A stretch of 38,565 nt of DNA from a virus: positions 1 through 38,565 of the IMG/VR virus record IMGVR_UViG_3300021963_000298; one strand, given 5' to 3'. The position numbers were made by a program, and so were the translations under genes. Position 1 is the stretch's first letter. Every line of letters begins with the position of its first letter. The notes below the pieces were generated by a model. It was not told where the DNA came from. It saw nothing but the letters and a program-made list of their open reading frames with translations, and ran no database searches. Below, in pieces: positions 1 through 38,565 of this stretch.

Positions 1-1567
1 TAAGCCTGTTTCTGTTCTACCGTTAATCTGTCAAGGATTGCGCTTTCTTCTGCGGTTAATCGTCCAGCTTTTGGATCTGTATCAGCAACTTTAACCGCGA
101 TTGATTCAAGATTAATCGTGGCAGACGCGGCGGGCTGCATCTCTGCATAGGAAACAACTTGGTCACTCCCGAAAGATTCGCGGAGCCGCTTGTTCTGTTC
201 GAGCTTCGTGCCGCGTATGATGATTCCGTCATAGCCTTGAGCTTGAACGTAGGCTTTCAGGCGAAGTGTTGCTGGAGCGATGCCTTGAGGTTCCGTGTTG
301 AAGAGACGGCCACTGCTGTTCAAATGCTGTGCGTCGGCTGCGTCCACCAAGGCGAACCACTTTGCGGTGCTGTCAATCACCAGCGGGTTTTTCAACTGGA
401 CTTTTACTTTGGCGACAGTGCCGAACACTTTCGCGTCGTTGTTGGAGAAGGCGTAGTAACTGCCCGGCCCGAGGATTGGAACAGCCCTGCCTTGAGAAAC
501 CGCTTCCGCGCCATAAACCGCTTCCGGTGTTGCGCCGCGACCCTGAAACATCTCTTGGTCGAACGCCGCCACATTCCCCTTCGCCCCTGTTCCGGCGGTA
601 GGGACTGCCGGAGTGCTAATAAATGGGATTGGGGCTACAGCAGGGGCAGTCGCGGCAGCCTTTCTCGGCCAAAGTTTAGGAATGAGGACTGGACTGGATT
701 CATCCGTTTTCTTAGAAACAATTTTCTTTATCTTGGCCTTAACGCTGTTCGCAGCAGCGATGGCAGCCTCTGGATTGGTTTCTCCAATCTTGTCCATAAC
801 CCAGCTGAGGTATGCTTTATGCTGGGCAGAGTCTTTCTTTGAGCCAGCAACGATATACAACGCACGCTCAATGTCTGACTCGAAGTCGAGGGTGAAGTTT
901 AGGGGGCCATATCCGAATCTTGGGTTAGCTTTCGCAAGGTTCCTTGGCAGCTTAGGGTCTGCGTCAAGGTTGACCGCTGGCTGCGTCACATCTCCAGCAA
1001 GCATAGCAGCCTCGAACTTTGCTTGAGTAGCCACAGTAGCCTGTGCTGGCGTTTGTGGGACTATCTGGGTGCGTAGAGCGACAGCGGCTGCAAGTGCCTC
1101 ATTTGCTATATTAACTTGAGCATTGGCAGCGGCAGCAGTTTCATTGGCTGTGACAAGATTGGCATCTGCGGTAGCTAGAAGTTCGGTATTCTTATTATTA
1201 GTAGCTTCAGCAAGAGCGGCTGCGCGAGAGATTACTGGAGGCGCACCAGCATCAAACTGGCCTTTAGGCGACATTGCGTCGAATGGCGTACTCGCATCTT
1301 GAGCAACTTCAGTCGCTCTTTGCTCTTGGGCTACGCGAAGGTTCTCAGCGTCGATTAGTGCTTTGGATTGGGAAACGCGAGTAGGCTGGAACATCGCAGA
1401 GACACCGCCGCCAAGTACGCTGCCTCCAATAGCAGCCATTTTAACTGACTCAATAGCCTGCTCCAACGTAAGCTCTGGATTGAAAGTCATCTTCTCAAGA
1501 GCAGCCTGACCAATCTGATCTGTGACTTCCTCCAACGCTTCGTGTTTTGCGCCTTGAATGAAAGCCC
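1..1567. repeat. Left copy of the end-overlap (carries the insertion)
   Basis: Bases 1-135 align with 37863-37997 and bases 1001-1567 with 37999-38565. I counted 13 substitutions in about 700 aligned bases, plus the 864-bp insertion. The copies are too diverged for an exact terminal repeat. The likeliest reading is a circular or permuted genome whose two contig ends come from two strain variants; a genuine partial duplication is the alternative. Confidence 0.85.
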
Positions 1568-2396
1568 TTGGCATTGATTGCGCTACGACTGCCTTAGCCT
1601 CAGCAAGTGCGGCCTGTCGGGAGAGAGCTATCGCTGCATCGTCGGCGGCTGACAGCACCCCTCCAGCAGCAGCCTTAGCTGTGGCTGCTGAAGCTTGCGT
1701 CCTAGCCAGCGTAGCCTCCAAGCCGCCCATTCCCATCCTGTTAAATCCGCGAGTGATGAGTCCGGTCATAACGCCGGACGCCACTCCAACCCCAGTAGCC
1801 TTTAATCGAGCATTGGACAGAGCCTCCTCTTCACTCATCCCAGCCTCAATGTTCTGCTTGTAAAAACCTTTCTCTGCTGGAGACAAAGTGGATAAGCCTC
1901 CATAGACACCTCCCGCTGCTATCAATGCAGGACCGCCAAGCGGAAGTGCGACCATGGTGGAGAGTACGCCCGGAACCATCTCAGCAACGGCACCTGCGTA
2001 TTTAGCAATGCCGGCCTTGCCAGACTTAGCGCGTTGATCTTCTGCAAATTGCTCTGCGAACTCAGATGTCTCCTTAGAGTTTTGAGCTGCTTCATCCGCA
2101 CCAAATGCACGTTGAGCATACTCAACACCTTTCCATCCCGCTGCGCCAACACCAGCGTAACCCGCTCCAAGGCGACGAACAACCGACTCCATGACTCCCG
2201 CTTCAGGTTGTGAATCAAGTTGTGTGGCTACTGGAGAACGCTCTCTTGTTATCCGTTCGTAATCAGACTTGAACCCAGCATCCTCGTTGAGAAACTCTGG
2301 ATTATTCTTAGCATACCAAAGCGTCAACTCATCATCTGGAACATTTTCATACTTCGGATACCTCTGCTTTGCTGACCAAACGATGTTGTTTTGCAT
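1..2396 (-). CDS. Giant polyvalent-type internal virion protein, N-terminal part (runs off left edge)
   Basis: The minus strand is open from ATG 2396 to base 1 with no stop, and the frame matches the C-terminal part at 34385-38565. The start lies 8 bp after the stop of the upstream gene; no Shine-Dalgarno is visible. The N-terminus (MQNNIVWSAKQRYPKYENV) resembles the short head segment common at the start of giant phage virion proteins. Several Gly/Ala-rich hydrophobic stretches follow (about residues 125-165 and 195-215), then an Ala-rich helical region, then the inserted ADP-ribosyltransferase-like module. By position after tail and internal-protein genes it is probably carried in the virion and ejected with DNA, like T7 gp16 or other polyvalent proteins (inference). 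Joined to the right end the product is about 1957 aa. Exact function is unknown. Confidence 0.85.
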   Translation of the reverse strand, partial: MQNNIVWSAKQRYPKYENVPDDELTLWYAKNNPEFLNEDAGFKSDYERITRERSPVATQLDSQPEAGVMESVVRRLGAGYAGVGAAGWKGVEYAQRAFGADEAAQNSKETSEFAEQFAEDQRAKSGKAGIAKYAGAVAEMVPGVLSTMVALPLGGPALIAAGGVYGGLSTLSPAEKGFYKQNIEAGMSEEEALSNARLKATGVGVASGVMTGLITRGFNRMGMGGLEATLARTQASAATAKAAAGGVLSAADDAAIALSRQAALAEAKAVVAQSMPRAFIQGAKHEALEEVTDQIGQAALEKMTFNPELTLEQAIESVKMAAIGGSVLGGGVSAMFQPTRVSQSKALIDAENLRVAQEQRATEVAQDASTPFDAMSPKGQFDAGAPPVISRAAALAEATNNKNTELLATADANLVTANETAAAANAQVNIANEALAAAVALRTQIVPQTPAQATVATQAKFEAAMLAGDVTQPAVNLDADPKLPRNLAKANPRFGYGPLNFTLDFESDIERALYIVAGSKKDSAQHKAYLSWVMDKIGETNPEAAIAAANSVKAKIKKIVSKKTDESSPVLIPKLWPRKAAATAPAVAPIPFISTPAVPTAGTGAKGNVAAFDQEMFQGRGATPEAVYGAEAVSQGRAVPILGPGSYYAFSNNDAKVFGTVAKVKVQLKNPLVIDSTAKWFALVDAADAQHLNSSGRLFNTEPQGIAPATLRLKAYVQAQGYDGIIIRGTKLEQNKRLRESFGSDQVVSYAEMQPAASATINLESIAVKVADTDPKAGRLTAEESAILDRLTVEQKQA
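137..999 (-). other. In-frame 864-bp insertion encoding an ADP-ribosyltransferase-like module
   Basis: This stretch is absent from the matching right-end copy, where the flanks join directly near 37996-37999. The offset between copies changes from 37862 to 36998, so the insert is 864 bp or 288 codons and keeps the frame. The first third translates to a charged helical stretch and a Pro/Ala linker. The rest has the order of features seen in polyvalent-protein ART domains: MFQGRG, GPGSYYAFSNNDAKVFG, VKVQLKNPLVID, GYDGIII and a final DQVVSY strand. Whether it is catalytic cannot be read from sequence; the usual H/R-Y/S-E/Q residues are only partly matched. Confidence 0.6.
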
Positions 2397-2404
2397 TGCA
2401 TTAT

Positions 2405-3628
2405 TTATCGAGCAATATATTTCTGGTAGCGATTCTTGCGAATCCCCATATCGAGAGCTTCCTCCATATCGCGGACATCTCTCGCGTTGCCCGGTATGAA
2501 ATCCTCAGGGAGGCCAACTCTCCGCATTTGAGTCCTTAGATTAGAAGGAGTGTTCCAATCTCTTAAGTAATCAACGGGCGTGTTGAACGCAGTTCCCGGC
2601 ATTGGAACAAGCGGTCGGCCTTGTGTCTCAAGGATTGGAGGGAGAGGCATTGGAATCTCTGTTCCATCTTTATTTCTTCCCGGAAGGGGTTCTCCAATAA
2701 TCCCCGGTCCGCCAACTATCACATCGTCCTTGCCGATTTTACCAACAGGTTCCACCACTGGACGTATGAATGTCAGTTGTTTTTCAGTAACATCCTTGCC
2801 CTTATTCATGTCGAAGTATGTAACGTTTTTATACTTCACGTATTTACGGAGGAATGCCGCTCCCCCTTCGGTGATTTGCCCTTTATCGTTCGTGATTTCA
2901 TTTTGGAACTCAAGCGGAACAAGCGAAGAAGCCTCTGTAAAAAATGCTTCGTTTCTTTCTCTGAGTTGTCTTTCCAATGCCTTGTTTTTGACATCCTCCT
3001 CTCTGTCACGCTGGGCTTTATCAACAGCGGCATAGTCGGCCTCCGAAGGCTTGTAAATTTCTGCATCCTGAATCGGGTCAACGGCCTCGTCAGGCGCGTA
3101 TCTCACAGGAAGGTCAACCGTATATGGCGACATAGGCAAGCCGAGTTCTGCTTGGCTTTTCCGTAAGGTGGAAGTCTTATCAACATCTGCAACCACTCCC
3201 TTCCAGTCTTGCGCCCTGAAATCAACTGGAATTTTTGATGGCATTCTTGCAGCCGCAATAAATCTAGCTTCGTCCTCGATGCGCTGCCTTTCTTTATCTG
3301 CATTAGCCTCATTTTCACCTTGAAGAGTCGCTCTCAGGTTTGCGGCCTGAGCCTGCTCTCTAGCATTTGCCTCAATAGCCCTAACATCACTCTCAGACAG
3401 TCTTGTGTTGTAAAGCTCATTTGAGCGACGCTCTAGGTCAAGCTGCCTAGTCGCAGATCTCGACTCGCGTTCAAGCTCCTGACCAAGCTCATACGCTCGC
3501 GTCCGTCCCATACGTTCTTCTAGGCGTCCTTCCTGAGCAATCTCATCCTCCTTCTGCCTGCGGCGTTTAGACTCGGCATCATACGATTGAGAGAATGCCT
3601 GACCGAATGATTTTGCAAATGGTGCCAT
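2405..3628 (-). CDS. Coiled-coil internal virion protein (407 aa)
   Basis: The N-terminal 200 residues are extremely rich in Arg, Glu, Gln and Ala with heptad-like spacing, indicating a long coiled coil (about residues 15-130). The C-terminal half is Pro/Gly-richer and less regular (IGEPLPGRNKDGTEIPMPLP region). No enzyme motif is seen. It sits between a Gln-rich virion protein and the giant protein, the place of internal core or ejection proteins in podophages, so a structural role in the capsid core or ejection conduit is likely (inference from position). The start ATG 3628 has an AT-rich leader without Shine-Dalgarno, and the gene lies 14 bp after its upstream neighbour. Confidence 0.8.
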   Translation of the reverse strand: MAPFAKSFGQAFSQSYDAESKRRRQKEDEIAQEGRLEERMGRTRAYELGQELERESRSATRQLDLERRSNELYNTRLSESDVRAIEANAREQAQAANLRATLQGENEANADKERQRIEDEARFIAAARMPSKIPVDFRAQDWKGVVADVDKTSTLRKSQAELGLPMSPYTVDLPVRYAPDEAVDPIQDAEIYKPSEADYAAVDKAQRDREEDVKNKALERQLRERNEAFFTEASSLVPLEFQNEITNDKGQITEGGAAFLRKYVKYKNVTYFDMNKGKDVTEKQLTFIRPVVEPVGKIGKDDVIVGGPGIIGEPLPGRNKDGTEIPMPLPPILETQGRPLVPMPGTAFNTPVDYLRDWNTPSNLRTQMRRVGLPEDFIPGNARDVRDMEEALDMGIRKNRYQKYIAR

Positions 3629-3642
3629 AGTGTTTTAAGTGA

Positions 3643-4878
3643 TTAAACCATACCGGGATTTGACTTACCGCCCTGCCAAGAGCCTGGCGGGGAAGCTGGA
3701 GCTTTATTACCAAACATCCCACCTAATGCGCCTCCAATTCCGGGGACAGCCGCGCCAAGAACACCTCCGAGAATAGACCCTAACGGAGACGAGCCTTGAT
3801 TCGCCATCTGCGTCCCATACATCTGCGCCTGTGTGCCGAAGATGTTGCCGGCAAACTGAGCGGATTGCTGTCCAGCGTTCGCGTTCTGACCGATGCCTTG
3901 AGTCATAATCGGAGTGTACGGAGATGCGCTCTGCTGCGCCCCTTGCAACGACTGGAACTGGCTGCTGATAGGTGCGCCGAGGACGTAGGATTGCAGGTTA
4001 GACAGACGCCGCTGCTGCTGTTGCTGAGTCTCTTGGCGACCAGACTGCTCCTGAGAGAACTGGGTGTTCTGAGCATTGAACAGGTTCTGTAGTCGAGCCT
4101 GAGCTTGGTTCTGACGAGAGCCAGCAAGCGCGGACTCCTGACCAAATGTCTGCTGACCCACGTTCATCAGGTTGCTCAATCGCTGCTGGGCTACCTGCTC
4201 TCCAAGGTTGAACTTGCCTAGAACCTCACGCAAAGCGGTGCCGCCAGACAGTGCTTGACCGCGAGCCGCGCCAGCACCGCGAACAGATTGTTCGACCTGA
4301 CGCTGCTGCGACCCACTAAGCTCACCGCCAAGGCTGAACTCAGAAAGGGCGCGTTGCATTGCAGCATTACGTCCCGCTTGCAGCATTGCATTGTCGCCGG
4401 TATCCGTCTCTGGAGTACGCAACGCTTGAGAGATTCCAGCCTCACGAAGCATCCGGCTGGTGGCACTCTCGGCTATATCGGGTTCAGCCGAGTAGTCGCT
4501 GCGAAGGCCAGCAGCAAGCTCTTGACGAGCAGCGTAACCGGCAGGGTCTTGACGCTGCAATGCGTCTAAGGCTACCTGCTGGAATTGAGGAGCGTACTGT
4601 TGAGCGATACCCAACTGGTTCGCCGCCTCAAGGTTTGCCGTCTCTCCGCGAAGCTGGGTTTGAAGACGCGAAAGGTCAATGTCACCCTTGCCGGTGAAGT
4701 CGGCAGTAATATCATTGCCGGTCTTGGGATCTTTGTAGGTGACGGCTGTGCCTGCGCGAGTGGCGTAGTCTAGGAGTCGGCGAATAGGCAGCGTCTCGAT
4801 GTCGGCATAGATGCCCTCTCGATTAGCGGCTGCGTAGTCTGGCGGTGCTGGTGCTTCTGGTTGACTTCCTTTACCCAT
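3643..4878 (-). CDS. Gln-rich internal virion / ejection protein (411 aa)
   Basis: The middle of the protein is dominated by Gln, Ala, Ser and Gly (for example a run of five glutamines near residue 285), predicting long helices. Near the C-terminus is a Gly-zipper hydrophobic segment, LGSILGGVLGAAVPGIGGAL, typical of proteins that insert into or cross membranes during DNA ejection. It starts with MGKGSQPEAPAPPDYAAANR, a Pro-rich N-terminus seen in phage virion-associated proteins. AAGGAG lies about 8 bases before ATG 4878, one of the few clear ribosome sites in this operon. The start overlaps the end of the GNAT-like gene by 8 bp. Function is inferred from composition and position. Confidence 0.8.
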   Translation of the reverse strand: MGKGSQPEAPAPPDYAAANREGIYADIETLPIRRLLDYATRAGTAVTYKDPKTGNDITADFTGKGDIDLSRLQTQLRGETANLEAANQLGIAQQYAPQFQQVALDALQRQDPAGYAARQELAAGLRSDYSAEPDIAESATSRMLREAGISQALRTPETDTGDNAMLQAGRNAAMQRALSEFSLGGELSGSQQRQVEQSVRGAGAARGQALSGGTALREVLGKFNLGEQVAQQRLSNLMNVGQQTFGQESALAGSRQNQAQARLQNLFNAQNTQFSQEQSGRQETQQQQQRRLSNLQSYVLGAPISSQFQSLQGAQQSASPYTPIMTQGIGQNANAGQQSAQFAGNIFGTQAQMYGTQMANQGSSPLGSILGGVLGAAVPGIGGALGGMFGNKAPASPPGSWQGGKSNPGMV

Positions 4879-5281
4879 AACCTAGTCTCCTTCCAAGTTG
4901 AGCTACACTCACTGTGTTTTGCCTGTCGCTGTACTTATCCCTAGCCCAGCAAACAAGCTTACGGCTAGAAAGTCCAGCATTCCACAAAATCGTGTACAAG
5001 GCTCTAATAACCCTCTTAGCCTTGCTGACGCAAAGAACTATGTAACATATCTCCCCGCCAGTGTCAGTATATTCCGAAGCTCTGATGTCTTTTTCAGAAT
5101 CAATGAATCGAAACAGAGCAACCCCGACAATCTTCCCTCCCTCACGCATCGCAATCATTCTGCCATTGCCGGCAAACCACTGAACCCAAGCAAGCAACCT
5201 ATTCTTTTCCCAGATTTTGCAGCCTTTCCAGTTCCGCTTAATGAACGCAGATGCTTGGATAGTTGACTTCGGATAGTTCAT
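4871..5281 (-). CDS. Acetyltransferase-fold (GNAT-like) virion-operon protein, gp13-like position
   Basis: A 136-aa protein with the strand-rich centre of GNAT folds: GRMIAMREGGKIVGVALFRF followed by an acidic loop and ICYIVLCVSKAKRVIRALYT, where the usual acetyl-CoA loop (Q/RxxGxG/A) is degenerate. The C-terminus ends in LGRRLGYG, similar to the end of many GNAT domains. Podophages often carry such a protein beside the tail and internal virion genes (T7 gp13-like position), where it is thought to act in assembly rather than as an enzyme. It overlaps the upstream tail nozzle gene by 4 bp (ATGA). Catalytic activity is doubtful. Confidence 0.65.
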   Translation of the reverse strand: MNYPKSTIQASAFIKRNWKGCKIWEKNRLLAWVQWFAGNGRMIAMREGGKIVGVALFRFIDSEKDIRASEYTDTGGEICYIVLCVSKAKRVIRALYTILWNAGLSSRKLVCWARDKYSDRQNTVSVAQLGRRLGYG

Positions 5282-7173
5282 CGCTCAGGCCGGATGGTGT
5301 CCGCAAAGGCAGATGCCTTCACGCTATGCAATGAGAGACGCCCGGACTCGGCTCGAACAACAAACTGAATCTCAGAGAACCGTCCTTTGGATTGCAGGTT
5401 GAAAGACTTCCTGAACAATCCAGTCGTAGAAGGAATCGTTGTGGCACTGAAAAACGGTTCGATGAACTCAGATGAGGCGCAATCCCCAAGCTCTGTCAGC
5501 AATGTCCCAAACGAGTCTTCACTGATGAGGCAACTAGATAGCGGAGCTAAGTTGACAAGGTGCGAGAAGTTAACAAGCTGGTTTTCAAGGAATGGGTTAT
5601 CCAAATCAAACTCCACTTGATAACCAAACTTGTCTCCGTACTTCTCACCGAAATTGTAGGATCGCGTAGCTACCTGTGAAGCGTAAAGAACGCCTTGGTC
5701 AAGGTAGTAAGACTCGTTAGCCTCATCGTCATCTATGTAGTCAAGCCAAGTGAATAACTTGCCGTCCTCATCCCCGAACATCATCCGAATCTTACCGCTA
5801 AAAGCAGTTGTTGTGTAGGCTCTGGGCTTCCAGCCGTCCCACTTACCGCTCCACGCCTTTACGAGCGTGTTGAAGACAAGCGTTGAATCAACAGTGCTAG
5901 TAGTTGTCGGGTAGCTCAGGAAGTATCTGTTGCGGTAGTAGGTTGCCGAGCATCTGGAATAAAAGTCTTTGTTGATGGACTCTATCTCGTCGTGTACAGG
6001 TGCGGATATTGGAAGAGAAATGCCAGTCTGCGCTCCGCTTTCGATTGTGGACAGGCTCTGCACACCTTCACGCGATAGGAAGAACACATCGCTGCCAACT
6101 TGCTGGACGCTCTTGTGAGCAACGCAACCAACGCGGTTGCTGATAAGCTTAACCTCCCAGTCAGCCACTTCCATTGACGGGTTGGCATCAATCACCCAGA
6201 CGCTGCGCTCCTTGAACACCAAAAGCCTAAACCCGTGCCACGGGAATAGCGCAGTGATAGGATCGCCGTCACCGCCGCCAACCCTGATGCTGTTAGAAAT
6301 CAAATCCCAAGATTCTCCATCGAGAATGTCCGACACATATACCGTGTCTAGCGCAGCAGCCACACTGCTCGCAGCAATTAGCCGGTTCGTGTGGGAGATG
6401 AGCAGCTTAGGCTGGGAAGGCTGCTGGCTTATGCGAGCGTCAGCGGTCGCTTGCACTCCTCCAGACGGGGGTGCAGCGATTGTCAGAATCGTTCCGTTCG
6501 TGTAAGCGGAGCCTTGCGCCGTTACGGTAATCCCAACGACAACACCGTTAGGCCCAAGGATAGCAGTGAACGTCGCACCAGAACCACCGCCAGCAGCCGT
6601 AACCGCTGGAGCAGATGTGTAGGCTGACCCTCCGTTAGTAACCTCAACGCTAGTGATGCGTCCTGCCGAGATGGAAGCGAGTGTGGACGAAGCAGTGATG
6701 TACTGGAGAGTTGAACTGCCGTCGCAAAAGTAAAGCCGATCTGTTAACTGTGCAAAGTAAACATTGTTGCCTGAGTAAGTGGAGCTTGCAATGACTGCGG
6801 TTGCAGCGGTTTCACTTGAGAACTTGATCGTATTGCTGCCGTCAGCTACGGCTATGTATTCTCCAACAGAACTGTCGAAGTAGAATACGTCTCGAATGGG
6901 AGCAGTAAAAGTATCAGACCAGTACTGAGAAGTTGAGTTCCATAGCGAACTGACATCTTCCCAAGCGTAATCAACAACATCGCCAACTAACTGCGCTGCT
7001 CCACGGCGGGTAACGATGCCGCCAAAGACATCGTAATCCATGTTGAGAGCTTCAAAGTAGCCGTTCTCTGGAACCGCATTAGACCGAGAAAAGCTGTTCT
7101 GTCCTCCCACAAAAGAAAGATTCCCGTCAAGAATCAACGGGTCATCCATCCCATTATTGTCTAGTGAAGGCAT
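5278..7173 (-). CDS. Tail tubular protein B-like / tail nozzle protein (631 aa)
   Basis: The protein begins with GQNSFSRSNAVPENGYFEALNMDYDVFGGIVTRRGA, the 'data start' pattern of phage nozzle and stabilisation proteins, in which a plain N-terminus leads into a beta-propeller. Repeated blade-like strands follow, such as LLVFKERSVWVIDANPSMEV and DVFFLSREGVQSLS. At about residues 170-245 lies an inserted pair of Gly/Ser/Thr-rich repeats with the GSAYTS / GSAYTN signature seen in phage surface proteins. It likely forms the distal tube of a short tail, joined to the connector encoded upstream (shared base at 7173). The fold call rests on pattern and position; the inserted repeat may be an exposed decoration. 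Confidence 0.75.
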   Translation of the reverse strand: MPSLDNNGMDDPLILDGNLSFVGGQNSFSRSNAVPENGYFEALNMDYDVFGGIVTRRGAAQLVGDVVDYAWEDVSSLWNSTSQYWSDTFTAPIRDVFYFDSSVGEYIAVADGSNTIKFSSETAATAVIASSTYSGNNVYFAQLTDRLYFCDGSSTLQYITASSTLASISAGRITSVEVTNGGSAYTSAPAVTAAGGGSGATFTAILGPNGVVVGITVTAQGSAYTNGTILTIAAPPSGGVQATADARISQQPSQPKLLISHTNRLIAASSVAAALDTVYVSDILDGESWDLISNSIRVGGGDGDPITALFPWHGFRLLVFKERSVWVIDANPSMEVADWEVKLISNRVGCVAHKSVQQVGSDVFFLSREGVQSLSTIESGAQTGISLPISAPVHDEIESINKDFYSRCSATYYRNRYFLSYPTTTSTVDSTLVFNTLVKAWSGKWDGWKPRAYTTTAFSGKIRMMFGDEDGKLFTWLDYIDDDEANESYYLDQGVLYASQVATRSYNFGEKYGDKFGYQVEFDLDNPFLENQLVNFSHLVNLAPLSSCLISEDSFGTLLTELGDCASSEFIEPFFSATTIPSTTGLFRKSFNLQSKGRFSEIQFVVRAESGRLSLHSVKASAFADTIRPER

Positions 7174-7898
7174 TAGAAAATGTCGGAGACACTGTACTCG
7201 TCGTTAATGTATGGCACGATGCGCGTGATAGACTGCTGCTGTCCTTTCTCCAAGTCTTTCATTATCTGGATGTGCGCTGCGGCCTCAGTGAACTTGACCT
7301 GAGACTTGGCAAACTGACGAGAACGCTCGTACATATCGCCCTCAGCAAATGCTAGTAAAGCGTTATCAATGCCGCGAAGAACCGGCGAGTCAGTATCGCC
7401 CATCGCTTCAAGCTTAAGCTTGCCAAGGGCAAATAGAGTCCCTGCTGTGGATGTGGCAGGGACTAGCTTGATTCGGCATTTGCCAGTAGCGTTTTTCGGC
7501 AGATTGACGAAGTTCGATGGGAACGAACGGCGACCAGAGGTGTTCTCAAACATTCCGGGGTCAACCTGAAAGAACGTAGCCCAATCTGAGTTGATGGTTT
7601 CCGAGCCGCTTTCCTCACCAGTAGGGATGAACTTAGCAGCAACGATGAAGTCCATCTTCGCTCCAACAGTGGTGGTAGCGGTTGGAAAGTAAAACACTTG
7701 CGGATCTTCTGAAAGCGTCACATCGGCAGTGTTTATCAAAACAGGCTGCGATATGGTTCCAAGAGATTCATTCCAAACAGCCGAGTCCCAAATCATCTGG
7801 TGGCGACGATTGATGAAACTCTTGCAGAGAGTGACGGACGGAGCTTCTGTGTCCATCATCTTCTCGCAAACAAAATCTGCTAGTTCGCTGAGTGTCAT
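7173..7898 (-). CDS. Head-tail adaptor, tail tubular protein A-like (241 aa)
   Basis: The length and helix-strand-helix layout fit the gp11 / tail tubular A family that joins the portal to the nozzle in podophages. The N-terminus MTLSELADFVCEKMMDTE is a short helix typical of these adaptors. A beta-rich insertion follows (about residues 60-160). The C-terminal helices (MYERSRQFAKSQVKFTEAAA) match the amphipathic helices of the family, including the common MYER-R-Q-AK pattern. It directly precedes the nozzle gene in transcription order, as expected. The leader has no Shine-Dalgarno. Confidence 0.7.
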   Translation of the reverse strand: MTLSELADFVCEKMMDTEAPSVTLCKSFINRRHQMIWDSAVWNESLGTISQPVLINTADVTLSEDPQVFYFPTATTTVGAKMDFIVAAKFIPTGEESGSETINSDWATFFQVDPGMFENTSGRRSFPSNFVNLPKNATGKCRIKLVPATSTAGTLFALGKLKLEAMGDTDSPVLRGIDNALLAFAEGDMYERSRQFAKSQVKFTEAAAHIQIMKDLEKGQQQSITRIVPYINDEYSVSDIF

Positions 7899-7900
7899 AA

Positions 7901-8881
7901 TTAAGTCTTGATGCAGTAAAGCAGAGCAATGTTGCGCGGACGAGTTTCAGTACTGCCAGTCAAGTCCATCAATGAACCGGCACCTGATTGAGTTGGAGGC
8001 GTTACGTCCGACCCCACAGTTATGTACCCATCGCTGCCATCACCACTAGCAAAAGTAGTTCCAGTCCATGCGTGTCTATGGCTCTCGAACTCATCTGATT
8101 GAGCCGAGCCAAACACGCGCCCAGTGTCAATGCCTCGACCGTTATCAAATCCTCGAACAAACTCGCCTCTAAGGTTAGGCAGATTAAATGTGGTAGAGCC
8201 GTCACCTACACCGAACGTCGTGGACGTAACTGCAAACAGAGCGGCATAAGTCGTGCGACTCACTGCCGCACCGCTGCACTCAAGGTATCCAGTAGGAGCT
8301 GTTGATGCAGCGAAGTTGAACACGGAGCCAGCAGGAACGGGCTGCGCTGCAAACGCAGTAGCAATGTTTATGTTTGCGCTTCCATCAAACGACGCAGTTC
8401 CAGTCACATCACCAGACACCTGAATGTTCCTAGCCGTAGCAAGAGCCGTCGCAGTGGCGGAGTTGCCCGTGCAAGAACCAGACGACCCAGTAGCATTTCC
8501 AGTCACATTCCCTGTAACAGCCCCAGTATGCACCCCTGCCGTGTTACCCGTCACAGCACCAGTCAAAGCTCCTACGACGCCGCCAGTGGCCGTCAGGACT
8601 CCAGTAACGCCTAGCGTAGTGCTGACAGTCGCAGCACCAGTGATGGTTGCGCCAGCGTTTAAGGTGGACAGGCCGGTCACAGTGATTGCCCCTCCAACAA
8701 CAGCAGCACCTGTGGACTCAAATGTTCCCTGAGACTTGATTCCGGTTGTGGCAAGCTGAAGCGCGGAGTCGGTTCCGTCACCAGCCTCAACGGTCTTAAA
8801 CACCGTGTTAAGCGGTGAAGTCTCAATCTTAAGCAAGATCGGATACGTTGATGCTACTGTTTGTCCTGTTAGGCTTGCCAT
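7901..8881 (-). CDS. Tail fibre / tip protein with phage tail-collar domain (326 aa)
   Basis: The first 180 residues form a low-complexity beta-helix-like shaft (repeats such as TGAVTGNVTGNATGSSG). A collar domain follows at about residues 195-255: PAGSVFNFAASTAPTGYLEC, then GDGSTTFNLPNLRGEFVRGF, the hallmark NLPNLRG motif of phage tail-collar proteins. The C-terminus ends in RPRNIALLYCIKT, the usual 'RPxNxxLxyxIK' finish of fibre tips. The protein probably contacts the host surface or ends a fibre. It lies 3 bp before the adaptor gene. Confidence 0.85.
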   Translation of the reverse strand: MASLTGQTVASTYPILLKIETSPLNTVFKTVEAGDGTDSALQLATTGIKSQGTFESTGAAVVGGAITVTGLSTLNAGATITGAATVSTTLGVTGVLTATGGVVGALTGAVTGNTAGVHTGAVTGNVTGNATGSSGSCTGNSATATALATARNIQVSGDVTGTASFDGSANINIATAFAAQPVPAGSVFNFAASTAPTGYLECSGAAVSRTTYAALFAVTSTTFGVGDGSTTFNLPNLRGEFVRGFDNGRGIDTGRVFGSAQSDEFESHRHAWTGTTFASGDGSDGYITVGSDVTPPTQSGAGSLMDLTGSTETRPRNIALLYCIKT

Positions 8882-8886
8882 AGGTC

Positions 8887-9654
8887 TTAAATGTTAAGTG
8901 ACTGTTTCCTGTCTGCAATCAACCTGCGATGGTCTGAGTCCGTCGCTTTGCTTAACTCCTCTTTCAATAGCGCAACGGCGTCCTCTTTACCATCAGATTT
9001 CATTCTTTCTTTCGCTGACTCCACAGCAACTACGACGGAGTCGAACGATTTCCGGCTAACCAATCCAATCCACGACGCGAGGCTCGGCACAGTGTTGACA
9101 GCCCAGCCAACAACTTGTCCTCCAATCGGAATAAGAATCGGGAAAGCGACGACCAGAGCAATGATCCCGCCGAAGCCAAGAAACGAATAGATGCGTGTCC
9201 ACCAGCTTTTATTGCGTTCAAGCTCGTACTTAGCACCGTACTCAATGAGCCGATTCTCCAACTCTTGGACTCGACCTTCGATGACTCTTCGTTCAGATAA
9301 GAGGGATGATATTTCGGAGTCCGCTTCGCCAAGGGCTTTTTGGCTTTGCGCCCTTTGCTTTTCGTTTTCGGAGAGGAGTCCAGCGACAATTGCTTCGTAT
9401 TCGATGATGTCTTCATAATCAGGTTTCGGCAGTAGTGCTTTCGTTTTCTCGTTGAACGTCTGCGCGACCACAACCGCACGGTTTGTCTGAGGAGCAGCCT
9501 TGAGTGCAAGCCCCGTCGCAAAGGCATTCGCCGACGCCTTGAGCGCGACCTTCTCCTCCACCTTCACCAGCTCCACCACCTTCTGCGCCCGTTGAGGGCC
9601 AGAGTTCGCACATCCGCATACCAACAAAACCGCTAGTTGAATCAGACATCTCAT
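8887..9654 (-). CDS. Lipoprotein-like membrane protein with coiled coil, possible lysis/spanin role (255 aa)
   Basis: The N-terminus MRCLIQLAVLLVCGCANS has a short hydrophobic core and a lipobox-like LVCGC ending at Cys, as in small phage lipoproteins. A central coiled coil (about residues 90-150, rich in Glu, Arg, Ser) precedes a clear hydrophobic segment, FGGIIALVVAFPILIPIGGQ, at about 160-180. The C-terminal part is charged and helical. It overlaps the preceding 70-aa membrane protein by 4 bp. A lipid anchor plus coiled coil plus membrane segment would suit a spanin-like or envelope-spanning role, but no family is recognised. Function is inferred. Confidence 0.6.
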   Translation of the reverse strand: MRCLIQLAVLLVCGCANSGPQRAQKVVELVKVEEKVALKASANAFATGLALKAAPQTNRAVVVAQTFNEKTKALLPKPDYEDIIEYEAIVAGLLSENEKQRAQSQKALGEADSEISSLLSERRVIEGRVQELENRLIEYGAKYELERNKSWWTRIYSFLGFGGIIALVVAFPILIPIGGQVVGWAVNTVPSLASWIGLVSRKSFDSVVVAVESAKERMKSDGKEDAVALLKEELSKATDSDHRRLIADRKQSLNI

Positions 9655-9863
9655 TTCCAGAGTTTAGCTGCCACTGCTGCGACTGCACCTGCAACTGCTC
9701 CCATCGCTCCAGCCGCTCCCGCTGAACGCCAAGAAGTTTCTTCGAGCTTGGTGATTCGTTCATCGTGCTTCTCAGCGGTGGCTAGGGCGCGGTCAAGCTT
9801 GTCGCAGTTGGCAATCTGCCGCTCCTCAATCCGCGCAACCATCACTTCAAGTTTATCGATCAC
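9651..9863 (-). CDS. Small coiled-coil/membrane protein, holin candidate (70 aa)
   Basis: The N-terminal 45 residues form an amphipathic coil (MIDKLEVMVARIEERQ...). A Gly/Ala-rich hydrophobic segment, AAGAMGAVAGAVAAVAAKLW, finishes the protein. This architecture, a cytoplasmic coil followed by one C-terminal membrane helix, resembles XhlA-type holin accessory proteins and short phage holins. It overlaps the genes on both sides by 4 bp (ATGA), making a tight three-gene group with the fibre-associated gene and the lipoprotein. The call is by architecture only. Confidence 0.55.
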   Translation of the reverse strand: MIDKLEVMVARIEERQIANCDKLDRALATAEKHDERITKLEETSWRSAGAAGAMGAVAGAVAAVAAKLWK

Positions 9864-10312
9864 AGATTACCTTTCGGCCATTCAATAACATTAGCAGCAA
9901 GCTGGTCAATTGTCTGGCAAGCGTTGATGGCAGATTCAGATAAGTCAGAGACGGAACGGATCGCAGCGCGGTCAGCAAGGGTTTTAGCGTCCACAACCTT
10001 GCCAGTCTCCGAGGCGCGGACAACCATCCAGTCAGTGGCGGCAAGCAGACATCCTGCGGCAACCTTCACCTGTGCAATCAACTCAGCCTTCTTCGAGTCC
10101 AAGTCCTTCGGAGTTGCAGAGAACGTGCCGTTGCCGTTATCCGTAACCCAGAAGAACCGCTCGTCAGGCCGGGGCTGCTCGACAACCTCAGAGATGCCGA
10201 TAGCAGCTTTCTCATCCGCGCTGGCGTGACGCAGCCAGTTCGCGGGGTACTGGATGTCAGCGTGAGTAAACGCTGTGTCGGGTGAGATTAACTTTCCGTT
10301 TAGTAGGAGCAT
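9860..10312 (-). CDS. Tail-fibre-associated / fibre assembly-like protein (150 aa)
   Basis: The sequence has the pattern of phage fibre assembly proteins: a leading strand with INGKLI-type start, YPANWLRHASADEKAAIGI (the 'yP-WL--aS-eE--a-GI' motif) and RFFWVTDNGNGT. A C-terminal helix follows with LLAATDWMVVRASETGK, which resembles the 'LaaTDW--vR--E' segment of DUF4376-type proteins. It lies directly downstream of the large LamG-like fibre gene (3 bp gap), consistent with a chaperone or adaptor for that fibre. The exact partner is inferred. Confidence 0.6.
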   Translation of the reverse strand: MLLLNGKLISPDTAFTHADIQYPANWLRHASADEKAAIGISEVVEQPRPDERFFWVTDNGNGTFSATPKDLDSKKAELIAQVKVAAGCLLAATDWMVVRASETGKVVDAKTLADRAAIRSVSDLSESAINACQTIDQLAANVIEWPKGNL

Positions 10313-10315
10313 AAG

Positions 10316-12544
10316 TTATTTCGCGTTAGCGTATTTAAATGGGGATTCAGCAAAAGCCATGAAGATGTAGGTTAATCCAGAGCTATTAGCCGCTGAAGTG
10401 TTCAGCCTGACCTTGAATCCGTTTGAAAGCATATCAACACCGTTCGCGTCTGCCGCATCCGCATCTGAGGTATTGGAGCATAGCGGAGTTACGTTTTCGT
10501 TGTTTGGGTACCTAGATGAGTCCCACGTCCTCCAGTTGTTTCCACCACCAGAAGCGTTCTTCTGCATAACAAACCGTGGCCTAAACCCGCAGTCAATAAA
10601 CGGGCCGTCAGCAGCCCCGTTGCCAGTGTACGACCCAAACTTGCTGAACCCAGCAACGTCTGCCCAGAGGTAGGCGACATAGGAATCGCCGGATTCATTA
10701 ACCGTTTGATTGCTTGAGCTTCCATTTTGCAAGCGAAACGTAGAAGAGGTATGAGCAGTTCCAATTCCACCATAAGAAGTACCTGAAATAGCAAAGCTGG
10801 CCGAAGTATCAAAATACATATTGTGGCCAGAAGTCATGCTCGTATGCCAGAGGCTCCAGTTGTTATTAACTCCGTTTGAGCTACGGTCTTTTACGATTAT
10901 GAATTTAGGGGCAACACCAAGAGAGTGCGCCACATCGCGGTTACTGGCTATGTCGCCAGTGTACGTCACAATGTCAAACCCAGCAGACACAGACTCATCC
11001 CAGCACCAGCCAACGTAGGTCGCAGCCGATGTGTTAACTTTAGCGAGGGTGTTAACCGTGAACCCAGTTGCGTTAAATGCCGTGAGTCCGGCATCGGATG
11101 TCGCCTCCACGTCGGTATTGTTCGACTCAAGCCGTGCTTGCGATCCGCGAACGCTGTCGTACAGGGCGTGGTTGGTGGACACAGAGCGCGACTTAATCCA
11201 TACAAGGTCAGGGTTGAATCCTAATCCCGTAATTGACTGGCTGCTTCCCGTTCCCGTGTAGAGCTTCGCATCAAACGCCGTGCTGGGAAGGACGATGGTT
11301 GGAGTAGATAGGTTCTGGACGCAGAGTGCTTTGTAGCCGGAAGGGGCTGTGTAGGTGAAAGCGCGTTGGCCGAAGTTAGATGATGTGGCCCCAGTAAGTA
11401 CATAAGGAAAAGGCTGGCCTACGACAGCAGCCGATATTGTTGTCCATGACGAGCCGTTAATGGTTGATTCAAGTGTCGTCGTTGACGATGCGTACCTAAA
11501 TCCCCTAGTCACGCCAGATGCAATAGCGGTGGTATATGCTGTTCCAGCGGAGTTAATGATTCCTCCAGCCGCTGTAGCACTTGCTGTGGATTCCCAGTAC
11601 CAACTACCAGATGTGATGTCGAATGTTCCTTGCGCTGCCCCTGTAGCGTCCAGGTTACCATTGGTGATCCCTGACGCGCTTGGGATGATAGAGTTTAGCG
11701 TACAATAATTCCCCCTCACCTCGCCACCCGCGCCTGTATCGCTCCCATACTGCGTCGGCGTGTCAGTTAGGGAGTCGTTGCCAACGCCAGCAGTGACGCT
11801 CAGGTTAGTAGGTGTGAAGTTGTTGCCGTTGCCGCTGCTGTCAGCCCCTAGAGTAGCCGCTGTTGCCGCCGAGTTGTCGGAGAAGTTGAGCTTGAAACCA
11901 GTAGTTCCGTAGGCTCCTGAGTATAGCTTAGGAACCCACTGTCCAGTGGTAGCATCCGTCTGTGCAAAGTCAGAAGCAGTCAGCGCGAGATTGTTTACAA
12001 GGTGAGCATCGGCTAAGTAGCTGTTTAAGTAGTAAGAAGTAGCATTTCGCGTTCCAAATGTATGTGCCGCAGCAGCCCCAATGCTGGAAGCATAGCTCAG
12101 AGACGGGTAGGTGGACGCGCTAAACGACGTAACCTGCGACCCGTTTACATAAATCTTTACTCGGTCAGAAGCAGTAGCTTGAGCCGAATCAAACGCAACA
12201 ACTATGTGCATCCAAGCAGAAAAGTCCCTGTAAAGAGCCGATGTTGTCAGGTGAAAAGCTCCACCATCATTATCACGGAACGACAATCCTTCAGTTCCAG
12301 ACAATAACGATTGGAAACTTATTCCATCCCTTGCTCCGCCAGAAAATATCATTCCCGGATTGGATGGATGCAACCCTCTCTTAGCCCAGCAGCTAAAAGT
12401 CCACTTCAGCAAACTGCCTGCCGTCCCCATAGTTCTCGTCAGATACGCCGAGTCTGCGCTGTTAAACCTCAAGCTGCGACTCACCTGATAAGCAGTAGTA
12501 GCCCCGCCAGCTAAAATAGGTTTTGTTGCGTTAGGTAAGCTCAT
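10316..12544 (-). CDS. Large receptor-binding / fibre protein with concanavalin-like (LamG) domain (742 aa)
   Basis: Residues about 20-200 have a laminin-G/concanavalin-like pattern: SLRFNSADSAYLTRT, WTFSCWAKRG, AWMHIVVAFDS, KIYVNGSQVTSF and the NSYLADAHLVNN strand, the standard order of LamG jelly-roll strands in phage and marine surface proteins. A central region around TPTQYGSDTGAGGEVRGNYC and a SPRY-like stretch follow. The C-terminal half repeats short beta motifs (SLGVAPKFIIVKDRS; GFRPRFVMQKNAS), pointing to a duplicated glycan-binding-like unit. It probably binds host surface sugars. Its start abuts the fibre gene upstream, with TGATG overlap at 12544. Ligand unknown. Confidence 0.75.
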   Translation of the reverse strand: MSLPNATKPILAGGATTAYQVSRSLRFNSADSAYLTRTMGTAGSLLKWTFSCWAKRGLHPSNPGMIFSGGARDGISFQSLLSGTEGLSFRDNDGGAFHLTTSALYRDFSAWMHIVVAFDSAQATASDRVKIYVNGSQVTSFSASTYPSLSYASSIGAAAAHTFGTRNATSYYLNSYLADAHLVNNLALTASDFAQTDATTGQWVPKLYSGAYGTTGFKLNFSDNSAATAATLGADSSGNGNNFTPTNLSVTAGVGNDSLTDTPTQYGSDTGAGGEVRGNYCTLNSIIPSASGITNGNLDATGAAQGTFDITSGSWYWESTASATAAGGIINSAGTAYTTAIASGVTRGFRYASSTTTLESTINGSSWTTISAAVVGQPFPYVLTGATSSNFGQRAFTYTAPSGYKALCVQNLSTPTIVLPSTAFDAKLYTGTGSSQSITGLGFNPDLVWIKSRSVSTNHALYDSVRGSQARLESNNTDVEATSDAGLTAFNATGFTVNTLAKVNTSAATYVGWCWDESVSAGFDIVTYTGDIASNRDVAHSLGVAPKFIIVKDRSSNGVNNNWSLWHTSMTSGHNMYFDTSASFAISGTSYGGIGTAHTSSTFRLQNGSSSNQTVNESGDSYVAYLWADVAGFSKFGSYTGNGAADGPFIDCGFRPRFVMQKNASGGGNNWRTWDSSRYPNNENVTPLCSNTSDADAADANGVDMLSNGFKVRLNTSAANSSGLTYIFMAFAESPFKYANAK

Positions 12545-15237
12545 CAGGAAAGGTTAGCAATCATCTGGCAAGTGATGCGAGTGGAGGAAGTGACGAAGAA
12601 CACCAGCACATCTTGCGCGGCAGCAGCGGTAGATAGGGTTGGGGCTGTCCCTCCAGCAAAGTCCCAGTATGAACCGTAAGCGAGGGTGCGCGATCCGGTG
12701 CCGTCTTGAGTAATCGTAATAACTCCGCTCTGTCCCGCAATAAGTCCGGTAGGATTAGCAAGCGTTCTGTTTCCGGCCAGCGTCACCGAGAAGTTGTTTG
12801 CAGCGGAAAAGTCTGGGGTGATAGTCGCACCGTCAGTGAGTGCGGAAATGTTGGATGCAGAGTTTCCTGAGACAAAAAACTTAGTTGTGGGACTCGCAGT
12901 GCCAACACCAACACTGCCGCTGCTTGTTGCAAGGCTAGACCCTATCGTAGATGACAGCGACGTAAATGCACCAGTAGAGGCCGTAGTCGCACCAACCGTG
13001 CCGTTAATGTTGATGCTCGCTGTGCCGGTAAGATTCGTGACTGTGCCGCTTGAGGGTGTTCCAAGTGCGCCACCACTGACCAGATTCCCGCTTGCCGTGC
13101 CGGTTAGGGCTGCTGTAATAGTCCCCGCAGTAAAGTTGCCAGACGCATCACGCGCAACAATTGCGCTAGCGGTGTTTGCTGATGCTGCTGTTGTTGCTGA
13201 GTTGCTAACTTTGGAGGCAGTAGAAATTGTTGCCAGCTTGGTATCTGCAATAGCGGCAGCGGCGTTAATGTCTGCATCAACGATTACTCCAGCAGCAATC
13301 GCGGTTGCATTGCCGGAGCTTGTGACATCGCCTGTGAGGTTCGCGTTGGTAATTACTGTTGCAGCGTTGCCAACGCTGGTCACACCGCCTGTGAGGTTGG
13401 CGTTGGTGATTACCGTAGCGGCATTTCCAACACTCGTCACGCCACCAGTAAGGTTAGCGTTAGTTACTACAGTCGCGGCATTGCCAACGCTGGTCACACC
13501 GCCAGTGAGGTTGGCGTTGGTAATTACGGTTGCAGCATTGCCAACGCTAGTCACACCGCCTGTGAGGTTCGCGTTTGTCGTGACATTGCCAGCGGTTAAG
13601 CCGGGCGCAGTGCCAGTGACGTTAGTCATCACGCCTGACGCGGGAGTTCCTAAAATTGCGCCGTTCCCTAGTGTAGCCACTCCGGTTACGCCAAGCGTGC
13701 CGGAAAATGTACCCGTAGTAAACGCGCCAGTCGCAGCCGTCGTCGCACCGACAGTCGCGCCATTAATCGTGCCACCCGTGACAGCGACAGCCGAAGCAGC
13801 CTGCGTAGCCATCGTGCCAAGTCCAAGGTTGGTCCGGGCGGTAGCAGCAGTAGGAGTTAACTCGGCGAGATTGTTGGCAGCGAGCAAATCGCCACCGCCA
13901 GAGATAGCTACCCACGAACTGTCGCCTCGAAGGAAGTTAGCAGAAGATGCTGTGCCAGAGCCGAGTCGCGCAGTTGCAACCGTTCCTGAAACAATGTCTG
14001 CCGCTGCGTGTGTGTGAGAGGTTGCGGCAAAGTCCCCCGTGTTACTAGTTGCAGCAGTGCCAAGGCCAAGGTTGGTTCGAGCATTAGGCGCAGTGGATGC
14101 TCCAGTGCCACCATCTGCTAGAGCTAAGTCGGTGATTCCCGTAATGCTGCCGCCTGTGATTGCGACAGACGAAGCAGCCTGAGTGGAGATTGTTCCAAGG
14201 CCAATGTTCGTTCTCGCGGTAGATGCCGTAGCAGTCAACTCCGAGAGGTTGTTTGCAGTGAGCAAGGCACCGGCTGCGGTAACTGATGCCCAAGTGCTAT
14301 CGCCTCGCCAGAACGTCCCAGATGTAGCTCCTGTCCCGGAATTAAGATTGGTGACAGGAAGATTGCCTGTCACACCACCCACACCAGATGCAGCCAAGTT
14401 AGCCGCAGCAGCAGTCCCCGTCGTGTTCTGGTTCAGCGTTGGGAATGTGCAGTTAGTCAACACACCCGCACTCGGCGTCCCAATGTTCGGCGTGGTCAGC
14501 ACTGGGCTTGTGGCAAACACGCTTGCGCCAGACCCAGTTTCGTCAGAGAGCGCAGTCGCCAGTTGCGCCGAGGTAAAGCTGCCCAGCACAGCAGCGTTAC
14601 CGGAGGATGTCACATGACCCGTTAGGTTGGCGTTGGTAATTACTGTAGCGGCATTGCCTACGCTCGTCACACCACCAGTAAGATTCGCGTTCGTGATAAC
14701 CGTTGCTGCGTTACCCACGCTCGTCACACCGCCTGTGAGATTCGCATTAGTAATTACAGTTGCCGCATTGCCTACACTGGTCACACCGCCAGTTAAGTTT
14801 GCATTCGTGATTACGGTTGCAGCATTGCCAACGCTAGTCACACCGCCTGTGAGGTTAGCGTTGGTAATTACGGTTGCCGCGTTGCCGATACTAGTGACTC
14901 CACCCGTAAGATTCGCGTTGGTCGTGACCGTGGCTGCATTGCCAGTAATGTTCGTCTGATCGCCCGTATTAGCTCCTGACACCGTTGTAGTGCCAGTAAC
15001 AGCTAGGGTGGGAGTTGACGCTCCAGAAAGAACTACAGTGTTGATAGTAGTGAATGCACCGCTGGAAGGAGTCACTGAGCCAATCGGACTCGGAGCAGAA
15101 AGAAGCTCTCCAGCCGTAATCTTCTTTGTGGTGCCGCTCGCCGCTTGCGTTGTGTCGCTTACGTCAACTGTTACGAGCAAGTCGCCAGAAGCGATTGTGG
15201 CGAGTGCTGTTAGTGCGGAAATTTTCTTGTCAGCCAT
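12544..15237 (-). CDS. Long repetitive tail fibre protein (897 aa)
   Basis: The N-terminus [20 protein letters not shown] is the common attachment end of podophage and metagenomic tail fibres. The body is built of beta-strand repeats. Two blocks of a 19-residue unit ([19 protein letters not shown]) occur, six copies in the N-terminal block and five in the C-terminal block, separated by ARTNLGLGT / RGDSSW repeats typical of fibre shafts. The C-terminus ([20 protein letters not shown]) matches a widespread fibre end domain. The leader before ATG 15237 is a run of T with no ribosome site. It likely forms the long fibre, with the LamG-like protein as a partner. Confidence 0.85.
13311..13575 (-). 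repeat. 57-bp coding repeats, block A (five units)
   Basis: Five tandem copies of a 19-residue unit lie within the long fibre gene. Protein copies are almost identical, while the DNA copies differ at many synonymous positions (for example aac/aat, gtt/gtg/gtc, gct/gcc/gca alternatives). Boundaries are approximate. Confidence 0.8.
14596..14922 (-). repeat. 57-bp coding repeats, block B (six units)
   Basis: Six further copies of the same 19-residue unit sit closer to the N-terminus of the fibre. The last copy is degenerate ([13 protein letters not shown]). As in block A, the repeats are kept at protein level but scrambled at synonymous sites. Boundaries are approximate. Confidence 0.8.
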
Positions 15238-15246
15238 AAAAAAAGG

Positions 15247-15492
15247 TTACCAGCCCCATGCGGTTTTAATTTGTTTCTTGGAATATTTACTGGAGAACCG
15301 GCTACCACTTTCGCACTCACGCTTGTAGTAGCCTTCTTTGACTTTCTCGCTCATCCCCTGTTCCTTCACCGAGCCGGTCGAGAAGCTACCCATGCTCATC
15401 AAACGCTTCCAGCCTTTAGGGATAACGGTTTGGCTGCTCTCGACAATCTCTACAATCCCGCCATTAGGCATTTCATATTCGCGGATTGGCAT
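15247..15492 (-). CDS. Small protein of unknown function, capsid-tail interval (81 aa)
   Basis: The protein starts MPIREYEMPNGGIVEIVESS, an opening reminiscent of FmdB-like small zinc ribbons, but it has only one Cys and no CxxC pair, so zinc binding is not supported. The C-terminus, RFSSKYSKKQIKTAWGW, is basic and aromatic. It lies 3 bp after the DUF6321-like gene in the capsid-proximal small-gene block. No function is assigned. Confidence 0.7.
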   Translation of the reverse strand: MPIREYEMPNGGIVEIVESSQTVIPKGWKRLMSMGSFSTGSVKEQGMSEKVKEGYYKRECESGSRFSSKYSKKQIKTAWGW

Positions 15493-15495
15493 AGA

Positions 15496-15738
15496 TTATT
15501 TTGTCGATTTGCTTCCGCTGCAATGCCACTTTTTGCGGGACAGATTGTTTGGAGAGTTAGGGTCGCTTTTCCAGTCGCCCTTGATTTTAGCTGAACGAGC
15601 GCAGTAAGCGTCACCCTTAGCTGTCCCCGGCCTGATTCTGTCTCCACCGTCTTTTGCTGCACCAGCCTGACCGTACTTGACAGTTTTAGTCCGACCCGTC
15701 TCAGGGTTTTTAACTATTTTAGTAAATCGCTTTTCCAT
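15496..15738 (-). CDS. Small basic protein resembling DUF6321-type phage proteins (80 aa)
   Basis: The sequence KNPETGRTKTVKYGQAG, then GDAYCARSAKIKGDW and DPNSPNNLSRKKWHCSG, matches a pattern I associate with a small protein widespread in aquatic phages (DUF6321-like); the name is from memory. Two Cys (CARS and WHC) and many Lys/Arg suggest nucleic-acid or metal binding, but this is not shown. It sits in a four-gene block just downstream of the major capsid gene, so a capsid-associated role is possible. Confidence 0.7.
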   Translation of the reverse strand: MEKRFTKIVKNPETGRTKTVKYGQAGAAKDGGDRIRPGTAKGDAYCARSAKIKGDWKSDPNSPNNLSRKKWHCSGSKSTK

Positions 15739-15741
15739 AGC

Positions 15742-15990
15742 TCAATAAGCAGCAGCATCTTCATCTTCCTGCATAGCTGAATTAAGAAGAGCGTCTCTCT
15801 CAGACATTGCGTCATCAACCAGAGATTCTCCGTTCACAGAAGTAATCTCAATCTCAGCCATGTCTCCGTCGATGGAAGACACAATTCCTTCAACCTCACT
15901 GAGCGTGAATGAATCGCCAGCAGCAGGGCTACCCGACTCGCCGGACTCATCGAAACCAGCTAGAGCAGAAACGGGTACCTTGATTGGCAT
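15742..15990 (-). CDS. Capsid-proximal acidic protein, paralogue B (82 aa)
   Basis: This protein and its upstream neighbour share the same core: VPVSALAG here and IPVSALSG there, followed by GDS, a hydrophobic strand, IDGDMAEIEITSVNGE here and IKGNMAHVEIQSVNGQ there. The C-terminus is acidic (MQEDEDAAAY). GGAG lies about 9 bases before ATG 15990. The pair looks like a tandem duplication next to the capsid gene. A head decoration or scaffold-assisting role is possible but is inference only. Confidence 0.75.
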   Translation of the reverse strand: MPIKVPVSALAGFDESGESGSPAAGDSFTLSEVEGIVSSIDGDMAEIEITSVNGESLVDDAMSERDALLNSAMQEDEDAAAY

Positions 15991-15996
15991 AGGCTA

Positions 15997-16353
15997 TTAC
16001 TCCATGTAACCGGCTTCTTCGTCAACCTTCTTCGCCATATCCATCATCTCTTCGCGGTCGCCGCCTTCTTTATCCATGTACTCAGCTTCCTGTCCATTTA
16101 CGGATTGAATTTCGACATGAGCCATATTCCCCTTGATGGAATCGACACGTCCCATGACGTTCTCGAGCTGGATGCTGTCACCGACTTCTGGAGCCATAGA
16201 CTCTCCGCCTTCGCTGGAGCCAGACAATGCTGAAACGGGAATCATAATCATACAAGGACACGCTTTCTTCTTGGAAGTTTTGTCACCGCCCATACGGGCG
16301 GGGCTACCTGCCCCGCCCGTGACGATAACTACTGTTACGCCTTTATCGTGCAT
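15997..16353 (-). CDS. Capsid-proximal acidic protein, paralogue A (118 aa or shorter)
   Basis: The C-terminal 85 residues are homologous to the 82-aa neighbour (see its entry). The N-terminus is doubtful: from ATG 16353 the frame passes through a GC-rich perfect hairpin (16294-16320), coding TGGAGSPAR, which has no counterpart in the paralogue. A start at ATG 16251 (MIMIPVSALSG) would give a protein of the paralogue's length and leave the hairpin between capsid and this gene. Neither start has a clear ribosome site. The C-terminus is strongly acidic (KEGGDREEMMDMAKKVDEE). Confidence 0.7.
   Translation of the reverse strand: MHDKGVTVVIVTGGAGSPARMGGDKTSKKKACPCMIMIPVSALSGSSEGGESMAPEVGDSIQLENVMGRVDSIKGNMAHVEIQSVNGQEAEYMDKEGGDREEMMDMAKKVDEEAGYME
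16294..16320 (-). terminator. Perfect GC-rich hairpin downstream of the capsid gene
   Basis: ACGGGCGGGGC and GCCCCGCCCGT form an 11-bp perfect stem with a 5-base loop, 51 bp after the capsid stop codon on the minus strand. No T-run follows, so it is more likely an attenuator or mRNA 3'-end stabiliser than a classical terminator. Capsid genes of short-tailed phages often have such an element, setting high capsid output against downstream genes. Confidence 0.55.
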
Positions 16354-16370
16354 AACTAGCTCGCTAGCTA

Positions 16371-17426
16371 TTAGGCCGCGTAGCCGGACTTGCTGCGGAA
16401 CACGATGTAATACGTCGGGTTCAGGCGCAGAGCCGTCCAGTAGGACTTAAAGCCCACAGTGACGGTCTGGTTGAGCGGATCAGACTTGTCAGCCGAGTCC
16501 GTGATGATGACCTTAGGCGACATCGGGCTGTCACCAGTGAGCATCGGAACGCCGTACGCATCGCCGCCGAGGAACAGGCTGGTGTAGATGTCCGCACCAG
16601 CAGCGAGGTTGTTCGTGCCAGCGGTGGAGTACACATAGCGGTCAGCAGCAGTGGCAGAGCCAACGCTGATGAACGGGTTCGTGGTTTCGACGAAACGCAC
16701 ACCGTAGATAGAACCAATTTCGCCCTTGTACAGAGCGGAAGGGTTGCTGTTCTTCGCAGCGTCGAGCCAGTCGGTATCACGCTGGAGATCGCGGGACACT
16801 TGAGGAGCGATAACGCCAACATACGAGCCGCTGATTTCAGGAGCGCGATTGATTTTCAGGTTCGTGACCGCATCCAGCACATCCGCAACGCTCATCTTCG
16901 AGGTCGAGGCCGTATCGCTGTTGAGGGCCGAGTAGCTGGCCGCGCCGTTAGCATAACGCTCGGTCAGGGTGTCGCTGTTGTCGAGAGGAGTGCCTTCAAC
17001 CGCAGTGCCGCCGACGTTGGAGCCGACGAGGATGTTGCGGGTGATGGTATCGAAGTGCAGAGCGGCATCTTCGCCGGTGGACTTCGACGCCTGTTCCATC
17101 GCGTTGAACAAGCCAGACGCAGTGAGGATGTCGGTAAGACCGATAACCTGACCGTACTGGGAGAGGCTCTTCGTGATGCTGGTGAGCGAGAGGGCGCGAT
17201 AGTTAGCCGACGTAATCGCAGTGCCTTCCGTCAAGGCCGCAATACCGGAGGTGCTAGGCACACCGAATCGGAACATCGTGATGCTCTTGTTGCCATTTTG
17301 CTTAGGAAGCGCAGCTTTCTTAGCGAACTGGTCGAGGACGAGGGCTTGAGTCGCGTACTTGAGCAATTCCTTGCTGAAATAAGCTTGGTACTGACCGCTG
17401 AGTGTAGAACTAGTCGTGACTGCCAT
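16371..17426 (-). CDS. Major capsid protein, N4-gp56-like family (351 aa)
   Basis: The protein forms the icosahedral shell. Its N-terminus resembles the N4-gp56-like capsid family: a helix ending ELLKYATQALVLDQFAKKAA, then LPKQNGNKSITMFRFGVPS and ALTEGTAI, the LTEG motif being highly typical. The length (351 aa) fits an HK97-fold capsid. It is preceded by scaffold and portal genes, the usual order. GGAG lies about 12 bases before ATG 17426. High, even use of GC-ending codons (for example GTC, GGC, ACC) distinguishes it slightly from its neighbours, as expected for the most abundant protein. Confidence 0.9.
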   Translation of the reverse strand: MAVTTSSTLSGQYQAYFSKELLKYATQALVLDQFAKKAALPKQNGNKSITMFRFGVPSTSGIAALTEGTAITSANYRALSLTSITKSLSQYGQVIGLTDILTASGLFNAMEQASKSTGEDAALHFDTITRNILVGSNVGGTAVEGTPLDNSDTLTERYANGAASYSALNSDTASTSKMSVADVLDAVTNLKINRAPEISGSYVGVIAPQVSRDLQRDTDWLDAAKNSNPSALYKGEIGSIYGVRFVETTNPFISVGSATAADRYVYSTAGTNNLAAGADIYTSLFLGGDAYGVPMLTGDSPMSPKVIITDSADKSDPLNQTVTVGFKSYWTALRLNPTYYIVFRSKSGYAA

Positions 17427-17454
17427 AATGTTTTATCTCCAAGTTGAGGCTACG

Positions 17455-18384
17455 TCAGCGCATGGTGCGATCAAACTCATCCGCAGAGGCCATGAGACGT
17501 TTCCGTTGCTCTTCTTGTGAGAGCTTGTCAAACGCCTTCTCGCCCTGCGGCTGTTCCGTCGCAACACCGCCACCGATAGCCAGTTTTTTCTGGTATTTGC
17601 CTAGCTCCTCGCGGAGTTTGGCGTTTTCTGCTTGAGCCGTCTCGTAACCTCGGCCTTTTCTGCCAACAGACACAGCTTCGTAGGCGTAACTGAGACCATC
17701 CGGGTCTTTCGTCAAGAGAGGATACTTTTGAAGCAAGTTCATCACCTGCTTGTAGGTATCGCTGGCTTCGTTCTTCAAGTCCGGGTCTTTCTCGGCGAGC
17801 TTAGTGTAGTTGTTAAGCCATTTCTGGTTGAACTCCTGCGCTGCTCTCTCCTGCCTGCCTTGACTCTCTAAGGATTGTAGCTTTCCAGCCTTGTCCCGAG
17901 CCATCTTAGCAAGCTCATCGTCCCCGTCGTTGTCGAAACGCCTTGCTGCGTCCTCGTAATCCTTGACCGTGTGACCCTTTTCGTCTCGAAACTCGGAATT
18001 AGGCTGCGCTTTTGCCTTAGTGAACTCATCCCTCTCGCTTCGGAGTCGGGACTGCTCAGAGCTAAATGCTTCGCGCTCCTTTTTCAACGCCTCTTTATCA
18101 GCGTTGAGTTCGTTCCAAGTCTTTGACTTACGCTCTTCGTTCGCCGCCCATTTGCTTTTAGGCTTTGATTCCTTTGGCGACTCACCTTCTTTTACTTCAC
18201 TGACAGAAGAACTCTCAGTCTCCTTCTCAGGTTGAGCATCTGGCTTTGAAGGTTCGTCATCGGATGCCTCCGAGACTTTCTCTTCTGATTTAGATACCTT
18301 TTCGGCACTAAACTCACCAGTTGCGTCGTGCGCCTCGGCGTCAGCCAAGAGCGATTCCCGTGTCGGAGCTACTTGTTCTTCCAT
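17455..18384 (-). CDS. Capsid scaffolding protein (309 aa)
   Basis: The first 75 residues are disordered and rich in Glu, Ser, Lys and Pro. A long charged coiled coil follows (about 85-205), with the C-terminal segment EELGKYQKKLAIGGGVA and a final helix EEQRKRLMASADEFDRTMR. This composition and the position between portal and capsid genes match phage scaffolds, which template the procapsid and then leave. No protease domain is seen, so the scaffold is probably not self-cleaving. It has its own upstream structured intergenic region. Confidence 0.85.
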   Translation of the reverse strand: MEEQVAPTRESLLADAEAHDATGEFSAEKVSKSEEKVSEASDDEPSKPDAQPEKETESSSVSEVKEGESPKESKPKSKWAANEERKSKTWNELNADKEALKKEREAFSSEQSRLRSERDEFTKAKAQPNSEFRDEKGHTVKDYEDAARRFDNDGDDELAKMARDKAGKLQSLESQGRQERAAQEFNQKWLNNYTKLAEKDPDLKNEASDTYKQVMNLLQKYPLLTKDPDGLSYAYEAVSVGRKGRGYETAQAENAKLREELGKYQKKLAIGGGVATEQPQGEKAFDKLSQEEQRKRLMASADEFDRTMR

Positions 18385-18410
18385 TTTTACTATGTGCTAA
18401 TCTCGTCCGC

Positions 18411-18479
18411 AGGTCGCACACCCTGCGTCCGTCAACTTGGGACTCTTTACTCACTTGGCCGTCGAGTCCCGACCTCGAC
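18411..18479 (-). other. Structured intergenic region before the scaffold gene
   Basis: Nested inverted repeats fill the 104-bp gap: AGGTCG (18411-18416) with CGACCT (18470-18475), GGGACTC (18439-18445) with GAGTCCC (18464-18470), and GTCGAG (18461-18466) with CTCGAC (18474-18479). The last two are mutually exclusive, so alternative folds are possible. A terminator/antiterminator or an RNA processing site separating packaging from capsid genes is plausible. Confidence 0.45.
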
Positions 18480-18488
18480 CTAGTGAAA

Positions 18489-18773
18489 TTATTCGGCTTC
18501 GCTATCTGAAACCTCAGTTAGAGATTCGATAAACGATACGCAGCCTCGAAAACCATTAGCATAACCAACCTGTCTGTCAACGCTATTTTCACTTACGAGC
18601 GCAGAAGCTTGCTGGCGGATGACTCCGTTCAATAACGTCGCTTTCAATCGCGCACCCGCTCTGCTCTTGAGGAACAGCTTGAGAGCAATCGCATCCTCAT
18701 TATGCCATTCTGGGCAATCTATCCAGGCTTGATACTTGGAGTACTGCCACATTGCTTTTAGATGACGAATCAT
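18489..18773 (-). CDS. Small conserved protein between portal and scaffold (94 aa)
   Basis: A helical 94-aa protein: WHNEDAIALKLFLKSRAGARL, then QQASALVSENSVDRQVGYAN and GCVSFIESLTEVSD. This pattern ('w-eda-al--Fl-s--G-rL ... ie-L') recurs in podophages between portal and scaffold genes; the role is unknown, possibly portal-vertex assembly. It lies 5 bp after the portal stop. ATG 18773 has no strong ribosome site. Confidence 0.7.
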   Translation of the reverse strand: MIRHLKAMWQYSKYQAWIDCPEWHNEDAIALKLFLKSRAGARLKATLLNGVIRQQASALVSENSVDRQVGYANGFRGCVSFIESLTEVSDSEAE

Positions 18774-18778
18774 TTCAT

Positions 18779-20806
18779 TTAACCTTGTTGCTGCATGAAC
18801 TGTGCAATCTGCTCCTCAGAGATGCCAAGCTTGAGAGCCGCTTGAATCAGTTGTTCAACTGGAATCCCCGCCTTGATAGCTTCCTGAACAATCTGTTCAA
18901 GAGTCATCCCGCTTTCCATTGCGGCCTGAATCATCTCAGGAGTAATTTGAAGTTGTTTCTGTGGCGGTGCTTGCTGGGGTGGAGCCTGCTGCGCTTGAGC
19001 CTTCTGGCTTTCCTTAAAGAAGTTGCCAATCTCCTTACGCATCTTGCGAGCCGCATTCGCGTCAAGTTGCTCGAAGCCTTTAAGAAGACCGTCGATGCGT
19101 TCCATGATGCGTTGAGCACCTTCTTCTGGTAGCTGCTTGCCGGTGCTGGCAGCGTTCTGCACATACTGCATCAGCACCCCGAGACGTGTCTGGTAATCTT
19201 CGCCTTGCTTAACTCGGATAGGCGCACCAATCAACATCGCAGGTATCGAACGCATCTCGTCCTCGGACTGGTCTTGCATCTTCTCGTTCGGATCTTTAAA
19301 CACGCGCTTAATGAGCGAAGGGTCATCCAGTTCGAGGATGGACTTGTCGAGTTCCGCTTGGTCAATCCAAGGTGATTGAGCAAAGATTTGTTTCCGTTGC
19401 ACAGCTTTCTGCATCAGGAACTGTTTGCTCACCTGATCAATGCCGCCCTTAGGTTCAAGGAAGTATTCGTCGTGCAAAGCTTCTGGGTCAATCTCCATCG
19501 AGTCTTGCAGATAACGGAACTGCAAATCTTTCTTGTCGTACTGGAGATACAATCCCCAAGCCTGCTTGTAGAGTTCGCCTAACGCGATGCGGAACAGTCG
19601 CGCCCGAAGGTCGCCTGTCTGGGCAGTCTGAGCGTTGATGGCCTCGATTTCCGTGGCCGTACGGCGATTGGTTGTGTTGACTACCTGTCCCATACCGTAA
19701 TCGGGATTACCGATACGTTGCTCTGCCACTTGGCGAACGCTGGTCATCTCTTGGTCAAAAGAGATTGGAGGTTGCGGAGATTGGACTGGGGCAACACCGA
19801 AAGGGAGAATCTGTCCGGGCATCATCCGAATGTTTGTGCTGTTCGGAATGTCACGTTCAGCGCGGAACATCGGCTTGTTAAACAACGCCATTGCATCGTG
19901 CTTATGATTCCAAGTATTGCACAAGCTCATCTCGTAGGGGGCAAGAATCTCGCACACACCGCGAGGAGAATACCAACCCTTGTCCTTAACCTCGTAGCAA
20001 TAGTCAGCAAACGGAACCTTGCCGTGGTCGTACGGAAGCTCCATCGGATCGCGCAAGTCTGTGTCAGGATCGTTAGGGCTGTAGGTTGAAACAGTCCACT
20101 TCATCCCCTGTCGCTCGTACACTTCCCACACGATAATCTTTTCACCTTCAGTATCGTGAGTGATACCTTCGCGGGTCTGCTTGGTCTGACGCTGCTCGCT
20201 ATCTGTGCCACTCTCCGAATCGCCACTGCCCTTAATCTTCTTAATCAACTCCTTGTTGGTATCGTATCGGCCACTAGAAATGTATGCAGCCTCACTCATC
20301 GGCATCACATGAACAATGCGATCTGCGCTCTGCAAGTCTGTGGTGTAACTCGGAACAATGATGAACATCGGATTGATGGCATCGAATCGAACCTGTTTAC
20401 GTTCCACATCCCAGAAGCACTTCATCACTGCTCTGCCGGCAACCAAACCATTATCAATCCAAGACAACGCTTCTGTGGCGAGGTTGGTCTTTTCCTTAAT
20501 CTTAAAGTCGAACCATTGCTCCGCAGTAGTCGTGAATGACGCAAGCTGTTGCCGCATTGGAATGAAGGAACTCACCACATCCATGCCGACAATCTGCTGG
20601 AAAAGAATCGGCTTAAGCTTCTCGATATTTGTATCGATGAGAGGCCAGTGAAGGTCGGCGGCATTGGGCCATGGCTTATTCTTTCGGCGCAGACCGTTGT
20701 GCCGCATCTCGTACCACATCACCTGACGCTGCTCCCAAGCAGTGCGCTTGTTCAAATCCTCTAGGATTGCGCTATGCAGCTTGTTCCGTTTCTCGTTATC
20801 GGCCAT
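18779..20806 (-). CDS. Portal protein (675 aa)
   Basis: The portal forms the ring through which DNA enters and leaves and is the docking site for the terminase. The start has the typical features: an N-terminal helix, WEQRQVMWYEMRHNGLRRKN, then KPWPNAADLHWPLIDTNIEKL, and later NKPMFRAERDIPN and NTTNRRTATEIEAINAQT, the last being a recognisable portal wing/stem element. The length agrees with large podophage portals. The C-terminal 110 residues are Gln/Pro-rich and end in three related helices (LEQIVQEAIKAGIPVEQLIQ), which resemble a barrel extension. It follows TerL after a 143-bp gap in which I see only weak repeats. GGAG lies about 12 bases before the ATG. Confidence 0.9.
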   Translation of the reverse strand: MADNEKRNKLHSAILEDLNKRTAWEQRQVMWYEMRHNGLRRKNKPWPNAADLHWPLIDTNIEKLKPILFQQIVGMDVVSSFIPMRQQLASFTTTAEQWFDFKIKEKTNLATEALSWIDNGLVAGRAVMKCFWDVERKQVRFDAINPMFIIVPSYTTDLQSADRIVHVMPMSEAAYISSGRYDTNKELIKKIKGSGDSESGTDSEQRQTKQTREGITHDTEGEKIIVWEVYERQGMKWTVSTYSPNDPDTDLRDPMELPYDHGKVPFADYCYEVKDKGWYSPRGVCEILAPYEMSLCNTWNHKHDAMALFNKPMFRAERDIPNSTNIRMMPGQILPFGVAPVQSPQPPISFDQEMTSVRQVAEQRIGNPDYGMGQVVNTTNRRTATEIEAINAQTAQTGDLRARLFRIALGELYKQAWGLYLQYDKKDLQFRYLQDSMEIDPEALHDEYFLEPKGGIDQVSKQFLMQKAVQRKQIFAQSPWIDQAELDKSILELDDPSLIKRVFKDPNEKMQDQSEDEMRSIPAMLIGAPIRVKQGEDYQTRLGVLMQYVQNAASTGKQLPEEGAQRIMERIDGLLKGFEQLDANAARKMRKEIGNFFKESQKAQAQQAPPQQAPPQKQLQITPEMIQAAMESGMTLEQIVQEAIKAGIPVEQLIQAALKLGISEEQIAQFMQQQG

Positions 20807-20949
20807 AAATTTAAAAGGCTCCCTGCGTGTTCAAATGAGGCCAAAACGCTTCTCAACGCAAAAGCCTGTCAGTGGACATCCCACCGCTCTATGCCGTCAG
20901 GGAACAAATCCTTTGAACTTGTAACTCTCAAATCTTAGATTGACAAGAA

Positions 20950-22605
20950 CTATCCGCACCAAGCTCCCGCAAGTTCTGCTGTCTCTCCCTGCATATCCAT
21001 ATCTGTCTGTTCCTTAATCAATGAGAAAAGTGAACGACCACCTGACCCTCGCTTCATTGCGCCTGTCCCGCATGAGATAGCTCCGACAACTGCATCTGCT
21101 CTATCCGGTGAACCTAACCCTCTCTGACGCATCTCATCCTTCGGTTCTGCCATGAGTTTGCCTCGGATATTTGTCTTAGCTCTGCGTGTGGTAAGTTGTG
21201 TGAACAGAAGCTCGTCTTGCGGCAGGCGTATGTCATTCTTCTCAATCTGTCTTGCTGCATTGAACCAAAGCTCTGAGCCTCTATTAGCGAACTGATCGTC
21301 GTTGTAGGCTCTGTCTCCGTTGTTCACCCTATGAACATCGTACCCTGCTTCCCTAAGCATATCGCACATAGGAATGCCCATGCCACCGGCATCCGCGTAT
21401 ATCTCATCTGCTTTTAGGTTTTCTTTCTTGAACTCAACAATGAAGCGTCCGATGGCCGAGACTGTATCTCTGTCACGCCATGATGTAAGAACTTTAATGT
21501 CGTTACCCACCCGCAACGCGAACACGTTCTCGTCACCGCCTGCTGCAAAATCACAGAAAGCAGCGCGTCCGCCGGGTTCAATGTCCGGCAACTTTGACAA
21601 CGCCTTTTGTAACGTCTGCGGTTGGATGATGAGGGCTTCGTTGCTGCCGTCCATGAACTCGCCATAAATCATGCTCCTAATCAGTGGATGACCTGACCCC
21701 CATTTCTCAATCTGTTGATCAATCCATTCCTTACTCAGATGCGGACAATCAAATGCTGTGACTGTGAATGTCTGCCATAACGCAGCCTCTTTCGTGAACG
21801 CCTTGTAGAACGCTCCAGAGGTTGAGCCGGGGCTGCTCATCATCAGCAACCTACTTGGCTGACACCTCTCTATAGCTTCAAAGATTGCATCTGGAACTGT
21901 CTTAGCTTCATCAACAATCATCAGCAAGTTCTCGCTCGGCCCTTGCTTGTGCCAGCCCTCAAACTTCCCTGCGTCATTCGTCGAGAACCCAATCGCTCTA
22001 GCTCCATTAGTGTATCGCAGTTCACTTGAGAACACTTCCCATCCTGCCTCTGCTCCGCCTAGTCCTGTCACATACTTCCTAATCCTCGGCCAAAGCTGGT
22101 CTTCCACTTGCCGATACACTCCCGCCGTAGATACCACTAGGGATTCTGGAAAGCGTAGGAGATGCCAAACCACAGCAGCAGCAGCAACGATACTTGTTTT
22201 ACCTGACCCATTCGCTGCCTTGAGAGCAACCCTAGACCCTTTCTTGTTCAATGCTCCCAACACATCTTTCTGCCATTTGTACGGGACAAAGCCTAGGAAT
22301 AGTTCTGGGAAGTTTTCTAACTGAAACTTACCGTCTCCAACCCCTAACTGTTGCGTCAGTTCTTCCCCTGCTTTCTTCTCCTCTTTCTTTGCTCTCTTCG
22401 CTTCATCTGCCGCAATCTTCTTCGCCTTCTCTTTCTCGTCCATCTCAACCTTGAGGTTCGCATTCCGCACTGCCCTAGCTCTCCCCATCTGCGCCACACG
22501 TCTAGCCCTCAAATCTAATCTCAACCGTTCACGCTCCGCTATCTTCTCTTTCCCCGTCATGTCATCCCATTGCTTCGGGACTCCAACTGGAATCTTCTCT
22601 TCCAC
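20950..22605 (-). CDS. terL: Terminase large subunit (551 aa)
   Basis: This ATPase-nuclease pumps and cuts the DNA during packaging. Visible parts: Walker A ANGSGKTS at about residues 131-138, Walker B LLMIVDEA at 227-234, a coupling-motif-like MMSSPGSTSG at 255-264, and an RNase H-like nuclease with CDFAAGGDEN (351-360), IYADAGGMG (402-410) and SPDRADAVVGA near 510. An unusual N-terminal extension of about 85 residues is Lys/Arg/Glu-rich and predicted coiled coil, perhaps for contact with TerS or portal. The start is GTG, directly after the TAG of the small subunit gene. Confidence 0.92.
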   Translation of the reverse strand: MEEKIPVGVPKQWDDMTGKEKIAERERLRLDLRARRVAQMGRARAVRNANLKVEMDEKEKAKKIAADEAKRAKKEEKKAGEELTQQLGVGDGKFQLENFPELFLGFVPYKWQKDVLGALNKKGSRVALKAANGSGKTSIVAAAAVVWHLLRFPESLVVSTAGVYRQVEDQLWPRIRKYVTGLGGAEAGWEVFSSELRYTNGARAIGFSTNDAGKFEGWHKQGPSENLLMIVDEAKTVPDAIFEAIERCQPSRLLMMSSPGSTSGAFYKAFTKEAALWQTFTVTAFDCPHLSKEWIDQQIEKWGSGHPLIRSMIYGEFMDGSNEALIIQPQTLQKALSKLPDIEPGGRAAFCDFAAGGDENVFALRVGNDIKVLTSWRDRDTVSAIGRFIVEFKKENLKADEIYADAGGMGIPMCDMLREAGYDVHRVNNGDRAYNDDQFANRGSELWFNAARQIEKNDIRLPQDELLFTQLTTRRAKTNIRGKLMAEPKDEMRQRGLGSPDRADAVVGAISCGTGAMKRGSGGRSLFSLIKEQTDMDMQGETAELAGAWCG

Positions 22606-22998
22606 CTAGTTCCTCTTGATAATTGCCAGCTTCTCCGCTCCCATACTCAATGCCTTCAACACAGCCGGTGTCACAGTCAATGTCTGGTTCCCACCTACCT
22701 TAGACGCTTTAACCTCCTTCGCCTCTACCGCACTCAACCCATACACTCTCTCCAACAAGAACGCTAAAGCCTTCACATCCCCACTCTTCATCTTCATCAA
22801 CTCCAATACCCTAGCCTGTTCCCTTGCCTGTGCCTGATTCAACTTCATCGACAACCCTTCATCCCCCCTCATCAATGCCTCTAACCTTACCCATTCCACC
22901 CCCGCATAGTCAGCCGCTTGCTTGATAGGAAGTGACTTGCTGATCCCCATCAACACTTCCCTCTCCTCTACCTCACTCAATCCTTTGTGCTTTGCCAT
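22606..22998 (-). CDS. terS: Terminase small subunit (130 aa)
   Basis: The small subunit recognises the packaging site. The protein has an N-terminal helix-turn-helix-like region (ISKSLPIKQAADYAGVEWVR), a charged linker and a C-terminal oligomerising segment (VTPAVLKALSMGAEKLAIIK), a layout common in phage small terminases. It abuts the large subunit. I use ATG 22998 because AAGG precedes it; a TTG at 23034 would add 12 residues without a ribosome site. It is the first gene of the leftward operon. Confidence 0.7.
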   Translation of the reverse strand: MAKHKGLSEVEEREVLMGISKSLPIKQAADYAGVEWVRLEALMRGDEGLSMKLNQAQAREQARVLELMKMKSGDVKALAFLLERVYGLSAVEAKEVKASKVGGNQTLTVTPAVLKALSMGAEKLAIIKRN

Positions 22999-23160
22999 AT
23001 CCTTACTTGTGCCTTGGGTACGTGACTTAGGCAAGAGTTTAAATGTGTGTGTGCGATTTGGGAGGGGTATATATTAAACCCACCCGCCCGTGGGTGGTCG
23101 TCCACCCCCCGTCGCCCCTTGCCAATGTCCATTCGTCGTCGTCGTCGTCCCGTCCACTCA

Positions 23161-23242
23161 CCTGGTCACCTGGTCATCTGTTCGTCTGGTCACCTTGTGC
23201 GGTCACCTTGTTGCCTTGTTGCATGGTTGCATGGTTGCATGG
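23161..23242. repeat. Cluster of short direct repeats (possible iterons)
   Basis: CTGGTCA occurs at 23162, 23170 and 23186, GGTCACC again at 23201, and the perfect tandem repeat TTGCATGG three times at 23219-23242. Such short repeats in the main noncoding region suggest binding sites for an initiator or repressor. A phage-encoded DnaA domain-IV-like protein (31946-32320) is a candidate partner. These are not DnaA boxes of the TTATCCACA type. Confidence 0.5.
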
Positions 23243-23339
23243 TCATCGTCTGTTCGCCCGGTTCATCGTCTTGCAGCTGCTTCGCTTCACCCCTCGTTTT
23301 GCGCCATTCCCTTTCCCGCTATTCACCCTTCCAAAATTC

Positions 23340-23355
23340 ATTCACTGCGGTGAAT
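23340..23355. promoter_or_regulatory. Inverted repeat, possible operator
   Basis: ATTCAC-TGCG-GTGAAT is a 6+4+6 inverted repeat about 245 bp upstream of the first early gene. Size and location would suit a dimeric repressor or activator. No partner is assigned. Confidence 0.35.
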
Positions 23356-23598
23356 CTCTGCCTGTTTTGCGGGATCGTTTCAATCATTACTTTTGGTTTG
23401 GAAAGTTTAGCAAGATGGTCAAAACGTGTCGAGACAAAGCTTTTTCTTTTTATTCACAACAGGCAAGCGGGCATTGATGAAAACGCATTCTTGAGAACCC
23501 TTGCGAAAATAAATGAAGAAAAGATGTTGCAACCTTTTTCAGACGTGGTATCGTCTTTGCAATCGGTGACACTACGTCGCCGCAATGGAACCAAAACT

Positions 23599-24207
23599 AT
23601 GACCGCTAAAATCAAATCCCAAAACCGCATCCCTGCAACTCCTGCTCCTGCTCCTGCTCCTGCTGCTCCTGCTCCTGCTGCTGCTCCTGCCGATACCGTC
23701 CCCGATACCGCTCCTTCGGCGCAATCCGTGTCAGATGCACGAGCCATCCTGCAACTCGTCGCCGCCGCCGATACCGCCGCCGCCGCCGTGCGCCTCGCCG
23801 AACGTGCTGAATTAGTCGTTCGCGCGGCAATGGATGGCGAAACACGGTTAGACTTCAAATCGGCATGCTCGTCTCTCGCCGCCTCACTTGGCCGTGAAAC
23901 ACTCACGTCCGCTCACGTCGCCGCCGTTCGACTCGCCGAGCAGACCGTTTTGCGCGAACGTACCGCAACATTCTCGACACAACGCATTGTCAGAATCACG
24001 GCGGGGCGAGTGAACGTCGCCGCTGGCGAGTTGCGCACTGGCGTCATCTACGCTCGCGTCGCCACGTCGCCAGAGCTAATCGCCCGTATCGGCGAAGAGA
24101 TTGCCGCCCTCGAATCACGCGCAAAGCTCGCGACGGGCGAAGTGTATTACCGCATCCTCGGGCGAATCGCCGCCCACCGCGCCCGGCTCGCCGATATCTC
24201 CGCCTAA
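23599..24207 (+). CDS. First early-operon protein: Pro/Ala-rich N-terminus, Ala-rich helical body (202 aa)
   Basis: I place the start at ATG 23599, behind a GGAACCAAAACT leader that resembles the later gene leaders. The N-terminal 45 residues are a Pro/Ala tail (PAPAPAPAAPAPAAAPAD) made by CTCCTG-like DNA repeats. The rest is helical and rich in Ala, Arg, Leu and Glu, with a strand-rich centre (RIVRITAGRVNVAAGELRTG). Nothing matches a known family. By position it is the first gene after the divergent region, a place where phages often put host-takeover or DNA-binding proteins; this is only a guess. Confidence 0.7.
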   Translation: MTAKIKSQNRIPATPAPAPAPAAPAPAAAPADTVPDTAPSAQSVSDARAILQLVAAADTAAAAVRLAERAELVVRAAMDGETRLDFKSACSSLAASLGRETLTSAHVAAVRLAEQTVLRERTATFSTQRIVRITAGRVNVAAGELRTGVIYARVATSPELIARIGEEIAALESRAKLATGEVYYRILGRIAAHRARLADISA

Positions 24208-24211
24208 TGGC

Positions 24212-24253
24212 GTCAACCTGCCATCAGCAGCGATTGCTGATGGCAGACTTGAC
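24212..24253 (+). terminator. Strong hairpin after the first early gene
   Basis: CTGCCATCAGCA (24218-24229) and TGCTGATGGCAG (24235-24246) make a perfect 12-bp stem with a 5-base loop. An outer GTCAA / TTGAC pair (24212-24216, 24249-24253) extends it. No T-run follows. It begins 5 bases after the stop codon, so it may end transcription, protect the mRNA end, or mark the border of the noncoding tract to its right. Confidence 0.6.
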
Positions 24254-24273
24254 GGCATTTGGCCGCCTGTAGT

Positions 24274-24301
24274 TTGACATAGTCTAACCTCTCATTAGAG
24301 T
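24274..24301 (+). promoter_or_regulatory. Candidate sigma70-type promoter
   Basis: TTGACA at 24274-24279 is a perfect -35 match. Sixteen bases later TAGAGT (24296-24301) matches four of six -10 positions. It lies between the hairpin at 24212-24253 and the noncoding tract, where a promoter would be useful. The weak -10 keeps confidence low. Confidence 0.35.
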
Positions 24302-24753
24302 GCGCACCACGCGCTGGATTGATTCCAGAGCGGCGAGGCTAGCGCGAAGGTTGACGTTCGCAGAAGTAGCGGGAAAAGCCTACGCAAGAACCTTGCCCAA
24401 AAGCAAAGACGATGCGCGGGAAGAAGCCGACGGCATAGCAAATGGCTAGCCTTCAAATGCGAGGCGAAGGAAAGGCGACACAAGCAAACAATCCATACCA
24501 CGCACTTACCATATCCACGACTAAACGGCGTTTGAAAGAACCGGGTGAATGGCACAGACGCGGGAACGGATGACAGCAGCATGGCAAAGCTGCAGACGCA
24601 TAGCAGTCCAGTAATGGATAACGCTAAGGCTCCAACGGGGAATACGGCAACCGACAATCCTTCAGGAAAGTGTCCCTTTCCTTCACGAAATAGATCGCAA
24701 ACCTATTGCGTGAACGAAGGGAACAGTCACCTTCAAAACAAACCACGGTAAAC
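24302..24753 (+). ncRNA. Noncoding, hairpin-rich tract; candidate structured RNA or long leader
   Basis: About 450 bp have no convincing gene on either strand. A 120-codon minus-strand frame here has a hydrophobic, Leu/Ser/Cys/Phe-rich translation without a plausible start context. Several hairpins can be drawn: CTGGA-N5-TCCAG (24314-24328), GCAGC-N8-GCTGC (24576-24593), TCCA-GTAA-TGGA (near 24607-24618), GGAAAG-N5-CTTTCC (24665-24681) and a larger one at 24682-24714. A possible promoter precedes it and a standard leader follows it. The class of RNA, if any, is not recognised. Confidence 0.4.
24682..24714 (+). other. Hairpin upstream of the LNLTPHAV gene
   Basis: TTCACG, one A/G mismatch, then AATAG pair with CTATT and CGTGAA around a 9-base loop: an 11-pair stem with one mismatch. 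It ends 53 bases before ATG 24768 and could belong to the structured tract or to the leader of that gene. Confidence 0.45.
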
Positions 24754-24773
24754 AAGGAAACAAAACTATGAAC
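24754..24773 (+). promoter_or_regulatory. Repeated translation-start leader, copy 1
   Basis: AAGGAAACAAAACTATGAAC is identical over 20 bases to the leader at 25752-25771. The start codon ATG is at 24768. AAGGA lies 9 bases upstream. Close variants precede genes at 23599, 26111 and 31562, so this looks like a copied, standard initiation element. Confidence 0.6.
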
Positions 24774-25094
24774 ATCCTCAACCTCACACCCCACGCCGTC
24801 CGCATACTCAGTCCGGACGGAACGGAAATCACCACCCTCCCCCCGAGTGGGGAGATTGCCCGCGTCTCGGTGACGCGGGTTTCCGGCAGCCCCATTGCGG
24901 GGTTGCCGGTGTTCCATAGCTCCTTCGGGGCTGTGGTCGGCCTCCCCCCGGCAGTCGAGGGAACGGCCCTCGTCGTCTCCGCGATGGTGCGGAGCGCGTG
25001 CCCCGCCCGGCGGGACGTTTTCAGCCCCGGCGAACTCCGTCGGGATGCAGCCGGACAGCCCACGGGCTGCGTCGGCCTGGAGGGGAATTTGTGA
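24768..25094 (+). CDS. LNLTPHAV-type small protein (108 aa)
   Basis: The N-terminus NILNLTPHAVRILSPDG belongs to a small protein type found in phages and in many bacteria, named here after its LNLTPHAV motif. Further typical parts are LPPSGEIARV, GLPVFHSSFGAVVGLP, ALVVSAMVRSACP and SPGELRRDAAGQPTGCVGL. The usual length is about 100 residues, as here. The biochemical role of the family is unknown to me. The stop overlaps a possible GTG start of the next gene. Codon use is more GC-rich than in neighbouring genes, which may point to recent transfer. Confidence 0.8.
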   Translation: MNILNLTPHAVRILSPDGTEITTLPPSGEIARVSVTRVSGSPIAGLPVFHSSFGAVVGLPPAVEGTALVVSAMVRSACPARRDVFSPGELRRDAAGQPTGCVGLEGNL

Positions 25095-25102
25095 GGAGAT
25101 TG

Positions 25103-25438
25103 ATGGAAGTGTGCTTCCAAACACGGGAGGCCCTGCTTAGGGCTTCACCCGCAATCATCGCCGCAGCCGACGAGGCTGCGACACTCTGGCTAGATGCCAG
25201 AGACGGGGCATGCGCCCCGTTCGCCTCTTACGAGGCATGCCGCGCACTATGGGCTGACGACAATCAGCCGATGCAAAAGCGGGTCGCGGCGGAGGCCATC
25301 ATGGAGGCGGCGCGGATGCTGCCGCTGGAAAAAGCCAAGACTGCGGCGTTGTTCGCACTCAGCAAAGCGTGTGCTTTGCCGGAAGACGGCGACGGTTATG
25401 ACCGAGGGTCGGGGTTCGGAATGAACTCCGAGGACTAA
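25103..25438 (+). CDS. Helical protein of unknown function (111 aa)
   Basis: Start ATG 25103 follows AGGAG with a 4-base spacer. GTG 25091, overlapping the preceding stop and preceded by GGAGGGG, would add four residues. The protein is Ala-rich and helical (SPAIIAAADEAATLWLDARD, then VAAEAIMEAARMLPLEKAKT), with an acidic end. I see no known domain. Confidence 0.7.
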   Translation: MEVCFQTREALLRASPAIIAAADEAATLWLDARDGACAPFASYEACRALWADDNQPMQKRVAAEAIMEAARMLPLEKAKTAALFALSKACALPEDGDGYDRGSGFGMNSED

Positions 25439-25443
25439 CCAAC

Positions 25444-25659
25444 ATGAACACCAACGTATTCGAGGCAGAGAAGGCGGCGTTCGCCGCCTACGAGGCGGCG
25501 TACAACAAAGCCGCCGCCGCCAGCGCGGCAGTGGGCATAGACGCCCACGAGCGCGAGGTTATGCGCTCCTACGAGGCAGCCTGCGACGCCGCAAAGAAAG
25601 CCTACGACGCCGCGTCCTACGCCGCGTACATGGCAGACGAGGCGTTCCGGCGCGGCTAA
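25444..25659 (+). CDS. Ala/Tyr-rich helical mini-protein upstream of the ribozyme (71 aa)
   Basis: About a third of the residues are Ala, with Glu, Lys and Tyr spaced as in a single long amphipathic helix or coiled coil (EAEKAAFAAYEAAYNKAAAA). No family is recognised. Its stop codon TAA is at 25657-25659, and its last base is the first paired base of the hammerhead ribozyme, so a terminating ribosome would cover the 5' strand of ribozyme stem II. Confidence 0.7.
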   Translation: MNTNVFEAEKAAFAAYEAAYNKAAAASAAVGIDAHEREVMRSYEAACDAAKKAYDAASYAAYMADEAFRRG

Positions 25660-25714
25660 GTCGAAACAGGCAGCAGCCCGTCGGTTGGCTTGAGATGCCA
25701 GCCCTGATGAGACT
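25659..25714 (+). ncRNA. Hammerhead ribozyme, type II topology
   Basis: All core parts are present in order. Stem II 5' strand AGTC (25659-25662); GAA (25663-25665); stem III 25666-25681, with A25666-T25681 closing, five further positions of which one is an A-C mismatch, and loop AGCA; cleavage base C25682 in a GTC triplet; stem I GGTTGGC (25683-25689) with GCCAGCC (25697-25703), seven pairs including one G-U, loop of seven; CTGATGA (25704-25710); stem II 3' strand GACT (25711-25714). Self-cleavage is expected between 25682 and 25683. Stem II may continue past an internal loop (CCGGC, 25717-25721, with GGCGCGG upstream). It lies exactly between two early genes. Activity is inferred from the complete consensus. 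Confidence 0.85.
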
Positions 25715-25721
25715 CTCCGGC

Positions 25722-25738
25722 GCACCGACGAACGGTGC
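25722..25738 (+). other. Hairpin between ribozyme and next gene
   Basis: GCACCG and CGGTGC pair around ACGAA, a 6-bp perfect stem, 8 bases after the ribozyme and 27 bases before ATG 25766. After self-cleavage it would lie near the 5' end of the downstream mRNA together with the stem I hairpin. Confidence 0.5.
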
Positions 25739-25751
25739 AGCAAACGGTAAA

Positions 25752-25771
25752 AAGGAAACAAAACTATGAAC
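25752..25771 (+). promoter_or_regulatory. Repeated translation-start leader, copy 2
   Basis: Identical in 20 bases to 24754-24773, with ATG at 25766. It gives the gene after the ribozyme the same initiation element as the gene after the noncoding tract, so both noncoding RNAs are followed by the same leader. Confidence 0.6.
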
Positions 25772-26077
25772 ACCAACACCACCACCACCACCACACGGCA
25801 GTCGTTCGACGAAGCATACACGCTGCTTAGGAAACTGCAGAAGCAGGGGTTCGGCAACCCCACGCACGAGGAGTGTGAGAAAATGGTGTATTGCCCTCGG
25901 GGCGTAGTGTTCTCCAACACTGGGGGCTACGTCTCGTACCAAGACGCCGTCGCCCTCGGCGCGTACGGGATATGGAAAGACAAGGACTTGCAGTCCACTG
26001 GTTACACGGCGCGCTGGCCTCAGCACTGGTTCGAAGATGAGGACGGCATGTTGGACGACAAGTTCGTGCAGTTATAA
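25766..26077 (+). CDS. Protein of unknown function downstream of the ribozyme (103 aa)
   Basis: After a Thr-rich start (MNTNTTTTTTRQSF) the protein has helix EAYTLLRKLQKQGFGNPTHE, then a strand-rich part (MVYCPRGVVFSNTGGYVSYQ) and an aromatic, acidic end (ARWPQHWFEDEDGMLDDKFV). No catalytic or metal motif is seen. Its mRNA would carry the 3' product of the hammerhead cleavage as its 5' end. Function unknown. Confidence 0.75.
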   Translation: MNTNTTTTTTRQSFDEAYTLLRKLQKQGFGNPTHEECEKMVYCPRGVVFSNTGGYVSYQDAVALGAYGIWKDKDLQSTGYTARWPQHWFEDEDGMLDDKFVQL

Positions 26078-26110
26078 ACAACACAACCACAACCAACAAT
26101 GGAAACTAAA

Positions 26111-26323
26111 ATGAACACCACACAAACTACGCCATTAACAAAACCGAAGAACCCATACCGAATCAGTATCTCAGCAACGCTTGCAATGCACGGAATCGAA
26201 GGGCTGGAAGAATGCGACGACTGCATTGTGCCAGCTTGCTGCAAAGAAGGCTGTGAAGTGGAACCGGACGGACGTTGCGAACATGGTTGCCCGTCCATCC
26301 TTCTCGCTGCCGGACTAATCTAA
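26111..26323 (+). CDS. Cys-rich small protein, probable metal binder (70 aa)
   Basis: Start ATG 26111 follows GGAAACTAAA, close to the standard leader; an in-frame ATG at 26099 is possible. The second half contains eight Cys and one His: ECDDCIVPACCKEGCEVEPD, then GRCEHGCPSILLAAGLI. The C-terminal 'EPDG-C-HG-PSxLL--GLI' pattern recurs in many small phage and bacterial proteins of unknown role. Cys spacing suggests one or two zinc sites. Confidence 0.75.
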   Translation: MNTTQTTPLTKPKNPYRISISATLAMHGIEGLEECDDCIVPACCKEGCEVEPDGRCEHGCPSILLAAGLI

Positions 26324-26349
26324 CCAACAACCAACCAAACCAAACCACA

Positions 26350-26877
26350 ATGAAACTAAATAAGAAATGCAAAATCGAAGCGGCTGTGTCGGATGACGAT
26401 AGTCGTCTGCCCATCCTCAACCCATACCTACGGGACGGCCACATCTATGCTACCAGCGGCAAGGTTCTGGTCAAAGTGCCAGTGGAAAGGGATGACAAAG
26501 ATGTGGACGGTCACATCGAGGCAAGCGCACTGGTTGCTGCACGAAAGGATGGCAACAAGAGCGAACCGCTGTTCATGGTTTGCCTCAAGGAGAATCTGGT
26601 CATGCACCACATGCAGATGCCTAGAAGGGATGAAGGCCAGTTTCCAAACTGCAACGCAGTCATTCCACAAAACCCAACTGCAACCCATAGCAAGTTTAGG
26701 GTTTCAGTGGACGTGAACCTACTCGTTCAAGTTGCGAAAGCAATCGGCACAACGAAGCTCAAGCTTTGCTTTCAAGATAGCAACAGCCCGATATTTGTTT
26801 TGCCTACCGATCACCCGGACAATGACGAACTGTACGGTGCGTTGGCTGTCGTGATGCCCATCTTCACTAAGGAATAA
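26350..26877 (+). CDS. Sliding-clamp-like (DNA polymerase III beta-fold) protein (175 aa)
   Basis: The layout resembles short phage clamp-like proteins: LNPYLRDGHIYATSGKVLVK (the 'ATdG--l--v' strand pair), DGHIEASALVAARK, a strand block, FRVSVDVNLLVQVAKAIGTT and the C-terminal ALAVVMPIF, similar to the 'g-vMPm' end of beta clamps. At 175 aa it has at most about half the size of a bacterial clamp, so it may form a larger oligomer or only compete for host clamp partners. It fits the early replication region. The leader is A/C-rich (accaaaccaaaccacaATG) with no Shine-Dalgarno. The call rests on motif order from memory. Confidence 0.6.
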   Translation: MKLNKKCKIEAAVSDDDSRLPILNPYLRDGHIYATSGKVLVKVPVERDDKDVDGHIEASALVAARKDGNKSEPLFMVCLKENLVMHHMQMPRRDEGQFPNCNAVIPQNPTATHSKFRVSVDVNLLVQVAKAIGTTKLKLCFQDSNSPIFVLPTDHPDNDELYGALAVVMPIFTKE

Positions 26878-26886
26878 AGGAACAAA

Positions 26887-27372
26887 ATGAAAACCAACAA
26901 CAACTACAACGGAATCAACACATTCTCGCCATCATCCGGCATAACGGAACGCGAGGACATACTCGCTGCACTGCACAGGTTCATCCTCCAGCGGCCCCGG
27001 CTGGAGTACGGCAACTATGGCGACCGGAAGGCGTATCGCGCAGAGGTACGCACCATCACCAAACAGCTACACGATGCGCGGCAGCTTCTAGTGCTGGTGT
27101 ATAGGCGGTCAAGTATCACCGCCGAAAACATCAAGGATGGATTCGGGGCCTACAGTGGCCGTCTATCTTGGGACGGCAAGAGGCTCGACTACTGCACAGG
27201 CCAATACTGGCCGACTGAATACAGGGCGGCAGTGTGTGCGGTTCTGGCGCGGGTGCTGTGGGAGTTCTTCCGCGACTGCGCCCCAGCCGACACCATCGTG
27301 ACCTCCCAATACATACACAACGAAGCCGCCCGACAACTCGGTCGCTCGTTGGCTCGCCGACTCTTCAACTAA
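26887..27372 (+). CDS. Conserved phage/mobile-element protein of unknown function (161 aa)
   Basis: The protein matches a pattern I recall from many phage and integrative-element proteins: RFILQRPRLEYGNYGDRKAY, RTITKQLHDARQLL, then GRLSWDGKRLDYCTGQYWPT and EYRAAVCAVLARVLWEFFRD. The conserved 'RPRL-f-NYGd--aYR' and 'DYCTGQYWPTEYR' segments are the family hallmarks. Its role is unknown; it usually lies among DNA-metabolism genes, as here. AAAGGAACAAA precedes ATG 26887, one of the better ribosome sites in this operon. Confidence 0.75.
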   Translation: MKTNNNYNGINTFSPSSGITEREDILAALHRFILQRPRLEYGNYGDRKAYRAEVRTITKQLHDARQLLVLVYRRSSITAENIKDGFGAYSGRLSWDGKRLDYCTGQYWPTEYRAAVCAVLARVLWEFFRDCAPADTIVTSQYIHNEAARQLGRSLARRLFN

Positions 27373-27397
27373 ACCAAACCAAACCAAACCAAACCAA

Positions 27398-27736
27398 ATG
27401 AAAACACAACACACCCCCGGCCCGTGGACGGTCACTGAATGCTGTGACTCCACATTCAGCGTCACTGCGGCACAGTTACAATGGCCAGACCGACCGGACA
27501 TCCGCGACACGGTAGCCATCTGCCCGTCTCCGAGAGTCAGAGCAGACGCCCTCCTTATCGCTGCCGCGCCAGACCTCCTCGCCGCCGCTCAATCCGCCCT
27601 GTCAGCCCTCGAAGCATTGCCGCCCCTCCTGTCGTCCCGTGGAGACCGAAACGAGTCCACGCAGGCCGAACTCCGCGCCGCCATCGCTTTAGTCCAACCA
27701 AACACAAAACCAAACCACAACAACAACAACAAATGA
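27398..27736 (+). CDS. HTPGPW-type phage protein of unknown function (112 aa)
   Basis: It starts KTQHTPGPWTVTECC, the 'HTPGPW' opening of a very common small phage protein, followed by a strand region, DTVAICPSPRVRADALLIAA and APDLLAAAQ (the 'anA-LIAAAPdLL-al' motif). The C-terminal tail is Asn-rich. The family has no known function. Its leader is a clean repeat of CCAAA before ATG 27398, and it overlaps the next gene by 4 bp (ATGA). Confidence 0.8.
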   Translation: MKTQHTPGPWTVTECCDSTFSVTAAQLQWPDRPDIRDTVAICPSPRVRADALLIAAAPDLLAAAQSALSALEALPPLLSSRGDRNESTQAELRAAIALVQPNTKPNHNNNNK

Positions 27737-27918
27737 AACCAAAATACATCAAGACAGCAGCCATCAAACTCCTCGCCAAAGGTGAGGGCAAACGCATCTC
27801 AACCGCAGCGTTGTACATGCTCGACGAGAAAGTAGGACGACTAGTGAACAAGGCTTGCTCCGTACACAACGGCGGCAAGAAGACCATCGATGAAACCGTA
27901 ATGACCCACATACTATGA
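27733..27918 (+). CDS. Possible single histone-fold-like mini-protein (61 aa)
   Basis: The sequence YIKTAAIKLLAKGEGKRIST, then AALYMLDEKVGRLVNKACSV and HNGGKKTIDETVM, follows the helix-loop-helix pattern of small bacterial and archaeal histone-fold proteins: a first helix ending in GKR-S, a central amphipathic helix 'a---LD-kV--lv-kA' and GGKKT before the last helix. It is basic (about 11 Lys/Arg in 61). If right it would bind DNA, perhaps phage DNA in the early stage. The Asn-rich end of the previous gene and ATGA overlap place it in the operon. Confidence 0.5.
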   Translation: MKPKYIKTAAIKLLAKGEGKRISTAALYMLDEKVGRLVNKACSVHNGGKKTIDETVMTHIL

Positions 27919-28094
27919 ACACATACGACGACAGAGAAGAACTGATCCGTGCGCTGGAATGGTTGCACACTGCGGCGTCAGCACACCTCAACCAAGATAG
28001 CTCGATGGGTAGAGAGTTAGCAAAGCAGACACTAGAACACGCACTCGACAGGGCGTGGGAGATGCTCGAAGAAACGAAGGGAGAAAGGGAATGA
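27915..28094 (+). CDS. Small helical protein (59 aa)
   Basis: Found by the ATGA overlap at 27915 and the next at 28091. The translation MNTYDDREELIRALEWLHTA ... ELAKQTLEHALDRAWEMLEE is a two-helix, strongly amphipathic and acidic protein with Leu at heptad-like spacing. No family is recognised. The gap-free arrangement supports it as real. Confidence 0.65.
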   Translation: MNTYDDREELIRALEWLHTAASAHLNQDSSMGRELAKQTLEHALDRAWEMLEETKGERE

Positions 28095-28324
28095 AAGCTA
28101 TGAAGGAAATGAAGTTCTTCAAGATCACCAGCAGCGGACACATACCGGAACTCAACTGCCCAGAGGTGTTGATGACCGAGAACTACCGCTACACCGTCAC
28201 GAAGATGCACCCCGACAGCGGCAAGCCGGAGGTTCACTACACAGACAAACGCCCCGTGCCAAGCAGCCGAGTCTGGGGACGTGGGTTCTACGTTTGGGAC
28301 AACAAGGAGAACCGGCTCGCATGA
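28091..28324 (+). CDS. Small basic protein of unknown function (77 aa)
   Basis: The start at ATG 28091 overlaps the previous stop by 4 bp and has AAAGGGA just before it. The Met-rich start MKAMKEMKFFKITSSG leads to a strand-rich body with KPEVHYTDKRPVP and a C-terminal GRGFYVWDNKENR. No domain is recognised. Confidence 0.7.
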   Translation: MKAMKEMKFFKITSSGHIPELNCPEVLMTENYRYTVTKMHPDSGKPEVHYTDKRPVPSSRVWGRGFYVWDNKENRLA

Positions 28325-28692
28325 GTGACCCAACCTGCCCGGACTGCGGCAAACCACTCGACATCAATCTCGGCGAGTTGCCAGAGATTGGTGCGGGATT
28401 GCTGGCAATGGTGCTGTGCGATACCTGCGCTGGGATGAGGCGCGACCACGGCAAGCACACCTTCCTGTTCCGCGACGCCATTCAGGGGGCGACGGAAGCG
28501 GGGAGGAAGATAGTCAAGCTAGACAAGGTAAGTAAACTCGGACAACTCAACGTAAACCAAAAGGAAGAACTATGGAACCTACAACAGAAGCTGGAACAGA
28601 ACCTACGCTGGTACCACTCGCACAAGCAGGAAGCGGAGATGCTTGCGACCCGATACCAAGCACGGACGGGGCTGACAATAAAGAGCAATTAA
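28321..28692 (+). CDS. CxxC...CxxC zinc-ribbon protein with coiled-coil tail (123 aa)
   Basis: The N-terminus MSDPTCPDCGKPLDINLGEL carries a CPDC pair, and the second pair, CDTCAG, follows about 27 residues later, making a four-Cys zinc ribbon. The C-terminal half is a charged helix (NQKEELWNLQQKLEQNLRWY) rich in Lys, Glu and Gln. Such proteins often bind nucleic acid or bridge partners. ATGA overlap at 28321. Confidence 0.7.
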   Translation: MSDPTCPDCGKPLDINLGELPEIGAGLLAMVLCDTCAGMRRDHGKHTFLFRDAIQGATEAGRKIVKLDKVSKLGQLNVNQKEELWNLQQKLEQNLRWYHSHKQEAEMLATRYQARTGLTIKSN

Positions 28693-28715
28693 CTGTTGAC
28701 AGCTCAACACAACCT

Positions 28716-28910
28716 ATGGAAACATTGACCATTGAAACAAAACCAAACATCGCAGTCGGCGACCTACTCACCACGCGAGACCTGCAGATACTATTCGGTG
28801 TCACCCGCCGCACCATCGAGAACTGGCGTGGGCGCGGCCTCATTAAGTCCGTCAAGATTGGCGGCTGCATTCGATACAGGCGCGAGGACGTGAACACGAT
28901 AGGCGCATAA
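28716..28910 (+). CDS. Excisionase/MerR-like helix-turn-helix DNA-binding protein (64 aa)
   Basis: The domain DLLTTRDLQILFGVTRRTIE, then NWRGRGLIKSVKIGGCIRYR and REDVNTI, is the winged HTH of the MerR/excisionase 'HTH_17' type: helix 2-turn-helix 3 at 'LFGVTRRTIENW', wing 'GG-iRY'. I use ATG 28716 because it has the A/C-rich leader typical of this operon. ATG 28572, with AAGGAAG before it, would add 48 low-complexity residues and overlap the previous gene by 121 bp. Possible roles: repressor, excisionase-like or architectural protein. Confidence 0.7.
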   Translation: METLTIETKPNIAVGDLLTTRDLQILFGVTRRTIENWRGRGLIKSVKIGGCIRYRREDVNTIGA

Positions 28911-28943
28911 CCCTTCACTACAAACCACAAACCACAAACCAAA

Positions 28944-29645
28944 ATGAAACCAAAAGAAATGAAACCACTAGACCCACAACAGATAACGGCAGTGACCTTC
29001 CACGAGGCACTGCTCTCGGCACAATCGGAGATGCGGAACCCCGAGCTTGACTCGGTGAACCCGCACTTCCGCAACAAGTACGCCAGCTTAACGGCGTTCC
29101 TGCATGCTGTGCGACCTGCGCTGCACAAGCACGGCATCCTGTTTGCTCAGGATCTGACAACGACAGAGACAGGAGTGTCCTGCACAACCATCCTCACGTT
29201 CATCACGGGTGAGGAGGTTCGATACGGCCCGTTCAACGTACCGGCATCGCGGATGGATGCTCAAGGCATCGGCTCTGCTGCCTCGTACGCAAAGCGGTAC
29301 ACCATAGGCTCGGTGTTCGGGCTGGTCGGCGAAGTGGATGACGACGGCAACGAGGCGACAGGCAACCGCAATGCTGCGCCAACAGTAGCAGCCAAGCCGC
29401 TGTTCAAGAAGGCTCCTGCACCTAACGAATCCGAGAAGGCAGCGGATGCTCTCGGTCTGCTGATGGCGAAGGACAAGGTGCATGCCGACTTGGTGAGGGG
29501 GTTCCTTGAAAGCAAGAACAGTTGGCCGAAAGACTGCGCTCGCATCTCCAACCTGCCGGTCAACATCCTGACGCGGTTGGTTGTCCCAGATGTGTGGACT
29601 GAGGTGAAGAACTTCGTGCTGCCGCCAACGGAACTTAACCCGTAA
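28944..29645 (+). CDS. ERF-family single-strand DNA annealing protein (233 aa)
   Basis: The protein anneals complementary single strands in recombination-dependent repair and replication. Key parts of the ERF family are SVNPHFRNKYASLTAFLHAV (NP-F--KYASL), the central TGEEVRYGPF strand and DAQGIGSAASYAKRYTIGSV (the 'q--GSa-TYarRY' motif), followed by EVDDDGNEA, an acidic linker. The rest is a divergent tail that may bind partner proteins. It is followed after 4 bp by a RecB-like nuclease gene, the usual annealase-exonuclease pair. The leader is A/C-rich (caaaccacaaaccaaaATG). Confidence 0.85.
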   Translation: MKPKEMKPLDPQQITAVTFHEALLSAQSEMRNPELDSVNPHFRNKYASLTAFLHAVRPALHKHGILFAQDLTTTETGVSCTTILTFITGEEVRYGPFNVPASRMDAQGIGSAASYAKRYTIGSVFGLVGEVDDDGNEATGNRNAAPTVAAKPLFKKAPAPNESEKAADALGLLMAKDKVHADLVRGFLESKNSWPKDCARISNLPVNILTRLVVPDVWTEVKNFVLPPTELNP

Positions 29646-29649
29646 CCGT

Positions 29650-30756
29650 ATGGAAAATGAAACTGAATTGAAAGACGAGCGTAACGGTAAGCCGTCTGCA
29701 TCCTCAATCGAGCGGCTGTCTCTCTGCGCTGGCTCGTTCAACATCTGTGTCGGCATCAAGGAGACCACATCCTCTGCTGCTGAACGCGGTAATCGCATCC
29801 ACGCTATCCTAGCTGGAGATAAGGTGGAGAATCAAACAGCGGACGAGAAGGCATCCGCTGCTACCTGCACTGAACTCGCAGAGAACGTCATCGAGACTAC
29901 CATCGGCGTCCCTGTAGGAGATTGCGACGAGGTATGGCGCGAGCATCGGCTCTGGTCTGCTGACCTGAGGTTCAGCGGCAAGCCTGACCTAGTGGTCATT
30001 GAAGGGATGAACGCGCTCATCGTTGACTACAAGACCGGGGGCGGAGCGGTTGCGTCCGCGTCTGAAAACATCCAGCTACGCGCACTTGCGGTGTTGGTCT
30101 TGCAGAACACAAGCCGAAAGCTGGACACGATAACCGTCTGCATCATACAGCCAATGGCCGCACAACGAATCACAGTCTGCTCGTACAGCAGGGCTGACCT
30201 AGTGATGGCAACGGATGAGGTGTATGCAATCATTGCAGCAGCAGAGGATCCCAACGCTGTGAGGCAAGCTGGCGTTACGCAATGCAAGTATTGCCCCGCA
30301 AGAACTCGTTGCCCTGAAGCTGGCGCAGAGGTTAAGGCACTAGCCGTGACGCTGGAAGACAGCATGGTAACGCAACTGACAGTCGCGCAGCTTGAGGTTG
30401 CTCTCGATAGATGCGACCAAGCCGAGTCAGTCATCGAAGCTATCCGCGAGGAAGCGAAGGCAAGGCTCCAGTTCGGTGAAACTATCGCTGGCTGGCGATT
30501 GAAGCCGGGTGTCGAGCGTGAAACCATCAGGGACGCAACCACTGTGATGTCCCGCTTCCTCGCGGAAGATGGCACAGAAGCGGCGTTCTTAACGACGGTG
30601 AGTGTTGGCAAGGGTGCGCTCAAGGTGAAGCTTGGCGAGGCCACAGGGCTTAAGGGCAAGCAACTGGATGCCAAGATGGACGAGTTGTTAGACGGTTGTG
30701 TGGAAGTCAATGTAACAAAACCTAGCCTAGCTAGGGAGAAAGGAATGAAACTATGA
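29650..30756 (+). CDS. PD-(D/E)XK exonuclease, RecB/Cas4-like (DUF2800-type, 368 aa)
   Basis: An exonuclease that resects DNA ends for its ERF partner. The catalytic pattern is visible: REHRLW (Glu about 98), SGKPDLVVIEG (Asp about 113) and ALIVDYKTG (Asp and Lys about 126-128). A Cys cluster, QCKYCPARTRC, near residue 220, plus CAGSFNIC at about 26-33, could hold an iron-sulfur cluster as in Cas4/AddB enzymes. The C-terminal part (from about 240) is helical and charged. It overlaps the next gene by 4 bp. The call is firm for fold, less so for the cluster. Confidence 0.8.
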   Translation: MENETELKDERNGKPSASSIERLSLCAGSFNICVGIKETTSSAAERGNRIHAILAGDKVENQTADEKASAATCTELAENVIETTIGVPVGDCDEVWREHRLWSADLRFSGKPDLVVIEGMNALIVDYKTGGGAVASASENIQLRALAVLVLQNTSRKLDTITVCIIQPMAAQRITVCSYSRADLVMATDEVYAIIAAAEDPNAVRQAGVTQCKYCPARTRCPEAGAEVKALAVTLEDSMVTQLTVAQLEVALDRCDQAESVIEAIREEAKARLQFGETIAGWRLKPGVERETIRDATTVMSRFLAEDGTEAAFLTTVSVGKGALKVKLGEATGLKGKQLDAKMDELLDGCVEVNVTKPSLAREKGMKL

Positions 30757-30992
30757 AACAAACAGAATACAAATCAAGGGGAGACGGGCAATCGCAGTGC
30801 AACAGGATACTCAGAACACTGCTCGGAGAGACTGGGAGATGGGTGTCGATGATAAGCCTCTGGCGCGTGTCGGGTGCTATGGCAGTTCACTCGCGCATAG
30901 CTGATCTGCGGAAGCGTGGGCATGGGATAACGCAGAAGAGTCTGCGAGTTAATGGCGTTGTCCATAGCTACTACAAACTGGAGAACATATGA
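30753..30992 (+). CDS. Helix-turn-helix (winged) DNA-binding protein (79 aa)
   Basis: The sequence QCNRILRTLLGETGRWVSMI, then SLWRVSGAMAVHSRIADLRK and RGHGITQ, matches a small phage winged HTH in which 'a--SGa-AVHSRIaDLRkRGh-I' is the recognition helix and wing. It resembles replication-associated HTH proteins of many phages. ATGA overlaps on both sides. It may control the recombination genes beside it. Confidence 0.75.
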   Translation: MKQTEYKSRGDGQSQCNRILRTLLGETGRWVSMISLWRVSGAMAVHSRIADLRKRGHGITQKSLRVNGVVHSYYKLENI

Positions 30993-31189
30993 GCATCGAA
31001 GATATTAAAATAGTTGAGGCGATGTTGAAGTATGGAGGCGGCTTTGCCAATGCGTTAGCCAAAGCAGCTATGCGCGCTGACAAAGACAACCTCAAACGAA
31101 TCAAGGGGTGTTGGCCGGAACTATGGGATGAATACGCGAAGCTGGTCGTATTCTATAATCGCAAACCACAAAGCAAGGAGGTTGTATGA
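30989..31189 (+). CDS. Small helical protein of unknown function (66 aa)
   Basis: An all-helical protein: MSIEDIKIVEAMLKYGGGFA, NALAKAAMRADKDNLKRIKG and ELWDEYAKLVVFY. It is overlapped by 4 bp on both sides, which supports translation. No domain is recognised. Confidence 0.7.
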   Translation: MSIEDIKIVEAMLKYGGGFANALAKAAMRADKDNLKRIKGCWPELWDEYAKLVVFYNRKPQSKEVV

Positions 31190-31416
31190 GCAAGGACGGA
31201 ACACTGCCGCCGGGAACAGAACATCATCATGTAGATTCCAGTACTCGCTTCGTTGCTGACTGGGCGTTCAGCGGGGTGGAGCCGGACGCTTGCGAACACT
31301 GCCTCGAAGACCTGAAGGGCGACGAGGTGGAGACTGGGATGTGCGACCACTGCGCGGTGAAGCACTTCCGTGGACTGTTCTTCAACCTAAAGAAGAAGAC
31401 GCTCAATGAAGCCTAA
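31186..31416 (+). CDS. Putative zinc-finger small protein (76 aa)
   Basis: Two CxxC pairs, CEHC and CDHC, are separated by about 14 residues with acidic sequence (EDLKGDEVETGM), a compact treble-clef-like arrangement. A His-rich start (GTEHHHVDSS) and basic end (NLKKKTLNEA) complete it. Nucleic-acid or protein binding is likely. It overlaps the tiny membrane protein gene by 11 bp. Confidence 0.7.
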   Translation: MSKDGTLPPGTEHHHVDSSTRFVADWAFSGVEPDACEHCLEDLKGDEVETGMCDHCAVKHFRGLFFNLKKKTLNEA

Positions 31417-31549
31417 CGAACAGACACCCATCAAAGACGCGATACACCTAACGTGTGCTGCGTTCCTTTCAACCCTGTTGGTAATCGTAACCATTCCTTG
31501 CCTCCCCTTCGTGTGGCTTTGGAATGTCATAGTAAACAACGAAGAATAG
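31406..31549 (+). CDS. Tiny single-pass membrane protein (47 aa)
   Basis: The frame from ATG 31406 to TAG 31549 codes MKPNEQTPIKDAIHLTCAAF followed by LSTLLVIVTIPCLPFVWLWN, a clear transmembrane segment of about 25 residues, and a short polar end. A tiny membrane protein in an early operon could be a holin-type, superinfection or host-takeover factor. No family is recognised. Confidence 0.65.
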   Translation: MKPNEQTPIKDAIHLTCAAFLSTLLVIVTIPCLPFVWLWNVIVNNEE

Positions 31550-31561
31550 GAAACAAAACGT

Positions 31562-31900
31562 ATGCCCCAAATCGAACACAACCATCCCGAAGGTAAGCGC
31601 GAGTATGTCCAGAAGGATATGACCGGCTCACTCTTCATCAACCGCAACAAGTCAAAGGACACTGCCCCCGACATGACCGGGGACGTGACCATCAACGGTA
31701 AGAAGTGGCGCATTGCCGCTTGGAACAAGACGAGCAAAGGCAACACCCAGTATCTAAGCCTTAGCTTGAGCGAGCCACTGCCTCCGCGTGAGGGGAGTGG
31801 GCAGGTGGTGACACCCGAAGCCACTGTCGGTTCACTGATGAAGGAGCTTAGTGCTATCACTGGCGGCAAGAAGGATGATGGACAGAACATCCCGTTCTAA
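31562..31900 (+). CDS. DUF736-like, possibly single-strand DNA-binding protein (112 aa)
   Basis: The pattern MTGSLFINRNKSKDTAPDMT, then GDVTINGKKWRIAAWNKTSK and YLSLSLSEPLPP, follows DUF736-type OB-like proteins of phages and plasmids ('G-lf-N-kk---PD--G-v-i-G-e--iaaW-k'). Many of these are placed near single-strand binding or replication genes, as here. The C-terminal stretch ends GGKKDDGQNIPF, a short acidic tip like that of SSB proteins (DDGQNIPF), which in SSB binds partners. Confidence in the exact family is moderate. Confidence 0.6.
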   Translation: MPQIEHNHPEGKREYVQKDMTGSLFINRNKSKDTAPDMTGDVTINGKKWRIAAWNKTSKGNTQYLSLSLSEPLPPREGSGQVVTPEATVGSLMKELSAITGGKKDDGQNIPF

Positions 31901-31906
31901 CTAACT

Positions 31907-31936
31907 GGGGGCTGGCGGGTAATCCCGCTGGCTCCC
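31907..31936 (+). terminator. Strong intercistronic hairpin
   Basis: GGGGGCTGGCGGG (31907-31919) and CCCGCTGGCTCCC (31924-31936) pair over 13 positions, with three G-U wobbles in RNA, around the loop TAAT. It starts 7 bases after the previous stop and 10 bases before ATG 31946. No T-run follows. It may act as a terminator, attenuator or mRNA-protecting element before the DnaA-like gene. Confidence 0.6.
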
Positions 31937-31945
31937 AACTACAAA

Positions 31946-32320
31946 ATGAAAACCAACTCACACAAGAAACACGCGCTAATACTCGAACGGAACAAGGAGT
32001 TTGAAAGTGTCATCCTCGCCGTGTGCAGCGCATTCCACATCACCAAAGAAGAGTTCTTCTCTCGAAGAAGGCTTGAGCCTATGGCGTCTGCAAGGTTCTG
32101 CTACTGGCACATCCTTCAGAGGGTTCACAACATGGGGCTGTCTCAAATTGGAAGGTTGACCGGATACACTCACGGCTCAATATTCCACGGGATTAACTGT
32201 GTAAGAGATGACTTGAGGACTGGCAACAGAGCGTTCCATTCTCGGTTCACACTTATCGCCAACGAAATCGGACTCAAAGGATATCATGAACTACACAAAG
32301 GAATGGCTGAGAGCGTATGA
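31946..32320 (+). CDS. DnaA C-terminal (domain IV) DNA-binding protein without AAA+ domain (124 aa)
   Basis: The central 75 residues follow DnaA domain IV: FFSRRRLEPMASARFCYWHI ('S-kR---ia-aR--amyl'), LQRVHNMGLSQIGRLTG ('l-----sl--IG--fg') and YTHGSIFHGI, the counterpart of the RDHSTVLHA signature that reads the DnaA box. The ATPase domains of a full DnaA are missing. It could bind origin sites in the phage genome and compete with or recruit host DnaA. The C-terminal end is helical. It sits late in the early operon and overlaps the RusA frame by 4 bp (ATGA). Confidence 0.75.
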   Translation: MKTNSHKKHALILERNKEFESVILAVCSAFHITKEEFFSRRRLEPMASARFCYWHILQRVHNMGLSQIGRLTGYTHGSIFHGINCVRDDLRTGNRAFHSRFTLIANEIGLKGYHELHKGMAESV

Positions 32321-32660
32321 AGAAAGACAAGCCAAAGCAGTTCGAGCATACTGGCGCGGATTCCAAACCCACGAAGCTAGTAGTTTACGGCCCACCGATC
32401 CCAAGCCTCAACCGACTGTTCTCGATGGGGCATTGGCAGAGGAAGAAGTTGAGGGACGAGATACACGCCGCCGTGTCACAGTCACTAGCTATCGCGTCCG
32501 GCTCCTCGACCAAGACAACCTCTGCATCAAGTATCACATCGACGGACTCCGATACAATGGCATCATCGAAGACGACACTACCAAACACATCGTTATTACC
32601 GAGCGTCAAGTCCAAGTCGCCACGCGCAAAGAAGAGCGCACAGAAATAGAAGTGGTATGA
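32317..32660 (+). CDS. RusA-like Holliday-junction resolvase split over two reading frames
   Basis: ATG 32317 overlaps the DnaA-like stop (ATGA). The first frame codes KLVVYGPPIPSLNRLFSMGH and WQRKKLRDEIHAAV, the RusA N-terminus. Its continuation is Ser/Thr-rich nonsense to a stop at 32649. In the -1 frame, from about 32473 to 32660, lies the typical end: VTVTSYRVRLLDQDNLCIKY ('R-R-lD-DNL--K'), IDGLRYNGIIEDDT and VATRKEERTEIEV. A one-base loss near GCCGCCGTGTC or a -1 frameshift would join them. The second frame's stop overlaps the next gene by ATGA, so the -1 product is probably the one translated. No strong slippery heptamer is seen. Alternatives: a pseudogene or an assembly indel. Confidence 0.7.
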
Positions 32661-32857
32661 ACCAAGCAGATAAAGTCATCCTCAAGACTTGGCAGTTGTG
32701 CGCGGTCAAGATGTTGCATGACCCGTCCGCCTCTTCGTCCGAGCTAGAGTCTTGCGCCATTGCGCTAAGGCGTGACGCTCCTAAGCTAGCCAAACAGTGT
32801 GACGAGGAGGCGGCTAAGAGGATGGCGAAGTGGAGAGTGAAGAAGCCTACTATATGA
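32657..32857 (+). CDS. Small basic helical protein (66 aa)
   Basis: MNQADKVILKTWQLCAVKML, then SSSELESCAIALRRDAPKLA and QCDEEAAKRMAKWRVKKPTI form two or three helices with a Lys/Arg-rich end. The start overlaps the -1 RusA frame by 4 bp. Its C-terminus is coded by the left copy of a 16-bp direct repeat (32836-32851), so the original end may have been VKKPTSA. Confidence 0.65.
   Translation: MNQADKVILKTWQLCAVKMLHDPSASSSELESCAIALRRDAPKLAKQCDEEAAKRMAKWRVKKPTI
32836..32851 (+). repeat. 16-bp direct repeat, left copy
   Basis: AGTGAAGAAGCCTACT is identical to 33021-33036 (offset 185 bp). Both copies are read in the same frame (VKKPT) by the genes that contain them. The pair bounds an AT-richer segment with one gene. 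Confidence 0.8.
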
Positions 32858-33045
32858 AATTCACCAAAGCAGAATTAAAAGTAATCCACAGCACTTTAGT
32901 TCGTCATTTAGCTATGTTGGATGCGATATCCATACTAGAGGAGCACTTCGCCATTGAGAATGGCAAGAGGATTAATACAAAAGAGACAAATCTAATTAAA
33001 TCTATTCTCCGCCGAAGGACAGTGAAGAAGCCTACTTCCGCTTGA
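32854..33045 (+). CDS. AT-rich cassette gene between direct repeats (63 aa)
   Basis: ATG 32854 overlaps the previous stop by 4 bp. The protein MKFTKAELKVIHSTLVRHLA, then MLDAISILEEHFAIENGKRI and NLIKSILRRRTVKKPTSA is helical with no domain I recognise. The stretch is visibly richer in A and T than its neighbours. Its last codons lie in the right copy of the direct repeat, so a 185-bp insertion would have rebuilt the C-terminus of the previous gene. It ends in a 14-bp overlap with the convergent operon. Confidence 0.65.
   Translation: MKFTKAELKVIHSTLVRHLAMLDAISILEEHFAIENGKRINTKETNLIKSILRRRTVKKPTSA
33021..33036 (+). repeat. 16-bp direct repeat, right copy
   Basis: See the left copy at 32836-32851. 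Recombination between the two would delete exactly one gene and restore the reading frame of the upstream one. Confidence 0.8.
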
Positions 33046-33301
33046 ACCCTGTCTCGATACGTCTGAACCTAGCAAGCCAGACGTAGCTAGCTAATGTGTT
33101 AGCCACTCGGTTGACGTGACTCTCAGTCCACTCCGGTTCACAGATGTGAAGCAGTTCGTGGATGAGCGTATTCAGTATCGCCTTCTGTCCTTGCCTCGGA
33201 TCAATCTCAACCACTCCATCCGCCCAAGCCTGACCCATAGCGCGTTCTCTTCCGAGCTTGCGGAATCGTACCTTAATCTTTTTGGTTCGCCGCTTCCTCA
33301 C
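33032..33301 (-). CDS. Small SprT-like zinc metalloprotease domain (89 aa)
   Basis: The segment NTLIHELLHICEPEWTESHV contains HELLH with a Glu four residues on, the zinc site of SprT/gluzincin-type proteases. The rest of the protein is basic (N-terminus MRKRRTKKIKVRFRKLGRER, start codon GTG 33301). Small phage proteins with this motif are known from many phages, usually without a tested substrate. It could cleave a virion or host protein, and its presence near the giant polyvalent protein is suggestive. It overlaps the HTH gene by 29 bp and converges with the early operon at its end. Confidence 0.7.
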   Translation of the reverse strand: MRKRRTKKIKVRFRKLGRERAMGQAWADGVVEIDPRQGQKAILNTLIHELLHICEPEWTESHVNRVANTLASYVWLARFRRIETGFKRK

Positions 33302-33536
33302 AATAGTAGTGCTTCACGTTTCTAACGAACGATCCAATCTTAATCTTGTAAAGTCGCACCTTCCCCTTCAACTTCCCTTCCCTCTCCTTAACCTTCATCG
33401 TGTTGCTTAATCCATTCTTGGACATGCCAAGCATCACAGCTATTTCAGAAGCAGTCTTCCATCCCTTAGGAGCAGCATTATACTTCTCCAAAGCAACGTC
33501 CTTGTAGAACGCAGCCCAAGCAGCAGCTTCCTTCAC
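33273..33536 (-). CDS. Helix-turn-helix protein (87 aa)
   Basis: I use GTG 33536, which overlaps the stop of the phosphoesterase gene (GTGA). ATG 33593 would add 19 residues and overlap by 61 bp. The centre, KTASEIAVMLGMSKNGLSNT, is a standard HTH ('taseIA--LgmS--gls--m'), followed by a wing-like KGKVRLYKIKIG. The C-terminus ends YYCEEAANQKD. It probably binds DNA and may control the minus-strand operon. Confidence 0.65.
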   Translation of the reverse strand: MKEAAAWAAFYKDVALEKYNAAPKGWKTASEIAVMLGMSKNGLSNTMKVKEREGKLKGKVRLYKIKIGSFVRNVKHYYCEEAANQKD

Positions 33537-34300
33537 ATCTCTTCCACACCCGTCGGCAGCAGCCACTTGTTTCCGATTTGTTTTGCTTCCCATATCTGTT
33601 GACCCTCAGAACTGATTGCTCCGAACAGCCAGCCGTTAGACCACCTAGAAGTCGCTAGGCGATGCGATGCGTATGTCATGGCGTCTATGTTCGCAAGGCA
33701 ACCTGCGGAGTAGCCCTCGGCCCCTCCCTGTTTGTTGGCAGCGGCTCTCTCAAGACGATGAAGATGGCCCATGATGCAGACGCCACCGTTGGTAGCGTAA
33801 TGCTCTGCGTGTTGTTTCACGCTCAGGTTGTTCGCCGTAAAGCCGTGGACGAAGGTGACTTTGCCGCTGCGGAAGACGCCCTTCTCGATGTGGTACGGGA
33901 GCAGTTTTGCTTTATGGCGACCACAGAAGCTCTCCATCTTTTCAACGCCATCCCTAGCCGCCTGTCGGATAATACCGTGAGGGTGTGACTCAGCAGTGCG
34001 GCACAGACGATGTTCATGATTGCCTAACATGTACACCTTCTCGGCACTTCCTGCTGCGTTAAATAACTTCTCAAGAGATTGGTAGCCGGCAAGTGTGTCC
34101 GCTTCTAAATCTTCAAACGCATCCGACTCAGTAGCCTTGATGCCTTGACGAAGAGCGCGGAAGTCGAAGGCGTCTCCGAGGTGAACGAATAGGGAAGGCT
34201 TGTAGTGAGCCACAAACTTGACGGCAGCGTCAAGCGCAGACTTGCACACCAAATCTCCGTGGGAGTCTCCAACAGCGACAAACTTTTTCCAAGTAGCCAT
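33533..34300 (-). CDS. Calcineurin-like metallophosphoesterase (255 aa)
   Basis: All metal-binding motifs of the superfamily are present: GDSHGD (11-16), GDAFDF (42-47), GNHEHR (93-98), HGF (152-154) and GHLHR (178-182). The most likely activities are a phosphodiesterase, nucleotidase or phosphatase acting on nucleic acid or a signal nucleotide. Such enzymes occur in phage genomes with roles from DNA processing to counter-defence. It is the first gene after the giant protein gene (84-bp gap) and may have its own promoter. The end overlaps the HTH gene. Confidence 0.85.
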   Translation of the reverse strand: MATWKKFVAVGDSHGDLVCKSALDAAVKFVAHYKPSLFVHLGDAFDFRALRQGIKATESDAFEDLEADTLAGYQSLEKLFNAAGSAEKVYMLGNHEHRLCRTAESHPHGIIRQAARDGVEKMESFCGRHKAKLLPYHIEKGVFRSGKVTFVHGFTANNLSVKQHAEHYATNGGVCIMGHLHRLERAAANKQGGAEGYSAGCLANIDAMTYASHRLATSRWSNGWLFGAISSEGQQIWEAKQIGNKWLLPTGVEEM

Positions 34301-34341
34301 TCAGTTGTGGTGGGTTACTTCTGACGGTACTGCTTATGGAG

Positions 34342-34376
34342 GTTGACAGTATTGGTTATCTTAGCCAGTTGTCAAC
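34342..34376 (-). promoter_or_regulatory. Inverted repeat with TTGACA elements, candidate promoter/operator
   Basis: GTTGACA (34342-34348) and TGTCAAC (34370-34376) form a 7+21+7 inverted repeat upstream of the phosphoesterase gene. On the minus strand TTGACA (34375-34370) is a perfect -35; a weak -10 (TACTGT, 34351-34346) lies 18 bases on. The symmetry could also be a dimer-binding operator, for instance for the nearby HTH protein. Confidence 0.4.
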
Positions 34377-34384
34377 TGCAAAGC

Positions 34385-37300
34385 TTAGAACGGCATCCCG
34401 CGTCGGCGCAACTGAACCAGCGTAGCATCAGTAACAACGCCCTTGCGGTAAAGGCCTTTAACATAGTCCAACTGTTGGTCTTTGGGGATTCTGCTCAAGC
34501 GCGTCATGATGATGCCTGAGCGTTCTTCTGGAGGAAGCTGAATCAGAACCTCATCTTCTCGCGTGACTCCCCTAGACTTGCCTGTTAAGATTTCTTTAAT
34601 CTTCTGAACCAAGTCAGGCTGTGTCCTTCCGTACTTTTTTGCAGCTTCCTGATAAATGTCGCTCAACTTCGCACCCTCTCGCTGATCCACGAACTTAACT
34701 GCTTCACGGCGACGGTCAACAGACCTATCGGCAGCACTTTGCCTTGCCTCTTCAATCAACTCTTTGTCTGCATCCTCTTTGTATCCAGAGCGAACAAGTC
34801 CTAAGATATTCGCAGGTCCGTTTTCATCGCCCTCAATCGGTTTATCGGGGAGAACCTTCCCAGACAACCCGCCAGTCAACCCGCTCAACGCCAAGCGCAA
34901 CTTCAATGGAGACATTCCAAGGTATCCAGCCATTACCTTGATGTTCTCGTTGGTGCGCTCACCAAACTGTCTGTCAACAGAAGCTAACTCCATGAAGCGT
35001 GGAACAGTCTGTTTACCAGCGTAGAAGTCTTTCCCGGTCATATACTCTGCGAAAACTTTAAGTAGCGGATTAAGTGAGGCAGCAGCACTCATCATCTTCT
35101 TCTCTGCCGTATCTCCCTTGACGCTGAACGGGAGGATGCTCTCACTCGCACCAGCCAGCATCTCGTTGAAGTGCTTCTGGTCAGTAACCTTCGCGTAGGC
35201 CATTGCATCTTCAATGGATGATGCCATCATCTTAGTGATGCCGCGCTTCTGGATGCGGTAATACTTGCGAACCTTTTCGCCAGTAGCACTGGTGATGAGT
35301 GTGTCTGTTGGAATCATCCAGTAGTCTCTACGCTCGCTTGCAGATATCTTCTCGAAGTCATCCTCGTAATCCTTCGTGAGATGATTCAGCGCATACGCGG
35401 CTAGGGTGGCTGTGCCAACGAATAAGCCAGCGCGAGTAAGAGCCGCCCTAGCAGTGTCTCGCTCATGCTTAGTTGCTCCAGACTTCACGTTGTCCAGCAT
35501 GCGCCCAATCGTAGAGGCGTTACCTTGAATGGTTGCGGGAACGAAAATGAGAAGCGTAGTAAGGTTTGCGGATTTAACAAGGCTACCGCCACGAAGGAAG
35601 TCGGGTGAGCCGCCGTAGTTGCGAACCTCTGCAATCAGGTTCATCGCATCCTCAGTCGTCATCTGCGAGATGTTGTTCACGCCTGCTTTGTCGAGGAGCC
35701 GCTGGAACACAGCGAGCTTTGTTGTCTCTTCAATCACTCGGCCAATATCGCCAATCGTGTTGAGGATGTCGCCTTTCCGACCGGAACGACCACCGCCTAC
35801 TGCCTCGAAGGATGCCTGCAATCCGCCGCCAAGGACGCCTGCTTTTTGAGCGGCAAGGTATCCTGCTGGAGTTGCTCCGCTTCCCATGTTGCCGGCATAA
35901 GCCAGCTTGAACGCTTTCCACACTGCGAAGATGTAATTGATTGCATCCACGGGATTGCGAACACCCGCCTCAGACACAATCGCTGCGTTCGGCATGTCGG
36001 AGAAGAAGAAGTTTCTGAACTGGAACGGAATAGATGCTGTCGTTGCGCCGAAACGAACAAGCGCAGCCATAGCTGTAGTGATGTTGCTTAACGCATTAAC
36101 AGACCGTGGGATTGCGGCAACCGCTGCGGCAACATCTTTGTGAACTACGATTTGTTTGAGTTTACCCTTAACCAGAACGCTAATTGCGTCCTCTCGAATC
36201 AGAGCCGTGTCATCAACGCGAGCTAGCTCTGGGGCGTTGGCTTGTTTAGCTAGTTCATAGAGGTACAGGTTAGCCGTATTGATGTCCGCTCTGGAATGAA
36301 CCTTTGTGTAGTATTCCAGTGCAGCATCAAGTGCCGGTCTAAGCTTTGCGTCAGGATCCTGCTGCCCCTTAGCACTTGCCAAAGGTGAGTAGCCACCTTG
36401 TCCGTCAGCAGTGCCGCCTCTGCCGCCACGTTGCCCGACTTCAGTTTTGATGAACGGAGCGTAGAAGGCATTAGGGACTTTCAGCTTGTTGTATTCAGCC
36501 TCAGTAATTAACTGTGACTCAAGCATCACATCTAGCATGGAGTCCATCGACTGCTTGTAGATTTGCAGAGATTGGCGTACACCAGCCCAATTCCCAGACT
36601 GAATCAAGTCAGTCCTGAGCTTGTCGATGTTCGAGTCTACGTCACTCTTGGTCATCTTCCGCCCGTTGTTGAACGTGTCTATCCCATTTGCGATACGAGT
36701 CCCCGCTGCGAAGAAGAAGACCAACTCAGAAAACTGCTTCTCAACACCCAAGATGAGAGGATTAATCTGCTCGGACAGTTCTGTGAATCGAGCTTCAGCT
36801 TTGCCCCGGCTTCCAGCAACAGCCTCATACATTCTAGCAAGGCGGAACTTAATCTTGTAACCGCTAATCTTCTCAGCCAACTTGCTTTGAAGAGCGTCAA
36901 GCGGTGCGAATCTTGCGACTAGAGCCGCCTTTATTTTATCGAAAGTGGTGACTGGACTGTCCTTGAGATTCTCCGCATCAAACACATTCGTTCCAGTTGG
37001 CGGGACTGGAGGAGTAGGAGCAGGCGGAGTGGCGGCTGGCGGCGCGGGCGGTGCGGGCGGGACTGGAGGAGCGGCAGTAACCACTGGAGCAGCAGCGGGA
37101 GCAGGGCTTGCCTTGCTCCATCTTGCTCTTGCCTTGCTTGCCTCATTTGCTGCTTTAGCCGCTCTACCATTAGCTTTCCGAGCGGCGGAATTTGCTGCTT
37201 TAACTTGAGCTTTGAGAGCGTTGATTTTCTTGTTTAACTCACTAATCGCTTTCTTCTCTTCCTTAGTCTTCTTGGCATCTACCACACTCTGCATTGCGGG

Positions 37301-38565
37301 AGTTGCAGCAGCGGTCGTGGGAGTGGTGGGGAGTGGTTCCACTACCTTTCCGCGAGAATAAACAAGATCGTGTTTACCATCCCCAATATGCTTATAAATA
37401 TCAACCTTGCTACCATCAAGTGAATTTACAAAGTTGCCAGACTCATCGGTTGGAAAAAAAGTCCTACCCGGAGAGTGTCTGCCAGTTTGTGATGTTTTTA
37501 ATGGTCCTGACGTTGTAATGATGTAATAATTTGGTGCTTCCTTAGAGTAGGAAAGTTTTGCCTCTCCTTTGCTGAACGACGGCCACGCAGTTGGCCGCCC
37601 GCTAAGGTTAATCTTTCCGGGTCTATCAAGAGCGAGATCCGACGTTGCAACTGACCTAACTATCCCTGTTTCGACAATATCAGCGAAAGCCTTGTCGCCT
37701 TGCACCACCCTGTAAAATGTTTGAGGGTCAGAAAAATAATCAGCCGTTACACTTTTAACCGCCCCCGTCTCGGCGGTGGGGGTGGCGGGAATGGATTGGG
37801 ACAGCTCACCCGTCTTCGCTTGCTCGGATGGTTTATTCCTTAATTCCTTAACCCTCGCCAGATAAGCCTGTTTCTGTTCTACCGTTAATCTGTCAAGGAT
37901 TGCGCTTTCTTCTGCGGTTAATCGTCCAGCTTTTGGATCTGTATCAGCAACTTTAACCGCGATTGATTCAAGATTAATCGTGGCAGACGTGGCGGGAAGC
38001 ATAGCAGCCTCGAGCTTTGCTTCAGTAGCCACAGTAGCCTGTGCTGGCGTTTGTGGGACTATCTGAGTGCGTAGAGCGACAGCGGCTGCAAGTGCCTCAT
38101 TTGCTATCTTAACTTGGGCATTGGCAGCGGCAGCAGTTTCATTGGCTGTGACAAGATTGGCATCTGCGGTAGCTAAAAGTTCGGTATTCTTATTATTAGT
38201 AGCTTCAGCAAGAGCGGCTGCGTGAGAGATTACTGGAGGCGCACCAGCATCAAACTGGCCTTTAGGCGACATTGCGTCGAATGGCGTACTCGCATCTTGA
38301 GCAACTTCAGTCGCTCTTTGCTCTTGGGATGCTCGAAGGTTCTCAGCGTCGATTAGTGCTTTGGATTGGGAAACGCGAGTAGGCTGGAACATCGCAGAGA
38401 CACCGCCGCCAAGTACGCTGCCTCCAATAGCAGCCATTTTAACTGACTCAATAGCCTGCTCCAACGTAAGCTCTGGATTGAAGGTCATCTTCTCAAGAGC
38501 AGCCTGACCAATCTGATCTGTGACTTCCTCCAACGCTTCGTTTTTTGCGCCTTGAATGAAAGCCC
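34385..38565 (-). CDS. Giant polyvalent-type internal virion protein, C-terminal part (runs off right edge)
   Basis: A frame of 1393 codons runs on past the right edge. A TTG at 38533 is not a real start, because the frame continues and matches 1-2396. Order from the right: Ala-rich helical part, a possible second ART-like domain (about 37735-37330; FYRVVQGDKAFADIVETG, RPTAWPSFSKGEA, NYYIITTSG), a coiled coil and Pro/Ala linker (37200-36990), a long helical region, then an LPD38-like domain at about 36060-35330 (PFQFRNFFFSDMPNAAIVSE; GRSGRKGDILNTIGDIGRVI). The C-terminus is basic and helical, ending LRRRGMPF. Such proteins are packaged and enter the cell with DNA; the role of each domain is inferred. 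Confidence 0.85.
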   Translation of the reverse strand, partial: AFIQGAKNEALEEVTDQIGQAALEKMTFNPELTLEQAIESVKMAAIGGSVLGGGVSAMFQPTRVSQSKALIDAENLRASQEQRATEVAQDASTPFDAMSPKGQFDAGAPPVISHAAALAEATNNKNTELLATADANLVTANETAAAANAQVKIANEALAAAVALRTQIVPQTPAQATVATEAKLEAAMLPATSATINLESIAVKVADTDPKAGRLTAEESAILDRLTVEQKQAYLARVKELRNKPSEQAKTGELSQSIPATPTAETGAVKSVTADYFSDPQTFYRVVQGDKAFADIVETGIVRSVATSDLALDRPGKINLSGRPTAWPSFSKGEAKLSYSKEAPNYYIITTSGPLKTSQTGRHSPGRTFFPTDESGNFVNSLDGSKVDIYKHIGDGKHDLVYSRGKVVEPLPTTPTTAAATPAMQSVVDAKKTKEEKKAISELNKKINALKAQVKAANSAARKANGRAAKAANEASKARARWSKASPAPAAAPVVTAAPPVPPAPPAPPAATPPAPTPPVPPTGTNVFDAENLKDSPVTTFDKIKAALVARFAPLDALQSKLAEKISGYKIKFRLARMYEAVAGSRGKAEARFTELSEQINPLILGVEKQFSELVFFFAAGTRIANGIDTFNNGRKMTKSDVDSNIDKLRTDLIQSGNWAGVRQSLQIYKQSMDSMLDVMLESQLITEAEYNKLKVPNAFYAPFIKTEVGQRGGRGGTADGQGGYSPLASAKGQQDPDAKLRPALDAALEYYTKVHSRADINTANLYLYELAKQANAPELARVDDTALIREDAISVLVKGKLKQIVVHKDVAAAVAAIPRSVNALSNITTAMAALVRFGATTASIPFQFRNFFFSDMPNAAIVSEAGVRNPVDAINYIFAVWKAFKLAYAGNMGSGATPAGYLAAQKAGVLGGGLQASFEAVGGGRSGRKGDILNTIGDIGRVIEETTKLAVFQRLLDKAGVNNISQMTTEDAMNLIAEVRNYGGSPDFLRGGSLVKSANLTTLLIFVPATIQGNASTIGRMLDNVKSGATKHERDTARAALTRAGLFVGTATLAAYALNHLTKDYEDDFEKISASERRDYWMIPTDTLITSATGEKVRKYYRIQKRGITKMMASSIEDAMAYAKVTDQKHFNEMLAGASESILPFSVKGDTAEKKMMSAAASLNPLLKVFAEYMTGKDFYAGKQTVPRFMELASVDRQFGERTNENIKVMAGYLGMSPLKLRLALSGLTGGLSGKVLPDKPIEGDENGPANILGLVRSGYKEDADKELIEEARQSAADRSVDRRREAVKFVDQREGAKLSDIYQEAAKKYGRTQPDLVQKIKEILTGKSRGVTREDEVLIQLPPEERSGIIMTRLSRIPKDQQLDYVKGLYRKGVVTDATLVQLRRRGMPF
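37863..38565. repeat. Right copy of the end-overlap (lacks the insertion)
   Basis: This is the counterpart of 1-1567. The last window base corresponds to base 1567 of the left copy. The reading frame of the giant gene is open through both copies. Eight of the 13 substitutions change an amino acid (for example Q/E, F/L, N/K, R/H, H/N), an unusually protein-altering pattern for such close relatives. Confidence 0.85.

Follow-up and report, generated by a model that had tools for sequence, protein, structure and literature searches.

A type II hammerhead ribozyme with a predicted loop-tail pseudoknot adjoins a stop codon between two putative early phage genes

The locus described here raises the question of whether a short intercistronic segment of a viral genome is a genuine self-cleaving RNA and, if so, what such an element would do between two genes. 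The window, by which we mean the whole stretch of 38,565 nucleotides that was analysed (IMG/VR record IMGVR_UViG_3300021963_000298), contains an Ala-rich upstream cistron of 71 aa (25444-25659) and a downstream cistron of 103 aa (25766-26077) that is preceded by the leader AAGGAAACAAAACT; neither product has a Pfam or PHROG match, and both cistrons, like all features below unless otherwise stated, are on the plus strand. This strand carries small genes lacking Pfam or PHROG matches here, genes for an Erf-like annealing protein and for an exonuclease follow ~3 kb downstream, and the structural genes are on the opposite strand, an arrangement that fits a putative early operon. A preliminary description of this DNA had located the element between a stop codon and the leader of the next gene, on the early (DNA-metabolism) strand, and we find it there. 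Two further observations concern the window as a whole. The leader AAGGAAACAAAAC(T)ATG is repeated before several early genes (24754-24773, 25746-25771 and 31546-31564), and a 1382-aa protein with an LPD38 domain, of the large polyvalent kind, is encoded on the minus strand at 34385-38533.

The segment 25659-25714 reads AGTC GAA ACAGGCAGCAGCCCGT C GGTTGGCTTGAGATGCCAGCC CTGATGA GACT, and its elements follow one another in the type II order: the 5' strand of stem II, (A)GUC (25659-25662), of which A25659 is also the last base of the stop codon; the core GAA (25663-25665); the stem III hairpin (25666-25681), in which 25666-25671 is matched with 25676-25681 by 5 pairs and one A.C mismatch and is closed by the loop AGCA; C17 (25682); the stem I hairpin (25683-25703), in which GGTTGGC (25683-25689) forms 7 bp with GCCAGCC (25697-25703) and is closed by the loop UUGAGAU (25690-25696); the core CUGAUGA (25704-25710); and the 3' strand of stem II, GAC (25711-25713), which also lies within the covariance match given below. 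The CUGANGA and GAAA core is thus accompanied by a UH cleavage site with the A15.1-U16.1 pair (A25666-T25681, the first pair of stem III), and loops close stems I and III while stem II is open. By homology of the C17 position to the hammerhead core, cleavage is predicted between 25682 and 25683, in agreement with the site proposed earlier. Stems of 4, 6 and 7 pairs had been counted for stems II, III and I, respectively; the counts for stems III and I stand, and stem II is probably a 3-bp helix complemented by a pseudoknot, for reasons that come from related sequences.

A search with the downstream protein led to two contigs, L003, which is nearly identical to the window (99.97%), and L004, which is diverged at the locus (78.7% over the whole locus). 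The L004 ribozyme shares 55 of 58 bases with that of the window (94.8%), whereas the flanking genes agree at 444 of 522 aligned positions (85%); the probability of 3 or fewer changes is 0.019, and a Fisher test of the same excess is weak (p 0.045). Two of the 3 changes, A.C to G-C in stem III and U.G to C-G in stem I, restore or strengthen pairs; the third change is in loop III. The 4-bp reading of stem II, which pairs AGTC (25659-25662) with GACT (25711-25714), fared less well. We rejected its fourth pair, A25659-U25714, as a conserved element, T.T being found at that place in L004, and because the outer A-U pair is lost there, a 3-bp stem II (GUC/GAC) is the better reading, which leaves U25714 free for a pseudoknot. 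Similarity between L004 and the window ends directly behind a UCUC tail. A second hairpin (GCACCG-ACGAA-CGGTGC, 6 bp, 25721-25737), reported earlier between the ribozyme and the leader, is indeed present in the window, but it is absent from L004 and hence is lineage-specific and outside the conserved element. A weak match to the DUF2815 RNA over this hairpin (15.3 bits) was also discarded, as it consisted only of the non-conserved hairpin and a ribosome-binding site. Other terminase relatives (49-75% identity) yielded no copy of the ribozyme in such of their DNA as was available, and searches via the downstream protein, the terminase, the Erf protein and a loop-specific pattern returned the same two contigs only; a DNA search of annotated phages gave no match.

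Direct comparison with Rfam gave a weak score. When a 66-base segment was scanned against 4227 Rfam families, RF02276 (Hammerhead_II) was the best family at this locus and in L004, with 20.2 bits (E 0.018) in the window and 27.6 bits in L004 against a gathering cut-off of 37, which is a curation threshold and not a structural feature. Rfam scans of longer stretches (400 nt) with default or stricter filters did not report the ribozyme; the filters were responsible for this, since the 66-nt scan recovered it. Because the RF02276 score was weak, we collected the wider type II class with the pattern GTCGAAAC-N-GTC-N-CTGATGAGAC, taken from the core of the window, so that the core letters are common to the collected set by construction, whereas the pattern has no bearing on the stems, the tail or the Rfam score. 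Matches were found in at least 120 stretches of viral contigs and in 74 stretches of bacterial and archaeal genomes; among the matches listed, 270 non-redundant hits passed a structural filter, and many collected type II hits score above the Rfam cut-off. A covariance model, R1, built from 36 unrelated type II hammerheads of equal geometry with the lineage of the window left out, scored 42.9 bits (E 8.7e-10) on positions 25660-25720 and 49.8 bits on the L004 ribozyme, the next best place in the window reaching 10.5 bits. The covariance check suggested earlier therefore falls short with RF02276 itself and succeeds with the wider set, and the claim of a complete type II hammerhead is upheld.

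Other measures were taken from the window and from a family set, A1. In A1, the GAA core is invariant, as is CUGAUGA save for its second U, and covariation was detected, 17 of the 20 pairs showing changes in both partners. A type II descriptor scan of both strands gave a single match in the window (score 14), and the 7 matches that turned up in a total of 150 first-order Markov copies did not exceed score 11; no type I or III hammerhead was found in the window. Minimum-free-energy folding did not single out the motif (z -0.56), because an alternative pairing of the core is favoured and pseudoknots are invisible to the method; the free energy of the hammerhead helices exceeds that of the free ensemble by 2.3 kcal/mol, the pseudoknot not being counted.

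The pseudoknot is a fourth element, overlooked in the preliminary description, and it is a hallmark of natural type II hammerheads, which pair loop I with the tail that follows stem II (Perreault et al. 2011, PMC3088659). In the window, GAGA of loop I (25692-25695) is predicted to pair with the UCUC tail (25714-25717), and in L004 the corresponding pairing is extended to 5 bp (UGAGA/UCUCA). Among the matches listed, loop I and the tail can be joined by 4 or more Watson-Crick pairs in 213 of the 270 type II hits, whereas ~45 would be expected with swapped tails. In A1, whose rows were chosen without regard to the pseudoknot, the pseudoknot positions are 85.6% paired and show double changes in 5 of 5 pairs. 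On these statistics, U25714 belongs more probably to the pseudoknot than to stem II, which is then 3 bp long and not 4. With its tail, the ribozyme extends from 25660 to 25717, as delimited by the R1 and RF02276 scores and by conservation in L004.

From the sequence, structure, family statistics, conservation and position given above, we infer that the element is transcribed and cleaves, with an effect on mRNA stability; it is a type II hammerhead of the early plus-strand intercistronic region that likely cleaves in cis at 25682/25683 and splits the message. Once the early transcript is made, the ribozyme would fold via stems I, II and III and the pseudoknot of loop I with the tail, and would cleave itself during or after transcription. 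The upstream message would have a short 3' UTR that finishes with the stem III hairpin and carries a terminal 2',3'-cyclic phosphate. The downstream message would start at a 5'-OH with the stem I hairpin as its cap, and its AUG would follow after ~80 nt. Separate messages would thus arise from the polycistronic RNA, with expression and decay uncoupled. The 5' sensor of RNase E needs a monophosphate, and both cleavage ends should therefore be protected. Related phages carry 6-13 type II copies and, at the junctions inspected, mostly have one longest small ORF between successive ribozymes, which fits a role as cistron separator. Several points count against this explanation, namely the A.C mismatch in stem III, the 2.3 kcal/mol by which the helices lie above the ensemble, the sub-cut-off Rfam score, the weak Fisher test and the occurrence of copies in only the two closest contigs among the terminase relatives.

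Arrays of type II hammerheads were seen at several other loci. One phage (locus L006, in a record of 77359 bases) has 13 copies, all on one strand, in ~14 kb, with a small open frame between copies at the junctions inspected. Two contigs of Bathymodiolus japonicus gill symbionts (L322:8-2844 and L252) carry arrays of near-identical copies, one every 200-900 bases, several of them separated by pentapeptide-repeat-like small open frames, which looks like duplicated gene-plus-ribozyme cassettes. An 8-kb contig binned as Lokiarchaeota, though it may be phage DNA placed among archaeal contigs, has four copies (L290:805-3179); in three of these, loop I is very short and stem II is AGUC/AGCC with GACU/GGCU; AAAGGAGGT-like sites follow in two.

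Intercistronic processing of early phage RNA has a precedent in T7, where RNase III hairpins between cistrons split the polycistronic early message and leave hairpin-capped ends. The window ribozyme resembles these sites in the proposed splitting of an early polycistronic message at an intercistronic hairpin, but the T7 sites are protein-catalysed and have no catalytic RNA core. Further likenesses are found among the hammerheads of PMC3088659. The window shares with RF02276 the permuted arrangement with an open stem II, the GUC triplet, the GAAA and CUGAUGA core, the pseudoknot and the phage intergenic site; it differs in a continuous stem I of 7 bp with a 7-nt loop (vs ~6 bp and a 10-nt loop), in a UCUC tail attached directly to stem II, where an A spacer is usual, and in one stem III mismatch and a score below the cut-off. 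The prophage clusters of C. scindens, A. caulinodans and A. tumefaciens are likewise intercistronic, and their proposed role is to divide long phage transcripts into mRNAs of one gene each; self-cleavage of the clustered hammerheads was seen in vitro and, for A. tumefaciens, on transcription in E. coli as well (PMC3088659). Unlike these clusters, the present ribozyme is single-copy in its genome. The HHphage of haloviruses HF1/HF2 also lies close before an early gene, and a transcript 5' end was mapped near its cleavage site; it is, however, described as a variant hammerhead, belongs to an archaeal virus and is located 13 nt ahead of a helicase gene (PMC3088659).

The preliminary description had also noted that the ribozyme starts at the last base of the stop codon. 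In the window, TAA ends directly before the 3-bp stem II, and one base intervenes in L004; the observation holds, and the contact is general in phage copies. Among the matches listed, 72.5% of 204 testable phage hits have a stop codon, with an upstream frame of at least 40 codons, that ends anywhere from 4 nt before stem II to its first base, compared with 5% of random positions, these and the following percentages being approximate because the gene calls are simple open frames. A stop lies within 3 nt of stem II in ~66% of the phage copies listed; about one third have a longer gap, and the listed copies from bacterial genomes are less strict. The commonest arrangement among the matches listed is a UAG that lends its G to stem II as the first base. 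This double use accounts for an excess of UAG, which makes up 45% of the stops before the type II hammerheads of L005-L124 vs 24% for long open frames at the same loci. Next comes the Shine-Dalgarno sequence of the following gene, whose start codon lies a median of 26 nt after GAC among the matches listed. Compaction as the whole cause of the contact was not supported: among the matches listed, the 5' gap does not correlate with the 3' distance (rho 0.04 over 205 junctions), and where the slack is 50 nt or more (45 junctions), the ribozyme is within 3 nt of the stop in 42% of cases vs 7% under uniform placement. Stop-codon contact thus looks like a general rule of phage copies, even at roomy junctions. 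Stop codons are nowhere mentioned, as far as we could find, in the main text of PMC3088659, and a literature search that covered few subscription papers gave no paper on this point.

This contact suggests that cleavage could be coupled to translation, a proposal that is an extension of message splitting by the ribozyme and not a replacement for it. A ribosome terminating on the upstream gene would cover the 5' part of the ribozyme and may briefly block its folding, so that cutting would be timed by upstream translation. In toeprints, a ribosome with a stop codon in the A site covers ~9-10 nt beyond it; in the window these are GUCGAAAC, that is, the 5' strand of stem II and GAAAC, and translation-timed cleavage is therefore physically reasonable. 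Both the excess of stop contacts over random positions and their persistence beyond mere compaction argue for coupling. On the other hand, a short 3' UTR could be selected otherwise, through stability of the mRNA 3' end or avoidance of Rho; the longer gaps in a third of the listed cases and the less strict bacterial-genome copies fit coupling poorly, and L004 lacks the A-U pair that adjoins the TAA in the window. We regard coupling at this locus as a possibility worth entertaining, though we lean against it, and we are more doubtful still that phage type II hammerheads as a class are stop-codon-attached, ribosome-gated switches whose cleavage is licensed by or timed to upstream translation.

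The same stem III mismatch and low Rfam score might instead mark a decaying, inactive relic. We consider this unlikely: the core and pseudoknot are intact, the ribozyme is conserved in L004 despite its diverged surroundings, and a single mismatch beyond two sound stem III pairs would be mild. A role in RNA circularisation or in a mobile RNA of the retrozyme or satellite kind, instead of mRNA processing, is known for hammerheads elsewhere (PMC4918200, PMC7761336), but is very improbable here, as the one copy in the window and in its relatives defines no excised unit and is placed exactly between stop codon and leader. Chance resemblance, which weak Rfam matches of short motifs at other sites of the window (14.8 bits at 4499) might bring to mind, is refuted for practical purposes by the R1 E value, by the Markov copies and by the pair-preserving changes in L004.

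The element is, then, a real hammerhead, but one of a common, already known phage kind. The earlier view of type II as the rarest form has to be given up, since in bacteria this type equals types I and III in frequency (PMC3088659), as does the view that an intercistronic hammerhead is unusual in a phage: the pattern collection contains the same architecture in >100 viral contigs, with up to 13 copies in one phage, and prophage clusters were described by Perreault et al. (2011). The role of phage hammerheads is still called an open question (PMC6155905). The present locus offers a clean single-copy example, and the class-wide contact with stop codons among the matches listed provides a specific handle on function that is worth a bench test. 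If the coupling is true, self-cleavage of each phage message would be gated by the ribosome that translates its upstream gene.
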